From Erysipelotrichaceae bacterium (GTDB lineage: Bacteria; Bacillota_I; Bacilli_A; Erysipelotrichales; Erysipelotrichaceae), in contig JALEZD010000018.1 of assembly GCA_022772735.1 (NCBI GenBank), positions 124,001 through 188,000 on the forward strand: a stretch of DNA of 64,000 bases, given 5' to 3'. Position numbers and translations under genes: made by a program. Under the pieces are notes generated by a model. It worked only from the letters and a program-made list of their open reading frames with translations. It ran no database searches and was not told the origin of the DNA. Each line of letters opens with the position of its first letter. The stretch's first letter is position 1. Below are positions 1 to 64,000 of the stretch, one piece after another.

Positions 1-202
1 ACACTAAAGTCGATATAGCTATTATGATATAATGCCATGTACTAATTACCTTCCCTAAAATCAATTGATTAAATACTGTCATTAAAATGAACATTGGTGC
101 AATATTAATGAAATATGTTAAAAAACAAAACCAAGTTGATTTGGAAAGATTTTTTGCGCCTTGTTTAGATAAAGAATAACGTTTTTCATAATAGTTTTTC
201 AT
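1..202 (-). CDS. ABC transporter permease/ATPase, N-terminal part only (runs off the window)
   Basis: The minus-strand frame opens at an ATG at 202 and stays open to base 1, giving about 67 residues that begin MKNYYEKRYSLSKQG and continue into hydrophobic segments (FCFLTYFINIAPMFILM). It overlaps the end of the preceding ABC transporter gene by 17 bases, the usual arrangement of the two half-transporters of a heterodimeric type IV ABC exporter. The ATPase domain would lie outside the window, so the family call rests on context and on the membrane-segment pattern. Confidence 0.6.
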   Translation of the reverse strand, partial: MKNYYEKRYSLSKQGAKNLSKSTWFCFLTYFINIAPMFILMTVFNQLILGKVISTWHYIIIAISTLV

Positions 203-1940
203 TAGATACCCTCCAATCATTTGCAGTTTTGTATAAATGTAATAATTTGTTATATAAACCTTCATTTTCTAATAAAAGCTCATTATTACCTCTTTCCACC
301 ACTTTACCATTTTCTAAAACAATTATTTCATCCACATTTTTGATACTTGTCATTCTATGAGCAATCATGATTACAGTCTTATTTTTCATTAAATTTTTGA
401 AAGCCTTTTGTAATTCATATTCATTATCAGCATCAATAGAAGCACTAGCTTCATCCATAATAACTATTTTTGACTTCTTTAAAATTGCTCTTGCAATGGC
501 AATCCTTTGTTTTTCACCACCAGATAAATAAACCCCTTTTGAGCCAATAACTATATTTTCTTTTTCTTTAAATTTAGCAATAATTTCGTCACAACCAGCA
601 AGGCTAATTGCACTCATAACCTCTTCTCTACTTGCATTTTCATCTGCAAGAGCAACATTGTCATATATTGATTTTTTAAATAACTTGCTATCTTGAAATA
701 TAAATGAAATATTAGAAACGATTGATTCTTTTGTATATTCTTCAAGTGAATATCCACCTATTTTAATTGCGCCACTGTCTAATTTGTAGAAACCTGATAA
801 TAGTTTTGCAATAGTGGATTTACCTGAACCAGAAGGTCCTACTAAAGCATAAATTTTATTTTCTTTTAATGATAAAGAAAAATTATCTAAAACCTTGTTT
901 TCTCCATATGAAAAACTTACATTTTCAAATTCTATATCGAAATTATCAAAATTTTCTTTTTTACCATATGATAATTTATCTTCTTGCATTTTGTTGTACA
1001 AATTTTCTAAATTATCAATTGCATAATTTGCATTAAACAGATTCATACTTGCCCACATAATCTTCATAAATGAAACCATCATAACTCCACTTAAGAAAAA
1101 AATCATAATGAGTTCTAATGTAACGATTTTGGGATCACTAATACCAGTTAAGAAAAAGCTAAGTGGGATACTTATAATTGCAATAAGACCTAAAAATATC
1201 AGTTGATATAAAACATATGGATTTTTACATGATATTGAATACTCATATGCATATTTTGAATAGTCCATAATAGCATCATGAAGTGCCTTAAAAGATTTTA
1301 ATTTTGTTCCAAAAATTTTTACAACTTGCATACCTCTAATATACTCAACGGTTTCTGAACTTAGTCTATCAAGAGATGCTTGATATAGTTTCATAAATTC
1401 ACCATTACCCATCATTCCATTTAATATGAGTCCACTAACAATAGTTAAAATAATAATAACTATTCCTACACGCATACTAACAACAAATGATAGAACAAGT
1501 GCGAAAATCGGTACTAAAAATGCTTGTGAATTATCTGGAAGCATATGTGCAACTGCCATATGAGTTTTAGCAGCATTATCATCTATCGTTTTTCTAATGT
1601 AGCCAGATGAATGTAAATCAAAGAACCGAAAACTCGAATCAGTTAATCCATCAATTCCTCTTTTTCTTAAATTTGTTTCTAAACGAAACGCAAGTACGTG
1701 TGAAGCTAATCCTGATACCAAATACAATAAAGCGCTTAATGTTAAATAAAAAACAATTTGTATTGAATGAAAACTTGCATTTTTAAAATTACCGCTAACA
1801 ATAATTTCATTAAAAAATTTATATATATAATAATATCCGTATATCATAAAGAAAGCTGAAATACTAGATATAATAATTGATAAGTAACCATACAACTTAG
1901 TATCCGATACATATCTAAATAATTTACTATAAACTTTCAT
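186..1940 (-). CDS. ABC exporter half-transporter (fused membrane and ATPase domains)
   Basis: A 584-residue type IV ABC exporter subunit. The N-terminal half (about residues 1-310) is a multi-span membrane domain. The C-terminal half has the ATPase motifs in order: Walker A GPSGSGKST near 368, signature LSGGEKQR, Walker B IVIMDEAS, and the H-loop AHRM. It overlaps the upstream TetR gene by 14 bases and the following half-transporter gene by 17, so the three form one tightly coupled operon. Such heterodimeric pairs under a TetR regulator commonly export drugs or lipophilic compounds, while some related pairs import siderophores. The substrate cannot be read from the sequence. Confidence 0.9.
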   Translation of the reverse strand: MKVYSKLFRYVSDTKLYGYLSIIISSISAFFMIYGYYYIYKFFNEIIVSGNFKNASFHSIQIVFYLTLSALLYLVSGLASHVLAFRLETNLRKRGIDGLTDSSFRFFDLHSSGYIRKTIDDNAAKTHMAVAHMLPDNSQAFLVPIFALVLSFVVSMRVGIVIIILTIVSGLILNGMMGNGEFMKLYQASLDRLSSETVEYIRGMQVVKIFGTKLKSFKALHDAIMDYSKYAYEYSISCKNPYVLYQLIFLGLIAIISIPLSFFLTGISDPKIVTLELIMIFFLSGVMMVSFMKIMWASMNLFNANYAIDNLENLYNKMQEDKLSYGKKENFDNFDIEFENVSFSYGENKVLDNFSLSLKENKIYALVGPSGSGKSTIAKLLSGFYKLDSGAIKIGGYSLEEYTKESIVSNISFIFQDSKLFKKSIYDNVALADENASREEVMSAISLAGCDEIIAKFKEKENIVIGSKGVYLSGGEKQRIAIARAILKKSKIVIMDEASASIDADNEYELQKAFKNLMKNKTVIMIAHRMTSIKNVDEIIVLENGKVVERGNNELLLENEGLYNKLLHLYKTANDWRVSNEKLL

Positions 1941-2535
1941 AAAAATCCTCCCTTCTTTGATTAAATATATAAATAAACATTTCTTCTAAAAGTCGTCTAT
2001 TTTTCTTAAAATTTTCTCTTGCATCTAAAACATTTGAAGCAAGAAGTAGTGTATTAATAAAGTCACTAATAAATTGAAAACCGTTTGGATTAAAAAGCCA
2101 TTCTGGAACATCTTTCATAATTGTTTTTAGGCTCTGTTTTGTCTGTTCTTGGAGTTCTATCATAATTTTGTTTAATTCTGGGTTTCTTTTTTTAGCAATT
2201 AGAAATTCCACATAAAGGGGCATATATGGATTTTCATCGATAATTTTGTCAACAATTTGTTTTGCTATAAATTCTTTTTCAAAACCTTTTTTACATTCTA
2301 TTAAATGCTCTTGTATGATTTTATTTCTGTACTCCATTCCTAAAATCATAATGTCTTTAAAAACTTCATTAACACTTTTATAGTAGTGATAGACACCACC
2401 CTTTGATAAAGTAGTTCCTGCAATAATGTCTTCCATTGTTGTTTTTGTTAATCCTTTTGTAGAAATTACCTTCATTGCGGAATTCATAATTTCTTTTTTT
2501 CTTTCAGCTTCATTCATTCTTTTTGCTGCACACAT
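1927..2535 (-). CDS. TetR-family transcriptional regulator of the ABC transporter operon
   Basis: A 202-residue regulator. The N-terminal helix-turn-helix region (about residues 12-60; IMNSAMKVISTKGLTKTTMEDI followed by GGVYHYYKS) is typical of TetR. The rest is helical and would hold the ligand pocket. The start at 2535 has a GTGAGG ribosome binding site at suitable spacing; an internal ATG at 2517 is a weaker alternative. It is the first gene of the operon and lies directly behind a promoter flanked by two perfect inverted repeats, so autoregulation together with the exporter is the natural reading. The inducer is unknown. Confidence 0.92.
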   Translation of the reverse strand: MCAAKRMNEAERKKEIMNSAMKVISTKGLTKTTMEDIIAGTTLSKGGVYHYYKSVNEVFKDIMILGMEYRNKIIQEHLIECKKGFEKEFIAKQIVDKIIDENPYMPLYVEFLIAKKRNPELNKIMIELQEQTKQSLKTIMKDVPEWLFNPNGFQFISDFINTLLLASNVLDARENFKKNRRLLEEMFIYIFNQRREDFYESL

Positions 2536-2553
2536 AGAGATACCTCACTTTTG

Positions 2554-2573
2554 TACCGACGCAATAGTCGGTA
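2554..2573. promoter_or_regulatory. Probable TetR operator (perfect inverted repeat)
   Basis: TACCGAC, a 6-base spacer, then GTCGGTA: a perfect 7+7 inverted repeat. It sits between the -10 element and the TetR start codon, where binding would block transcription. The outward-facing GTCGGTA arms resemble known TetR-family operators. Confidence 0.8.
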
Positions 2574-2578
2574 AGAAC

Positions 2579-2607
2579 ATTTTACATCAGTTAGCGTATG
2601 CTAACAA
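2579..2607 (-). promoter_or_regulatory. Promoter of the tetR-ABC operon
   Basis: On the minus strand, TTGTTA (2602-2607) and TAAAAT (2579-2584) are separated by exactly 17 bases, a good sigma-A-type pair, with TG directly ahead of the -10. Confidence 0.7.
2590..2605. promoter_or_regulatory. Second inverted repeat inside the promoter
   Basis: GTTAGC, four bases, GCTAAC: a perfect 6+6 inverted repeat that lies in the spacer and overlaps the -35 of the operon promoter. It could be a second operator for another regulator or a lower-affinity site. Its arms differ from those of the 2554-2573 repeat. Confidence 0.45.
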
Positions 2608-2654
2608 GTATTTTTATCATATCTTGTATTATTTTTTGTAATATTTGCATAATG

Positions 2655-2696
2655 TGAACTTTTCAAAAAGAAAAAGGTGATTATTTTTATCACCTT
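2655..2696 (-). terminator. Intrinsic terminator downstream of the small membrane protein gene
   Basis: An 8-bp perfect stem (AAGGTGAT/ATCACCTT at 2674-2696) with a 7-base loop, followed on the minus strand by a T-rich tract. It lies 70 bases after the stop of the gene at 2766-3182 and upstream of the tetR promoter. Confidence 0.8.
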
Positions 2697-2765
2697 AGCT
2701 GTTTACTTTATTATATGCATTAAAATTAATATACTGCAAAAATAGAATTCATCTAAATTGTTTCT

Positions 2766-3182
2766 TTAACCACTTTTTAACGATAAAATACCTTCTATAA
2801 GAAAATATACTCCAAATATACAAAGTAGAATAAATAATACTCTAGCAATTCCAAGTACAGTCTTTGCCCATGTGTGCTTACGTGCATTTTCAATGACAAA
2901 GCAACTTATAGAAAGGAAGGAAAGAAAATAACCTCCAAATATTCCAATTAGCCAAACTAATGACACATCACTCATACATTGTACTGGTAATCCTTTTTCT
3001 GAAGCATGATTTATTAAGATAAAATAACAAATTATAGCAACAAGATACAATAATATATTTATAAAATACAGATATCTAAGAACATGATGTCTATGGAAAT
3101 AAATTATTACTATTAAAAGAAATATCATAATTATTGGTACACATAAATGCATCAAAATATATTCATCATTTATAATAATCAC
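2766..3182 (-). CDS. Small four-helix membrane protein of unknown function
   Basis: A 138-residue protein with about four hydrophobic segments (near residues 10-28, 36-57, 75-97 and 111-133) separated by short basic or polar loops (FHRHHVLRY, ENARKHTWAK). The start at 3182 is preceded by a good GGTAGGTG ribosome binding site. It is a single-gene unit closed by its own terminator. No family is recognised with confidence and no catalytic motif is visible, so its function is not assigned. Confidence 0.7.
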   Translation of the reverse strand: MIIINDEYILMHLCVPIIMIFLLIVIIYFHRHHVLRYLYFINILLYLVAIICYFILINHASEKGLPVQCMSDVSLVWLIGIFGGYFLSFLSISCFVIENARKHTWAKTVLGIARVLFILLCIFGVYFLIEGILSLKSG

Positions 3183-3490
3183 CTACCAATCATGTATTAT
3201 TATCAAATTATATCATTTTTAACATGATTTTTAAGATTAACATTCTTAAATTAAAACATTCGATAATACCTTTGTAATTGTTAATGAAAATTCATATTTA
3301 GAATGTATAATCACTAAAGTGAACCTAATTAATTGATTCAACTTTTAGTAGATAACCACCAACTTCTGTGTTTGTGGATAGTCTACTTCAAATAGTATGG
3401 ATGTTAATCCACACTAAAATGATGGAGTTATACACTACCCTTCTTATACAATTTATGTGATGCAATCCATATTTTATTAAGGATGTTTTC
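3183..3490. other. Intergenic stretch without a gene
   Basis: AT-rich sequence between the small membrane protein gene and the transposase relic; no open frame of note. CCACACTAAAATGATGGAG at 3410-3428 resembles CCACACTATTTGGTGGAG at 4583-4600 beyond the relic, so these may be worn ends of the ISL3-type element. That match is weak. Confidence 0.4.
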
Positions 3491-4438
3491 TTGAATAATT
3501 TAAATAGATTTGTTTTAAATTCCCTCAACCTTAATATTTATGATATAGAAGATATCAAGTCTACTAAAAAATAATAAGAACTATAATGTAGTAAATGTCA
3601 CTTTAAAAAGAATTAAATGTTATTGCGTTTTTTGTGATTCTAATTGTATTGTTTCTAATGGATTTTTCTCTAAAAAATCATTAATTCTAGTGATCTGTTT
3701 TCTAATACTATCATCAATTTAAAAATTACTAGGTTTTACTGTAAAAATTGTAGTAAGTCTTTTAGCACTAACCACTACATACATCCTAAATCTTCTAAAT
3801 TTTTCTATAAAATTATTACTTCTGTTATGGAATTATTGAAACAACCTAATTTAATATTCTCAAGTGTTTCTAGACTTCTTTTCATTTCAGGAAGTAGCGT
3901 AGTTAGAATTTTTGATAAATATACTCATATCTCTAGACTAACTTTCTCTGAAGCTATTTGTATTGATGAAGTTTATACTAAAGCAAATAGTTTTGATTCT
4001 AATTATTCTTGTGTGTTTTACGACTTTATTACTCATAAGCTTATAGATATTACTCCATCAAGAAGAAAAGATTTTCTACATTCTTATTTTCAATGCATAC
4101 CTAAATCTGAATTGGATAATGTTAAATATGTTTGTATTAATATGTATATGCCTTATAAACAAATATCTAAAATGTATTTTAAAAAAGCTGTCATATTCAT
4201 AGATTCTTCCCATATAATTAAAAATCTTATTGACAGCTTTTCTAATTTAAGAGTTAAATTAATGAAATCTTATACTTCTAACTCTTATTAATATTATCTT
4301 TTAAAAAACTTTAAATTTCTACTTCTCAATCGAAATATTAATCTCTACAATGAAGGTAAATACAATCACAAACTTAAAAAAGTTATTAACTATAGACAGA
4401 ACTATTGCCTCCCTTATTTACAATACAAGGGGTATTAG
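3491..4438 (+). pseudogene. Decayed ISL3-family transposase
   Basis: Pieces of one transposase are spread over shifting frames. The start (NRFVLNSLNLNIYDIEDIK) is in one frame. A zinc-finger segment (KCYCVFCDSNC) is in another. The continuation (TRFYCKNCSKSFS, then the part opening at 3827 with FSEAICIDEVYTKAN) is in a third, and that frame carries an in-frame TAA at 4289-4291 before running on to a TAG at 4436-4438 (YYLLKNFKFLLLNRN, INYRQNY). The double zinc finger followed by a DDE-type core (AICIDEVY) matches ISL3 transposases. At least two frameshifts and one internal stop make it inactive. Confidence 0.8.
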
Positions 4439-4529
4439 AAATCATGAAAGAAGAAGAAAAAAATTATGTATGTAATTAATAAGTCTGTATTTAATTTATA
4501 ATCTAGTTTTATATTTTTGTGATTACATA

Positions 4530-4575
4530 AAAAAAGCGACTAGATTCTATTTTAATTTAGTCGCAATTTTTATTT
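4530..4575. terminator. Bidirectional hairpin terminator
   Basis: GCGACTA (4536-4542) pairs with TAGTCGC (4558-4564), extended inward by four more pairs. It has a T-run on the plus side and an A-run on the other, so it could end transcription from either direction, including the minus-strand gene ending at 4808. Confidence 0.6.
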
Positions 4576-4637
4576 CTTATTTCCACACTATTTGGTGGAG
4601 ATCAAAAAAAACCATATTTCAAGGCTTTTCAATATTT

Positions 4638-4694
4638 TCAAGTTATCAAAAGTTTATAGGATTTCACCAACAACACTACACACCCCATATAGCT
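4638..4694 (-). repeat. Relic of an rlmD 3' end (old integration junction)
   Basis: Read on the minus strand this gives SYMGCVVLLVKSYKLLIT then a stop. It is close to the conserved C-terminus of RlmD-type proteins (SHVECVVLL...) and in register with the DNA of the intact gene end at 12120-12160 (core CATGTGGAG here altered to TATATGGGG). It is read as the displaced 3' end of rlmD left behind when an element inserted between it and the gene. The outermost of three such ends in the window. Confidence 0.65.
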
Positions 4695-4737
4695 CGGGTT
4701 AGTTCTATGGATAACTTTTTCATACTTTTGACTTTGT

Positions 4738-4788
4738 TAGTTTTTGGTAATATATCCGTAAGGTTTTTCTGTTTGTGAAAATATATCT
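4738..4788. repeat. Paired 20-base subterminal motif of island 1
   Basis: Two imperfect copies of one motif (4738-4757 TAGTTTTTGGTAATATATCC; 4769-4788 CTGTTTGTGAAAATATATCT) begin 44 bases inside the rlmD relic. The same pair, at similar distance, follows the other relic at 7000-7060. Possibly recombinase binding sites at the element end. Confidence 0.4.
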
Positions 4789-4807
4789 TAAGAGCTATTC
4801 AAGTAAA

Positions 4808-6649
4808 TTATTTTGAACTATTTAATTTATCTTCTTGTATACAATACTCCTTGATTATTCTATCATATGTGTCTTTGTTGAAACATTGCCGTGTAATATA
4901 CATTTTATATCTTTTTAAAAATGGATCATTTAAAAAAATTTTTTCTATTGCAAGATATGGGCTTATTTTATAGTTATTGTTCTTTATAAGAAAATCGATA
5001 AATGTATTTGCAGTTTTATTTCTAAATAATTCTGATGATAACATCTCTATTACGCAATATTTCTTGTTTATATTATCAATATAATTTATCACGTGCTTAT
5101 TCCCAGTAATAAAATTATATAATTTTGTATCATTTAAAATATATATTCCCTCTCTTTTAACAAAGGGATAAGAAATATTTGTTAATAAAACCGGAACTAT
5201 CTTTACTTTATTTATATCGCATTTAATAGTTTTAAGTTTTGAATTGATGCTTTTCTTACCATTTTTATCACTAATAAAATACTTTAAATTACGTTTAAAT
5301 TTATCAATATAATAGTCTAGTTCCTGAATATTGCGACAATATCCTCTCACATTATCATGTTGAAATTGAGTTTTGCACTCAATGATAAACAATGTATTAT
5401 CTATACACAGTAAAATATCTAATTCGTAACTCTCACCATTACTACTTGTCTTGAGATTCTTAATGGCGCTAAGATTATATCTTAATAATAGATTATGTAT
5501 GTAATCTTCATATTTCGAACCCTTTTTCGATATTTCATTATTATTGGTAAATAAAACCATTAGACTTTTTAGTGGTTCAATAATTTTTATCATTGATGGA
5601 ATTAAAAGCACAAAATTGTTGTATTCAATTAAAAATGATGAGAATAAATCATTTTTGTTTTTACCAAATACCAGATGATTAAAAATAACATTTATTTCAT
5701 CTTCATTAAACTTGTTTTTAAATAAATCGTTTTTTAATTCTTCTCTATCTATTTTTAGTATGTCTTTTTCAGCAATAGCTAATTTGTAGAAGTAAGTGTA
5801 AATAGAAACCCATCTTTCCAGTTTTATTCCTAAGTATTCTTCTTTTAAGTCATCACTATAAAAGAATTCTTTTAATTTTTCTCTAAAGGAATTGGAATAT
5901 TTTATTATCTCATTTCCACTATCAAAATCTTTCAAAGTTTTAGCATTATTTAAATTATAATATTCTAAAAACGAAAATATTCTATCCGTAATTATTCCTT
6001 TGTTTTCACTAATATATAATTTATTAAATAATCTAGTATTTACTTTCACATCTCCGAACATCCAATTACTGATTATATCATTTACTAAATTGAGTAACTG
6101 TATTAAAACTAGAATATTATTTACATCTTTATCATCAACGTTTTGATAATATATCGACTTACCATTTATAAATCCATCTCTAAGCAATATTCCTAATCCT
6201 AAAATGATATTTTCGCTAGAAACTAGATATTGTTCTCGTTCATACTCAGAGAAAGTCTTATTTAGTTTATCTAAATTTATAGATATTTCATCATTAAACC
6301 TTTTTACCAAATTAAAATATGAACACTTCATAAGTTCAATTTTTAATATATCTTTTTTGATTAGATTTCTTTTTTTATTTAGTTTATCACCTTCTTTATA
6401 TAATAGTCTAAATTTCTTATAACTATTATATGAAAGGTTATTTTTAACCCATTTTTTTATTATATGTTTAGAATAATTACTAAATAATGTTTCATTTCTG
6501 TCTGTAACAAAAAAGCCAGAGTATTTTAAAACTTTTAATATTTCTTCCTCATTTTTGTTTTTTTTAATATAATTTAAATAATTTAAAGGATTATTCTTTA
6601 TATTTCTTTCAATTGAATTTATTCTCACATCATTGTATTTCTTATCCAT
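4808..6649 (-). CDS. Large protein with a PD-(D/E)XK-like nuclease domain (putative defence gene)
   Basis: A 613-residue protein, lysine- and asparagine-rich, with no signal peptide. The first 370 residues are helical and not recognised. From about 375 there is a restriction-endonuclease-like core: KGSKYEDYI (Glu381), ELDILL (Asp411), then FIIECKTQ (Glu424 and Lys426), the E...D...ExK pattern of PD-(D/E)XK nucleases, followed by a basic stretch. It is the only gene of the smaller island between the two rlmD relics, so it is probably its cargo. Standalone nucleases of this layout are common in defence islands; the nuclease assignment comes from motifs, while the defence role is inferred from location. 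Confidence 0.6.
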   Translation of the reverse strand: MDKKYNDVRINSIERNIKNNPLNYLNYIKKNKNEEEILKVLKYSGFFVTDRNETLFSNYSKHIIKKWVKNNLSYNSYKKFRLLYKEGDKLNKKRNLIKKDILKIELMKCSYFNLVKRFNDEISINLDKLNKTFSEYEREQYLVSSENIILGLGILLRDGFINGKSIYYQNVDDKDVNNILVLIQLLNLVNDIISNWMFGDVKVNTRLFNKLYISENKGIITDRIFSFLEYYNLNNAKTLKDFDSGNEIIKYSNSFREKLKEFFYSDDLKEEYLGIKLERWVSIYTYFYKLAIAEKDILKIDREELKNDLFKNKFNEDEINVIFNHLVFGKNKNDLFSSFLIEYNNFVLLIPSMIKIIEPLKSLMVLFTNNNEISKKGSKYEDYIHNLLLRYNLSAIKNLKTSSNGESYELDILLCIDNTLFIIECKTQFQHDNVRGYCRNIQELDYYIDKFKRNLKYFISDKNGKKSINSKLKTIKCDINKVKIVPVLLTNISYPFVKREGIYILNDTKLYNFITGNKHVINYIDNINKKYCVIEMLSSELFRNKTANTFIDFLIKNNNYKISPYLAIEKIFLNDPFLKRYKMYITRQCFNKDTYDRIIKEYCIQEDKLNSSK

Positions 6650-6910
6650 ATGAATAATCTATATTATTTTGCCAATGTTTGTCAATTTCCATTCATTAAG
6701 TATTTTCAAAGTGCAATTATTGTTTTTACAATATATAAGTTTTTGCATCTATCCCATCAATTCCACCTGTCCGTTTCAATCTTATCAACTCAATTCTACT
6801 ACATTTTCTCGATGGATAGCTTCCACAAAATCATAACAATAGGAGGTCTGAGAGCAAAAGCATATGCTTCAACTCCCAGATTTCTTTGATTTCGAACTTT
6901 TTCTAGTCTT

Positions 6911-6952
6911 TCACTTATGTACTTTTGACAGCAAACAAACACACTCCACATG
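6911..6952 (-). repeat. Relic of an rlmD 3' end (internal junction)
   Basis: The minus strand reads HVECVCLLSKVHK followed by TGA, a perfect-looking RlmD C-terminus, with the CATGTGGAG core shared with the intact gene. A stop codon lies two codons upstream in this frame, so nothing is translated from it. It marks the outer edge of island 2 and the inner edge of island 1. Confidence 0.8.
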
Positions 6953-6999
6953 GCACTAGCTGACACCATAGCTTACACTAATACAGTTTATCGTTATCA

Positions 7000-7060
7000 C
7001 GGTTTATGGGAACATATCAATGCTATTTTTATATGTTTGTCGGTTCGTGAAAACATATCA
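7000..7060. repeat. Paired 20-base subterminal motif of island 2
   Basis: CGGTTTATGGGAACATATCA (7000-7019) and CGGTTCGTGAAAACATATCA (7041-7060) are direct copies matching at 16 of 20 positions. They start 48 bases inside the relic at 6911-6952, mirroring the pair at 4738-4788. The motif also resembles rlmD itself at 12163-12183 (TGTGGAAACATATCA). Confidence 0.45.
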
Positions 7061-7084
7061 CCTTTATTAGATGACCCTATTATC

Positions 7085-8839
7085 CTAAAGCAGAACAGCA
7101 CTTAACTGTTTTTTTAGAAGTGCTTTTCTATCCTCTATAAATCTTGGATAATTTTCATATGAGTAATCCATATCTGGCAAATAGTTTACAGTCCTATACT
7201 GAATCTTATCTGTATTTGTAGGGTGTTGCTCGTTAAACCACTCATCAAAATCAGTAGCAAGCTTCTCTTCATTAAGCTGTGCAGCAAGAAACTGAAGATT
7301 ACTTATATCATTAACCGTTGCAATGTACCAATCTAATTGTTCCTCAGGAACATCCTGCTTTCGGAGATAAGTTTTTGTAAATTTACTCTTCGGATACATA
7401 TGATCTTCATGGAATTTATTACTGAAATCTAGTGATGGATATAGCAACATGAGAGTTGAAAGTGTGTCACTCTTTCCATATTTAAGTTTCAAAAGGAACT
7501 CCTCAATATCTTCATCCGTAAACTGTATGGATTTATTTGTACCTTTAAACTTATCGATGATACTATCTAATGGAAACTCATTTGTTCCGTTTGCTTTTAG
7601 AATTTCACGAATTGGTCTAATCACATTATCTGGTTGTCCACTGAATGTCTTCTTTAACAGAGAACGTATAAGCCACTTCTTTATTTTATCTTTATTATTC
7701 TTGTTTGTCCCTGAATCAACAAAGTTATCCGGCATACCATTAATAAAAAGGTAATATGCAATTGGAATCAATGCATTATTTGATGCTAGTGTTTCACCTG
7801 AATAACCAAATGATGAAACCAAAAGAACCGCCTGTTTGATAGCTTTCTTTATATTATCCCAATTGTTTTCAATTTTAATCATGTTTTGTTTGTTAAAATT
7901 GTCCACCTTAAAAGCAATATCCGTAAAATCACTAAGAACCAGCGCCGTCTTCAGCACAAAATCTTTATTGATTTTAAATCCTGCTCCTACTGCATTTACA
8001 TCATCAACAAACTCAATAATTTCTTCTCTCGCATCATGGTTTTCCCACTGTGCAGAAGCTATGGATAGAAGCAAGTCAGAGTAACTTAGAGGTGTCCCTC
8101 CACTGTTGACTCTAATAAATATATTTAGAACTTTATCGAGTTTTACAGTCTTCTCTCTGTAATAACTAATTGTACCTGCCTTATTAATAATGTTATAAAG
8201 CTTGGATAGTGCATTTATAGCAAATTTTGACTGTTCTTTCGTATAATCAAAGACATCGGAGTAACTAATGTTTTCATTAACGTACATAAAAACATCACCA
8301 TCTTCTTTCATATCAAGGATCTTACCAACTTCAAACCAACATTTATTTTCATCGTTTTGGACTTCTTTATCTGTAAGAAACTTGAATTCAAACTCATTAT
8401 CACTGTCTGAAGGAGATGATAGCAAGTTTAAATATAATCTTCTAATTGGGTATGCATCCTGATTTTTCTTTGCCATATATTTAAGTTTATAAGCGTAAGT
8501 TCCTTTAAGTCCAATATAGATAGAAGTAAGGCGTTGCTGTCCATCAAGAACAGCTGTTACACCATCTGATCCTTTTAAATCGACTTTCTTATTATGCACC
8601 CCTTTATACTCATGATAATTTCTAATAAATCCATAAAAGTCATAGTCGTTTACGTGTTCCTTACTTATCTCCCAGAAAAGGAATGTCCCAATTGGATAGT
8701 CACGCATAAGCGAATCAAACAAAGCTTCAATCTGATCGGTATCCCAAACATATTCACGCTGAATAGATGGTAAAACATATTTATTTGCAGTAATGTCTTT
8801 CATTACCTCAGCTATTGTTAATGGTGTTTCATATGCCAT
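7085..8839 (-). CDS. DUF262/DUF1524 protein (GmrSD-like restriction factor)
   Basis: A 584-residue protein. The N-terminal DUF262 domain is shown by LPSIQREYVW (23-32) and DGQQRLTS (99-106), the NTP-binding/ParB-like signature. The C-terminal part has an HNH-like DUF1524 core: EDHMYPKS near 478 followed by NDISNLQFL and a downstream Asn/Lys. The family includes GmrSD, which cuts DNA carrying modified bases, and other phage-restriction proteins. Both halves are intact, so it is probably functional. It is followed upstream (20 bases) by a small Xre-like gene and lies in the rlmD island. The target modification cannot be inferred. Confidence 0.85.
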   Translation of the reverse strand: MAYETPLTIAEVMKDITANKYVLPSIQREYVWDTDQIEALFDSLMRDYPIGTFLFWEISKEHVNDYDFYGFIRNYHEYKGVHNKKVDLKGSDGVTAVLDGQQRLTSIYIGLKGTYAYKLKYMAKKNQDAYPIRRLYLNLLSSPSDSDNEFEFKFLTDKEVQNDENKCWFEVGKILDMKEDGDVFMYVNENISYSDVFDYTKEQSKFAINALSKLYNIINKAGTISYYREKTVKLDKVLNIFIRVNSGGTPLSYSDLLLSIASAQWENHDAREEIIEFVDDVNAVGAGFKINKDFVLKTALVLSDFTDIAFKVDNFNKQNMIKIENNWDNIKKAIKQAVLLVSSFGYSGETLASNNALIPIAYYLFINGMPDNFVDSGTNKNNKDKIKKWLIRSLLKKTFSGQPDNVIRPIREILKANGTNEFPLDSIIDKFKGTNKSIQFTDEDIEEFLLKLKYGKSDTLSTLMLLYPSLDFSNKFHEDHMYPKSKFTKTYLRKQDVPEEQLDWYIATVNDISNLQFLAAQLNEEKLATDFDEWFNEQHPTNTDKIQYRTVNYLPDMDYSYENYPRFIEDRKALLKKQLSAVLL

Positions 8840-8858
8840 AATATTATCCTCCTTAGCA

Positions 8859-9077
8859 TTACTTCCTTTTCACATAGGTTAGATCAATATCATAACCTAG
8901 CTTTTCCATCATCTGAACAAAGGTTTTATTAACAACCCTATCTTTTTTCTTAATAATCCGGTTAACATACTGACTAGTAGTACCAATTTCTTCTGCTGGT
9001 TGCACCTGAGTCTTTCCAGTTTCAATGCATTTCACTTTTACATCCACTTCAATATTATTCTTTACCATAGAATTCAC
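8859..9077 (-). CDS. Small Xre-like helix-turn-helix protein
   Basis: A 72-residue protein with a Cro/C1-type helix-turn-helix (GKTQVQPAEEIGTTSQYVNRIIKKKDRVVNKTFVQMM in successive helices, residues about 21-57). It sits 19 bases ahead of the DUF262 gene on the same strand, so it is likely its co-transcribed regulator. A GGTGAATTC-type ribosome binding site precedes the start. It is short but complete for this type. Confidence 0.75.
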   Translation of the reverse strand: MNSMVKNNIEVDVKVKCIETGKTQVQPAEEIGTTSQYVNRIIKKKDRVVNKTFVQMMEKLGYDIDLTYVKRK

Positions 9078-9188
9078 CTTTAAATAGGATGTACAAAATT
9101 ATCCTTAATAGACATATTGTAACAGCTAAGTCAATATCTCTACAACAACAAAAACACCTCACCGTAGCGAGATGAAACCCAGCTATCC

Positions 9189-9771
9189 TTATTTATAAAT
9201 ATCTACGCTTGTTCCAGACTTGAAATCTACTATAAAATTCTCATAAACAGTAATATTTTCTATAAGCCTGCGAGTTAGCTGTTCATCATACTCAGTAATG
9301 ACTTCTGTCTGCTCATCCAGGAATTTATTCATCTCATTAATCCTAAGCCTCAGCCCTTCCCTTCCAGCTGAATCTACCATTGCACTTTGCTTAAGCTCAC
9401 TAAGTTTAAATATTTCCATCTGCAATCTCATCAATGGATATTCCACCAACATCTATAATAACCGATTCAATATTTGCTACAAGTATAGCTTTCATGCTAT
9501 CTCTTTTCCAAAACGCTTTCTTGATAGCTTTAATCACTATACTTTGAAGATCTATTACCTTGATAACTTCTACATCACATGCCTCTGGACCATTTTCAAC
9601 TCTATTGCAACATCTCCAAACTATATATTTTTTTCCATGTGCTTGCCACTGAATCCTACGATAAATCTCTCCACATTTGCTACAATAAATAATGCTTGAT
9701 AAAGCATATTTGCTGGAATAAACCCTTTTCTTTCTATTCTTTCCGCTATGCAGATAGACTATTCTCACCAT
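9189..9771 (-). pseudogene. Truncated, frameshifted large serine recombinase
   Basis: Only the C-terminal third of a large serine recombinase remains. Frame one (9406-9771) has the zinc ribbon: SSKYALSSIIYCSKCGEIY followed by WRCC and a later Cys. Frame two (9189-9452) carries the coiled-coil and tail (EYDEQLTRRLIENITVYE, VDFKSGTSVDI). The two join through a frameshift near 9410-9420. The N-terminal catalytic serine domain and most of the recombinase domain are missing, and the fragment begins 15 bases after the ydcP stop, so a deletion joined them. It cannot be an active integrase; it is the remnant of a conjugative element or phage. Confidence 0.85.
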
Positions 9772-9786
9772 TTTTCCTCTCTTTCT

Positions 9787-10101
9787 TTATTCTTTTACCA
9801 TGTCGTCAGCATGTAAAAGGTAATTTGTAAAACCACGAGTTCCGATTTTATACCCCTCTGCGGTAATACGTGGATTGACTAACTTCACACGTTCCTCAAA
9901 GCAGAAATGTTTTTCGCCAGCTTCAGCAGGAAGCACGACCACAATATCATCTGCTCTTTGAATATCAGAGTAGAGGTTATAGCTTCTTGATAAGACGGTT
10001 AGTTGCCCGTTAATTCTTCGCTGGACGGCTTTATACTCGCCAGCAAATTCTAAATTGCCGAATGTTTTTTCCATGTTGGGAATCACAAATTTAAGTTCCA
10101 T
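9787..10101 (-). CDS. YdcP/DUF961 family protein (Tn916 Orf23-type)
   Basis: A 104-residue protein starting MELKFVIPNMEKTFGNLEF and containing NGQLTVLSRSYNLYSD, VVVLPAEAGEKHF and GYKIGTRGFTNYLLHADD, features of the YdcP (DUF961) proteins encoded at the start of the Tn916 conjugation region. An open frame extends upstream to 10212, but family members start at this Met, so that start is chosen. In conjugative elements it lies next to the coupling protein and relaxase genes; here these are gone, so it is an orphan marker of a decayed element. Its molecular function is not well established. Confidence 0.8.
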   Translation of the reverse strand: MELKFVIPNMEKTFGNLEFAGEYKAVQRRINGQLTVLSRSYNLYSDIQRADDIVVVLPAEAGEKHFCFEERVKLVNPRITAEGYKIGTRGFTNYLLHADDMVKE

Positions 10102-10230
10102 ATTTTTACCTATCTTTTCTTTTTTTGGTTGAATGAATCTCATTTGCTTAACGGTCTTAGCCCGATGGGGAACGACCTTTGTTTTATTGTTTTTCTGTTT
10201 TCGTAGTACCACGCCCTTTCAAATTAGGTA

Positions 10231-10265
10231 AAAAAATAGACACTTCTTTTTTTGAAGTGTCTTTA
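10231..10265. terminator. Intrinsic terminator
   Basis: AGACACTTC (10238-10246), a loop of seven Ts, and GAAGTGTCT (10254-10262), flanked by an A-run and a T-run. It fits the end of the minus-strand gene that stops at 10306. Confidence 0.8.
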
Positions 10266-10305
10266 AAAATTTAAACGTTAACATTTATTTCACAGATTAA
10301 GAGGC

Positions 10306-11907
10306 TCATTTGAAATTTGGATTCCAGTTATACTCTATTAATTTTTCGCGTCTTTTTTTAAGATTATTATCTATAAACTTGTTCCGTATAGGAAATTTCA
10401 TATTTACATCATATTGAATTTGAGCAATGAAATTCTCATTGCTCGGATATAAAGCTCTATCCTTCCCTCTACGTAGTTCTTTTTTATATAGAACTAAATA
10501 TAATATATCCGCTTCCATATTTCCATGTTTTACTTTGTGAGATAGAAAACCATAGTTTTTTAAAGTCTTTATTTCTTCTACAATTTTCTCTACGGTTTTC
10601 CGAACATGACTTGCTCTCTTTGCTCGTTTTAGGTATATTACAGCTTTGAATCTTTTCATATTTTCTAAACTAATATCTTCAATTTCTCTAATAACATAGT
10701 CTTCAGTTTCTATATCTGGATAGTATCGAAAGGAATCTTCAAATTCATTTCTTTCTTCATCATTAATTGGAAACATTAAGGCATTCTTGTCCTCAATTAT
10801 ACGCCTCCATGCTTCACCAAAATCTATAACTCCCGTTGATAAATCGTTAACTGTAGAACAGCTAACAGTGAAAAATGAATTAGCTGTTCTAGGTGAAGAG
10901 AATGAAACCATAATAGTATCTTCTAATGAGAGCTTTCTTAGCTGATAAACTCTTTCAGCAGTAGATAAACCAAGAAAAATTCTTGAATCAATATCTAAAT
11001 CTACACCAATCAATTCAACGTTCACATGTTGTCTTTTTCCTGTACAGTTATTTATCTCAAGTTGGTATACTCTATCACAACTGGTACACATGGTAGACAT
11101 AGATAACTTCTCAAAAAAGAGCGAAGTGTCTTCATGAACAGAACTGTTCTCATAAATTTCATCATAAGTTATATTTTCTTCACATAAATAACCGAACCAT
11201 GACAATAAAATAGCACTTACACCATCAAATAACTGTAACAGCGAATCTTTAAAATCATATACGGTTGACTCTTGATTAATCTGCTGTTCACCTTTTCTAT
11301 AAGAAAAATACATTTTAGAACCAACTGCCCTTACTCCACCGTGCGAAATTGCATTTCGTATATTAGAATCAGCTAAATCCGTAATCAACCTATATCCTCT
11401 TTTAGGACTTGCCAAACATTCTATTTGTGGAGTAAGATTTTTTTGAAATAAATCTTTGTTTTCTATTAAACTTTGAAATTCAATAAATAATTTCAAGGCG
11501 TTACTAAACCCAGTATTTAACAAATCGTTATATATATTAATACTAAAAATCTTTGCTTTTAATTCTTCGCTTCCTTTGAACCGATTCATTAATAAAATTC
11601 TTTCTTCTATATCAATCAGGTTTTGATAAGTATAGATTAAGTGATGAAAATGTTTTAACAAAGTTATTCTCATGATTTCTTTGCCAACAGTTCTTTCAAT
11701 TTCACAGATTTTTTTTCTTGTAAAAACAAACAAATCTTCACTCCAATGTTTCATTTGATGATTTTTAAGAAATCTATATAAAATAGGGTGGTAGATAGAC
11801 GGTATATAATCTGCTTGAGAAAACAAAGAAAGAAATGTTGATTTTACATCTTCTAAACCATTCTCTCTTGTAGCTTCCCACCAATTAATATAATCAATTT
11901 TTTCCAA
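10306..11907 (-). CDS. Large protein with a HEPN-type RX4H motif (putative RNase/defence effector)
   Basis: A 533-residue cytosolic protein with no close family recognised. Residues 181-190 read SNIRNAISHG, an RNxxxH motif (Arg184 to His189) of the kind that forms the active site of HEPN ribonucleases, set in a helical region (residues about 60-240). A probable zinc-binding CTSC lies near 283, and the C-terminal half is mixed and basic. The start is TTG, chosen because GGAGGTG lies seven bases ahead and no in-frame ATG is near. It is the single gene of its transcription unit in the rlmD island. HEPN proteins act in many abortive infection and toxin systems; the biological role is inferred. 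Confidence 0.65.
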   Translation of the reverse strand: MEKIDYINWWEATRENGLEDVKSTFLSLFSQADYIPSIYHPILYRFLKNHQMKHWSEDLFVFTRKKICEIERTVGKEIMRITLLKHFHHLIYTYQNLIDIEERILLMNRFKGSEELKAKIFSINIYNDLLNTGFSNALKLFIEFQSLIENKDLFQKNLTPQIECLASPKRGYRLITDLADSNIRNAISHGGVRAVGSKMYFSYRKGEQQINQESTVYDFKDSLLQLFDGVSAILLSWFGYLCEENITYDEIYENSSVHEDTSLFFEKLSMSTMCTSCDRVYQLEINNCTGKRQHVNVELIGVDLDIDSRIFLGLSTAERVYQLRKLSLEDTIMVSFSSPRTANSFFTVSCSTVNDLSTGVIDFGEAWRRIIEDKNALMFPINDEERNEFEDSFRYYPDIETEDYVIREIEDISLENMKRFKAVIYLKRAKRASHVRKTVEKIVEEIKTLKNYGFLSHKVKHGNMEADILYLVLYKKELRRGKDRALYPSNENFIAQIQYDVNMKFPIRNKFIDNNLKKRREKLIEYNWNPNFK

Positions 11908-11978
11908 TATGCTTCACCTCCAAGTATAGTTTTTTAAGAGACAGAATCACGCAATATTATAATAAAGACTTAATAATT

Positions 11979-12119
11979 AACCATCATTTTTTATATCTCC
12001 CCACTCTATATCAATCACTACAGAAACGTTTATATAGTCCTTAATCTCTTTATTTCGGATTTTGTCACCCTCACCAGTAAATACGATATGCTTGTAAAAG
12101 TGCTTGAAATAAAGGATTT
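11979..12119 (-). pseudogene. Possible C-terminal coding remnant beside the rlmD junction
   Basis: A frame without stops enters from within rlmD and runs to TAA at 11979, encoding FKHFYKHIVFTGEGDKIRN then KEIKDYINVSVVIDIEW. The balanced composition looks like a real protein C-terminus, and such a position, next to the att site, is where integrases of rlmD-specific elements end. The family is not recognised. It has no start of its own. Confidence 0.35.
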
Positions 12120-13448
12120 CTACGTATCTGCTCGTTGTAGCAACACAATTGTCTCCACATGACTTGTATGTGGAAACATATCAATAGGTTGTACAATATC
12201 AATTGTATATCCCTTTTGATCAAATATTTTGCAATCTCTTGCAAGTGTTGCTGGGTCACATGAAACATAAACAATTTTTTTAGGATTTATTTTAAGAATA
12301 CTCTCTATTGCCAAATTATCCAAGCCTTTTCTGGGTGGATCAACAATAACTACATCAATATCTATTTTTTCATCAACAATCTTTTTAGCCCCTTCTCCTG
12401 CATCCATACAATAAAAATCAATATTTTTTATATTATTATTTTTTGCATTAATTTTTGCATCCTCAATTGCCTCATTTACAATCTCAATACCAATAACTTT
12501 CTTAGCATACTTTGATGCAACCATGCCTATTGTACCAATCCCACAATATAAATCTAAAACTGTATCACAACTACCAATTTTCGCAAATTCAATTGCTTTA
12601 TTATATAAAATTTCTGTTTGATACGGATTTATTTGAAAAAAAGATTTACTAGATATATTAAATACTAATCCACATAGTTCCTCTTTTATAACACTTTCAC
12701 CAAATAAAACAATTTCCTTGTCTCCAAGAATTACATTGTCTTTTCTATCATTCAAATTACAAATTACACTCTTTATTTCCTTAAATGTAGAAACTAACTT
12801 TTTCAAAAATTCATTATATTCATGTAACATTTTCTTACAAATTATTACAACCATAACTTCATTTTTCTTATGCGCATGTTTTATAAGTATGTGCCTTATA
12901 TCATTTTTAAAATCATATTTATTTAATTCAAACTTAAAAAAATCAATTATTTTATTTGAAAGTTCACTTTGCACAAAACAATCAGAAAATTCAACAATTT
13001 CATTTGTTCTATTTTTATAAAATCCCATTTTAAGTTTATCATCAAAAACTCCAACAGGAACTTGTACTTTATTTCTATACCTTATAGGTTCATCCATTTT
13101 TATAGTATCTAATACTTCAACATCCATTCCTGCAATACTAGAAAAACAACTTTTAACTTTTTCTGTTTTAAAATATTGTTGTTCATAATCATTCATATGC
13201 CAAAGCATACATCCCCCACAAGTTTTATATACTTCACATTTTTTTTCATTACGATTTTTACTAACACTTATTAATCGTAAAATCTTCCCATATCCATAAT
13301 TTTTTTTAACAAGCGTGCATATTATTTCTGCTTCTTCCCCTATTAACAAACCTTTTACAAACAAAACAAAACCTTGATGTTTAACAACACCAAGACCATC
13401 ATTATCATAACCGCTACAAATCCCAATAAATACTTCATTTTTTTTCAT
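12120..13448 (-). CDS. rlmD: 23S rRNA (uracil-5-)-methyltransferase, RlmD/RlmCD family
   Basis: A 442-residue SAM-dependent methyltransferase that makes 5-methyluridine in 23S rRNA. It has a TRAM-type N-terminus, an iron-sulfur cluster motif (CEVYKTCGGC then a later Cys), the SAM site DLYCGIGTIG, DPPRKGLD, and the catalytic SCDPATLARD. The start at 13448 (MKKNEVFIG) is preferred over an ATG at 13496, which lies inside the terminator of the preceding gene. The conserved DMFPHTSHVET end is intact, but its last residues (LLQRADT) come from the inserted element, since this is the integration site of the islands downstream. The ribosome binding site is weak. Confidence 0.92.
   Translation of the reverse strand: MKKNEVFIGICSGYDNDGLGVVKHQGFVLFVKGLLIGEEAEIICTLVKKNYGYGKILRLISVSKNRNEKKCEVYKTCGGCMLWHMNDYEQQYFKTEKVKSCFSSIAGMDVEVLDTIKMDEPIRYRNKVQVPVGVFDDKLKMGFYKNRTNEIVEFSDCFVQSELSNKIIDFFKFELNKYDFKNDIRHILIKHAHKKNEVMVVIICKKMLHEYNEFLKKLVSTFKEIKSVICNLNDRKDNVILGDKEIVLFGESVIKEELCGLVFNISSKSFFQINPYQTEILYNKAIEFAKIGSCDTVLDLYCGIGTIGMVASKYAKKVIGIEIVNEAIEDAKINAKNNNIKNIDFYCMDAGEGAKKIVDEKIDIDVVIVDPPRKGLDNLAIESILKINPKKIVYVSCDPATLARDCKIFDQKGYTIDIVQPIDMFPHTSHVETIVLLQRADT
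12136..12183. other. rlmD-proximal attachment site
   Basis: The core shared with the two relics (CTCCACATG at 12152-12160 on the plus strand) lies in codons for SHVE, followed by the CTTGTATGTGGAAACATATCA stretch that resembles the subterminal motifs at 4738-4788 and 7000-7060. Recombination here keeps rlmD intact by supplying a new 3' end. Confidence 0.6.
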
Positions 13449-13461
13449 AATATTATTATAT

Positions 13462-13498
13462 GATAAAAAACAAAAAAAGAATGGAAAAAACTCCATTC
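13462..13498 (-). terminator. Intrinsic terminator of the NagB-like gene
   Basis: GAATGGA (13479-13485) pairs with TCCATTC (13492-13498) around a six-base loop, followed on the minus strand by a long T tract. It begins directly after the stop at 13501 and separates it from rlmD. Confidence 0.85.
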
Positions 13499-13500
13499 AT

Positions 13501-14220
13501 TTAAATATTTTTATAATCATCGATATTTATAAATTTTGCAGCATCCTTATCAGCGATTATAGTTAAATTTGGATGTAATTTTAAAACAGTTGCAGGGATT
13601 TCATCACTTATTGGACTATCTAATACTTTCTTTAATATTTTTGCCTTTTCCTCACCATTAACAATCATTACCAAATGTTTTACACGCATTAAACTTTTTG
13701 GTCCCATTGTTATAGAAAATGGTTGTAATGGTCTATCCGCATATGTTGGATTTACCTCTTGTTTTTTCTTAAATTCAAGACAATAGGTGTAAGAATCAAG
13801 CGGAGTACATCTAGGGCAGTTCCCACAAAAATGTCCATCATATCCAAGTCCAATGACCATTACATCTATTCCACCTGCATTTTTTATTTCTTCATCATAA
13901 ACTTTATAATTATCAAGTGTTGTTATATGTATTCTATCCTCACCGATGTTTGCTGGTTTAAAAAACAACTCCTGCATTTCATTCCAATTACCTCCATGAG
14001 GTTGATTAATATATGGTGAATCATCAAATAAATAATACTGTACATCTTCATACTTCTTTTGATTTTTAACCTTAGGTATAAGCATTTCATATAATTTTTT
14101 AGGGCTTCTTCCTGATGTAAGAGAAATATTCACTCTTTTATCTTGCATCATTGCTCCTAAAAGGATATGCATTGCACTCTCCGACATCAACTCTTCATTT
14201 TCTTCAATTATTAATTTCAT
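13501..14220 (-). CDS. Glucosamine-6-phosphate deaminase/6-phosphogluconolactonase family protein
   Basis: A 239-residue sugar-phosphate isomerase-like protein: LTSGRSPKKLYEML (phosphate loop), YYLFDDSPY, VIGLGYDGHFCGNCP (equivalent to the NagB GIGxxGHIAFNEP region) and IPATVLKLHPN near the end. Length and motifs fit the NagB/SugarP family. The GHFCGNCP segment differs from classical NagB, so the exact substrate is uncertain and the 6-phosphogluconolactonase branch cannot be excluded. An AGGAGG site precedes the ATG; the gene forms its own unit with a terminator. Confidence 0.8.
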   Translation of the reverse strand: MKLIIEENEELMSESAMHILLGAMMQDKRVNISLTSGRSPKKLYEMLIPKVKNQKKYEDVQYYLFDDSPYINQPHGGNWNEMQELFFKPANIGEDRIHITTLDNYKVYDEEIKNAGGIDVMVIGLGYDGHFCGNCPRCTPLDSYTYCLEFKKKQEVNPTYADRPLQPFSITMGPKSLMRVKHLVMIVNGEEKAKILKKVLDSPISDEIPATVLKLHPNLTIIADKDAAKFINIDDYKNI

Positions 14221-14295
14221 AAATCTACCTCCTATAAAAATTATATAAAAATAAACATATTAATTAAATACATTAAAAAAATTAGAAAATTATTT

Positions 14296-14328
14296 TCAAA
14301 AAAAGACATGGACTAATATCCATATCTT
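14296..14328 (-). terminator. Intrinsic terminator of the gatCAB operon
   Basis: AAGACATGGA (14303-14312) and TCCATATCTT (14319-14328) form a 10-bp stem with one wobble, then a run of seven Ts. It overlaps the stop codon of the last gene. Confidence 0.85.
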
Positions 14329-15013
14329 ATTCTGTCTTTTCTGTTTCTTGAGGTGTTTCTGCCTCTTCACCTACAAGTTTTTCCTCATTTTTTTCTTCAG
14401 TTTTTGGAGTAGGGTTGTTTCTAGCCTCAACATCATCTCTTAATTGTTGAGCAAGTTCTGCATCAATTGGTGTAGACACAACTTGAATCTTACTATCACT
14501 CATCGAAGAAGTTTTCGTCAATATAACATAAGAGAAGTTGTCTTGATCTCTATTTTTTTTCAAATTGTACACATGAATTTCTAAATCATACATCTTTTTA
14601 GAATCTGTTTGAGTAAAATATTTATTTACATCTAAAACATTAATCACAGAATCATATGCACTTTTTGCAACATCACTAGCTTGAGTATCTGAATAACTAT
14701 CCTCAACATCTACATAAACCCTTAAAGTTGCAGTCGCAAGCTCTACAGAACTTGCCTCAACGCCATTTATACCATCCACACTTTTTTTAACATTAGAAAT
14801 ATCAGACTTACTAATGGCAGGATCTAAATCTCCAACATATCTATCACCCAAAATTGGAGTACCAGTATCTAATGAAGCAGAAAGAAGAATCCAACCAAGC
14901 ACAATAAAAGGAGTAATTATTAATAAACTACCAAAAATCAAAATAATACTACTTACACTTAAACTTCTTCTTTTAGCTTTCTTTCTACTAACTCTTCTTC
15001 TTGTTTCAGTCAT
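14327..15013 (-). CDS. Membrane-anchored protein of unknown function
   Basis: A 228-residue protein: a strongly basic N-terminus (RRRVSRKKAKRRS), one membrane segment (about residues 22-46), then an extracytoplasmic domain of mixed alpha/beta character (residues about 70-185) and an acidic Glu/Thr/Pro-rich tail. It follows gatB by 24 bases with an AAAGGAG site and is the last gene of the ligA-gatCAB operon. Such C-terminal members of gatCAB operons occur in Firmicutes without known function. No motif allows a firmer call. Confidence 0.7.
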   Translation of the reverse strand: MTETRRRVSRKKAKRRSLSVSSIILIFGSLLIITPFIVLGWILLSASLDTGTPILGDRYVGDLDPAISKSDISNVKKSVDGINGVEASSVELATATLRVYVDVEDSYSDTQASDVAKSAYDSVINVLDVNKYFTQTDSKKMYDLEIHVYNLKKNRDQDNFSYVILTKTSSMSDSKIQVVSTPIDAELAQQLRDDVEARNNPTPKTEEKNEEKLVGEEAETPQETEKTE

Positions 15014-15037
15014 TTTTAACTCCTTTATAAATATATA

Positions 15038-16471
15038 CTATTTAATTATACGACTCTTTAGTGCTTCTACCAACAATTTATTTGCAACTCCAGGATTTGC
15101 TTGACCTTTTGATTTTTTCATTAACTGCCCCATCAAAAATCCAACTGCTCTATCTTTGCCATTACTATAATCAATAATAGACTGTGGTTGTTCATCTAAA
15201 ACTTCATTTATCAATTTTAATATTGATGATTCATCTGAAACTTGTTTAAGTCCTTTTTCACTCGCAACATCTTCAGGATTTCTACCCTCCATAACCTCTT
15301 TTAAAACAACATCTTTAGCCTGAGTAGTTGAAATAATTTTATCATCAATCATATTAATCATTAATGCTAAATGTTCTGGTTTCATACTACTATTTTCTAA
15401 TGAAACATTGTTTTTTGATAGCCATGCAAGTACATCTGTAATTAACCAGTTCGCGCAAGCTTTTGAATTTTTGGTAAATTTCATAACTTCTTCAAAAACA
15501 CATGCAAGAGATTTATTATTTATTAAAACTTTAATATCATAATCAGTTAAATCATACTGATTTTTAAATCTCTCTCTTTTTTCATCAGGTAATTCTTCCA
15601 AATTATCAATTATGCTTTTAATCCATTCATCATCTAATCTAATTGGAAAAATATTTGGTTCACTAAAAAACTTATAGTCGACACTACCTTCTTTTTTTCT
15701 CATTAAAACGGTAGTTTTACTACTTTCATCAAATCTTCTTGTTGCTTGTTCAATAATGCCACCCTCATCTAAAATTTTAGACTGTCTTTCAATCTCATAA
15801 TCAATGGCTTTTTGAACATTCGCAATAGAGTTTAGATTTTTAATTTCATTTTTAACACCAAAACCTTCACCTTTTCTATTTAAAGAAATATTAACATCAC
15901 ACCTCATAGAGCCTTCTTCCATTTTTACATCAGAAACCCCTATATATAAAAGTGTTTGTCTTAAAACCTCTACATATGCAGCTGCCTCTTTTCCATTTTT
16001 CATGTCTGGTTCAGATACTATTTCAATAAGTGGCGTTCCAGCTCTATTAAAATCTATTAATGTTTCATCATCTAAATGAAACTGTTTTGCTGTATCTTCT
16101 TCAACATGAATACGATTTATTCTAATTTTTTTTCTTTCACCATCACAATCAATCATTACATAACCATCTTTGCCAATAGGGAAAAACTGTTGAGTTATTT
16201 GAAATCCTTTTGGTAAATCAGAGTAATAATAATTTTTTCTATCAAACTTTAATAATGGATCAATTTTTAAATTAAATGCAGCACATGCTTGAATGGCTTT
16301 TTTAATTGCCTCTTTATTTACACAAGGTAAAGTTCCAGGATGTCCTAAATCAATTTCATTAACACATGTGTTGCTTTGTGCACCAAATTTACATTCTGAA
16401 CCAGAAAACATTTTTGTTTTTGTTTTAAGCTCGCAATGTATTTCTATTCCAATTACAACATCATAATTCAT
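15038..16471 (-). CDS. gatB: Asp/Glu-tRNA amidotransferase subunit B
   Basis: A 477-residue GatB of normal length. The conserved start VIGIEIHCELKTKTKMFS, the FDRKNYYYSDLPKGFQIT loop, HVEEDTAK and the SMRCDVN motif identify the tRNA-binding and kinase-like catalytic part. The C-terminal YqeY-like domain ends in GQANPGVANKL. With GatA and GatC it converts Glu-tRNA(Gln) and, in many species, Asp-tRNA(Asn) to the amidated forms. The gene starts one base after gatA ends. Confidence 0.97.
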   Translation of the reverse strand: MNYDVVIGIEIHCELKTKTKMFSGSECKFGAQSNTCVNEIDLGHPGTLPCVNKEAIKKAIQACAAFNLKIDPLLKFDRKNYYYSDLPKGFQITQQFFPIGKDGYVMIDCDGERKKIRINRIHVEEDTAKQFHLDDETLIDFNRAGTPLIEIVSEPDMKNGKEAAAYVEVLRQTLLYIGVSDVKMEEGSMRCDVNISLNRKGEGFGVKNEIKNLNSIANVQKAIDYEIERQSKILDEGGIIEQATRRFDESSKTTVLMRKKEGSVDYKFFSEPNIFPIRLDDEWIKSIIDNLEELPDEKRERFKNQYDLTDYDIKVLINNKSLACVFEEVMKFTKNSKACANWLITDVLAWLSKNNVSLENSSMKPEHLALMINMIDDKIISTTQAKDVVLKEVMEGRNPEDVASEKGLKQVSDESSILKLINEVLDEQPQSIIDYSNGKDRAVGFLMGQLMKKSKGQANPGVANKLLVEALKSRIIK

Positions 16472-17863
16472 TTACTTCACCTTCGCTACAAGATCTTTTA
16501 ATCCTGTACTTTCTTCTATAGCTAACCCAATGTTAAACATATTGACTTCATCAAATGCTTTACAAGTTATATTTACTCCAATAGGACAATTCTCTTCAAA
16601 TCCAAGAGGTAAAGTCATACTTGGATAACCAGTAAAATTACCAATTACCATATGATTTTCAGCCACCAAATATTCACTATCTAACTCATCAATATCACTT
16701 CCAGAAACAAGTGGTGCAATATTCCCACTTGCTGGAGCAATCAAACAATCAATATCATCAAATGATTTTTTAACAGCTTCAACAATTAACCTTCTCACTT
16801 TTTGTGCTTTTCTAAATAGTTTCTCTTGATTTTCTTGTAATAAACCATAACCCCCTATTACAAATCTTTTTTTGATTAAAGAACCAAATCCACTTGTTCG
16901 TGAATTTATCATAATTTCTTCTGTCGTATTACCAGACTCTCTAACTCCAAATCTTATACCATCAAGATTTGAATGGTTTGCAGTAGCTTCACAATTTGCA
17001 ATCATATAGTATGTAGGTAAAATAGCTTTCATTAAATCATCATCAAACTTAATATTTTTAATTATTGCGCCTTTTTCTTCAAGTTTCTTTATTAACGATT
17101 CAAACAAATCCAAAGTATTTTTATTAGATATTGCCTCAATAACATTACTTATTATCCCTATTACTTTGCCTTCAATATTGCTATTTAAAAGTTTTGAATA
17201 ACTTTCAACTTCCTTATAACTTGAAGTCATATCATTATCATCTCTACCAGCCAAAACTTCAAGCGCAAGACTTGCATCAAATACATTTCTTGTAAAGTAC
17301 CCTACATGGTCTAAACTTGAAGCATACGGAATAATACCATATCTTGAAATCCTTCCATAAGTTGGTTTTACACCTACAACACCACAAAAACTTGCTGGTT
17401 TCCTTACGCTATCACCTGTATCACTGCCAATAGCTAATCTAACAACTCCACTTGCAACAATTGCAGCACTTCCTCCTGATGATCCTCCAGAAATTCTATT
17501 TAAATCATACGGATTGTAAACTGGTCCTGTAAATGCAGTTAAATTTGTTCCACCCATTGCCAATTCATCCATACTTGTTTTTGCAATAGTTATCGCACCT
17601 GCAGCCTTTAATTTTTTTACAATTGTCGCATCATAAATAGGTATATAGTTATCAAGTATTTTACTAGATGCAGTTGTTTTTATACCTTTTGTATTAACAT
17701 TATCTTTCAATGCTATAGGCATACCATATAAAAGTCCATCATCTTTTAATTCATCAATCTGACTTTTAGGATCAACCAATGTTACAATGTTATTTAATTT
17801 TTCATTTAGTTTTTTTGCATTTTCATACGCATCGTATATATTTTTTTCAATTTCTAAATTCAT
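16472..17863 (-). CDS. gatA: Asp/Glu-tRNA amidotransferase subunit A
   Basis: A 463-residue amidase that releases ammonia from glutamine for GatB. The Ser-cisSer-Lys triad is visible: Lys in MPIALKDNVN, GGSSGGSAA, and the nucleophile region GSDTGDSVRKPASFCG. The usual sequence there is GSDTGGSIRQPAS, so Gly to Asp and Gln to Lys substitutions are noteworthy though the catalytic Ser residues are kept. Stop and start abut those of gatB and gatC (one-base overlap), giving translational coupling. Confidence 0.96.
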   Translation of the reverse strand: MNLEIEKNIYDAYENAKKLNEKLNNIVTLVDPKSQIDELKDDGLLYGMPIALKDNVNTKGIKTTASSKILDNYIPIYDATIVKKLKAAGAITIAKTSMDELAMGGTNLTAFTGPVYNPYDLNRISGGSSGGSAAIVASGVVRLAIGSDTGDSVRKPASFCGVVGVKPTYGRISRYGIIPYASSLDHVGYFTRNVFDASLALEVLAGRDDNDMTSSYKEVESYSKLLNSNIEGKVIGIISNVIEAISNKNTLDLFESLIKKLEEKGAIIKNIKFDDDLMKAILPTYYMIANCEATANHSNLDGIRFGVRESGNTTEEIMINSRTSGFGSLIKKRFVIGGYGLLQENQEKLFRKAQKVRRLIVEAVKKSFDDIDCLIAPASGNIAPLVSGSDIDELDSEYLVAENHMVIGNFTGYPSMTLPLGFEENCPIGVNITCKAFDEVNMFNIGLAIEESTGLKDLVAKVK

Positions 17864-18152
17864 TATTTCACCACCTTACAAACAACAATATGTCCTTCTT
17901 TTACAACAGGTGCATTTTTCAAGGCATCTTCTTGAGATATTGTATGATCAACTACATCTTCTCTTAAAAAATGTGTTTCATCCTCAAATGGATAAATCAT
18001 TTCCTTTACATCTGTAGTATCAATCTTGTCTAAAAGCTCTAATTGTCTATATAAAGTCTCAAATTCATATTTCATATCACTTGCTTCTTTATCACTTAAA
18101 TTAAACATTAAACTTTTTGCTAGATTTTTATAATAATTTTCATCTTTTATCA

Positions 18153-18153
<1 letters not shown>
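17863..18153 (-). CDS. gatC: Asp/Glu-tRNA amidotransferase subunit C
   Basis: A 96-residue GatC, the small stabilising subunit of GatCAB: LAKSLMFNLSDKEASDMKYEFE, the central IDTTDV segment, then FLREDVVDHTISQEDALKNAP and the C-terminal HIVVCKVV. It overlaps both neighbours by one base (ligA stop, gatA start). Confidence 0.95.
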
Positions 18154-20144
<1,991 letters not shown>

Positions 20145-20170
20145 TCAAGCTAGATAATTATAACATTTTA

Positions 20171-20200
20171 TAAGAAAAAACACTCGTTTAAGAGTGTTTT
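20171..20200 (-). terminator. Intrinsic terminator after pcrA
   Basis: AAAACACTC (20177-20185) with GAGTGTTTT (20192-20200), loop of six, then a T-run on the minus strand. It sits directly after the pcrA stop and before ligA, so it will reduce but need not abolish readthrough. Confidence 0.8.
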
Positions 20201-22358
20201 ATGACAATAAATTAATTTTTTCAATACTAGGATGATTTGCAGCAATTTTTTTAATGTTATGTGGATGTTTAAACGCAATATGAGCAATTGAAGCCTCTAT
20301 TTTTATTACAATTCCTTCTCCAAATAATTTATGTTTAACTTTGTCTCCTTTTTTAATTTTAATTGCCTTATTTACAGTTTGTGATTTTATTGGTGAATAA
20401 CTAACTTCATTAGTAGTAGAATCATAAAAACTAACTTGCCTTATGTCATTTCTAGGTGCTTCTAAATGTTCAATAAAATCTTCATCTATTTCATTAATAA
20501 ATCTAGATGTAACTCTTGCTTTTGAAAGAACATAACTAAATCCTGAAGAATCACTTAAATATAATTTATTTTGTGCCCTTGTAAATGCAACATATGCAAT
20601 TCTTCTTTCTTCTTCTACACCTTTTCTTCCTTCTGCCATTGATCTTTCACTTGGAAAAACTCCATCCGATAAACCACATACAAATACTGTGTCAAATTCA
20701 AGACCTTTTGATGCATGCACAGTCATAAGTGAAACATATTCTCCATTTTTGTTTTCTTCTTTATCACCATACAAACTAACCATTTGTAAATATTCATTAA
20801 CATCACTTTCTGGATATTCAACCTTAAAACTATTCACATCACTAATCAATTCTTTTATGTTTTCTATTCTTTCCACTTCTTTTTCTTCTTCAAGCATGTT
20901 TCTGTATCCACTTTCATCAATAATAAATTCTAAAAATTTATCAATTTCCAACAGATTCATTTTCTCTCTCATTTTCTCAATTAAATTTACAAAATTATCA
21001 ATCTCAGATTGAGTTTTCTTAGAAAATAACTTGAATCGTTTAATAGTTTCATACATTGTTAAATTTTCTTCTCTTGCTTTATTTAAAATAGTTTCAATAG
21101 TTTTAGCCCCAATTCCTCTTTTTGGTTTATTTATTATCCTATTAAAAGATAAATCATCACTATTACAAACAAGTCTCATATAACTTAGTGCATCCTTTAT
21201 TTCTGCCCTGTCATAGAATCTAACTCCACCAAATATAACATAAGGAATTTTTTCTTCTAACAAACCTTTTTCAATAGAACGAGAAAGATAGTTACTTCTA
21301 TATAAAATCGCAAAATCTTTATATTTTTTTCCTGATTTAACCTTGCTTCTTATTTCTTCAGCAATCCATCTTGCCTCTGCCTCATCAGAAGAAAGTGAAT
21401 TATGAGTAATCTTTTCATTGTTAATTCTATTTGTAAATAAATCTTTTTCTACTCTTTGCGTATTGTTTTTTATAACACTATTTGCACCATTTAATATATT
21501 AGAAGTTGAGCGATAATTCTCATTCAATATTATTGTATGACATGGTTTAAAATCTTTTTCAAAATTCATAATTATATTTACATCAGCCCCACGCCAAGTA
21601 TAAATCGTTTGATCAGGATCACCAACCACATAAAGTTCATTTTCATAACCTGTTAATAAGCCAATTAGTTCATACTGAACTTTATCAATATCTTGAAATT
21701 CATCTACATGAATGTAATTAAATCTCTTCATCCATTTTCTTAGTATATCTGGATATTTTTTAAATAATCTTACGGTAAAAAGTAGTAAATCATCAAAATC
21801 TAATGCATACATCTCTTTTTGTCGTTGAATATAATATTCATATACTTTAGCTTTATCTAAATCACCTTTAAAGCCATTGCTTAATTCAATAGCTCTATCT
21901 ACACTTATTTCAGCACTTTTATTATTAGAAATATAATCAAGCATTGAACCATATGAATATTTTTGACTATCTAACCCAATAATTTTATAAGCCTCTTTTA
22001 AAACTGTTCTTTGATCATCACTATCCATAACTGTGAAATTTCTAGGATATCCTAAACTTGATATATCCTCTCTTAAAATTCTGACACACAAAGAATGAAT
22101 TGTACTAATCCAACAAGATATATTTTCATCATTAAGCGTTTTTCTTATTCTTTCCTTCATTTCATTTGCGGCTTTATTAGTAAAAGTTATCGCAAGAATT
22201 TTATTTGGAAAAACATTTCTATCATTAATCAAATGGGCAATTCTCATAACTAAAACTCTAGTTTTACCACTACCTGCCCCAGCAATAATTCGTACATATC
22301 TATCATTTGTTAAAACTGCTTCTTTTTGATTAACATTTAAATCATTTATATTTACCAT
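20199..22358 (-). CDS. pcrA: ATP-dependent DNA helicase PcrA (UvrD/Rep family)
   Basis: A 719-residue superfamily 1A helicase. Motifs in order: GAGSGKTRV (about 27-35), TFTNKAANEMKER, HVDEFQDID, GDPDQTIYTWRGAD, LNENYRST, MTVHASKGLEFD and RIAYVAFTRAQN. The C-terminal GDKVKHKLFGEGIV segment is the PcrA Tudor-like domain that contacts RNA polymerase. It unwinds DNA in repair and rolling-circle replication. It is the first gene of a pcrA-ligA-gatCAB cluster transcribed leftward, divergent from the methyltransferase gene. Confidence 0.96.
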   Translation of the reverse strand: MVNINDLNVNQKEAVLTNDRYVRIIAGAGSGKTRVLVMRIAHLINDRNVFPNKILAITFTNKAANEMKERIRKTLNDENISCWISTIHSLCVRILREDISSLGYPRNFTVMDSDDQRTVLKEAYKIIGLDSQKYSYGSMLDYISNNKSAEISVDRAIELSNGFKGDLDKAKVYEYYIQRQKEMYALDFDDLLLFTVRLFKKYPDILRKWMKRFNYIHVDEFQDIDKVQYELIGLLTGYENELYVVGDPDQTIYTWRGADVNIIMNFEKDFKPCHTIILNENYRSTSNILNGANSVIKNNTQRVEKDLFTNRINNEKITHNSLSSDEAEARWIAEEIRSKVKSGKKYKDFAILYRSNYLSRSIEKGLLEEKIPYVIFGGVRFYDRAEIKDALSYMRLVCNSDDLSFNRIINKPKRGIGAKTIETILNKAREENLTMYETIKRFKLFSKKTQSEIDNFVNLIEKMREKMNLLEIDKFLEFIIDESGYRNMLEEEKEVERIENIKELISDVNSFKVEYPESDVNEYLQMVSLYGDKEENKNGEYVSLMTVHASKGLEFDTVFVCGLSDGVFPSERSMAEGRKGVEEERRIAYVAFTRAQNKLYLSDSSGFSYVLSKARVTSRFINEIDEDFIEHLEAPRNDIRQVSFYDSTTNEVSYSPIKSQTVNKAIKIKKGDKVKHKLFGEGIVIKIEASIAHIAFKHPHNIKKIAANHPSIEKINLLS

Positions 22359-22420
22359 AAAAACTCCTAACTAACTATCATAATTTTAAGTACAATAATT
22401 ATTATAGTTTAGCAACTAGC

Positions 22421-22449
22421 TTAACACTAGTAAAACTTTTGAGTATAAT
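22421..22449 (+). promoter_or_regulatory. Promoter of the rRNA methyltransferase operon
   Basis: TTAACA (22421-22426), 17-base spacer, TATAAT (22444-22449), then AAGGAG and the start codon at 22471; the 5' leader is only about 15 bases. Confidence 0.75.
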
Positions 22450-22470
22450 TATATCAATAAGGAGTATACT

Positions 22471-23328
22471 ATGATAAAACTTGCGACAAATTGGAAAGAT
22501 TATGAACTTTTAGATTCTGGAAATGGTGAAAAACTAGAGAGATGGAAAGACATTATTTTAAGAAGACCTGATCCACAAGCTGTTTGGGAAACAAATTACA
22601 AAGGTTGGGATAAAGCAGATGCTATTTATCATAGAAACAAAAGTGGTGGTGGACATTGGGAATTTAAAAAGAAATTGCCTGAATTTTGGAGTATAAACTA
22701 TAAAAATTTAACTTTTAAAGTATCACCAACTGGGTTTAAACATACTGGTATTTTTCCCGAACAAGCCGTTAATTGGGATTGGATGATGGAAAAAATAGAA
22801 AAAGAAAACAGAGAAATAAGAATTTTAAATCTTTTTGGTTACACAGGTTGTGCAAGTATGGCGTGCAGTATTGCAGGCGCAAAAGAGGTTGTGCATGTTG
22901 ATGCAAGTAAAGGTATTATAAATTGGGCAAAAGAAAACATGGATTTATGTAATCTAAACAATAATACAATAAGATTTATTATTGATGATGCATTAAAATT
23001 TGTTCAAAGAGAAAAAAGAAGAGGCAGAACATATCATGGTATATTGATGGATCCTCCATCATATGGAAGAGGTCCAAATAACGAAATGTGGAAATTAGAA
23101 AACCAAATAAACGATTTAATTAAATCCTGCGTAGAAATATTAGATGAAAAACCGATTTTTTTCTTAGTTAATTCTTATACTACTGGATTTTCATCAACAG
23201 TTTTATCAAATATTTTAAAACAACATTTTAAAGAAGGTAAAATTGAAGCTGGTGAAATTGGAATTCCAGTTAAAAATAACAATTTAATTTTACCTTGTGG
23301 AATATATGGAAAATGGACTAATGATTAA
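22471..23328 (+). CDS. Class I SAM-dependent methyltransferase, RlmI/RlmK-like (probable rRNA methyltransferase)
   Basis: A 285-residue methyltransferase. SAM-binding LNLFGYTGCASM, the second acidic strand HVDASKGIINWAKEN, and the catalytic LMDPPSYGRG fit the COG1092 family of 23S rRNA cytosine C5 methyltransferases. The N-terminal PUA domain of classical RlmI is absent; the start (LATNWKDYELLDSGNGEKLE) is that of a shorter Firmicutes subgroup, so the target base is uncertain. It overlaps the next gene by eight bases. Confidence 0.8.
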   Translation: MIKLATNWKDYELLDSGNGEKLERWKDIILRRPDPQAVWETNYKGWDKADAIYHRNKSGGGHWEFKKKLPEFWSINYKNLTFKVSPTGFKHTGIFPEQAVNWDWMMEKIEKENREIRILNLFGYTGCASMACSIAGAKEVVHVDASKGIINWAKENMDLCNLNNNTIRFIIDDALKFVQREKRRGRTYHGILMDPPSYGRGPNNEMWKLENQINDLIKSCVEILDEKPIFFLVNSYTTGFSSTVLSNILKQHFKEGKIEAGEIGIPVKNNNLILPCGIYGKWTND

Positions 23329-23995
23329 GATTTTATTTGAAGATAATCATCTCCTTGTAGTTGAAAAACCAATAAATATACCTGTACAAGAAGACAACTC
23401 TAAAGATGATGATTTATTAAATCTACTAAAAGCTGATTTAAAAAAACGATACAACAAACCTGGTAATGTATATTTAGGATTAGTTCACAGGTTAGATCGC
23501 CCAGTTGGGGGTGTAATGGTTTTCGCAAAAACATCTAAAGCTGCATCAAGACTTTCAGATGACATTAGAACTCACAAATTTTTAAAAACATATCTTGCGA
23601 TTGTTTGTTCTACAAAACTTAAAAAAGAAGATACATTAGTTGATTATTTGATAAAAGATACAAAAACAAACACAGTCTATACATCAAATGAAAAAAATAA
23701 AAATGCTAAAAAATCAATTTTGCATTACAAACTATTATCAACAAAAGAAAATATGTCTTTAGTAAAAATAAATTTAGAAACAGGCAGACCACACCAAATA
23801 AGAGTTCAATTTTCATCAAGAAATGCTGCACTATATGGTGATCAAAGATATAATAAAAACACAAATGGTAAACAACAAATTGCATTATGGGCTTTCAAAT
23901 TAAATCTAATACATCCTATTACAAAAAAAGAAATGATATTTACAAGCTATCCTAAATTAAGCTATCCATGGAGTTTATTTGAGGGGGAATTATAA
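23321..23995 (+). CDS. RluA-family pseudouridine synthase
   Basis: A 224-residue protein with the catalytic HRLDRPVGGVMVFAKT (nucleophile Asp in HRLD), LIQ-like strand replaced here, and GRPHQIRVQF, the RluA family hallmark. It isomerises uridine in rRNA or tRNA. The start is the ATG at 23321 inside an ATGATTAA overlap with the upstream gene; the upstream ATG at 23297 would add eight unrelated residues. No S4 domain is present, as in the short RluA subgroup. It is coupled to the D-Ala-D-Ala carboxypeptidase gene by a one-base overlap. Confidence 0.9.
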   Translation: MIKILFEDNHLLVVEKPINIPVQEDNSKDDDLLNLLKADLKKRYNKPGNVYLGLVHRLDRPVGGVMVFAKTSKAASRLSDDIRTHKFLKTYLAIVCSTKLKKEDTLVDYLIKDTKTNTVYTSNEKNKNAKKSILHYKLLSTKENMSLVKINLETGRPHQIRVQFSSRNAALYGDQRYNKNTNGKQQIALWAFKLNLIHPITKKEMIFTSYPKLSYPWSLFEGEL

Positions 23996-25239
23996 TGGCA
24001 AGAAAACTTAGAAAATTTAAAATAAACTTAAATCCAATCAAAAGACTAATTTATAAACTTTTGACTTCTAACAAAAGAAAAAGAAAAAAAAATAATGGAA
24101 GAAGAATTAGAAAATCTGTAGTAATAATTCCTATTTTAATATTTATATTAATTTTTTCAATAATAAAAATTCCAGTGATGATTGATGATGGAAAACTTAA
24201 AGATTTAGGTTATTCTAAAGAAGAAATTGCTGGAATTAGAAGTTATAAACTAACCAGAACAATTATAGAAAATAAATGGTATTCTGATTATCTTGCAATA
24301 TCAATAAAAGATAAATCACTAAAAAAGGAATATATAGAATTATATTTAATATTAAATGATGTGGGTGATAAGGAATTATTGACATACCATAGACTATTAG
24401 ATAAGGGTTATTCTAAAGAGAATATTTTAACTATTTTTAAAAATCTAAAACACTTTGAAATTACTCCTTTATTAGTATTTGATTATCAAGAAAATATAAA
24501 CACTTACATTGAAGATGCAACATCACATAGAGATGTTAATAATGAATCTCATTTTGAGCTAACAAATTCATATTATACTCCATATGAAAATACAAAGAGT
24601 GTTCCAGATGTTAATAATCCAAATATGCTAGTAAATAAAACATATTATTTAGATAGTACATATACACCATACCAAATTGCTCCTCTTTCTGTTCAATATG
24701 CTTCTAATGGGTTACAGCTTGCCTCTGAAGCTGCTAGCGCTTTAAAAGCATGGTGTGATAAAGCAATTAGTTTAAAAGATGAAATGACTGGTATATCTCC
24801 TGTTAGATTTTATGCAAGTAGTGCATATAGATCTTTTGAAAGACAAGAAAAATTATACAACAACTATGTTAAAACTATGGGACAAGAAAAAGCAGACTCT
24901 GTAAGTGCTCGTCCAGGATTTTCAGAACATCAAACAGGATATGCTGTGGATTTAGCTGCACTTAACACTGAAGGTCTAAGCAGTTTTGTTGAAACTGAAG
25001 CCTATACATGGGCATCTGCAAATGCACAAGATTTTGGTTTCATCTTAAGGTATCCTGAAGGAAAAAAAGCAATAACTGGATATGATTTTGAATCATGGCA
25101 CTATAGATATGTTGGTGTTGAACTTGCAAAATTAACTGTTGCATCAAATTTAACATATGATGAATTTTATATGCTTTATTTAGCACCATGGAATGATGAA
25201 ACATTAAAATACGATTACATGCCATCGTTGAGTGAATAA
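23995..25239 (+). CDS. Membrane-anchored LAS-family D-alanyl-D-alanine carboxypeptidase
   Basis: A 414-residue protein with a basic N-terminus and one membrane segment (about residues 43-63), an extracytoplasmic linker, and a C-terminal VanY/LAS zinc peptidase domain: YRSFERQEKLYNNY, SEHQTGYAVDL near residue 310 (zinc His and Asp) and ESWHYRYVG near 366 (zinc His). It trims the terminal D-Ala of peptidoglycan stem peptides. It overlaps the RluA gene by one base, so it is co-transcribed. Confidence 0.92.
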   Translation: MARKLRKFKINLNPIKRLIYKLLTSNKRKRKKNNGRRIRKSVVIIPILIFILIFSIIKIPVMIDDGKLKDLGYSKEEIAGIRSYKLTRTIIENKWYSDYLAISIKDKSLKKEYIELYLILNDVGDKELLTYHRLLDKGYSKENILTIFKNLKHFEITPLLVFDYQENINTYIEDATSHRDVNNESHFELTNSYYTPYENTKSVPDVNNPNMLVNKTYYLDSTYTPYQIAPLSVQYASNGLQLASEAASALKAWCDKAISLKDEMTGISPVRFYASSAYRSFERQEKLYNNYVKTMGQEKADSVSARPGFSEHQTGYAVDLAALNTEGLSSFVETEAYTWASANAQDFGFILRYPEGKKAITGYDFESWHYRYVGVELAKLTVASNLTYDEFYMLYLAPWNDETLKYDYMPSLSE

Positions 25240-25283
25240 TTATAAAATACTATAGTTTAAGATAACAAACTGGAGGATTAACT

Positions 25284-25646
25284 ATGTCTATTATTACAAC
25301 CATACTTTCAACGCTTGTTGCGATTGAGTTTTTATATATTATGTATTTAGAAACCATAGCAACAACTTCAATATCAACATCACAAGTTTTTAAAATGAGT
25401 CAAGAAGAATTAAGTAGACACTCTGTAAAAACTTTATTTAAGAATCAAGGTGTTTACAATGGATTACTGGCAATTCTATTGCTTATTTCAGTTTACATGC
25501 CACAAGCAAAATCCCCAATTTGGACAGGAATATTATTAATATATATCATTATCGTTGCCACATATGGCGCATTCACAAGTGATAAAAATATTTTATGGAA
25601 ACAAGGTGGACTTGCAATTATAACGCTTATTTCTTTGTTTCTTTAA
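25284..25646 (+). CDS. DUF1304 family membrane protein
   Basis: A 120-residue protein with about four hydrophobic helices. The conserved core FKNQGVYNGLLAILLL and the following YGAFTSDKNILWKQGGLAII match DUF1304 proteins of unknown function. It is 44 bases behind the carboxypeptidase gene with a GGAGG site and ends at a strong terminator. Confidence 0.85.
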   Translation: MSIITTILSTLVAIEFLYIMYLETIATTSISTSQVFKMSQEELSRHSVKTLFKNQGVYNGLLAILLLISVYMPQAKSPIWTGILLIYIIIVATYGAFTSDKNILWKQGGLAIITLISLFL

Positions 25647-25707
25647 TTAAATATAACTAGTAACTACTTTATATACACACTAATTTATTATATTTAAATT
25701 TAAAAAA

Positions 25708-25747
25708 TGAATTGTATTTGATTGAATCAAATATAATTCACTTTTTT
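25708..25747. terminator. Bidirectional terminator
   Basis: A 15-bp stem (25708-25722 with 25726-25740, one G-T wobble) around a three-base loop, flanked by A and T runs. It separates the convergent DUF1304 and patatin genes. Confidence 0.85.
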
Positions 25748-26600
25748 ATTTACCAATAAATTTTAAAAATTCTTCTTTATTATTTTCCATATCTTGTCTA
25801 CCAAGTTCATAAAGCTCAATTAATTGGTCTTTTTCACCACTAAATCTATTTACATCTATTTTTTTTGATGGTCTTAAAAAGAAAGCTTTATCATCTTTAA
25901 CAAGATTTTCTACCAAATCTACTTGTTGGTGATACCTTAAATGTCTTTTAAAGTAATCTTTATAAACATTTGGAAAATTTATATAGTTTAAAAACATAAA
26001 TATTTTCATGAATAAACTAGCTTCTTTTCTTACATAACCTTTTGGTTTTGTAGAAATTACAAAATGCTTATCATTATTAACTTCTATACTTCTTTCAATT
26101 GGAATCATACATCTGATTCCTCCATCGAGAAGCTTAAAACCTTTATAATTTACAATTCTTCCTGCAATAGGTAATGTACAAGTAGCTTTTAAAAAGTTTA
26201 ATTCCTTATCAAATTCATCTTTTCCCCAAAACATTACTTCCCCGTTTTTACAATTGTAAACACCTAATTCTGATTTAGTATTACCCTCAATTATTGGAGT
26301 GATATCATATTTTATTTGATTATAAAGTAAATCATTAAACATATAGTCATATCCAACATATCTACCTTCTCTTAAAAAAGAATTCAATCCTACATTACTT
26401 TTATCAACCATATATTTTGTGGAAATATCAAATAAAAAATCTTTATTTTTTAAAAGATAACTGCATAAATGTACTGCACCTGCAGAAATTGCAACTCCAT
26501 AATCAAATTCAATATTATTATCAATTAACCAACTAAGCGCCCCAGCAGTATACGCTCCACGCATACCTCCACCTTCTAAAACTAGTCCAATCTTATTCAT
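25746..26600 (-). CDS. Patatin-like phospholipase family protein
   Basis: A 284-residue patatin-fold lipid acyl hydrolase. Oxyanion motif EGGGMRGAYTAG (residues 8-19), nucleophile GXSXG-type element AISAGAV, and the catalytic Asp in DGGIR. These match the YjjU/RssA bacterial group. No signal peptide is visible, so it acts in the cytosol or at the membrane. It starts three bases after the amidase gene ends, so they are co-transcribed. Confidence 0.92.
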   Translation of the reverse strand: MNKIGLVLEGGGMRGAYTAGALSWLIDNNIEFDYGVAISAGAVHLCSYLLKNKDFLFDISTKYMVDKSNVGLNSFLREGRYVGYDYMFNDLLYNQIKYDITPIIEGNTKSELGVYNCKNGEVMFWGKDEFDKELNFLKATCTLPIAGRIVNYKGFKLLDGGIRCMIPIERSIEVNNDKHFVISTKPKGYVRKEASLFMKIFMFLNYINFPNVYKDYFKRHLRYHQQVDLVENLVKDDKAFFLRPSKKIDVNRFSGEKDQLIELYELGRQDMENNKEEFLKFIGK

Positions 26601-26603
26601 TCT

Positions 26604-27257
26604 CTACTCCTTAAATTCAATAATCATTTTATAAAAATCTTCTAATCTATTTTCACTAATTAATCTATTAGGACATATTTTACCTGAAAAATCCCTATGT
26701 AACTTTACATCATCAATACTTAAATTGTAAATATCTATTAAATATGAAATTAGTTTTGCACTATTTTTTAGAGTTTTTTCATAATCTCCATCAATATTAA
26801 CGCACATTTCTATACCTATACCATTCATATTACCTCCATCAATGCTTCTGCCATCTCCCGCATGCCATGAAATTTCATTATCCGGTAAATTATGGTATAT
26901 AACTTTATCATCAACTGTATAGTGCCATGCAGTAATAGAATCAGAATTTGTAAGCAAAAATTGACTGTGCTTATATGCATCACTACCTTTTTTTGTGTTA
27001 TCTGTTTCGTGAATAACAATATACTTTATTTCTCTTTTTTCATTTAATCTTCTATTTGATGATTTTGGAATAATTTTTGTAGTAACAACTATATCATCAA
27101 TCATTGCAGGTAAAACTGTTTCATTATAATAATATCTAACCTCTTTATCTTTTTTTTCAAAAAGAAACAAAAAAACTAATATAACAATAATTGATATCAA
27201 AAAAATTATTGTTGAAACTAATAATACTCTAACTTTTAAATGCCTTCGTCTTTTCAT
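26604..27257 (-). CDS. N-acetylmuramoyl-L-alanine amidase (Amidase_2) with membrane anchor
   Basis: A 217-residue protein: a basic start, one membrane helix (about residues 10-32), then an Amidase_2/PGRP domain with IVIHETDN (zinc His), ITAWHYTVD and KLHRDFSGKICPNRL (second His and the catalytic Lys region). It cleaves the amide bond between MurNAc and the stem peptide outside the membrane. Being next to a patatin gene suggests envelope turnover, which is an inference. Confidence 0.92.
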   Translation of the reverse strand: MKRRRHLKVRVLLVSTIIFLISIIVILVFLFLFEKKDKEVRYYYNETVLPAMIDDIVVTTKIIPKSSNRRLNEKREIKYIVIHETDNTKKGSDAYKHSQFLLTNSDSITAWHYTVDDKVIYHNLPDNEISWHAGDGRSIDGGNMNGIGIEMCVNIDGDYEKTLKNSAKLISYLIDIYNLSIDDVKLHRDFSGKICPNRLISENRLEDFYKMIIEFKE

Positions 27258-27287
27258 ACCAATTATTATATTATCATAAATTGATTA

Positions 27288-27316
27288 GCTAAAATAAAAA
27301 TAAGGCAAAAGCCTTA
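27288..27316 (-). terminator. Intrinsic terminator after the GNAT gene
   Basis: TAAGGC (27301-27306) and GCCTTA (27311-27316) around AAAA, with a T-rich minus-strand tail. It overlaps the stop codon at 27314. Confidence 0.75.
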
Positions 27317-27769
27317 CAATTTATATTTAAATATATGTTTTTCAGTTTCGTTTTTCATATACAAATAATGATTTGTTGGAACCATTACTGTTTCAACTAG
27401 TTTTCCTTTTAGTCTTACACAAGTTTTAAATGAAGGTATGTTATCTGGTGAACATGTTATTAAAAGTTCACTCATTCCATATTCTTCTTTAGCTAGTTTT
27501 AACAAAATTAAACTTGCATAATAGGCATATGAATTTCCTCGATACTCTTCATAAATATGATAACCTATATTACCTGCATAATATAACTCTATATTCATTC
27601 CAATACGCAAATCACATCTTCCAACTTTTACATTTGTGTTATGAACATATATATCATAATAAACAGAAGCAATATTATCATTAAATTTATTGCCTTTATC
27701 AACATAAGAAACTGCCAAATCTACGACATTTCCTACTATTCTTCTACGAAACAGTTTATTAAAAATCAT
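27314..27769 (-). CDS. GNAT-family acetyltransferase
   Basis: A 151-residue protein. The acetyl-CoA region is suggested by IGYHIYEEYRGNSYAYYASLILLKLAK and the C-terminal beta-strand CSPDNIPSFKTCVRLKGKLVE, which match GNAT proteins of the RimJ/RimL type. The substrate is unknown. It follows the thioredoxin-like lipoprotein gene by four bases. Confidence 0.85.
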   Translation of the reverse strand: MIFNKLFRRRIVGNVVDLAVSYVDKGNKFNDNIASVYYDIYVHNTNVKVGRCDLRIGMNIELYYAGNIGYHIYEEYRGNSYAYYASLILLKLAKEEYGMSELLITCSPDNIPSFKTCVRLKGKLVETVMVPTNHYLYMKNETEKHIFKYKL

Positions 27770-27773
27770 TTTC

Positions 27774-28328
27774 TTATTTAATACTACTAAAAATGTTATA
27801 GTATATTTCCTTCATTTCTGAAATTTGTGTTTTTGTCATATCTTTTGAATAATCTTTATAACTTGAAACAAGTGCAACCTGACTAGATACAATTTCACCA
27901 TTTTTTATACCTATTACAAATGGTACAAATAACTCACCATTATCTAAACTATCTTTTAAATAAGTATTTATTAATGTATCTAATTGTGTTCTGTTTTCTT
28001 CCTTTGCAACATCTAAATAGTATACATTTATTCCTGATTCTTTTGCGATTTCATTTAAAACAGGAACTGCTCTATTACACCAAGGACAATTTACATACCC
28101 AATATAAACTACTGCACTACCCTTTTCTTCAAAAAGTTTTATTGCATTTTCAGTTGATAAATCTAAATATACATGATCACTATCTTTTAAAAGCACATAA
28201 TCACTCATATCTGATTTAACAGCATCAATCGAAACATTGTTAGTATATTCAATTTTTTCAAAAGCTTTTTTATTAGAACATCCAATTAATATAAATAAAC
28301 CAATGAACATCAAGATAATTTTCTTCAT
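27774..28328 (-). CDS. Thioredoxin-like lipoprotein
   Basis: A 184-residue exported protein. The N-terminal signal ends in a lipobox (FILIGCSN, Cys16 to be lipidated). The thioredoxin-like domain carries the redox motif CPWC (IGYVNCPWCNRAVPVLNE), as in bacterial proteins called bacteriocin transport accessory or TlpA-like. It probably works on disulfides on the outer face of the membrane. It opens a short leftward run with the GNAT gene. Confidence 0.88.
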   Translation of the reverse strand: MKKIILMFIGLFILIGCSNKKAFEKIEYTNNVSIDAVKSDMSDYVLLKDSDHVYLDLSTENAIKLFEEKGSAVVYIGYVNCPWCNRAVPVLNEIAKESGINVYYLDVAKEENRTQLDTLINTYLKDSLDNGELFVPFVIGIKNGEIVSSQVALVSSYKDYSKDMTKTQISEMKEIYYNIFSSIK

Positions 28329-28352
28329 AATTTCCTCTTTCTAACTTAAATA

Positions 28353-29279
28353 CTATTTAAGTTTAATCGCTTTAACTCTATTATACAACTCATTAACCTT
28401 TTCTCTTGTCGCAAGACCTTTTGAATAATATGTCGCAAACCCACAACAAGATGCAAACTTAAAACTATCTACAACATCAATAGTTCTAAGTGAATTCATA
28501 ATAAACCCAGCAACAATGCTATCATTTGTTCCTACAGTATTTATTATTTCACCCTGCTGTATAACATCTGTATAATATATACCTTCTTTACACTTAAATA
28601 TAGCACCTTTTTCTCCTAATTGAACAATTATATTTTGAGCTCCTAGACTATATAGCTTATCTAATGGCTCAAACAAATTTTCCAAATTATCCATATCAAT
28701 TTTAATATTTAATATTTCTTCAATTTCTTTTATGTTTGGTCTAATTAAATAAGGGTTAAATTTTAAACACTTTTTAATAATAGTAGTATTTGTATCAAGC
28801 ACTACCTTTACATTTCTACTTGATATATCTTTTATCATTAATTCTACTTCATCTAACAAGTATTCATGGGCATTACCTGCAAAAACAAATATATCCCCCT
28901 TATCAACAACTTCCAATTTTTTTATAAGTGAATGCATATTTTCAACAGTTATTGATGGTCCATTTGCATTTAAATCTATTTCTTGTTTTCCTTTTAATTT
29001 TAAATTTATTCTTGTATGACCATCAATATATGTAAATCTTGGTTGAATATATTCATATTTTAGTAATAAATCAATAAAAAACTGTTTAGTAAATCCACCT
29101 AAAAAACCAAATGCTTTTGATGGAACCATTAAATTATTTAAAACTATTGAAACATTTATACCCTTTCCACCTGCTTCATAGTATTCTAAATTACTTCTAT
29201 TTGTTTGACTGTTTTTTAAATCACCTTCAAATTCCATATAGTAATCTAAAGATGGGTTTAATGTACAAGTATAGATCAT
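28353..29279 (-). CDS. fruK: 1-phosphofructokinase family sugar kinase (PfkB)
   Basis: A 308-residue PfkB kinase. The start YTCTLNPSLDYYMEF and GGKGINVSIVLNNL are FruK/LacC signatures. The C-terminal ATP site reads VGTNDSIVAGF, with NDS where most members have GDS; the catalytic Asp is retained. It probably phosphorylates fructose-1-phosphate or tagatose-6-phosphate. No PTS or fruR gene is beside it, so the substrate is inferred only from family. It overlaps pepT by one base. Confidence 0.8.
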   Translation of the reverse strand: MIYTCTLNPSLDYYMEFEGDLKNSQTNRSNLEYYEAGGKGINVSIVLNNLMVPSKAFGFLGGFTKQFFIDLLLKYEYIQPRFTYIDGHTRINLKLKGKQEIDLNANGPSITVENMHSLIKKLEVVDKGDIFVFAGNAHEYLLDEVELMIKDISSRNVKVVLDTNTTIIKKCLKFNPYLIRPNIKEIEEILNIKIDMDNLENLFEPLDKLYSLGAQNIIVQLGEKGAIFKCKEGIYYTDVIQQGEIINTVGTNDSIVAGFIMNSLRTIDVVDSFKFASCCGFATYYSKGLATREKVNELYNRVKAIKLK

Positions 29280-30496
29280 TATTTTTCCCCTACTAATTTC
29301 ACTATTTCAACAATTAATTCAACAGATTTTTCCAGCTGTGTCAAATTACAATATTCATATGGTCCATGGAAGTTTCCTCCTCCAGTTCCAAGATTTGGAC
29401 ATGGTAACCCATCATAGGTTAATCTTGCTCCATCAGTTCCGCCCCTTATACTTTTAACTTTAGGTGAAACTCCTATATTGCTTAATGCTTGTTTGGCCAA
29501 ATCAATAATTTCCATTTTATCTTTTAAAATTTCATACATATTCCTATATGATTCTTCAATTTTAACTTTTACTCTTTCTTCTTTATATTTTGTATTCATG
29601 AAATCCTTTATGTTTTCAAAAAGTTTAATTTGTTCATTGAACTCACATAAATCATGATTTCTAATAATATAATGCATTCTAGCATTTGAGCAATCACCTT
29701 CAATATTATTTATATGGTTAAATCCTTCTTTATCTTCTGTATGTTCTGGTCTTTTAAAAACCGGTAAATAACTATGAAATTCCATCGCAAGATTAATCGC
29801 ATTAACCATTTTATTTTTTGCAGATCCTGGGTGAATACTTTTTCCAGTAATAACCACTTCAGCACTTGCCGCATTGAAATTTTCATACTCAATATAACTT
29901 ATATCATCTCCATCAAGAGTATACGCAAAATCACAATTAAAATCTTTAATGTTAAAATGATCTGCACCCCTACCTATTTCTTCATCAACACTAAAACCTA
30001 CCATTACATCTCCATGTTTTATTTCAGGATGTTCAATCAAATACTTACACGCTTGTATTATTGCAGCAATACCTGCTTTATCATCTGCACCTAAAAGTGT
30101 ATTTCCATCACTAACCATGATATTATCACCAATAAATTTTTTGAATTGTGGAAACTCATCAACTTTGATAATTCTTTCATCATTTAGTTTTATATCTTTA
30201 CCATCATAATTATAAATAATTCTAGGATTAACATTTGTTCCACTAAAATCAGGTGAAGTATCCATATGTGCAATAAAACCAACTGTATCTATTTTTTTTG
30301 TAGTATTTGAGGGTATTTTTCCATATACATATCCAAACTCATCTACATACACATTACTAAAACCAAGCTCAATCATCTCATCTTTTAAAACATATGCTAA
30401 ATCAAACTGCTTTTTACTTGAAGGAGTTGTATCACTTTCATAATCCGCAGTTGTATCAATCTTTGTATATTTAATTAATCTTTCATATAATTCCAT
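29279..30496 (-). CDS. pepT: Peptidase T (tripeptide aminopeptidase)
   Basis: A 405-residue M20 metallopeptidase. The zinc ligands are shown by IAHMDTSPDFSG, LGADDKAGIAA, DEEIGRGADHF and the closing GTGGGNFHGPYEYC. It removes N-terminal residues from tripeptides. The chosen start (30496, MELYERLIKY) has AAGGAGA upstream; an ATG at 30529 would add 11 non-family residues. Confidence 0.95.
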   Translation of the reverse strand: MELYERLIKYTKIDTTADYESDTTPSSKKQFDLAYVLKDEMIELGFSNVYVDEFGYVYGKIPSNTTKKIDTVGFIAHMDTSPDFSGTNVNPRIIYNYDGKDIKLNDERIIKVDEFPQFKKFIGDNIMVSDGNTLLGADDKAGIAAIIQACKYLIEHPEIKHGDVMVGFSVDEEIGRGADHFNIKDFNCDFAYTLDGDDISYIEYENFNAASAEVVITGKSIHPGSAKNKMVNAINLAMEFHSYLPVFKRPEHTEDKEGFNHINNIEGDCSNARMHYIIRNHDLCEFNEQIKLFENIKDFMNTKYKEERVKVKIEESYRNMYEILKDKMEIIDLAKQALSNIGVSPKVKSIRGGTDGARLTYDGLPCPNLGTGGGNFHGPYEYCNLTQLEKSVELIVEIVKLVGEK

Positions 30497-30550
30497 AAAA
30501 AAATCTCCTTTTATATTATGATACAACATATGTGTTATTTATTTAAATAA

Positions 30551-30613
30551 AAAAGAAAGTAAAAACTGAACTAAATTCCAAAATTAGGATAACCTAATGA
30601 AAGTGTTCAGTTT
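30551..30613 (-). terminator. Terminator downstream of typA
   Basis: A branched hairpin: outer stem AAACTGAAC (30563-30571) with GTTCAGTTT (30605-30613), inner stem ATTAGG/CCTAAT (30583-30598), then a T-rich minus-strand tail. Confidence 0.75.
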
Positions 30614-30620
30614 GAACTCT

Positions 30621-32447
30621 TTATTCGTCAATTTTGCCAATCTTTCTTAAATAATGCTTTCTTTCAAGATTAGTTAAATATTTTTTTCTAATTCTAATAT
30701 CTGTTGGAGTCAATTCTACTAATTCATCATCATTAATAAATTCAATAGCTTCTTCCATACTCATAACTTTGTGTGGTACAAGTTTCATCGCTTCGTCACT
30801 ACCAGTAGATCTTATTGCAGTCATCTTTTTATTTTTAATTGGATTTACTTCCATATCCATGTTTCTTGATGACATACCAATTACCATTCCCTCATAAACA
30901 GGTGTTTGTGGACCAATGAATAATTGACCTCTTTCTTGTATGTTCCATAGTGCATAAGTCATTGCAGTTCCTGCTTCTGTTGAAATAAGTGCACCATTTT
31001 CTCTTTGAGATATTTCCCCTTTATATGGTTCATATCCATGTAATCTTCTAACCATAGTTCCTTCACCATGAGTATCATTTATAAACTCACTTCTATATCC
31101 TAAAAGTCCTCTTGTTGGAACTAAATATTCAATTCTTGTGTATGTTCCTTCATCAACAATATCAACCATCATTCCTTTTCTTAAATTAAGTTTAGATATT
31201 ATTGAGCCTGAATATTCACTTGGAACACTACATACTACCTCTTCTACTGGTTCATGTAATACACCATCAACCCTATGGAAAATAACTTCAGGTTTACTTA
31301 CTGCAACTTCATAACCTTCTCTTCTCATATTTTCCAAAAGAATTGTCAAATGTAGTTCTCCACGCCCTGAAACTTTAAAACTATCAGTTGAGTCTGTTTC
31401 TTCCACTTTTAAACCAACATTAACTTCAAGCTCTTTTTCCAATCTTTCTCTTATGTTTCTACTAGTAACATATTTACCACTTTTTCCTGCAAAAGGTGAA
31501 GAATTAACCATAAAATTCATTGATAAGGTAGGCTCTTCTATAGTTATCATTGGCATAGGATTTACTGTATCACCATCGTTTATAGTATCACCAATAGATA
31601 TATCTGGAATTCCAGAAATCATAACAATTTCTCCACATTGCGCTTCTTCAACTGCAACTTTACTTAATCCCTTATATACAAAAACTTGATTTACTTTTGC
31701 TTTTTTATTCTTTTGATCTGGATCACAAACCGTATATTGTCTACCTTCTTTAATTGTTCCTGAATATATTCTTCCTATCCCTAATCTTCCAATATAATCA
31801 TCATAGGCAAGTGCAGAAATTTGTAATTTTAATTGTTCATTTCTTAAATCAGGGAAATATGTTGTATGTTTTAAAATAGTTTCAAATAGAGGTATTATAT
31901 CGTTATTTTCATCGTCAGGATTATATCTAACAATGCCTTCTCTAGCTATTCCATAAAGAATTGGAAAATCTAATTGTTGATCATTTGCATTCAAATCTAA
32001 GAATAAATCATATACTTCATCAACAACTTTAGCAGCTCTTTGATCTTTTTTATCAATTTTATTTATTAACAAAATTGGTTTTAATCCAATTTCTAAAGAT
32101 TTTTGTAGCACAAATCTTGTTTGTGGCATTGGTCCTTCACTTGAATCAACAAGTAAAATTACCGTATCTACCGTTCTAATAATTCTTTCTACTTCACTAG
32201 AAAAATCCGCATGACCTGGAGTATCAACAATGTTAATTTTGTAATCTTTATAAGTTACTGAACAGTTTTTAGAATAGATTGTAATTCCTCTTTCTCTTTC
32301 TAAATCGTTGCTATCCATAACACAATCTACTGGTGTTTCATTTTGTTTAAATACATGACTTTGTGATAAAAAAGCATCTACAAGAGTTGATTTACCTGCA
32401 TCTACGTGTGCAATAACTGCAATATTAATAATCTTTTGAAAATCCAT
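30621..32447 (-). CDS. typA: Translational GTPase TypA/BipA
   Basis: A 608-residue ribosome-associated GTPase. G1 AHVDAGKST (about 14-22), G2 region ERERGITIYSKN, G3 DTPGHADFSSEVERI, G4 NKIDKKDQ. The C-terminal part carries the EF-G-like domain and the TypA-specific tail ending LRKIGKIDE. It assists large-subunit assembly and stress adaptation. A TAGGAGG site precedes the ATG. It stands alone with its own terminator. Confidence 0.97.
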   Translation of the reverse strand: MDFQKIINIAVIAHVDAGKSTLVDAFLSQSHVFKQNETPVDCVMDSNDLERERGITIYSKNCSVTYKDYKINIVDTPGHADFSSEVERIIRTVDTVILLVDSSEGPMPQTRFVLQKSLEIGLKPILLINKIDKKDQRAAKVVDEVYDLFLDLNANDQQLDFPILYGIAREGIVRYNPDDENNDIIPLFETILKHTTYFPDLRNEQLKLQISALAYDDYIGRLGIGRIYSGTIKEGRQYTVCDPDQKNKKAKVNQVFVYKGLSKVAVEEAQCGEIVMISGIPDISIGDTINDGDTVNPMPMITIEEPTLSMNFMVNSSPFAGKSGKYVTSRNIRERLEKELEVNVGLKVEETDSTDSFKVSGRGELHLTILLENMRREGYEVAVSKPEVIFHRVDGVLHEPVEEVVCSVPSEYSGSIISKLNLRKGMMVDIVDEGTYTRIEYLVPTRGLLGYRSEFINDTHGEGTMVRRLHGYEPYKGEISQRENGALISTEAGTAMTYALWNIQERGQLFIGPQTPVYEGMVIGMSSRNMDMEVNPIKNKKMTAIRSTGSDEAMKLVPHKVMSMEEAIEFINDDELVELTPTDIRIRKKYLTNLERKHYLRKIGKIDE

Positions 32448-32509
32448 GACATACCTCCTAGTAACTTAAAGATTATACTCGCATTTTTTTAACATTACAA
32501 ATATTATCC

Positions 32510-33775
32510 TTATTTTTTTGATTTATTCACAATTATTTTCATTAAACTTACAAGCAATATCATAATTATAATAAACGCAAAAATTTTCATTTTATTATTA
32601 ATTACAAACCAAAAAAGTACAGTTAATATATATGCAATAAATTGTTTTTCAATATCTTTTGATGGATATAAGCTTGTTTCATAAATAATATTATCATTTT
32701 CTAGTATTTTAAGTGTTCCAACTACATCATCTACAGAAATAGGTGCATTTATTGACTTTTCTGAATCAACAACCACTTTTACATTTGAAGAATTATTAAC
32801 TATTCTATTAATCTCTTCTGTAGCTTTTATTTCTACTTTTTTATGATTAAAATTAAAATTTACGGGAATTTCTAAAATTACGTCATTCTCATTGTAAAAA
32901 ACTTTTTTGTGAAAATTGTTATAGTAATAATTGTATATTATTTCAGCATCTAATACATGACTTGGTATTTCTCTTGAAATCCATGCATGTGCACTTATAA
33001 GCGCATACCTTACACCATCTTTTTCTGCAATAGATGCCAAACAATATCTAGCTTGATTGGTGTATCCACTTTTTGCGCCAAGAAAACCATCAATACTAAC
33101 ATTGTACTTTAATTTAGAATCATTATTAATATACTTAAACACTGTTGATACCATTTCTATACCATTTGGATTACTATTTATTGGAATAGAAGTGTGTGTT
33201 TTACTTTTAAAAATTGTTGACCATAATTCATTTTTAAGACCATATTCCATTAATTTAGCAATATCTTGTAAAGTTGAATAATGATTATCATCATGTAATC
33301 CAGTTACATTTTTGAAATTTGTATTCGTCATCCCAATTTCTTTTGCTTTATTATTCATTAATTCAACATAATTTTCTAAATTACCACTTACATAATAAGC
33401 CAGTGCATTTGTACAATCTGCCCCTGATGGCAAATTGACTCCATACATCAAATCCAATAGTCTAGGCTCATCACCTACTTTAAATCCAGCTTGTGAAGCA
33501 TTTGCTTCATTTAATCCTCTAAGCATTTCATCAGTTATTGTTATTGTTTCTTCGGGATTTGAAATATTTTCTATCGCAACAATCAAGGTCATCATTTTTG
33601 TCATTGATGCAGGATATATTTTTTCATTTGAACCTTTATCAATTAATACTTGTTTATTGTCTAAATCATATAAATAAACATAATCACTTACATATTCTAT
33701 TTCTTCACCATAAACATTCAAAAAATTTGTAAAAAAACAAAATATAACAACTATTATTGTCAATAATCTTTTCAT
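32510..33775 (-). CDS. D-alanyl-D-alanine carboxypeptidase (serine type, PBP5-like)
   Basis: A 421-residue S11 peptidase. It has a signal peptide (residues 1-24, ending VYGEE), the SXXK motif in YPASMTKMM, the second motif around LPSGADCTNA, and the KSG box KSGYTNQ. The C-terminal beta domain is followed by a membrane anchor (about residues 395-415) and a basic tail, as in DacF/PBP5. It removes the terminal D-Ala of peptidoglycan. Confidence 0.93.
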   Translation of the reverse strand: MKRLLTIIVVIFCFFTNFLNVYGEEIEYVSDYVYLYDLDNKQVLIDKGSNEKIYPASMTKMMTLIVAIENISNPEETITITDEMLRGLNEANASQAGFKVGDEPRLLDLMYGVNLPSGADCTNALAYYVSGNLENYVELMNNKAKEIGMTNTNFKNVTGLHDDNHYSTLQDIAKLMEYGLKNELWSTIFKSKTHTSIPINSNPNGIEMVSTVFKYINNDSKLKYNVSIDGFLGAKSGYTNQARYCLASIAEKDGVRYALISAHAWISREIPSHVLDAEIIYNYYYNNFHKKVFYNENDVILEIPVNFNFNHKKVEIKATEEINRIVNNSSNVKVVVDSEKSINAPISVDDVVGTLKILENDNIIYETSLYPSKDIEKQFIAYILTVLFWFVINNKMKIFAFIIIMILLVSLMKIIVNKSKK

Positions 33776-33842
33776 AAAACACCTCTTTTTTTATTATACT
33801 AGTTTTTGACTATATTTTAAGTTTAATTTATAATTAGCACAT

Positions 33843-33926
33843 GCGCCAATGGTGGAATGGCAGACACGCACGCTTGAGGGGCGTTTGAGGAAACTCGTGC
33901 AAGTTCAAGTCTTGTTTGGCGCACCA
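33843..33926 (+). tRNA. tRNA-Leu (anticodon GAG)
   Basis: Acceptor GCGCCAA pairs with TTGGCGC, the D-arm runs through GGTGGAATGG, the anticodon GAG is at 33876-33878 in the loop TTGAGGG, a long variable arm (GAG-GAAA-CTC) marks a class II tRNA, the T-arm has GTTCAAGT, and CCA is encoded (33924-33926). Leucine follows from the anticodon and long variable arm. Confidence 0.93.
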
Positions 33927-33936
33927 TATATAACTT

Positions 33937-33962
33937 AATAACCTTAATTAGGTTATTTTTTT
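33937..33962 (+). terminator. Terminator after tRNA-Leu
   Basis: AATAACCT (33937-33944), five-base loop, AGGTTATT (33950-33957), then a T run. Confidence 0.85.
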
Positions 33963-34034
33963 GAAATAAAATCAAAGTTAGTGTAATTTAACTCATTAAT
34001 TGTATAATTGTTATTATAGAAAGAAGGATTAAAA

Positions 34035-35147
34035 ATGATTAAAGCTAATATTATCTCAGGATTTTTAGGGGCAGGTAAAACTACTCTAATATCTAAACTT
34101 ATAAAAGAAGCATTCTCTGATGAAAAAGTTGTACTAATTGAAAATGAATTTGGAGAAATTGGTATTGATGGTGGTTTTTTAAAAGAATCAGGAATAGTAA
34201 TTAACGAAATGAACTCTGGTTGTATTTGTTGTAGTTTAGTAGGTGATTTTGAAGAATCACTAAAAGAAGTAATTAGAACATATAATCCAACAAGAATTAT
34301 TATAGAACCATCAGGTGTTGGTAAATTATCTGATGTTATTAAAGCAGTTAAATCTGTTGATGGAATTGAAATATCTAGCTACTCTACTGTTGTTGATACA
34401 AATAAAGCTAGAATATATTCTAAAAATTTTAAAGAATTTTTCATTGATCAAGTTGAAACTGCTTCATGTGTTATTTTAAGTAAAACTAAAAATGCAGAAC
34501 TTGAAAAACTAAAAGAAACTGTAGAAATTGTAAAACTACTTAATCCATTAGGAAGAGTAATAACAACTGATTGGGATTTACTAAATGGTAAAGAAATATT
34601 AAAAGTAATGGAAGGTAGTGTTGACTTATTTAAACATGAATGTGGTTGTAGCTATCATGATGAACATCATCATGAACACGAATGTGGTTGTAGCCACCAT
34701 GATGAACATCATCACGAACATAAATGTGGTTGTAGCCACCATGATGAACATCATCACGAACACGAATGTGGTTGTGGACACCATGATGAACATCATCATG
34801 AACAAGAATGTGGTTGTAGCCATCATGATGAACATCATCACAAACATGAATGTGGTTGTAATCACCATCACCATCATGCTGAAGAACATTTTACAAGTAT
34901 AGGAATGGAAACGATTAATAAATATTCTAAAGAAGATTTAAAAAATATATTATCGCAGTTAGACAACAACATTTTGAGAGCTAAAGGTATAGTTCAAGAT
35001 TATGATGGAAAATGGTTATTCTTTGATTTTGTTCCAGAAGAAATAAATATTAGAGAAGGAAATCCAAGCTATACTGGTTTAATAACAGTAATTGGTACTA
35101 AAGATACAGATATTGATAGTATAAAAAAACTGTTTGGAGTTAAATAA
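34035..35147 (+). CDS. COG0523 (CobW/YjiA-type) GTPase with a His/Cys-rich metal-binding linker
   Basis: A 370-residue P-loop GTPase of the metallochaperone type. Walker A GFLGAGKTT (residues 9-17), the switch ENEFGEIGIDGG, and the diagnostic CXCC motif (GCICCS, Cys63, Cys65, Cys66). Between the GTPase and the C-terminal domain lies an insert (residues 201-285) of six 14-residue units (HECGCSHHDEHHHE type), rich in His and Cys, expected to bind zinc or another transition metal. The C-terminal CobW_C domain begins near 290. It overlaps the next gene by one base, and its product probably delivers metal to a client; that role is inferred from the family. Confidence 0.9.
   Translation: MIKANIISGFLGAGKTTLISKLIKEAFSDEKVVLIENEFGEIGIDGGFLKESGIVINEMNSGCICCSLVGDFEESLKEVIRTYNPTRIIIEPSGVGKLSDVIKAVKSVDGIEISSYSTVVDTNKARIYSKNFKEFFIDQVETASCVILSKTKNAELEKLKETVEIVKLLNPLGRVITTDWDLLNGKEILKVMEGSVDLFKHECGCSYHDEHHHEHECGCSHHDEHHHEHKCGCSHHDEHHHEHECGCGHHDEHHHEQECGCSHHDEHHHKHECGCNHHHHHAEEHFTSIGMETINKYSKEDLKNILSQLDNNILRAKGIVQDYDGKWLFFDFVPEEINIREGNPSYTGLITVIGTKDTDIDSIKKLFGVK
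34635..34886 (+). repeat. Six tandem 42-bp repeats encoding metal-binding units
   Basis: Five near-identical 42-bp units and a shorter sixth encode 14-residue HxCGC-HHDEHHHE blocks in the COG0523 protein. Repeat number could change by slippage and so tune metal binding. Confidence 0.9.
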
Positions 35148-36085
35148 TGCCCGCATTAGTTTATGTAATAACTGGATTTTTAGATAGTGGGAAAACATCA
35201 CTTATAAAAGAAACACTTGAAGATGCTGAATTTACTGCAGACAACAACAAAACACTTATCATACAGTTTGAAGAAGGTGAAGTATCTTTTTCAAAAGATT
35301 GGCTGGATTCACACAATGCAGATTCAGTATCCCTAAATTTTGAAGAATTTAATGAAGAAAAAATGGAAGAATTGAATAAGCAGTTTTCTCCACAACAAAT
35401 ATTTATTGAATTAAACGGTTTAATATCTGTTGAACAATTTTTAAAAACTAAATTAATTAAAGGTTGGTTAATTGTACAAATACTTACAACTATAGATGCA
35501 TCAACATTTATTTCATATATGAATAACCTAAAATCATATATGTATGAGATTATCAAATATACACAAACAATAATATTTAATAGAGTTGATAAAAATATTT
35601 CTAAAAGAATACTAAGAAACAATATAAAAGCTGTAAATAGAGAAGCACAAATTATATATATAAATAAAGAAAATAAAGTTGAAAACTATGACATAAACGA
35701 CTTGCCATTTGATTTAACAAGTAATTGCATTGATATTAGTAATGATGATTATGGATTATGGTATATGGATGCTTTGGAAAATATGTCTAGATACAACAAT
35801 AAACAAATTATTATTAGAGGAAAGTTCTTAGAAAAAATCGAAAAATTACAACATTCGTTTATTTTAGGAAGATACGCAATGGTATGTTGTGCAAACGATA
35901 TGCAGCAAATTGCCATAACAGTTACTGGTGTTAATGTGTCACAAATGAAATTAAATGATTGGTACGAAGTTGAAGGAACATTGAGAAGTGTTGATAGAGG
36001 AGATGGCTCAAGTACACTTGTCTTATATGCTTCAAAAATTCAGACAACTTTAGCTCCACAATATGAATTTGTTGAATTTAATTAA
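35147..36085 (+). CDS. COG0523-like GTPase fused to a DUF1980 (YcgQ/TIGR03943-type) domain
   Basis: A 312-residue protein. Residues 1-200 are CobW-like: TGFLDSGKTSL (P-loop) and a NRVD motif (145-148) at the place of the guanine-specificity loop; the CXCC motif and CobW_C domain are absent. From about 207 the sequence resembles the C-terminal domain of YcgQ/DUF1980 proteins: LGRYAMVCCANDMQQIAITV (paired Cys at 247-248) and W-EVEGTL. In other Firmicutes YcgQ is paired with a YcgR permease and linked with zinc or other metal homeostasis. The preceding gene overlaps it by one base, giving a two-gene metal operon. Confidence 0.75.
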   Translation: MPALVYVITGFLDSGKTSLIKETLEDAEFTADNNKTLIIQFEEGEVSFSKDWLDSHNADSVSLNFEEFNEEKMEELNKQFSPQQIFIELNGLISVEQFLKTKLIKGWLIVQILTTIDASTFISYMNNLKSYMYEIIKYTQTIIFNRVDKNISKRILRNNIKAVNREAQIIYINKENKVENYDINDLPFDLTSNCIDISNDDYGLWYMDALENMSRYNNKQIIIRGKFLEKIEKLQHSFILGRYAMVCCANDMQQIAITVTGVNVSQMKLNDWYEVEGTLRSVDRGDGSSTLVLYASKIQTTLAPQYEFVEFN

Positions 36086-36147
36086 TACAAAAACCACTTC
36101 ATTGATATGTACAATAGTTATGGCATATCGAAGTGGTTTTTTGTATT
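36084..36147. terminator. Strong bidirectional terminator
   Basis: AATACAAAAACCACTTC (36084-36100) and the complementary GAAGTGGTTTTTTGTATT (36130-36147), with inner GATATG/CATATC. The A/T flanks allow termination both ways between convergent genes. Confidence 0.85.
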
Positions 36148-36170
36148 AACATTTATATAGGGAGAGAAGA

Positions 36171-36200
36171 AATCAATCAAATATAACTATTTGATTGGTT
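36171..36200. terminator. Second hairpin between convergent genes
   Basis: AATCAATCAAAT with ATTTGATTGGTT around six bases; probable extra terminator for the anti-sigma gene or the metal operon. The T tract is modest, so the assignment is tentative. Confidence 0.45.
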
Positions 36201-36258
36201 TTATTCTATATTTCTTTAGTGAAATCTATATGTATATATAGTGAAAATTTTGTGTAAC

Positions 36259-36972
36259 TTATCTATTATTTATTAAATATTCCGATATATTTCCATGTAT
36301 ATCTTTTACAAAAACCTTAAATGTTTCACCAGCATAATTATATGTAATAACATTTCCATTTATATATGGTTTAATAACTCCATTATCTCCTATTCCATAC
36401 GCACTTGAAACATCAATTTCACTAACATCACTATATGTTATGTTATATTGATTTCCAAAATTTGTACAAATATCAATAGTTGGACCAAGGTTATCCACAA
36501 TATTAACATTAACTACCTTTTCACTTATATTTCCAACACCATTCACAACTTTAACAGTATATTGTCCATTATTTTCTATTCCAATAATGTAATTGCCATT
36601 TTCAATTTGTGATTGAATTACGTTACCATTTTCATCAATTGCAAAAACTTCACGAACTCCCATTTTATTTGCTAAATCTAGCTTTATATAGGTAGAATCC
36701 AAATTATTTTCCACAACAACATTTTCAATTTTAGGAATATAAGTGCAATAAACAGCCAAAACAACACTTATACTTGCAAGCAAACCTGTGTTTAACACCA
36801 AACTATTTCTAATAAATTTTTGCTTTGTTTTAATTCTATTAAATTCTACATTTGAATTCATATTTTGTGATAGAAGAATTTCTTTTAAAATATCCAATGA
36901 TTTTTCTTCATCCATTTGTATTTCCTTAGAAGCTTCAACTAATGCATTCCTAATTTTTATTCCCTCAAACAT
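36259..36972 (-). CDS. Membrane-bound anti-sigma factor-like protein
   Basis: A 237-residue protein with a cytosolic N-terminus (residues 1-50), one membrane segment (about 53-70) and an extracytoplasmic part with beta-strand repeats (residues about 80-235; TVKVVNGVGNISEKVV, FKVFVKDIHGNISEY) resembling Ig-like domains. It follows the ECF sigma factor gene with a one-base overlap, so it is almost certainly the cognate anti-sigma factor. It lacks a visible zinc (HXXXCXXC) motif. The signal it senses is unknown. Confidence 0.75.
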   Translation of the reverse strand: MFEGIKIRNALVEASKEIQMDEEKSLDILKEILLSQNMNSNVEFNRIKTKQKFIRNSLVLNTGLLASISVVLAVYCTYIPKIENVVVENNLDSTYIKLDLANKMGVREVFAIDENGNVIQSQIENGNYIIGIENNGQYTVKVVNGVGNISEKVVNVNIVDNLGPTIDICTNFGNQYNITYSDVSEIDVSSAYGIGDNGVIKPYINGNVITYNYAGETFKVFVKDIHGNISEYLINNR

Positions 36973-37538
36973 TAAATAATCTCCCCTTTATTTTTCAAGT
37001 TTTCTTTAAGTATTTTCTTAGCCTTATTTAATCTACTTTTAACAGTTCCTATAGGAACTTCAATTGCCTCTGCAATCTCTTTTTCTTTCATATCCTTAAA
37101 ATATTTCATAATTACAACAATTCTCATTGGATATGGCAAATGTGAAATTAACTCATTAATCTCTTTTTTCTTTTCATTCTCCATTATTGTAAAAAGAGGA
37201 TTTGAATGTGGATTTTCATCTACAATATTTGTTATTTCATCATCAGAAATATTAATATTTTTTTCCTTTTCAATTATTTTTAATGCAATTCTATAGTTTA
37301 TCTTGTTTAGCCATGAAACAAACAGTTTTTCATCTTTTAATGTATTGATATATTTTAAAGCATGCATATAGGTTTCTTGTACAACATCATAAGCTAAATT
37401 TTCATCATGGGTTAAATAAATAGAGAAAAAATAAACACTTTGATATGTCATTTCATATAGACTAGAAAAAGCGTTTGAATCACCATTTTTTACCTTAATA
37501 ACTAAATTTTTTATTTCGTTATGATTAATTGCAGACAT
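36972..37538 (-). CDS. ECF-type RNA polymerase sigma factor
   Basis: A 188-residue sigma-70 family protein of ECF length. Region 2 (YDVVQETYMHALKYI, LFVSWLNKINYRIALKII) and region 4 (PMRIVVIMKYFKDMKEKEIAEAIEVPIGTVKSRLNKAKKIL split across helices, with the TVKSRL recognition helix) are complete. It directly precedes the anti-sigma gene. Target promoters are not known. Confidence 0.93.
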   Translation of the reverse strand: MSAINHNEIKNLVIKVKNGDSNAFSSLYEMTYQSVYFFSIYLTHDENLAYDVVQETYMHALKYINTLKDEKLFVSWLNKINYRIALKIIEKEKNINISDDEITNIVDENPHSNPLFTIMENEKKKEINELISHLPYPMRIVVIMKYFKDMKEKEIAEAIEVPIGTVKSRLNKAKKILKENLKNKGEII

Positions 37539-37618
37539 AAAACAAAATTTTCCCCTATTGCAATTAATTATACATTATTTATATATAAAAATCATGTATA
37601 ATTATACTGAGGTAGCAT

Positions 37619-38185
37619 ATGGAAGAATTATTTAAAACAGTTAAATTCGGTGGATATGATAAAGAAGAAGTTTTAGAATTTATTAATAATAAATTTGAAC
37701 AGTATGAAAAAAACGAAGAAAAAAATCATACTACTATTTTGGAAAATAAATTAGAAATAGAAACTTTAAAAAATAAATTATTGGATTATGAAGAAAAACT
37801 TGCTTCAACTCTTGTCGAAAATCAAAGACTGGTTGATGTAATAACACATCAAGAAACTCAACTAGTTCAAGAATACTCACAAAGTCAAATAGTAAGCACT
37901 TTAGTAACAGCAAAAAACGTAAGTGAAAAAATCATTAATGATGCAAACTTAAAAGCAGAAGGTCTTATGAGAATCGCAAAATCAGATGCTTATCAAAAAA
38001 TAAAATTTAAAACTGATTCTAATAAAATATTAGAAGATTATGAAATAAGATTTAAAACATTAATGAAAAATATACACACTTTAAGTGAAATAAGTTCAGA
38101 CTTATTATCAACTGTCAAAAACATAGATGATTCACTTAAGGAAATGTCGCAAAATTTACCAATAGAAATCAGAGAAAATGAATAA
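37619..38185 (+). CDS. DivIVA-like coiled-coil protein
   Basis: A 188-residue protein whose N-terminus (TVKFGGYDKEEVLEFINNKFEQYE) is the DivIVA lipid-binding start, followed by long coiled-coil (residues about 25-95, and 100-185). It lacks the longer tail of GpsB and is shorter than typical DivIVA. It likely marks curved membrane at the division site or poles. It overlaps the signal peptidase gene by eight bases, so the two are coupled. GAGG lies ahead of the start. Confidence 0.85.
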   Translation: MEELFKTVKFGGYDKEEVLEFINNKFEQYEKNEEKNHTTILENKLEIETLKNKLLDYEEKLASTLVENQRLVDVITHQETQLVQEYSQSQIVSTLVTAKNVSEKIINDANLKAEGLMRIAKSDAYQKIKFKTDSNKILEDYEIRFKTLMKNIHTLSEISSDLLSTVKNIDDSLKEMSQNLPIEIRENE

Positions 38186-38741
38186 CATCAGAGAAAAAGT
38201 ATATTTAGATTTAAAAGAAATAAAAAGAAAAAAAGAAAGCTATAAAAAATATTCTAGCTCTTTTAAGTCTGCTTTTTCTATAATTTTGCCCTCTTTAATT
38301 TTAATAATTATTTTTCAATTTTTTATTGGAATTGCTAGGGTAAAAGGATCATCAATGAACAATACACTTTATGAAGGAGATTTTGTATTGTTTAACAGGT
38401 TAACCAACAATTACAAATATGAAGATGTTATTGTAGCTAAAAAAAGTGATGAAAATAAATTTATCATAAAAAGAATTATTGGACTACCTAATGACACCAT
38501 AAATATTAAAGATGGTTATGTTATTTTAAACGGAGTGAAAATTTCAGAAAATAAATACACGTTAGATGGTACAACTCAACTTCAAAATAGAACATTTCCA
38601 ATAACTTTAAGTGAAAATGAATATTTTCTACTAGGTGATAATAGAGCTCTTTCTTTAGACAGTAGAAGCATAGAAACAGGAAACATCAAAAAAAATCAAA
38701 TACTTGGAAAAGTATTCTTTATTTCCAGATTATTTAAATAG
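38178..38741 (+). CDS. lepB: Signal peptidase I
   Basis: A 187-residue S26 peptidase. One N-terminal membrane helix (about residues 28-52), then the catalytic Ser in VKGSSMNNTL, the catalytic Lys in IIKRIIGLPNDTI, and GDNRALSLDSR. It releases proteins from the membrane after export. Coupled to the DivIVA-like gene by an eight-base overlap. Confidence 0.94.
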   Translation: MNNIREKVYLDLKEIKRKKESYKKYSSSFKSAFSIILPSLILIIIFQFFIGIARVKGSSMNNTLYEGDFVLFNRLTNNYKYEDVIVAKKSDENKFIIKRIIGLPNDTINIKDGYVILNGVKISENKYTLDGTTQLQNRTFPITLSENEYFLLGDNRALSLDSRSIETGNIKKNQILGKVFFISRLFK

Positions 38742-38762
38742 CCACTTGGCTATTTTTTTATT
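38736..38762 (+). terminator. Terminator after lepB
   Basis: AAATAGCC (38736-38743), loop ACTT, GGCTATTT (38748-38755), then a T run. Confidence 0.85.
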
Positions 38763-38836
38763 CGTGTAAATTTCTTTTATCATTCACTTTATCTTCACTT
38801 TGATTAAATAAACTTGTATCAAGGATGGTGATAAAA

Positions 38837-39868
38837 ATGAAAAACATAGTTTTAATTCCTTCATACAAACCAAATTTAAAGTTAATAAAAACCGTAGAGG
38901 AAATTCAGAATAAATTAAATATAGATATTGTGATTGTCGATGATGGAGGCAAAGAAGAATATCTTGAATATTTTAAAGTATGTCAAATAAAGGGATGTAT
39001 TATATTACATCATGAAGAAAACAAAGGAAAAGGTGCTGCTTTAAAAACAGGTATAAATTTTATAAAAGAAAACTACTCAAATATTGAAAATATCATAACT
39101 GTGGATGCAGATGGTCAACATAGTCCTGATGATATTTTAAAACTCATAAAAAAATCAGAAGATTTTAATGGTCTTATACTAGGTGTAAGAGATTTCAATC
39201 AAAAAAATGTACCTTTAAAAAGTAAAATCGGAAATAAGTTTTCATCAATTTATTTAAAACTTGTTACAAATAAAAATTTAAATGATACACAAACAGGATT
39301 AAGACTAATCCCAAAAAATTTATTTAATCTTGCATTAAATACAAATGGTGAAAGATATGAATACGAAATGAACTTTTTACTAAGTGTGTTGTCAAAAAAT
39401 CATAATTTTTCAACAGTAGAAATACAAACCATATATTATGATAACAATTCACATTCTCATTTTAATGTATTTAGAGATTCATTTTTAATTTACAAATCTT
39501 TTTTTACATATATATTTATTGCAATTTTATCCTTTATTGTAGATATTTCATGGTTTTATTTAATTTATATTTTTTCAAAATCAATCATTTTTTCGACGAT
39601 TTGTGCAAGATTAATTTCTGGAATTTTTAATTATTTATTAAACTCAAAGTTCATTTTTCAAACAAAACAAACTTTAACAAATTTTAAGAGATATTTCATT
39701 TTGTTTTTCACTCAAATGATTTTAAGTGCAATTATTTTAAATAGTTTAAAATACATTCCAATACCAATTTTTATTAACAAAACAATAGTAGACTTATTAC
39801 TATTTATTACAAGTTATTTTATTCAATCCAATTGGGTTTTTAAGAAAGCAGGTGTAAGTTATGAATAA
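38837..39868 (+). CDS. Family 2 glycosyltransferase fused to a GtrA-like membrane domain
   Basis: A 343-residue protein. The N-terminal GT2 domain has VIVDDGGKEEY and TVDADGQHSPDD (the DxD-like metal site), as in dolichol-phosphate mannosyltransferase-type enzymes. The C-terminal part (about 215-343) has four membrane helices of the GtrA type. It would transfer a sugar to a polyprenyl lipid and help flip it. The start chosen (MKNIVLIPSYK) has GGTG at good spacing; an ATG four codons upstream is adjacent to AAGG and less likely. Overlaps the next gene by eight bases. Confidence 0.88.
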   Translation: MKNIVLIPSYKPNLKLIKTVEEIQNKLNIDIVIVDDGGKEEYLEYFKVCQIKGCIILHHEENKGKGAALKTGINFIKENYSNIENIITVDADGQHSPDDILKLIKKSEDFNGLILGVRDFNQKNVPLKSKIGNKFSSIYLKLVTNKNLNDTQTGLRLIPKNLFNLALNTNGERYEYEMNFLLSVLSKNHNFSTVEIQTIYYDNNSHSHFNVFRDSFLIYKSFFTYIFIAILSFIVDISWFYLIYIFSKSIIFSTICARLISGIFNYLLNSKFIFQTKQTLTNFKRYFILFFTQMILSAIILNSLKYIPIPIFINKTIVDLLLFITSYFIQSNWVFKKAGVSYE

Positions 39869-40769
39869 ATGGAAAAAAATAACATTATTTACAAACATAT
39901 TATTAACATTTTCAACAGTTTTTGTTTTATTAGATACCTTTTTAATTCCAAAAACTTATGCACAGGCTGTAAAAGTAGAAAATACAGCTTCTAATACATC
40001 AATAGATACTAGTCAAGAAACAAGCGTAACAGAAAACTCAAATATTGAAAGTACAATAACTGAAACCTCTTATATGGATGATAATATTTCAATAACAATT
40101 AGTACAATAAGAGAGTATGAAACAGATATTTATATTGCAGATGTGGTTGTAAGTGATATAAGTTATTTGCAAACTGCTTTAGCAAATAATCAATATGGAA
40201 GAAATATAAAAGAAACAACTTCAACTATTGCTGAAAATAACAATGCTATACTTGCGATAAATGGTGATTTTTATGGATTTAGAGATTATGGATTTGTGAT
40301 TAGAAATGGGATTTTATATCGTGAAAATGGAAGTGGTGAAGCATTGGTAATTAATAAGGATGGTACATTTAAAATAGTTGATGAATCTTCAACAAGTGCA
40401 ACTGATCTTTTAAACAACAACGCTTGGCAGGCATTATCATTTGGTCCTGGTTTAATTGATAATTCTGAGATTATTGTTGGAGTTAATGAAGAAGTAGGGC
40501 AAGCAATGAATAGTAATCCAAGAACTGCAATCGGTATGATTTCACCTTTACATTATGTATTTATTGTATCAGATGGTAGAACAAGTCAAAGTGAAGGATT
40601 AACTTTGTATGAACTTGCAGAAGTTATGAAAGATTTAGGTGTAAGTGTTGGTTACAATTTAGATGGTGGTGGATCAAGTACAATGTATTTTAATGGAAAT
40701 GTTGTAAATAATCCTGTAAGTAACAGTGGTGAAAGGAAGGTGAGTGACATTGTTTACATTGGATATTAA
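39861..40769 (+). CDS. Phosphodiester glycosidase (NAGPA) family exported protein
   Basis: A 302-residue protein with an N-terminal membrane/signal segment (about residues 8-30), a Thr/Ser-rich linker, then a NAGPA domain: LAINGDFYGFRDYG, FGPGLIDN and the closing VGYNLDGGGSSTMYFNG. Members cleave GlcNAc-phosphodiester links in cell-surface polymers. Coupled to the glycosyltransferase gene, so the pair may build or trim an envelope glycopolymer. Confidence 0.9.
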   Translation: MNKWKKITLFTNILLTFSTVFVLLDTFLIPKTYAQAVKVENTASNTSIDTSQETSVTENSNIESTITETSYMDDNISITISTIREYETDIYIADVVVSDISYLQTALANNQYGRNIKETTSTIAENNNAILAINGDFYGFRDYGFVIRNGILYRENGSGEALVINKDGTFKIVDESSTSATDLLNNNAWQALSFGPGLIDNSEIIVGVNEEVGQAMNSNPRTAIGMISPLHYVFIVSDGRTSQSEGLTLYELAEVMKDLGVSVGYNLDGGGSSTMYFNGNVVNNPVSNSGERKVSDIVYIGY

Positions 40770-41124
40770 TAAAAGAATATTTAAATTTTTACTCTTATCA
40801 ATTTTCTGTTTTATTTTCACAACAGTTTATAACAAATTTGGTCATGGTGTATATTCTGTATACATGAATACATTATTTATTTGGCCATTGATTGCAGCTA
40901 TAACATATACAACTTTAAAGGTTATAGATAAAGGTAACAATAAATTAGGTATATATCTTTTTAATACAAGTATTGTAGTAATGATTTATGGCAGTTTACT
41001 AGTAGGTATTTTTGAAATTGCCGGAACTGCTTCTATATATACAAATATATACTTTATTCTTGGAGCAATATTATTTGTTGTTGGATTTATAATATTAATC
41101 ATCTCAAAGAAAAATCATAAATAG
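40744..41124 (+). CDS. Small four-helix membrane protein
   Basis: A 126-residue protein with four hydrophobic helices (about residues 13-28, 41-57, 68-90 and 99-119). It starts at GTG, behind a strong GGAAGGTGA site, and overlaps the previous gene by 26 bases. It ends at a long terminator. No family is recognised; by position it belongs to the glycosyltransferase-NAGPA unit. Confidence 0.7.
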   Translation: MTLFTLDINKRIFKFLLLSIFCFIFTTVYNKFGHGVYSVYMNTLFIWPLIAAITYTTLKVIDKGNNKLGIYLFNTSIVVMIYGSLLVGIFEIAGTASIYTNIYFILGAILFVVGFIILIISKKNHK

Positions 41125-41188
41125 AAAAAGGTGTTAATCTACATAAATAAACATATATTGTTTGATTTATAAGATTTAACACCTTTTT
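41124..41188. terminator. Bidirectional terminator
   Basis: AAAAAGGTGTTAATCT (41125-41140) pairs with AGATTTAACACCTTTTT (41172-41188) with one bulge. It separates convergent genes. Confidence 0.85.
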
Positions 41189-41522
41189 ACTTTTCATACC
41201 TTCTCATCAGTTCTATAAACTTTTCTAAAAATGTTTCTTCTCCAATAGGTAAAATTTTGAACAAACCATTACCAGCACCTGATGTTATAACTGAAACAAA
41301 TAATTTATCATTTTTTCCAATTACAGTTAAATTCATACTTAATCTGTTACTATTAAAAGCTGAATATCTTTCGAAAACCCTAACTGCAACCTTTAAATCA
41401 CCATCTTGAAAATTACTTCCATCTTCTAATGTAGCTGTAAAACTTCCATTTAAAATTCCTTCTTCAATATAATTTAAAAACAATTCAAAGTTTTCACATA
41501 CTTCACACTCAAATTTTGCCAT
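41187..41522 (-). CDS. DUF6054 family protein
   Basis: A 111-residue protein with two N-terminal cysteines (CEVCENFELF), ILNGSFTATLEDGS, VAVRVFERYSAFNSNRLSMNLTV and ITSGAGNG, matching small cytosolic DUF6054 proteins of Firmicutes. Function unknown. It begins one base after sbcC ends, so it is co-transcribed with sbcDC. Confidence 0.75.
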   Translation of the reverse strand: MAKFECEVCENFELFLNYIEEGILNGSFTATLEDGSNFQDGDLKVAVRVFERYSAFNSNRLSMNLTVIGKNDKLFVSVITSGAGNGLFKILPIGEETFLEKFIELMRRYEK

Positions 41523-41523
41523 T

Positions 41524-44094
41524 TTAATCTCCTTTTAAAGTAATTTTACTTCCATTTATTCCCTTTGTAATTAATATTTTATTATTTATTCTGTTTTTCA
41601 GGCTTTCTACATGGCTGATTATACCTATTAAAATTTTACTGTCACTTAAACTATTTAAAAGATTTATTGCCTGATTTAAAGAATCTTCATCAAGTGTTCC
41701 AAAACCTTCATCAATAAACATAGATTCAATTCTAATTTGTCCACTGTTTGATTGAACAATATCTGATAATCCAAGCGCAAGTGATAAAGAGGCTATAAAA
41801 GTTTCTCCACCAGACATCGTATTTACATCTCTATAATAACCCGTATTTTTATCTAAAACTTCTAAATCCAAACCAGTTTGCGACTTTTTATTATTAAAAT
41901 CATCTTTACATCTTAAAACAAACATATCTTTTGATAATTTTTTAAGTCGTTTATTCGCCGCAAAAACAACTTGTTTAAAATAATGTCTTTGAACATATGT
42001 TTCTAGTGTTATTTTTATTGAGTTTTGTTTTTGACCATTCACAACATTACTAAGTTCTATAATTAAATTCCAATCATCTTTTTTCAAATTATATTTTTTT
42101 AAAATTTTCAATAGTTCACTAATATAATTGTTGTTAGTTTCAAATTCATGATTTTTATTTATTAATAAATTATTCTTTTCATCAAAAATATTATTTAAAT
42201 TTTTAGCTTGTTCCTCTAACTGATTAATGTTTTCAAATTTAAAACCTTTTATTTGTTCATTTAATGACTTTGTTGTACTTTTAACACTAATATATTCCAA
42301 TTCAAAATCTTTAATTTGTTTCTCTAATTTTGCTATTTCTAATTTATCGAGAATATGGTTTTTATAATTTGATGAATCTTCAAAATTATATTCAATTAGT
42401 TTTTCTTTAAATTTAGTATCTAAAACATCAATTTTATTTAAAATATTTTTTAAGTTTATTTCTGTATTTTGAATACTACTTTTATTAACTAAAAGTTTAT
42501 TATTTAATGTATTGTACAAATTTTCAATTTGATTTATTTTAATATTTAACTCATTTATCTCTTTGGTTAAAATATTACTTTTTATTACTACATCATCAAA
42601 ACTATTTCCTGAAAACTTTTTAAGTATATCTTCTTTTTTTACTCTATATCCTTCAAGCTTTAATAATTCAGCATTCAACTTGCTTTCAATATTCTTCACT
42701 TCATCTTCTAATGATTCTACTTTTTCCATACTTACTACATCATTTATAATCGTTGCTACTTTAGGATGATGAATTGAGCCACAGACAGGACACTCCTCTC
42801 CATCTTTTAGTGTTTTTGCGATTATTCCCGCTTGATTTTTAAAAAATATATCTTTTAATTCAATTAATGCAATTTCTTTTTCCTTTTTTAAAGATATAGT
42901 TGTATTCAAATTATTTTTAATAATTTCAACTTTGTTATCTATATCTTTAAAGTCATCAATTAGTAAAGTTAATTCTTTAAAGTATAACTCTTCTTTTTGT
43001 TTATCAACTAATTGCTTTTTTATATTATCTATTGATAAAAAACTTTTTTCTACTTCTTTAAAATCATTATTCAAATTATTGTTTTCACTAACTAATTTTA
43101 ATAAATTTTCTTCCAATCCACTTTTTTCATTAGTCAATGTATGTATTTGTTTATCGATATATAAAATTTCATCAGCCCATTTACCTTTTATAACTTTATC
43201 ATTTAAGTCATCATAAAATGGTTTTTCTTCTTCTAATTTTAAAAGTTTATTTGTATTTTCTTCAAACTTTTTTAATAAATCGTTTTTATAAATGGTTTCT
43301 TTAATGTTTCTTTGTATTACATCTCTTTTATTTAAAATTTCATTCAATTCGTTTTTTGTTTCTAAGATAGTTTGTTCTAAGATTAGATTACTATTTTTTA
43401 AATTATCAATAACATTTTCAATATTAGCCATTGATATATTTTCAACATTTAATTTTGCAGATAGATTATTCAATTCTTTTCTTAAGTCATCATAAAAATC
43501 ATTTAATTCCTTTGATTTTAATTTTAGTGAATCTTGTATCTTTGAAAACAAACTTGTATTAAATATTTTTTTTAGCAATTCGCTTCTATCTTTACTATTG
43601 GAATTCAAAATTTTCATGAAATCATTTTGTGCAATCATAACTGTTTGTGAAAATTGTTCTTTATCTAAACCAATTATTTCAAAAATTTTATTATTTACTT
43701 CTGATACTCCTTCAAAAACTTGATTGTTTGTGAGATTGTACAGGATTGCTTTTGCACTAATTGTTATTAATCCATCACCCTTTTTTTTAAATCTTTCTTG
43801 CTCAGGATATCTTATTATTTTATACAAACATTCTTTATGAAAAAAACTAAACTCAACAAATGTTTCATCATACTTCGATGAATAATCACTTCTATAAGAT
43901 TTTGATGTTCTTTTCTTATTACCTAAACTACCTTCACCATATAGTGCAAATGAAATAGCATCAAAAATCGTTGTTTTTCCAGAACCTGTGTCACCAGAAA
44001 TAAGAAAAATTCCACTATCAAAAATAGAAAAATCAACTTCTTCTGTTTTCGCATATGGGCCAAATGCATTCATTACTAATTTTTGAGGTTTCAT
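41524..44094 (-). CDS. sbcC: Exonuclease SbcC subunit
   Basis: An 856-residue SMC-like ATPase, shorter than the roughly 1000-residue E. coli protein. N-terminal Walker A SGDTGSGKTTIFDAI (about 32-46), QNDFMKIL Q-loop, long coiled-coil arms with the zinc hook CPVCGSIHHP near residue 440, and the C-terminal signature TMSGGETFIASLSLALGLSD, followed by Walker B ESMFIDEGFGTLD. With SbcD it opens DNA ends and cuts hairpins. Overlaps sbcD by one base. Confidence 0.95.
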   Translation of the reverse strand: MKPQKLVMNAFGPYAKTEEVDFSIFDSGIFLISGDTGSGKTTIFDAISFALYGEGSLGNKKRTSKSYRSDYSSKYDETFVEFSFFHKECLYKIIRYPEQERFKKKGDGLITISAKAILYNLTNNQVFEGVSEVNNKIFEIIGLDKEQFSQTVMIAQNDFMKILNSNSKDRSELLKKIFNTSLFSKIQDSLKLKSKELNDFYDDLRKELNNLSAKLNVENISMANIENVIDNLKNSNLILEQTILETKNELNEILNKRDVIQRNIKETIYKNDLLKKFEENTNKLLKLEEEKPFYDDLNDKVIKGKWADEILYIDKQIHTLTNEKSGLEENLLKLVSENNNLNNDFKEVEKSFLSIDNIKKQLVDKQKEELYFKELTLLIDDFKDIDNKVEIIKNNLNTTISLKKEKEIALIELKDIFFKNQAGIIAKTLKDGEECPVCGSIHHPKVATIINDVVSMEKVESLEDEVKNIESKLNAELLKLEGYRVKKEDILKKFSGNSFDDVVIKSNILTKEINELNIKINQIENLYNTLNNKLLVNKSSIQNTEINLKNILNKIDVLDTKFKEKLIEYNFEDSSNYKNHILDKLEIAKLEKQIKDFELEYISVKSTTKSLNEQIKGFKFENINQLEEQAKNLNNIFDEKNNLLINKNHEFETNNNYISELLKILKKYNLKKDDWNLIIELSNVVNGQKQNSIKITLETYVQRHYFKQVVFAANKRLKKLSKDMFVLRCKDDFNNKKSQTGLDLEVLDKNTGYYRDVNTMSGGETFIASLSLALGLSDIVQSNSGQIRIESMFIDEGFGTLDEDSLNQAINLLNSLSDSKILIGIISHVESLKNRINNKILITKGINGSKITLKGD

Positions 44095-45197
44095 TACTCT
44101 TCCTCCAATATTTTGTTAATAATTTTCAAGCTCTCTTCACTAGGTTCAATACCATTATTTTGAACTTTATAAAATTCTGAAAATAACTCTAATGGTGACA
44201 GTTTATTAAAATCTTCTAAATTATTTATCTCATAATTTATATTGCTTTTATTATTTATAATTTGAAATTTAATCATATTTGGAAATACTGTTAATAAATT
44301 AATTCTTGCATCAACAATATACTCATCATCAAGCAAAATAATACTTACATAGTCTTCTGTATACTTAAAATTAATTAGTTCATCATATCTCCCTTTAATT
44401 TCTTTTAAATCATGTAAATATTTAACAGGTATTAGTTCTATTTTTATATCATTTTTATGTTTTATATCAATTGTTGTTATGGATTTTTTCTGATTCACTT
44501 CTGAAAGGCTATATTTTATTAATGTTCCACAATATCTAATATTTTCTTTTTTTACATATTGAGGGGAATGTAAATGCCCTAATGCAACATAATCAAAATC
44601 TTTGAAGACCACATGACTTATACCATCTAATCCTCCTATTATTACTTCTTCTGAATCAGATGTTATTGCACCATTTACATATTGATGTGCGATTAAAATA
44701 TTTCTTTCATTTTTATTAATTTTATTTTCAAACAAATATTTTATTGCTTCATCATAGTTTTTTATATTTTCATTAGACAAATTTTTAAAGGTTGAAATTT
44801 TAAAAAAAGGTAAAAGATAAAAGTTAATATTTCCAAATTCATCTTGTAAAGTTATTTTTTCAATATTTAGTGAAAATTGTTTGCTTATAAATATATTAGA
44901 TGTTCTTAAAAATGAAGATAAATATTCTAGTCTTATTGATGAATCATGATTCCCACTAATTATAAATGTTACTATATTTTTTAGTGACAAATCATTTATA
45001 AAATCATTGAATAAATTTAGTGATTCTTGTGATGGATTACTTTTATCATAAATATCACCTGCAATAATCAAAACCTCTATATTATTTTTATCAATTTCAT
45101 TTAAAACTTGATTTAAAACATACTTTTGATCTTCAATCAAACTTATATCACTAATTGTTTTTCCAATATGTAAATCAGATATATGCATTATTTTCAT
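44094..45197 (-). CDS. sbcD: Exonuclease SbcD subunit
   Basis: A 367-residue metallophosphoesterase nuclease. Motifs: ISDLHIGKT, IAGDIYDKSNPSQE, ISGNHDSS, then HQYVNG and LGHLHSPQ, which bind the manganese pair. C-terminal capping domain follows from about 270. It works with SbcC, which overlaps it by one base. Confidence 0.95.
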   Translation of the reverse strand: MKIMHISDLHIGKTISDISLIEDQKYVLNQVLNEIDKNNIEVLIIAGDIYDKSNPSQESLNLFNDFINDLSLKNIVTFIISGNHDSSIRLEYLSSFLRTSNIFISKQFSLNIEKITLQDEFGNINFYLLPFFKISTFKNLSNENIKNYDEAIKYLFENKINKNERNILIAHQYVNGAITSDSEEVIIGGLDGISHVVFKDFDYVALGHLHSPQYVKKENIRYCGTLIKYSLSEVNQKKSITTIDIKHKNDIKIELIPVKYLHDLKEIKGRYDELINFKYTEDYVSIILLDDEYIVDARINLLTVFPNMIKFQIINNKSNINYEINNLEDFNKLSPLELFSEFYKVQNNGIEPSEESLKIINKILEEE

Positions 45198-45210
45198 ACA
45201 ATGTCTCCAA

Positions 45211-45236
45211 AATAAAAAGAAAGATTTCTTTCTTTT
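45211..45236 (-). terminator. Terminator of the MFS gene
   Basis: AAAAGAAAG (45215-45223), ATTT loop, CTTTCTTTT (45228-45236) with a T-rich minus-strand tail, just after the stop at 45235. Confidence 0.75.
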
Positions 45237-46437
45237 ATTTTACCATTTTTTTACTTTGACTTGTAATGTATAAAATTATAAATATATTTATTATATTTAT
45301 TGCAAAAGCAATGATGAATGCTAAATAATATGAACCTGTAAAGTCAAACAAATACCCTACAAGTGAAAGTGATACAGCGTTTCCTAATATTCCTGAAAAA
45401 GAAACTACTGGAAATACTTTTAAATAGTTTTCACTTGTGAAAAATTGTGTTGAAAGTAATGAAGAACCAACTGCGGCAATCGCATAAACTGAGCCTAGTA
45501 AAAATGCTCCAATATAGTATTGTTTAAATACAACTATAAAAATAATTGATAGTGCATTTATTATAATAAATGTAATAACTGATTTTATTGTTCCAATCAT
45601 ATCATTTAAAAAGCCTATAATAACTTTAAATACAATATTGCCAATCATAGTAAATGAAAGCATTTTTGCACCAATTTCTGGTAGTAAATTTATTGATGTT
45701 GTATACCCAATAAAGTGTTGAGGTAGTCCAGTTATTGTTGAACAAATAAATGAAAATATAAAAAACAAAATAAATAATAAATTAAAATAATTGAATTCTG
45801 AGTTTGAATGCACAACTTCAATTTTTTCATTATCATACCCAAAAGCTAAAAGATTTTCATCTTTTGGATTTATGGAAAAAGGAATGATAATTGAAGGAAT
45901 ACATAAAACAAACATAATTATTCCTTTAATTATATATGTATTTTGCCATCCATAATCAATTATAAACTTAGATAGTATTGGTGAGAAAATTGCACCAAGT
46001 AGACCACTAAATCCAAACGCAACACTTAAAGCTATACCTCTATATTTATAAAACCAGTTATTAATGACAAAACTAACAGGGACAGTTCCACAAAAACTAG
46101 AAAAAATACCTCTTAAAAATCCTAATAAATAAAATACATACAAGCTATTAGAAAATCCCATTATTATGGTTGTGAGTGATAATCCTATCATTCCAACTGC
46201 AAATAATGATTTTATAGAGTATTTTTCAAGAATTTTAGGAATAAATAATGAGAAAGTTGCAGTGGTTATTAACTGAATTGTTGTGTGTGCCGCAAAGCTT
46301 CCATTTAAAACATTTAAACTTTTTGAGACACTTGGATAAAAAACTCCAACAGAATTAATTGCTAGACCAACACTGGCACCAATTAATAAACATTGTATAA
46401 TCAAAATCAGAATATGTTTATATGATTTATTTTTCAT
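45235..46437 (-). CDS. MFS transporter
   Basis: A 400-residue major facilitator with about 12 membrane helices. FLRGIFSSFCGTVPVSFVINNWFYKYRG and AFGFSGLLGAIFSP after the fourth and fifth helices match the OFA/monocarboxylate-type transporters, as does NDMIGTIKSV after helix 8. The substrate is unknown. It stands alone, divergent from thyA, with a perfect palindrome upstream. Confidence 0.85.
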   Translation of the reverse strand: MKNKSYKHILILIIQCLLIGASVGLAINSVGVFYPSVSKSLNVLNGSFAAHTTIQLITTATFSLFIPKILEKYSIKSLFAVGMIGLSLTTIIMGFSNSLYVFYLLGFLRGIFSSFCGTVPVSFVINNWFYKYRGIALSVAFGFSGLLGAIFSPILSKFIIDYGWQNTYIIKGIIMFVLCIPSIIIPFSINPKDENLLAFGYDNEKIEVVHSNSEFNYFNLLFILFFIFSFICSTITGLPQHFIGYTTSINLLPEIGAKMLSFTMIGNIVFKVIIGFLNDMIGTIKSVITFIIINALSIIFIVVFKQYYIGAFLLGSVYAIAAVGSSLLSTQFFTSENYLKVFPVVSFSGILGNAVSLSLVGYLFDFTGSYYLAFIIAFAINIINIFIILYITSQSKKMVK

Positions 46438-46448
46438 TTATTTCTCCT

Positions 46449-46470
46449 TTTATACTTTTAAAAGTATAAA
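46449..46470. promoter_or_regulatory. 22-bp palindrome upstream of the MFS gene
   Basis: TTTATACTTTTAAAAGTATAAA overall, perfect symmetry, ending 12 bases before the MFS start codon. Candidate operator or leader hairpin of the MFS gene. Confidence 0.45.
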
Positions 46471-46489
46471 CTAATAGGTATGAAAAGAA

Positions 46490-46518
46490 TTACCAAAATG
46501 TGGAAAAAAATGTATAAT
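46490..46518 (+). promoter_or_regulatory. Promoter of thyA-folA
   Basis: TTACCA (46490-46495), 17-base spacer, TATAAT (46513-46518), followed by AAAGGAGG and the thyA start at 46556. The -35 is weak. Confidence 0.6.
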
Positions 46519-46555
46519 ATTTACTAGTAATTTTATTTATAAAAGGAGGCAAAAT

Positions 46556-47455
46556 ATGGGAAAATGGGATAAAGATTATATTGAACTTTGTGAAAAAATA
46601 CTTAATGAAGGATATGAAGTTGTTAATAGAACTGGAATAAATTCAATTAAAATTCCATCTCATCATTTTAAATTTGATTTATCTAAGGAATTTCCTATTT
46701 TGACAAGTAAACAATTATTTATTAGGCAGGCTGTTTTGGAAATGCTTTGGATATATCAAGCACAATCTAATGATGTTAGATGGTTAAAAGATAGAAATGT
46801 TAACATTTGGAATGAGTGGGAAATTGACGAAAATGGTTTCTGGAATGCTGAACAAATGGTACTAGAGGATAATAAATTTGTAAAAAAATCAATTAAAAAA
46901 GACTTTGGAAAAGATTTTGCACATACAATTGGTACTGCATATGGATATATAGTAAATAAATTTCAAATGACACAAAATTTAATAAAAACACTAAAAACTA
47001 ATAAAAATGATAGAAGAATGATTATGAGTCTTTGGCAAAATGATTATTTAGATACTGCAGTTTTGCCTTCGTGTGTTTGGTCTAGTGAGTGGGATGTTAC
47101 TGATGGGAAATTGAATTTATGGGTTCATCAAAGAAGTTGTGATGTACCATTGGGTTTACCTTTTAATGTTACTCAGTATGCCGTTTTACTGAGCATGATT
47201 GCACAGGTTTGCAACTTGGATGTTGGGACTATCGATTGGAGTATTAAAGATGCGCATATATATGTGAATCAGGTTGATGGTATTAAAGAACAAATTAAAA
47301 GATTCAAGGAGAATCCAAATATCGAAGCTCCTAAATTATGGTTAAATCCTGAAGTTAATGATTTTTTTAAATTTGACAATAGTAAAGAGTGTAAAGATGT
47401 AAAACTTATTGATTACAAACATCTTGGAAAAATAAGTTTTATGATTGCACAGTAG
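46556..47455 (+). CDS. thyA: Thymidylate synthase
   Basis: A 299-residue ThyA that methylates dUMP with methylene-tetrahydrofolate. The catalytic Cys lies in VLPSCVWSSEW, followed by HQRSCDVPLGLPFNVTQYA and the DAHIYVNQ motif. The insertion in the small domain (NGFWNAEQMVLEDNKFVKK) is of the longer bacterial type. Folate chemistry is completed by the folA gene 10 bases downstream. Confidence 0.96.
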   Translation: MGKWDKDYIELCEKILNEGYEVVNRTGINSIKIPSHHFKFDLSKEFPILTSKQLFIRQAVLEMLWIYQAQSNDVRWLKDRNVNIWNEWEIDENGFWNAEQMVLEDNKFVKKSIKKDFGKDFAHTIGTAYGYIVNKFQMTQNLIKTLKTNKNDRRMIMSLWQNDYLDTAVLPSCVWSSEWDVTDGKLNLWVHQRSCDVPLGLPFNVTQYAVLLSMIAQVCNLDVGTIDWSIKDAHIYVNQVDGIKEQIKRFKENPNIEAPKLWLNPEVNDFFKFDNSKECKDVKLIDYKHLGKISFMIAQ

Positions 47456-47465
47456 AGGTATATTT

Positions 47466-47939
47466 ATGATTAATTTAATTGCTGCAGTTGGGGAAAAATA
47501 TGAATTAGGTAAAGATAATAAGTTAATATGGGATTTACCTAATGATTTAAAATTTTTTAAAGAAACAACTTTAAATAAAGTAATTGTTATGGGAAGAAAA
47601 ACTTTTGAGTCAATTGGGCGTCCATTGCCAAAAAGAACAAATGTAGTTATAACAAATAATACTGAATTTAATTATGATAATGTAATTGTTTATAATAATT
47701 TGGATAATTTGTTGAATGATTTTAAAGATGAAGAAATATTTATAATTGGTGGTTCATCTATTTATAATCAGTTTATTAATGTAGCTGATAAAATTTATCT
47801 TACTGAAATTGAGAGTAGTTGTAGTGATGCTGATTCGTTTTTTCCAACTTTTGATAAAACAAAATACAACAGAGAAGTATTAAAAACAAACGAAGATAAT
47901 GGAATAAAATATACTCATGTTTTATATATTAAAAAATGA
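47466..47939 (+). CDS. folA: Dihydrofolate reductase
   Basis: A 157-residue DHFR. LIAAVGEKYELGKDNKLIWDLPNDLKFFK has the catalytic Asp and substrate loop; VMGRKTFESIGRPLPKRTNVV and IIGGSSIYNQF bind NADPH. It regenerates tetrahydrofolate used by ThyA. The start at 47466 (MINLIAA) has GAGG at a good distance; an ATG at 47445 lies within thyA and is less likely. Confidence 0.95.
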   Translation: MINLIAAVGEKYELGKDNKLIWDLPNDLKFFKETTLNKVIVMGRKTFESIGRPLPKRTNVVITNNTEFNYDNVIVYNNLDNLLNDFKDEEIFIIGGSSIYNQFINVADKIYLTEIESSCSDADSFFPTFDKTKYNREVLKTNEDNGIKYTHVLYIKK

Positions 47940-47967
47940 TAATCTTTAATTAGGGATTATCATTTTT
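47933..47967 (+). terminator. Terminator of thyA-folA
   Basis: AAAATGATAATC (47933-47944) with GATTATCATTTT (47955-47966), then Ts; it overlaps the folA stop. Confidence 0.8.
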
Positions 47968-48044
47968 AATATACATAAATTGTTTTGAATACAGACAGCG
48001 AATGGATTTTCAAATGAAATTAAAAATTAAATTCTGTTTTTTAA

Positions 48045-48715
48045 TTAACGCTTTCTGTATTTTTCAATAGGATTCCCTTGTAAATCTTTCCATTCTTTCC
48101 ATCCATTATTATTCTTTCCAATAACTATCCAACCAGCACTTGATGGATTCATACATACAATATCTTCTTGTAAGATATTATCTTTTTTTTAGCATTTCTT
48201 CTAATAGATGGTATATAGCCTTTGTAAGTATTGCCGCAAATACTTCCTTTTAACACTGTAAATAATCCATCTTTAACGATTGCTTTCCCGTTCAATTTTC
48301 CGAAACCTTTTATGTTACGATTTAATACATATTCTCCATCTGGAACAAATCCCACCTCAGTTTTAAGTTTTATTTCTTCCGTGGATTCTTTGAATACTTC
48401 TTTTTTACTTTTATCTTTAGGATAAATTTGTTTACCATCTAAAGAAGATAATAAGGATTTTGCCACCTCTATATCTAACGCAAACAGTTCAGTACCGACA
48501 ATTCTACTTTTACTGAAAATGTCATGAATAAATTTTTCTTTCTCATCATATCCATCTACTTCTATAGCAAACTCTCTTTTTAAACCTGTGATATTTGCAT
48601 ACCCATTGCTTTCCAAAAACCTCATTCTATTTTCAAATTGGTCATTTCCGGTCTTACCAATCTTGATAAGACCAGAAACAACTGTAGTCATTATATAGAT
48701 TATTCCTTTTGCCAT
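48045..48715 (-). pseudogene. GIY-YIG nuclease with a DUF4357 C-terminus, split by a frameshift
   Basis: The 5' part (48149-48715) encodes a GIY-YIG/T5orf172-type nuclease: GIIYIMTTVVSGLIKIGKTG, then a downstream basic segment and a linker. A run of eight A (plus-strand T at 48183-48190) shifts the frame. Reading on in the other frame restores the C-terminal DUF4357 domain (ILQEDIVCMNPSSAGW, then NNNGWKEWKDLQG) to the stop at 48045. It is a recent break, or a sequencing error, in an otherwise whole gene. GIY-YIG-DUF4357 proteins are typical accessory genes. It has a GGAG site at the start. Confidence 0.75.
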
Positions 48716-48837
48716 ATATTTCTCCTATAAGTTAATATTATCCATTTATAAATTCATTAACATGTAAAACCAAATATCCCAAGTGATAGTTATGAACCAT
48801 CTTAATATTTTTATTTATAATTGTTTTATTATATATT

Positions 48838-48864
48838 TTACTCCCACTCAATAGTTACAATATC
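48838..48864 (-). repeat. Relic of the guaA 3' end (att site of the island)
   Basis: Minus-strand codons read YDIVTIEWE then TAA, matching the last guaA codons PSTIEWE at 58113-58130. The exact shared core ACTCCCACTC lies at 48840-48849 and 58115-58124, 9275 bases apart. This is the far junction of an island inserted in guaA. Confidence 0.8.
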
Positions 48865-48949
48865 ATATTTGTTTCTTTAATTCTATATTAGTGTCTTTTC
48901 AGTTTCTATTTTTGGCTGTTTTTATATCTGTTTTTTATGGTTTTAGAGT

Positions 48950-48982
48950 TTTTTAGTATCAAAACAGTATCAATAGTGATAC
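48950..48982. repeat. AGTATCA direct and inverted repeats at one island end
   Basis: TTTAGTATCAAAACAGTATC then ...TGATACT: two direct AGTATCA copies and one inverted copy. A near copy, AGTATCAAAATAGTATC, lies inside the other end at about 58017-58033. Suggests arm-type binding sites of a tyrosine integrase. Confidence 0.45.
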
Positions 48983-49132
48983 TACTACATGGATAAGATA
49001 ACACTAATAAAAAGTATTGAATCTAATACAGATAATTATAGAAGTAATCCGTCTGGCAAAGCATTCTACACCGAGTGTAAATCGCAAATCACGCTATACG
49101 AAGTTGCAGTTTCGATGCCTGAAAGACTGAGC

Positions 49133-49167
49133 GAAAAAAAAGAATACCCTTATGCAAGAGTATTCTT
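49133..49167 (-). terminator. Terminator of the type III R-M operon
   Basis: AAGAATACCCTT (49140-49151) pairs with AAGAGTATTCTT (49156-49167) with one mismatch, followed on the minus strand by eight Ts. It lies about 80 bases after the last gene's stop. Confidence 0.75.
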
Positions 49168-49243
49168 CATCAAAATCCGAAATGACCGAACTGTATCAAA
49201 TCAAGAAAACTACGAGAAATATATGGGGAAGGAGATGGAGAGA

Positions 49244-50626
49244 TTATTCTCTATCTCTTGCCTTATCTAAATCATCTGAATATTTAAATGTATCATCTTC
49301 ATTTTCATTTTCTAATTGTGAAGCAAACTCTAAGTTGCCACTATTTAGAAGATTGTGAGTAAACTGCTTTATTTCATAATTTGGAATTGAACTAAGATAG
49401 TATCTTAACCCTAAATTCAAATTCTCTGTATTTTTCAATATTGTCATTGAAATGTTAGATGACATGTTAGCTAAAGATGCTTGCAATCCCTTGAAGGCTT
49501 CTAAACGAGATGAGACTACACTTCTTTGTAATGTAGCAATGCTTTCATTAATCGCTTTTACATTCGAAGAAGCAATATCAGCATATGACTTTTTTAACAT
49601 TACATTGAAATTCTTTGTAATTTCAGATAATCCAGTATTACTTATCGTCTCGGCAAGTTTCTGAGACATTTTTTGAATTTCACTCAGTGCCGGAGAAAGA
49701 GATTCAACAACAGCCTTGCTAATTATCCTCGTAGATTGCATTGTTTCACTAAGAGAATATAGAACATCCGCAACATTTACGTCAGGTGAATATTTTTGCC
49801 ACTCAGCATTGTAAATACCCTCATCTAATTTTTTAATGCTACTTCTAAGTAATTTCTTGTATTCAGCAAACTCAAAATCTGATATTTCTTTGTTGTGCAT
49901 TATATCGTTTCTGATTTCTCTAAGCCTATTGATTTCATCTTCAGTAAAATCTATATCAAACCCCTTAAATAGCTTATCCCATAAAGACAGTTTTTCACCT
50001 CTTTTCAATATATCTATAATTTCTGCGTTAGACTCAATACCACCTTCCAGTATGTTTACTGCTTCTTTAATTACAGCATCAGGATCTTTGTCACTCCGTT
50101 TGCTAAACAAATAACGAGTGTAATCTTGAAAAGTAAAGCAATCCAAAGCCATTTCAATATGGCGATTCTTGTTCTTTTCATTTCTACTAACTTCCGTTTG
50201 AATTTCATTCGTTAATGTTTCTTTAACCCACTCCTTTCCATAGGTATCTAAAACATTGAGGTATATAAATTGCCTTAGTTTTCTTTCAAAAACAGACATA
50301 AATCTGGATAACTTATTGCAATAGTATTCTGAAGCTCCATCATAAGTAAATATGATATGATAGTCGCTTCTATGTTTTCCCTTTGCTAATGCATTCTTTA
50401 AAGACGTTATATTATCAGCTTCCTTTTTTGTGCTTTTACCTTCTAATGTAGAAACTTTTAGTCTTATGCTTTTTTGTGCTTCTGATTTTTGGATAATATA
50501 GTTAAATACCAAATCATCCAAGCATAAGCTCTTTTGCCCAAACGACATTAAATTCTGAAAAGTTCGCTTAAATAAATCAATATCATTATTTTCTTCTTTA
50601 TGAATGAACATAACATCAAGAAGCAT
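49244..50626 (-). CDS. HEPN-motif protein, third gene of the type III R-M operon
   Basis: A 460-residue protein without signal peptide. The N-terminal 100 residues are beta-rich, 100-260 are helical, and REIRNDIMHNK carries an RNxxxH HEPN motif (Arg239 to His244), as in Swt1-like and other HEPN ribonucleases. The C-terminal 200 residues are long helices rich in Ser and Asn, coiled-coil-like. It starts 29 bases after res with a GGTGG site and shares its terminator, so it is expressed with the R-M genes. HEPN RNases are common effectors or toxins; a role as back-up suicide effector or sensor is inferred, not shown. Confidence 0.65.
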   Translation of the reverse strand: MLLDVMFIHKEENNDIDLFKRTFQNLMSFGQKSLCLDDLVFNYIIQKSEAQKSIRLKVSTLEGKSTKKEADNITSLKNALAKGKHRSDYHIIFTYDGASEYYCNKLSRFMSVFERKLRQFIYLNVLDTYGKEWVKETLTNEIQTEVSRNEKNKNRHIEMALDCFTFQDYTRYLFSKRSDKDPDAVIKEAVNILEGGIESNAEIIDILKRGEKLSLWDKLFKGFDIDFTEDEINRLREIRNDIMHNKEISDFEFAEYKKLLRSSIKKLDEGIYNAEWQKYSPDVNVADVLYSLSETMQSTRIISKAVVESLSPALSEIQKMSQKLAETISNTGLSEITKNFNVMLKKSYADIASSNVKAINESIATLQRSVVSSRLEAFKGLQASLANMSSNISMTILKNTENLNLGLRYYLSSIPNYEIKQFTHNLLNSGNLEFASQLENENEDDTFKYSDDLDKARDRE

Positions 50627-50655
50627 TTTTTCACCACCTTCGCATATTTACTAAA

Positions 50656-53265
50656 TCAAAGCGTTTCTATCCACCTGTCTATAGCATCATTGAAGTCTGT
50701 TATCCTATTATCTTTATTAAAAAACGGGAATCCAATTATTTTATAATCATCCGCAAATAACCCTGTAACAGAATGATCTTTTTCAATCTGCATCGAAAAT
50801 GTTTCTTTCCAGGCATCATTATCCAAGAGTTGATTGCCTTTAGGTTCAACATATCCCTGATAAGTGAGACTGCCTTCGCTTCTTTGCTTTCTTACAAACA
50901 GCAAAAAGTCAGGTTCAAATCGCTCTCCAGCTTCAAAAGAATATATAGCCAATTCAGGAATTCTTTCATTCCTAACAACATAGTATTCTAAATTCTTTTC
51001 CTTCAGCTTTGGCTCTATATTGGTTTTGAAATACTTTACAAAAAGCTTTTCTTCGCTCGTTCCGTAGTTGTCATTAAATACATACCAACTCTCATTCGTT
51101 AAGTCTAATCTGTATTCTTCATTTGAACAGTTGTTTTGAGAATTTCCTTTTCCACCGTTTCCTTCAATTGACCCTAAGCTGATTTTCTTGTCTTTCAAAA
51201 TCACTTTAAGCTGCTTAGGTTCAAATTCTTTAGACCCTACATATTCAGGCTTGATAGCCATAACATGCGATGCAACTTTTACTAAGGCGTGCTTCACAGC
51301 TGAAAATAAAATCTTTCCATTAACCTCATCTTGAGAATAAGTTATTTCCACATTAGAGTTTCCGAGAAACTCATCTGAAGTTAAAAACTCCCTCATTGAT
51401 TTTAGAGATGGATATTTCTCTTTAAGTATGTCAAAACGAAGCTCCTCAAAGCATTCTATAGCCCCAAGCAAGATATTATAATCTATATCCTTTAATTTAA
51501 TGCTCTTCAGATTTGTTTTAATGCTACTTGTATTTGCAGTGTCATCGCCTATAAGATTTACAATATTACCTTTGCCGGAAAGAGCTGTGTAGTAATATGT
51601 TTTCGTTCTCATACTCGGTTCAAGAGAATGCACTTCATCTCGTCCTTTAAGCAATCTTTTATTAGAAAATACATAACTTTTCTTATAGAAATCACTGTCT
51701 TTAAACTCATCTTTAAGCCGATATTCCAAAATGATTGGATCAGGTGCCTGCAATCCTGTTTCTATAAGGGCATTCTTCAATTCTGATATATATCTTGAGT
51801 CGTTTTTACTGTGAAAATACATTGTTTCCAAAATACGATTAGGATTCGATATATCGCCATCAAATTTTCTTTTAAATTTAAGTTCCTCATCATCTACAAC
51901 GAATGGGCAATATCTCGCACCTCTTCCAATAAGTTGTGCCTCTTTGATTGTGTAGTTTCCTATCTTTCCACCTGATTTACTTTGTCTTGTATCATACAGA
52001 CGGACTATATCAAAGAGGTTGAGTACATCCCATCCTTCGTTTAACATATCTACCGCAAAGATAAGTCTAATCGGATTATCAAGATCTTCCAGAGAATTGA
52101 CTAACAACTGATTTTCCTTGTTATTATCCGAAGAGCCATTCATTATTATCGAAGTATTTTCAGTAAATGCGGTCTTAATTGACTGCTCCAAAAGTTCCAA
52201 AGTATCGTCCTTTTCTTTGAAATAATTTATCGCTTCCGTCAATTTTTCAATTCCAACTAATTCTAAGTTCTGAATTTCGTAACTTGTCAACTCCTTTACT
52301 TTCTTAAAAAATTCATCATAGAAACTTTTTGACTCATCTATTTTTTGTGATTTAAGCATAACCACAGGTTTAATATTGAGTTTTAAGTCCGCAAACAAAA
52401 ACCTCCTGTACTCACTCATTACGAGAGCCATAAGTGTTCTTACCCATAAATCAGTATCTGTTGCGAAGTTCTGGAAGTCTTTTGTATATCCGCTTTCCCT
52501 AAAAGAAATAAGCGGATAGTTAAAGATGATTTTATCCTTATATTTCTGTAACACATTTGCATCTTTTAAATCGCAAGTAGCTGTGAATTCAAGCATAATG
52601 CTATCCCTATTTCGTGATAAAGCATTAGTAACAGAATATTCCCAGCTTTTGACAGCTTCTTCTTCGTCTTTAGTAGGTTTCTTAGTTAGTGAATTGATAT
52701 GATGGCTTTCATCAGAAATAAAAACCACTTTATTATTTTCAAAATCATCATAGGTCAGTGAATTTTCTTTCGCTTCAAATAAATCCATATGAAGTTTTTG
52801 CGTAGTAGTAAACAATATTTCGATGTCATCATCTAAAACATTACCACTAAAGTTTTCTACCCTTTTTATCTTGACCTTTTTCCCTAAGTACTCTACAACA
52901 TCATTGAATAGATACTTATTTGAAAGCGGATTAATAAAATTATCAATCGTTTTTTCAAGAACATTGGTCTGATTTACGAAAAATAAAAACTTTCTATACC
53001 CCTTTGTATATAAGTACAATATCAGACCTGCCATAATGACAGTTTTACCGCTACCTGTCGCCATATGAAAAAGAGTATGGACTTGCTTATTTTTTCTTAA
53101 TCCATCATTGTCAAAATATAAGGCAAAATTTGTAAAAGCATCAATTTGATACTCCCTTAGAGAAATTCTCTTTGAGAGTCCACTTTTAATAATTTCAGGG
53201 AAATCAATGCTCATACCAAATTCTTTTGCGACATCTAATTTTTCGTATAAAAACTGTTCCGCCAT
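50656..53265 (-). CDS. res: Type III restriction endonuclease subunit Res
   Basis: An 869-residue helicase-nuclease. Superfamily 2 motifs: Walker A HMATGSGKTVIMA near 70, FISDESHHINS (motif II, DESH), and later VDMLNEGWDVLNLFDIVRLYD with IGRGARYCP. The C-terminal nuclease has the PD...ExK pattern: FEPDFLLFV near 784 and YVEPKG near 803. The ATG at 53265 is chosen, with GGAGGT five bases upstream and two bases after the mod stop; the upstream ATG at 53313 falls within mod. It cuts DNA lacking the modification placed by Mod. Confidence 0.93.
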   Translation of the reverse strand: MAEQFLYEKLDVAKEFGMSIDFPEIIKSGLSKRISLREYQIDAFTNFALYFDNDGLRKNKQVHTLFHMATGSGKTVIMAGLILYLYTKGYRKFLFFVNQTNVLEKTIDNFINPLSNKYLFNDVVEYLGKKVKIKRVENFSGNVLDDDIEILFTTTQKLHMDLFEAKENSLTYDDFENNKVVFISDESHHINSLTKKPTKDEEEAVKSWEYSVTNALSRNRDSIMLEFTATCDLKDANVLQKYKDKIIFNYPLISFRESGYTKDFQNFATDTDLWVRTLMALVMSEYRRFLFADLKLNIKPVVMLKSQKIDESKSFYDEFFKKVKELTSYEIQNLELVGIEKLTEAINYFKEKDDTLELLEQSIKTAFTENTSIIMNGSSDNNKENQLLVNSLEDLDNPIRLIFAVDMLNEGWDVLNLFDIVRLYDTRQSKSGGKIGNYTIKEAQLIGRGARYCPFVVDDEELKFKRKFDGDISNPNRILETMYFHSKNDSRYISELKNALIETGLQAPDPIILEYRLKDEFKDSDFYKKSYVFSNKRLLKGRDEVHSLEPSMRTKTYYYTALSGKGNIVNLIGDDTANTSSIKTNLKSIKLKDIDYNILLGAIECFEELRFDILKEKYPSLKSMREFLTSDEFLGNSNVEITYSQDEVNGKILFSAVKHALVKVASHVMAIKPEYVGSKEFEPKQLKVILKDKKISLGSIEGNGGKGNSQNNCSNEEYRLDLTNESWYVFNDNYGTSEEKLFVKYFKTNIEPKLKEKNLEYYVVRNERIPELAIYSFEAGERFEPDFLLFVRKQRSEGSLTYQGYVEPKGNQLLDNDAWKETFSMQIEKDHSVTGLFADDYKIIGFPFFNKDNRITDFNDAIDRWIETL

Positions 53266-53266
53266 A

Positions 53267-55213
53267 TTAGACCTCCGCATAGAAAGATTTTGTGAACGCC
53301 TTGTCCGACTCACTTATATCATAACTTTCATCGTCCATATCCGAGTAATTTACATATAGCTTGTTCTTATCGACTAAGCTGATAAGAGCTTTTTTCTTTT
53401 CTTGAAGTTCAAGTGAATTAAATTCTTCATCAGCTTTCTTAAGCTCTTCCCTTGTGATATATGGAACAATACGCTCATCAGCATATATTTCATTCTTTAT
53501 TTCAGAGATTGTTTCTTCTGAAGCTGCCTGAATTTTTTCAATAAGCATATTTGCGTTTTCAAGAAGCTCGCAATAGACAAATGAGCCACCACCTTGCCAA
53601 TTAAACGACTCGGAAATCCCTCCCTGTTCTCCATCTATGACATTCTTTAGCCTCTCTGAAGAAATATCTCTTATATAGTTCATTTGCTCTATTCCAATAT
53701 ATCGACGATTCATTTTATGAGCTACCGCACAGGTTGTACCCGATCCTAATTGAAAATCTAATATTAAATCGTCCTTCGAAGAGAAAATATCTAAATAATA
53801 GCTTATATATTCTTCTGGCTTTTTCCCATTCCTAAAAGATACATCTCCTTCATCATTAACTAAATTATATTGTTGCACAAAATCTAAAAAATTTGGATAT
53901 GGTTTTAAGGTAACATCAGATGAAATTGGTTTTCCAGGATAATAGAATCCATTTTTATTGTTACCTTTCGGCAACTCAAAAATTCTATATGGATTGCCAT
54001 CATCTCCCATTTCAGGAACTGTGAAAATTGTTCCTTTTGGATATTTCCCAATCAATGGTTCTAAATATGCCACATAAAATCTTCCACTCGAATTTTTTTC
54101 TCTAATACTGCCTCGAATTGACATTGATTTCAAACCACCTATATGACCAGTGCTTCTGCTAATATCCACCTGCTCAGGATAGTATACAGAAACTGATTTC
54201 CCTCCGAGATTTAATATTTCTTTCGGTTCACCAGACAGCACAAAATCATATTGATAGTCATCATCTGTTTTTTCTATTCTCATTTTAGGCATTTTATAAC
54301 CTGGATTCTTGGAATATACCAATGTATATTCAACAACATCATTAAATTCCTTATCTCCAGTTAAGCTTCTCTCCGGATGTCTAACCAAAGTATTAAAATC
54401 TAATAGATGTTTTCCTTGCGAAAACACTTCATCAGCAAGAATCCTTAAATATGGATATTGATGAAAGCTTATTTGTATCAATATTACACCATTATCAGAT
54501 AGCATTCTTTTTGCTAACTCTAACCTGTTTTTCATAAATAAAAGCCAAGTAGCCTGATTAAATGAATCGTTGTATCCGAAACTATCAGCACCAGTATTAT
54601 ATGGAGGATCAATATAAATACACTTAACTTTACCCTCATACCGTTTCAGCAAACTTGAAAGTGCAATCAAGTTATTTCCTTTGATAATTAGATTGTCATT
54701 CTCATCAAAAGTAATATTTTCTTCGATGCCATCTTTCGTATATCTCTTTGCGTTCGTAAAAACTTTCGGAGCAAGCATTTTACTAATTTCATCGCTTGCT
54801 ATAGTCTCATTGTAGAAAATCTCTTTACGCTTCTGATCTTCCTTGTCCTGACCCCCTTCAAGGATACAATCTTTATATGGAAAGTCTAATACCACATCAT
54901 TAGATTTTGAAATGAATTCTCCATTATGTGTTAATCCGATTTTATTAGTATATTTTGTATAAGAATCTGGTAAAAATTCTTTTGATTCAATAAACCAAGC
55001 AAATTGCTGTTTATCAAAAATTAATGTTTCATTGATATTCTTAAAAAATCTTTCTTTAACAACTTCATCACTTAACAATAGACTTAATAACTTATCATTC
55101 ATCGTCATTACATCACTATAAACTACTGCTTTTAATAGTTTACCGTCCTCAGATATATATTTAGGTTCAGTCTTTAGTAAATCAGCTACCAATTCAAAAA
55201 CATTCTTTTTCAT
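53267..55213 (-). CDS. mod: Type III DNA methyltransferase Mod
   Basis: A 648-residue beta-class adenine methyltransferase. Catalytic DPPYNTGADSFGYND near residue 203 precedes the target-recognition region and the SAM-binding DFQLGSGTTCAVAHKMNRRYIGIEQ segment near 500; FQLGSG replaces the commoner FAGSG. The order DPPY then FxGxG is that of type III Mod proteins. It sets the recognition site for both modification and restriction; the target cannot be read. It follows the HTH gene by 16 bases. Confidence 0.92.
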   Translation of the reverse strand: MKKNVFELVADLLKTEPKYISEDGKLLKAVVYSDVMTMNDKLLSLLLSDEVVKERFFKNINETLIFDKQQFAWFIESKEFLPDSYTKYTNKIGLTHNGEFISKSNDVVLDFPYKDCILEGGQDKEDQKRKEIFYNETIASDEISKMLAPKVFTNAKRYTKDGIEENITFDENDNLIIKGNNLIALSSLLKRYEGKVKCIYIDPPYNTGADSFGYNDSFNQATWLLFMKNRLELAKRMLSDNGVILIQISFHQYPYLRILADEVFSQGKHLLDFNTLVRHPERSLTGDKEFNDVVEYTLVYSKNPGYKMPKMRIEKTDDDYQYDFVLSGEPKEILNLGGKSVSVYYPEQVDISRSTGHIGGLKSMSIRGSIREKNSSGRFYVAYLEPLIGKYPKGTIFTVPEMGDDGNPYRIFELPKGNNKNGFYYPGKPISSDVTLKPYPNFLDFVQQYNLVNDEGDVSFRNGKKPEEYISYYLDIFSSKDDLILDFQLGSGTTCAVAHKMNRRYIGIEQMNYIRDISSERLKNVIDGEQGGISESFNWQGGGSFVYCELLENANMLIEKIQAASEETISEIKNEIYADERIVPYITREELKKADEEFNSLELQEKKKALISLVDKNKLYVNYSDMDDESYDISESDKAFTKSFYAEV

Positions 55214-55229
55214 TACATTATCCTCCTAT

Positions 55230-55424
55230 TTAAAAACTTACAATCTCACCGATTGTAGTATCTAAAACTTTAGTTATTTTATATAAAACTTCCATGCTAA
55301 CAAATTTTCTTTTACCCATTTTTGCAATAGTTGCAGGTGCAAGTTTTGCTTCTCTCATTAAATCTGATTTTTTCATATTTTTATCAATAAGTAGTTTCCA
55401 CAATCCGTTATAATTCGCTCTCAT
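55230..55424 (-). CDS. Xre-family helix-turn-helix regulator of the R-M operon
   Basis: A 64-residue Cro/C1-type protein: LIDKNMKKSDLMREAKLAPATIAKMG (helices 2-3), then VSMEVLYKITKVLDTTIGEIV. It is of the type often found as the first gene of type III R-M operons, where it times expression of the methylase and nuclease. Starts with a GGGAGAT site. Confidence 0.9.
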   Translation of the reverse strand: MRANYNGLWKLLIDKNMKKSDLMREAKLAPATIAKMGKRKFVSMEVLYKITKVLDTTIGEIVSF

Positions 55425-55513
55425 CTAATCTCCCTATTCACAGATATGAATTTTTACTTCTTTATTAATATACCATATTAATTAAAAATTTTCTTGTGCA
55501 ATATTTCCCTAAA

Positions 55514-55540
55514 CAAAAAAAGACAGCCCTAAAGGCTGCC
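55514..55540 (-). terminator. Intrinsic terminator after a coding remnant
   Basis: Minus-strand GGCAGCC/GGCTGTC stem (one G-T wobble) at 55522-55540 followed by seven Ts. Confidence 0.75.
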
Positions 55541-55546
55541 ACAACT

Positions 55547-55773
55547 CTATAACTCAACTTCTTTGTCTTTTTTATTCTCTGTTTTACTATAGTTACTAAT
55601 CTTACTTTTGAACTTAGAAATTGTATCTAGAGTAGATTCTTTTTTATTTTCAATACTATTATCTTTAACCTTAGCTTTTAAAATTTTAGAATAAACTGCT
55701 TTTACATTAAGATACTCTTTCCCTTTATCATATCAACTAAATTTGCCTTGATATTAATCATTTCATTATTCAT
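55547..55773 (-). pseudogene. Remnant of a conjugative-element gene (family unknown)
   Basis: Two frames joined near 55725 encode MNNEMINIKANLVDMIKG then EYLNVKAVYSKILKAKVKDN and a lysine-rich tail to TAG at 55547. The composition is that of a protein C-terminus and a terminator follows, but the family cannot be named. It lies between the ART-like gene and the R-M operon. Confidence 0.4.
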
Positions 55774-55903
55774 CTGAATTTCTTCTCTTTTAAAAAAATA
55801 AAAGCGACTAGAAATCATCTAATCAACTAAGTCAAGTATATTAAGTTGTTTGGTTGGACTTCGTATCCTTATCATTTTTTCTTCTTTCTTCTAAAAATAT
55901 GTA

Positions 55904-55942
55904 CAAAAAAAGACAGTAGATTTTTTTACTTCTACTGTCTTT
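55904..55942 (-). terminator. Terminator of the ART-like gene
   Basis: AAAGACAGTAGA (55909-55920) with TCTACTGTCTTT (55931-55942), then T-rich on the minus strand, just past the stop at 55951. Confidence 0.8.
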
Positions 55943-55950
55943 ATAAGCAA

Positions 55951-56943
55951 TCATTCATTTATAGTTCCTATTACATATTCTTTTCCATTTTTTACTATCT
56001 TTCTAGTATTGGCATCAACTTCAACATACATTGAGTAGCCTAGTTTTTTATAATTATCATCAAATTCAGATTGATTTATGGGTATTCCAAACTTAATTAT
56101 TAATTCTGCAAGTTTTTCAACATTTATATTGGATGATAATAATTTTAGGAAATGATTATTTAATATGAAATTACTATCACTTTCTCCAATTTCAAATATA
56201 CCAATCAAAAATTGAGGAAATATTGCATCTTTAATCATAATCTCAGTATGAATATTATCATACCAATTTATATCAATATCTGCTAAAAATTTATTTAATT
56301 TCGAAGTTTCAAAATAGTCTAAAATATTCTCACTACCTAGAAAGCAAACATAAACATATCTTTTTTCACTTTTCATTTTGCTATGTCTATCGTTTGCGAA
56401 ATCAATTGCCGTTTTTAAACTTTGTGTTGTTGATACATACGGACTATCAAGTTTATATCCTGTTTTAGCACCAATATTATGCAACCAGGATAAAATCATG
56501 TAATAGATTTTTCTTTTACTTATATTATTATTTTTTCTATATTTTTCTATGGATTCTATTATATCATCTGGTATTCTATCGCCTATTCTCTCATTGCTAT
56601 TTTTATATAAAAAATTTTTAAGAATATCTTTAACGTTTTCATAATTATTTTCATTATCCGATAATTCATGATTATTATCATAATTAAAATATCCTTTTCT
56701 TTCTCTATGAAAATATGTCTCATTTCTAAAATGGTGCCCTTTTTCACCCACCACAAATATATAACGCCAAAAATCGTTAGTAATATTTTCATAGGAAAAT
56801 CCTCTATAAACTATTTTTCTCTTTTTATTTAGCAACTCTATAACATTTATTAATTTATTTATTTGTTCAGATTCTAATATTTGTTTTCTATTTTCATAAA
56901 AATATATCTTGGAATTTTTAAGCAAGTCAATAATATTGTTCAT
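55951..56943 (-). CDS. Candidate ADP-ribosyltransferase-fold protein
   Basis: A 330-residue cytosolic protein, not recognised by name. It shows an R-S-E-like layout: IVYRGFSYEN (Arg near 47), then SPYVSTTQSLKTAIDFAN (STT motif near 175, as in the STS box), then HTEIMIKDAIFPQFLIGIFEI (Glu near 233, where the catalytic Glu strand would be). No signal peptide or antitoxin-like partner is visible. It directly follows the decayed TraG gene in the guaA island. Toxin or defence effectors with this fold are common in such places; the call is motif-based and uncertain. Confidence 0.5.
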   Translation of the reverse strand: MNNIIDLLKNSKIYFYENRKQILESEQINKLINVIELLNKKRKIVYRGFSYENITNDFWRYIFVVGEKGHHFRNETYFHRERKGYFNYDNNHELSDNENNYENVKDILKNFLYKNSNERIGDRIPDDIIESIEKYRKNNNISKRKIYYMILSWLHNIGAKTGYKLDSPYVSTTQSLKTAIDFANDRHSKMKSEKRYVYVCFLGSENILDYFETSKLNKFLADIDINWYDNIHTEIMIKDAIFPQFLIGIFEIGESDSNFILNNHFLKLLSSNINVEKLAELIIKFGIPINQSEFDDNYKKLGYSMYVEVDANTRKIVKNGKEYVIGTINE

Positions 56944-56953
56944 AATCAGTTTC

Positions 56954-58010
56954 TTAAGTAATAATATTTAGTATTTTACTTCTCTTACTAAAAATTACCT
57001 TCACTTTCCTTTCTAAATACTTCTCAATATCAAACAAGTTCTTCTTATCATTATCTTCAAGAAATCTATAATTTTTATGTTTCGTTGTATCAAACTTATC
57101 TGAATAATAAGGTCTTGACCCCTAATCTCTAAAATACATTTTCCACCATCCATAACTTTTATTTCATCTCTACTCATTAGTTCTTTTCCAGTCTTTTGAT
57201 AGTTAAGACCAAATGATTTTTGATTGGATCTAGTTTCTGATGTGTTGTAAAGGTCAATAGTTTCTTTTCCTGAGTTTTCTGACAGTTCTTTAAGTGTTGT
57301 TCCCTCTTTACCGACTAAGAACAATTCACTATCACAGTTGCCTATAATTGTATCTTCATTGTCTTTATAGATTACTTTTAATTGTGATTTTGCTTGTAAA
57401 ATAATACTTGCTGATATTTCTCTACTTCTAATTGTTGCAATTAGTTTCTCGAATCTTGGAATCAGTCCAATATTGGCGAACTCATCTAGTAAGCACCTAA
57501 CATGGATTGGTAATCGTCCACCATATTCATCATCTGCCTTATCACAAAGTAGATTAAATAATTGAGAATACATAATTGACACGACAAAATTAAAGGTATC
57601 ATCTGTATCTGAGATAATAACAAATGGTGCAGTTTTTATATCCTCTAATGTATCAAGTTCTAATTCGTCTTCACTCATTAAATTTCTAAGCTCTTCAATA
57701 TCAAATGGTGCAAATCTTACTCCACAAGAAATAAGAATACTTTTAGCTGTTTTTCCTGCAGCTAATTTATATTTTTTATATTGTTTAACTGCAAAATGAC
57801 TCAGATTTTTTTCTTCTAAAACTTCAAACATTAAATCAATAGCATTTTTAAAGTTTTCATCGTCTTCTCTAACTTCATTAGCATCAATCATTGCAAGTAA
57901 ATATTAAAAATCTTTTCTTCCTTAGGACTTTCATAGTAAATATATCCTATAAGTGCTTGATAGTATAACTTTTCAGCCTTTAACCAAAAATCTTCTCCTG
58001 ATTTTTCTCA
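56954..58010 (-). pseudogene. Decayed TraG/VirD4-type conjugative coupling protein
   Basis: Three pieces of one protein in different frames. The upstream piece (SGEDFWLKAEKLYYQALIG, to about 57890), the central piece (57013-57891) with the Walker B region CLLDEFANIGLIPRFEKL, IRSREISASIILQAKSQL and KVMDGGKCILEIRG, then a frameshift and SRPYYSDKFDTTKHKNYRF to the stop at 56954. The match is to the VirD4-like CD1115-type proteins of gut Firmicutes conjugative elements. The N-terminal membrane part with Walker A is missing at the island edge, so it is inactive. Confidence 0.85.
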
Positions 58011-58112
58011 TTTTTAGTATCAAAATAGTATCGCTCAAGAGTATTTTTCACCGCTTAATCGCTAAAACTCAATATTTTCAACGGTTTTATAGCATTAACA
58101 TATTTACTTCTG
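58011..58112. other. Right end of the guaA island
   Basis: Non-coding; begins with AGTATC repeats (58017-58033) matching the set near 48951, and reaches the guaA stop at 58113. Serves as the near-guaA end of the element. Confidence 0.6.
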
Positions 58113-59654
58113 TCACTCCCACTCTATTGTTGAAGGCGGTTTAGAAGTTATGTCATAGCACACTCTATTAATACCCTTAACTTCATTCACTATGCGAGTA
58201 GAAATTTTATCCAAAACATCATAAGGAATTCTTGACCAACTTGCAGTCATTCCATCAATAGATGTAACTGCTCTAATCGCAACAGTATATTCATAAGTTC
58301 TTTGGTCACCCATAACCCCAACAGATTTAATATCTGGTAGACAAGTAAAATACTGCCATATTTCTCTATCAAGACCTGCATTTTTAATCTCTTCTCTTAA
58401 AATTGCATCAGACTCTCTAACAATCTCTAATTTTTCCTTTGTAATTTCCCCTAAAACTCTTATCCCTAATCCCGGTCCTGGAAATGGTTGTCTCCAAACT
58501 AAATCTTCACTAAGTCCAAGTTCAATCCCCAAAGCTCTAACTTCATCTTTAAACAAAGTATTTAAAGGTTCAATCAATTTAAATTGCATATCATCTGGTA
58601 AACCACCTACATTATGATGGGATTTAATTGTTTGTGCAGTCTTTGTCCCACTTTCAATCACATCAGTATAAAGTGTACCCTGCGCAAGCCACTTAATATT
58701 TTCACCCTCAAGTAATTTTTTTACCTCATCATCAAATGTATATACAAACTCATTCCCAATTATTTTTCTTTTCTCTTCTGGATCTTTTACACCCTTAAGT
58801 TTGTTTAAAAACCTCTCACTCGCATCTATTTTAGTCAAGTTTAAATCCATTTTTTCTTTAAATGTTTTCATCACACTTTCAGCTTCATCTTTTCTAAGCA
58901 ATCCATGATCAATAAACATACAATATAAACTTTTACCAATCGCTTTATTAAGCAATGCCGCAACAACAGAAGAATCAACACCACCAGAAAGTGCCAATAA
59001 AACTTTATCATCCTTAACTACATTTCTAATTTTTTCCACTTCTGTTTCAATAAAAGACGCCATAGACCAATTCGCATCTGCTTTACAAATTTTAAACACA
59101 AAGTTTTTAAGCATATCAATTCCATATTCAGAATTTCTAACTTCAGGATGAAACTGCACAGAATAAATAGGTTTTTCTCTGTGTTGACTAGCCGCAAACT
59201 TACATGTAGAACTTGACGCAATAACATCAAAACCCTCCGCCATTTCACTAACTTGATCGCCATGAGACATCCAAACTATTTGATTTGACGGCAATCCATC
59301 AAACAATAGGCTGTCATTAAACACTTCTATCTCAGCCCTACCATATTCTTTTTTATCACATGCCTTAACACTTCCACCTAAAGTATGATGAGTTAACTGC
59401 ATACCATAACATATTCCCAAAACAGGAATACTACCATTTAATATTTCAGGATCACACCCAAAAGCACCATCATCATACACACTATTTGGACCACCACTAA
59501 AAACAATCCCTTTAACATCTTTAAAAGACATTATTTCCTTTAAAGTAAGTGTATGTGGGTGTAATTCACTATATACTCCAAATTCTCTAATTCTTCTTGC
59601 AATCAACTGATTGTATTGACTACCATAATCCAAAACAATTATTTTATCTGCCAC
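58113..59654 (-). CDS. guaA: GMP synthase (glutamine-hydrolysing)
   Basis: A 513-residue two-domain enzyme that makes GMP from XMP. The glutamine amidotransferase has GICYGMQ (catalytic Cys) and [10 protein letters not shown]; the ATP pyrophosphatase domain has [11 protein letters not shown]; the dimerisation end closes with KPPSTIEWE. It is complete although the 3' end is an island insertion site (the TIEWE codons are duplicated at 48838). AGGAGG lies upstream. Confidence 0.97.
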
Positions 59655-59672
59655 AACTTCCTCCTCCTTATA

Positions 59673-59700
59673 TAAAAAAATAAGTGGGATAACCCACCTA
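59673..59700 (-). terminator. Terminator of the purine permease gene
   Basis: TAAGTGGG (59681-59688), ATAA loop, CCCACCTA (59693-59700), followed by a T-run on the minus strand. It lies between the permease stop and guaA. Confidence 0.85.
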
Positions 59701-59727
59701 TATTTTACATTAAAATATTAATACTTA

Positions 59728-61047
59728 CTACATTGTAATAAAGTAAATTAAGAAAATTAAATCTAAAACATAAATAACTGGAACTATCTCTTTTGATTTA
59801 CCTGCAAAAATCATTGAAACTGTATAAAACAAAAATCCAACCGCAATTCCATCAGAAATTGAGTAAGTTAAAATCATTGTTACAATTGTTAAAAATGCAG
59901 GTGCAGCAACTGAAATATCATCCCATTCTACACCCTTTAATTGTTGAGACATAAATATACCAACAACAATTAAAGCAGGTGCAGTAACAGCACTTGTAAC
60001 AACACTCAATATAGGTGAAAAGAAAATTGATAATATAAATAACACCCCTGTTGTTACTGCAGTTAACCCTGTTCTTCCACCAGCCGCAACTCCTGAACCA
60101 CTTTCAACAAATGATGTAACAGTAGAAGTTCCAAGACCTGCTCCTACAATAGTACCTACTGAATCGCTCAAAAGTGCCTTTTCAACATTTTCAAGTTCTC
60201 CATTTTCTTTAACTAAACCAATATCATTACCAACCGCAACTAAAGTTCCGGCTGTATCAAAAAAATCAACAAATAAGAAAGAGAAAATAACCATAAATGC
60301 ACTTGGTTTAGAGAACAGTTCACCAAATCCTTTTGAAAATATACCAATTGTTGATGTATCAAGTTCAAATGAAACAATCTTTGATGGTAAAGTTGGTAAA
60401 CCTTCTGCTAATCCTGCAAAATTCATCAATAAACCAATAATTGATGTTGCGATTAATCCCCAGAAAACTGCCGCAGGAACTTTTTTTACAACAAGTCCCA
60501 CAGTAATAAACAAACCTATAACAGCTAATAAAACAATAGGATCCTTAAAATTTCCAAGTGTTACAAATGTCGCTTCACTTGCAACAATAATTTTTGCATT
60601 CGCAAATCCAATAAACGCAATAAAGAAACCTATACCTGCACCAATCGCTAGTTTCATGTTTTTAGGGATTGCATTTATAACAATTTTTCTAATCCCTGTA
60701 ACAGATATTACCAAAAATAATAACCCTGAAACAAATACAGCAGCCAATGCAGCTTCAGGTGTATATCCAAACCCAAAACATACTGTATAAGTGAAAAACG
60801 CATTTACACCCATACCTGCTGAAAGCGCAACTGGATAATTCGCAAGAACTCCCATTAAAATAGTAGCTATTGCTGATGAGATTGCTGTCGCAAAAAATAC
60901 ACCATTAAATGACATACCTGTTGCTGACAAGATTGATGGATTGACAAAAAGAATGTAGGCCATAGCTAAGAATGTTGTTAAACCAGCGATAACTTCAGTC
61001 TTAACATTTGTTCCTTTTTCTGTCAACTTGAACATTTTTTCTAACAT
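59728..61047 (-). CDS. NCS2-type hypoxanthine/guanine permease
   Basis: A 439-residue permease with about 12-14 helices. TEVIAGLTTFLAMAYILFVNPSIL at the start, MGVNAFFTYTVCFGFGYTPEAAL, and the GAGLGTSTVTSFVESGSGVAAGGRTGL segment split across helices are marks of the AzgA/PbuG subfamily. It imports hypoxanthine and guanine, and feeds the guaA pathway. A guanine riboswitch in its leader supports the substrate call. Confidence 0.93.
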   Translation of the reverse strand: MLEKMFKLTEKGTNVKTEVIAGLTTFLAMAYILFVNPSILSATGMSFNGVFFATAISSAIATILMGVLANYPVALSAGMGVNAFFTYTVCFGFGYTPEAALAAVFVSGLLFLVISVTGIRKIVINAIPKNMKLAIGAGIGFFIAFIGFANAKIIVASEATFVTLGNFKDPIVLLAVIGLFITVGLVVKKVPAAVFWGLIATSIIGLLMNFAGLAEGLPTLPSKIVSFELDTSTIGIFSKGFGELFSKPSAFMVIFSFLFVDFFDTAGTLVAVGNDIGLVKENGELENVEKALLSDSVGTIVGAGLGTSTVTSFVESGSGVAAGGRTGLTAVTTGVLFILSIFFSPILSVVTSAVTAPALIVVGIFMSQQLKGVEWDDISVAAPAFLTIVTMILTYSISDGIAVGFLFYTVSMIFAGKSKEIVPVIYVLDLIFLIYFITM

Positions 61048-61080
61048 ACTATCCTCCTATTTATTAGAAGAACACCAAAT

Positions 61081-61185
61081 AAAAAAAGTCTTTGATTGCA
61101 CACCAAAAACTTCAAACCCGTAGTGCAACATTTACGGTGTTGCCTAGAGACTTCCATGCCATATTCCATGGAATTATACGGTGTC
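61081..61185 (-). promoter_or_regulatory. Guanine riboswitch with terminator
   Basis: On the minus strand: P1 CCGTA/TACGG (61118-61122 with 61177-61181), P2 TTCCATG/CATGGAA, J2/3 GTCTCTA, P3 with loop CACCGTAAATG as in the xpt riboswitch, and ACTACGG with a C at the position that selects guanine. Downstream, AAGTTTTTG pairs with CAAAGACTT, then Ts, forming the OFF terminator. High guanine should stop transcription of the permease. Confidence 0.92.
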
Positions 61186-61198
61186 CATCAACGAAAAC

Positions 61199-61227
61199 AT
61201 TATACTTGTTTAAATAAAAATAAACAA
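61199..61227 (-). promoter_or_regulatory. Promoter of the purine permease
   Basis: Minus-strand TTGTTT (61222-61227), 17-base spacer, TATAAT (61199-61204), upstream of the riboswitch. Confidence 0.75.
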
Positions 61228-61284
61228 TACAAAGATTAATAAATACAAATTATTTACGTTTTTTTACTAAAATTATTATTAAAT

Positions 61285-62868
61285 TTATCTATTTTTCACA
61301 CTTTCAATAAAACATTTAAAAAGTGGATGTGCATTATTAGGTCTACTTTTAAATTCTGGATGATATTGAACTCCAATAAAAAAATCACAATTTATGTTTT
61401 CTATCGCTTCAACAAGTTTACCATCTGGTGAAACCCCAACTATATTCATTCCATTTTCATTAAATAAATTTCTATATTCATTATTAAATTCGTATCTGTG
61501 CCTATGCCTTTCCGATATATTTAATGCTTTGTATATCCTATTTAATAAACTCCCTTCTTTTATAACACATGGATATGCCCCAAGCCTCATTGTTCCACCT
61601 TTATTAATTTCATCATTTTGATCTTCCATATAGTCAATTATTGTATATTTACTAGATGGATTAAATTCTTTTGATGTTGCTTCTTTTATACCTAACACAT
61701 TTTTTGCAAACTCAATTGCTGCAATTTGCATACCTAAACATATCCCTAAATATGGAACATTATTTTCTCTGGCAAATTTTGCGGCTAAAATTTTCCCTTC
61801 AATTCCTCTATCTCCAAACCCACCTGGAACAACTATTCCATTAACATCAGATAATAATTCATTTACATTATCTTCAGTTATTTCACTCGATTCAATCCAT
61901 TTAAAATCAATTTTACATCCTGTTTCATATCCTCCATGTTTTAATGCCTCAATAACAGATAGATACGCATCATGTAGTTTTACATATTTACCCACAATAG
62001 CAACTCTCACTTCTTTTTTTGCATTATAAATTTTAGTAACAGTTTTATTCCAGTCATTTAAATCAATTTTATTAGTTTTTATTCCTAACTCTTTACAAAT
62101 TATTTCAGAAATGTTTTGTTTTTCTAACATTAATGGAGCTTCATACAAATCATTAACTGTTATATTTTCAATGACATTAGTTTTTTTCACATTACAAAAA
62201 AGTGATATTTTATTTTTTATTTCTTCATCCAAATTATCATCACACCTTGCAACAATTATATCCGGTGAAATACCTGCCATCTGTAAATCTTTAACAGATC
62301 TTTGAGTTGGTTTTGATTTTAATTCAGTTGAACCTGGAACAGTTAAAACAAGTGTTACATGAATATATATACATTCATTTTCTAAACCAACCTGTCTTAT
62401 TGCTTCAATAAAAGGTTGTGCTTCAATATCTCCAACAGTACCTCCCACCTCAATAATTGCAACATCCGCAAAATTTGATTTACCTACAGAATAAATAAAA
62501 TCTTTAATCTCGTTTGTAATGTGGGGAATAATTTGTACTGTTTCTCCAAGATACTCTCCACGCCTTTCCTTGCTTAAAACATTCCAATAAACCTTTCCTG
62601 TGGTTATATTAGAATATTTATCTAAATTTTCATCAATAAACCTTTCATAATGACCTAAATCCAAATCAGCTTCTGCCCCATCTTCTGTAACAAAAACTTC
62701 TCCATGTTGGTATGGTGACATTGTACCTGGATCCACATTAATATATGGATCTAGTTTTGATGATGCAACTTTTAATCCTCGTGATTTTAATAATCTTCCA
62801 ATTGATGCCGCTGTTATCCCTTTACCAAGTCCTGAAACAACCCCTCCAGTAACAAAAATATACTTCAT
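61285..62868 (-). CDS. pyrG: CTP synthase
   Basis: A 527-residue CTP synthase. The synthetase domain opens [20 protein letters not shown] with [17 protein letters not shown], and the glutamine amidotransferase has LGICLGMQ (Cys) and [12 protein letters not shown]. It makes CTP from UTP. The start at 62868 (MKYIFVT) has AAAGGAG; an ATG at 62988 falls in the leader and is not used. Confidence 0.97.
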
Positions 62869-62892
62869 AAATTCTCCTTTACAATTAAACAC

Positions 62893-62950
62893 AAAAAAAG
62901 AGGTTACAAAACCAAACGAACCAAATGTCGTTTTTTTTGAACCTCTTTTT
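62893..62950 (-). terminator. Leader terminator of pyrG (candidate attenuator)
   Basis: AAAAAGAGGTT (62895-62905) pairs with AACCTCTTTTT (62940-62950), followed by a T-run; it lies downstream of the pyrG promoter and upstream of its start, the place of the pyrG attenuator in other Firmicutes. Confidence 0.75.
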
Positions 62951-62959
62951 AACTCAACC

Positions 62960-62988
62960 ATTATATGATAACAATTTTTCAATTTCAA
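62960..62988 (-). promoter_or_regulatory. Promoter of pyrG
   Basis: Minus-strand TTGAAA (62983-62988), 17-base spacer, TATAAT (62960-62965). The transcript would start about 62953 and read through the leader terminator. Confidence 0.75.
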
Positions 62989-62990
62989 GA

Positions 62991-64000
62991 CTATTTTTTA
63001 CTTTTTTCAATAATTTCTTCTAACAATTCTTTAGGCATAAACCCAGGCAAATATCCTAGCATACTACCATCAGGTTTATACACATATGATGTTGGATATC
63101 CTGTAACTTGATAAAGTCTTTTAACATTAAAATCTTCATCGTAAACTACATTTAAAGTATACCCTCCATCTTTCATAAATTTTTCCACTTCATCTATGCT
63201 TTTTTCCATGCCATCATTTGGAGTTGCAACTAAAATTATTTCTATATCATCACGAGTATTTTTCACTTCTTCTAAAACTGGTAACTCTTGATTACAATAA
63301 TGACACCAAGTTCCATAAAAAGTAACCATAACTGTTTTGCCTTTAAAATCACTTAAGGTGATACTTTCTCCATTACCTTTTTTTAGCGTAAAATCATATT
63401 TTTCAATTTCAGTTTTCTTAGTATTTTCATTAACACTTTCAACAGATTGATTATTCGAAACTTTATTTCCATCAAGCAATTGTATAATTTCTTTAGATGA
63501 TTTATAAATCATATTTATTCCTAAAGCAATAATTATAACACCTGCAATTATTCCTGTTTTATTTACTACATTTTGATATTTTTTAAGTATTGAAAGGATA
63601 GTTTCAGTAAACAAACCTAACAATAAAAACATAAAAATAAATCCAAGAGTATAAAATCCAATATATATGAATCCTTCTACTCTTGATGCAGCATTTGCAG
63701 CCTTTAATATTGCAGAGGCAAGTAATGGGCCAACACAGGGTGACCAAGAAAAACTAAATAAAAAACCTAATAAATACGCAGTTAAAAAATTCATTTTATT
63801 TAAATTGATTTTAAATGGTAAGTTAAATCCAACATTTAAAAATGGAATTTCAATTACCTTCATCGCAATTAATCCAAAAAACAATAAAATAATCCCACTA
63901 AATAAAGAAAATAAAACCGAATATTTTGATGTAATGCTTTGTAAAGAAGAAACAGACAATGCAATCACAAAAAATACTGTAGAAATTCCTAAAACAAAAA
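62991..64000 (-). CDS. CcdA-type membrane protein fused to a thioredoxin-like domain (5' end outside the window)
   Basis: The frame continues without a stop to base 64000, so the start is missing. The visible part has CcdA-like helices ([18 protein letters not shown] near residue 75; the paired Cys of the first CcdA repeat would be upstream), then from about 190 a TlpA-like domain with [20 protein letters not shown] (CHYC redox motif) and [12 protein letters not shown]. It moves electrons across the membrane to an outer disulfide partner, here fused in one chain. The start codon at 63968 is only an internal GTG. Confidence 0.88.

Follow-up and report, generated by a model that had tools for sequence, protein, structure and literature searches.

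A strictly paired COG0523-type GTPase and a G3E GTPase-DUF1980_C fusion as a putative metal-chaperone module of gut Bacillota

In the stretch of 64,000 nucleotides from an Erysipelotrichaceae bacterium that was analysed in this study (the window), two overlapping genes encode a GTPase of the COG0523 type with a metal-binding motif and a second G3E GTPase, whose C-terminal part is a DUF1980_C domain. The two genes are an obligate pair, and many gut Bacillota have inherited them together. Judged from the sequences, and with moderate confidence, the pair is taken to act inside the cell as a single metal-chaperone module, with zinc as its most likely metal; in this module, the product of gene 2 would hand the metal over via DUF1980_C. 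The pair comprises the following features:

34035..35147, + strand: gene 1, COG0523-type G3E GTPase of 370 amino acids with metal-binding motif and His/Cys-rich linker (PF02492, E 1.2e-35)
34221..34232, + strand: CICC (CxCC) metal-binding motif of gene 1, residues 63-66 (from the sequence; invariant in 30 aligned homologues)
34633..34868, + strand: 42-bp tandem array in gene 1 encoding His/Cys units of the ECGCSHHDEHHHEH type (period 42, 5.6 copies, 89% matches)
35147..36085, + strand: gene 2, G3E GTPase domain fused to DUF1980_C, 312 amino acids (profile matches, alignment and predicted structure)
35159..35656, + strand: G domain of gene 2 (PF02492) with Walker A kept, CxCC absent, and the motifs IELNG and NRVD (profile, alignment and structure comparison)
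35678..36061, + strand: DUF1980_C domain of gene 2 (PF21537), predicted OB fold (profile and predicted structure)
35885..35899, + strand: invariant CC-x2-D of gene 2 (C247, C248, D251), proposed metal site (alignments)

Both genes share one base, the stop codon of gene 1 and the start codon of gene 2 overlapping in the sequence TAATG. An earlier note on this DNA had described such a two-gene unit, consisting of a COG0523 GTPase and a CobW-like domain without CXCC that is joined to a DUF1980-type C-terminal part with paired cysteines, and the profile searches and alignments agreed with each of these assignments. In gene 1, the Walker A motif GFLGAGKTT is invariant among 30 aligned homologues as well, and CxCC is the characteristic metal motif of COG0523 proteins (PMC9164220). 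The C-terminus of the protein matched CobW_C (PF07683) weakly (E 0.0033; 17.7 bits, below the cut-off of 22 bits). The repeat array is placed between the G-domain motifs (GFLGAGKTT, CICC) and this C-terminus. Six His/Cys units of 14 residues had been counted in the earlier note; the repeat is real, but this number was slightly generous, as tandem-repeat analysis gave five full units and a truncated sixth. Length and His content of the linker differ widely among relatives, which suggests that the array is a rapidly evolving tail for metal buffering and not a structure of fixed form.

The protein encoded by gene 2 matched PF02492 with residues 5-170 (E 1.5e-12) and PF21537 (DUF1980_C) with residues 178-305 (E 2.2e-14; 53.8 bits versus a gathering score of 25.9). 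Additionally, residues 187-305 matched the C-terminal part of TIGR03943, the family of YcgQ and ScfB (E 6e-20), with a score of 71.5 bits, which is below the equivalog cut-off of 88.8 bits. No match to CobW_C was obtained for this protein in the profile search, and DUF1980_C stands in its place.

The AlphaFold2 model of the gene 2 protein (36 homologues) is confident and consists of two domains (pLDDT 91.9). In the structure comparison, its G domain was closest to HypB, YjiA and UreG (Z 12.4-14.0), and YjiA was also found when the PDB was searched by sequence. The alignments of the full model spanned the G domain only; therefore, the C domain was predicted (pLDDT 91.2) and searched separately. 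The closest solved folds of the isolated domain were OB folds, namely those of PriB, SSB and anticodon-binding domains of aminoacyl-tRNA synthetases. Binding of nucleic acids is common among OB folds, and the predicted OB fold of DUF1980_C shows no function by itself. A C-terminal part unrelated to DUF1980 is contradicted by the profile match together with the predicted folded OB domain.

Compared with the COG0523/CobW family (YjiA, ZagA/YciC, ZigA, CobW, Nha3), gene 1 shares the P-loop, CxCC, the His-rich linker and possibly CobW_C (weak match), and gene 2 shares the fold of the G domain (YjiA, Z 13.7). Gene 2 differs from this family by the loss of CxCC and CobW_C and by its DUF1980_C end, and both genes differ from it by their obligate pairing. 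The nickel G3E GTPases HypB and UreG likewise resemble the gene 2 G domain (Z 12-14), and dimeric G3E chaperones serve as a model for the proposed pair; however, no hydrogenase or urease context was seen at the loci of the pair, and the C-terminal part is another one.

Among 97 related genomes, PF21537 was detected in 63, nearly always within a frame of about 310-330 amino acids, and 35 loci retrieved from relatives were confirmed to carry the fusion. A scan of named genomes yielded 577 relatives among the candidates, the best 80 of which include Solobacterium, Holdemania, Dielma, Merdibacter, Massilimicrobiota, Sharpea, Lachnospiraceae and Oscillospiraceae. Altogether, the domain searches for further fusions, as suggested in the earlier note, provided 118 distinct fusion proteins from Erysipelotrichales, related orders, Lachnospiraceae and Oscillospiraceae; the fusion also occurs in further families of the same class. 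All 118 possess Walker A and the motif R/K-x4-CC-x2-D, and none possesses CxCC. E88, the Glu in G3, is invariant in the aligned fusions, and the G4 motif NRx[D/E] is complete in 59 of the 118, GTP hydrolysis by the fusion being putative. Conservation of the fusion and of its paired cysteines across orders is far beyond chance.

A gene of the gene 1 type is located directly upstream of 112 of the 118 fusions, mostly overlapping or only a few bases away. For the remaining six, gene 1 sequence was found upstream by tblastn, and five of these six are cut by a contig end. Conversely, the fusion was present in every relative that carries a gene of the gene 1 type (61/61; Fisher p 4e-24, which is indicative only, as the genomes are related). 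No conserved third gene was found; the commonest neighbour cluster besides gene 1 occurred in 10 of 75 loci. In the record of a Vescimonas fastidiosa plasmid, the pair is annotated as "CobW family GTP-binding protein" and "GTP-binding protein". The fusion is not mentioned in the literature searched, in which DUF1980 is named in a table of one paper; an earlier mention in the main COG0523 review (mfab046) is possible. Furthermore, the fusion is encoded on three unannotated faecal scaffolds labelled 'Bacteriophage sp.' (MT835785.1, MT835561.1 and MT838432.1), which are probably bacterial DNA mislabelled as phage.

To our knowledge, no function is known for DUF1980. As stated in the earlier note, canonical DUF1980 proteins are normally paired with a YcgR-type permease (PF03773), which was seen in genome G221 and on plasmids of Priestia and Pontibacillus. 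The YcgQ and ScfB proteins of TIGR03943, whose permeases are YcgR and ScfA, have DUF1980_C with CC-x2-D in common with the fusion; they differ by N-terminal membrane helices, where the fusion has its G3E domain, and by the permease partner, which the fusion lacks. The function of YcgQ/ScfB is unknown; together with the permease ScfA, ScfB is needed for the fitness of group A Streptococcus in soft tissue (PMC5584981). A permease as hidden partner of the fusion was considered and rejected. The data give no indication that the fusion works by way of this permease, because both PF03773 and PF09323, the DUF1980 membrane domain, were absent from the present genome in the profile search, and among the 97 relatives the permease occurred in 27 of 63 genomes with PF21537 versus 13 of 34 without (p 0.83). 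In Priestia, genes for a cation P-type ATPase and for HMA2 proteins adjoin the DUF1980-permease pair, and the permease of G221 (L209:4849-5760) has a Cys/His-rich loop, DSCECHNHEDYKH, which fits a metal substrate of the YcgR-YcgQ pair.

The present genome (G000) encodes one further PF21537 protein (G000:C23:58154-58459), which has 180 amino acids and a lipoprotein-type signal. Its gene ends an operon for a Fur-family regulator, ZnuA with a ZinT domain, an ABC ATPase and an ABC-3 membrane protein:

L037:10089-14120 (G000:C23): operon of Fur-type regulator, znuA(ZinT), znuC and znuB with terminal DUF1980_C lipoprotein

Similar operons are present in the loci L048, L052, L212 and L219, the last one without a Fur-type gene called adjacent. 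Thus, the order znuA-znuC-znuB-lipoprotein is found in five genomes of one family (G000, G007, G038, G048 and G241); the Fur-family regulator gene accompanies it in G000, G038, G048 and G241 and was not seen in G007. All five stand-alone short DUF1980_C proteins that were met lie inside znuA-znuC-znuB operons. They have the domain and its CC-x2-D motif in common with the fusion and differ by their extracytoplasmic location, the lack of a GTPase and the position of their genes at the end of the operon. Two further loci, L075 and L076, were rejected as encoding DUF1980_C proteins; their matches were weak, below the cut-off and without the CC motif.

In an alignment of fusions, lipoproteins and one membrane-type protein, K, I, C, C and D are invariant. 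The constancy of CC and Asp in cytoplasmic, extracytoplasmic and membrane contexts would be best explained by a metal site. The link between stand-alone DUF1980_C lipoproteins and zinc-import operons is new here and is the first concrete hint found in this study for a function of DUF1980. These lipoproteins point to DUF1980_C itself as a metal-handling module, and the likeliest role of the domain is zinc handling. It is possible, and put forward here as a tentative idea, that DUF1980_C is a general zinc-transfer module with an OB fold that is used in three places: as an extracytoplasmic lipoprotein that serves ZnuABC, as the partner of YcgR/ScfA, and, fused to a G3E GTPase without CxCC, as a cytoplasmic partner to which a COG0523 zinc chaperone hands over. 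If this is true, YcgRQ/ScfAB would be a zinc system.

A perfect palindrome, TATGAAAATGATTTTCATA, lies shortly before the gene of the Fur-type regulator (L037:14120-14160), with a similar one in G038, and this is a candidate for the zinc-regulator operator of the clade. Genome-wide, the regulator-znu operon was the only place with an exact match to the znu palindrome TGAAAATGATTTTCA, and the single-mismatch sites that were looked at lie mostly inside genes. No operator resembling it was found upstream of the GTPase pair, and a search for a Bacillus-type Zur box in front of about 100 pairs did no better than shuffles. Zinc regulation of the pair, or its co-regulation with znu, is therefore not supported.

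From these observations, the following mechanism may be proposed. The gene 1 protein, by analogy with its family, would bind and buffer metal through CxCC and the His/Cys-rich linker. The gene 2 protein, whose G3E-like GTPase domain no longer has CxCC, would be its dedicated partner, in which the OB-fold domain DUF1980_C substitutes for the usual C-terminal (targeting) domain. In this model, both proteins would associate, possibly as a G3E pseudo-heterodimer, and the GTP state would control how metal moves from the gene 1 protein onto the DUF1980_C cysteines; this domain may pass it on or present it to a client. A two-protein chaperone is the simplest model because the metal motif of gene 2 is gone, the cysteines of DUF1980_C are there instead, and the pairing is strict. 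COG0523 proteins occur widely, and for most of them no client is known; in an obligate pair of two GTPases with a swapped C-terminal domain, the chaperone and its likely next step would be physically coupled.

DUF1980_C might also be the end acceptor of the same chaperone module, so that the fusion would be a metalloprotein carrying its own loading GTPase. The fusion itself, the invariant CC-x2-D in the C domain and the occurrence of DUF1980_C elsewhere without any GTPase fit this view, which we nevertheless consider rather unlikely: we know of no catalytic function of DUF1980_C, the domain lies where a targeting domain would be expected in COG0523 proteins, and its loading must come from the gene 1 protein because the G domain of the fusion has lost CxCC. 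Of the proposal in the earlier note that DUF1980 is a client of metal delivery, the link to metal handling holds, and the role as client is one of several readings. DUF1980_C may equally be a donor or docking part, because it occupies the place of the variable C-terminal domain of COG0523, which is taken as target-specific (PMC9164220). The same family includes known members in zinc homeostasis, and the metals served by it include, besides Zn, also Co (CobW) and Fe (Nha3) (PMC9164220). A module for Co, Ni, Fe, Mn or Cu instead of zinc would agree with this, with the lack of a zinc operator before the GTPase pair and with the genes adjoining the Priestia DUF1980-permease pair; however, the znu operon is the only metal-annotated context of DUF1980_C in the clade, and another metal is thus unlikely.

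It is very improbable that the function of the paired cysteines is thiol redox or persulfide chemistry instead of metal binding. The CC motif as such would be in line with such a role, and so would a CcdA/DsbD-thioredoxin gene that several loci have as the first or second gene downstream, but this neighbourhood is limited to some lineages, the invariant Asp near CC fits a metal site, and the gene 1 protein has strong metal-binding features. Least probable of all is a GTPase that has nothing to do with metals and serves in translation or stress, its OB fold binding nucleic acids or ribosomal partners. The similarity of the C domain to PriB, SSB and anticodon-binding domains speaks for it, although the fold is common and DUF1980_C also occurs in an extracytoplasmic lipoprotein, where binding of nucleic acids is unlikely; moreover, the partner of the fusion is a G3E protein with CxCC in every case.

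Regarding the surroundings of the pair, a search of positions 33000-37000 of the window against Rfam gave no match. After gene 2, a long inverted repeat, AAAAACCACTTC ... GAAGTGGTTTTTT, is located at positions 36088-36143 of the window; it is likely a terminator, even if it is not listed by the consensus scan, for which its loop is too long. UppP-type and CcdA/DsbD-thioredoxin genes lie directly downstream of the fusion in L047, L051, L221 and seven loci of the neighbour comparison, and a redox link of the fusion is possible. In the window, the pair is followed at positions 36259-38741 by genes for an ECF sigma factor, a putative anti-sigma factor, a DivIVA-like protein and a signal peptidase, and these neighbours recur in the two genomes of the same genus (L038, L039).
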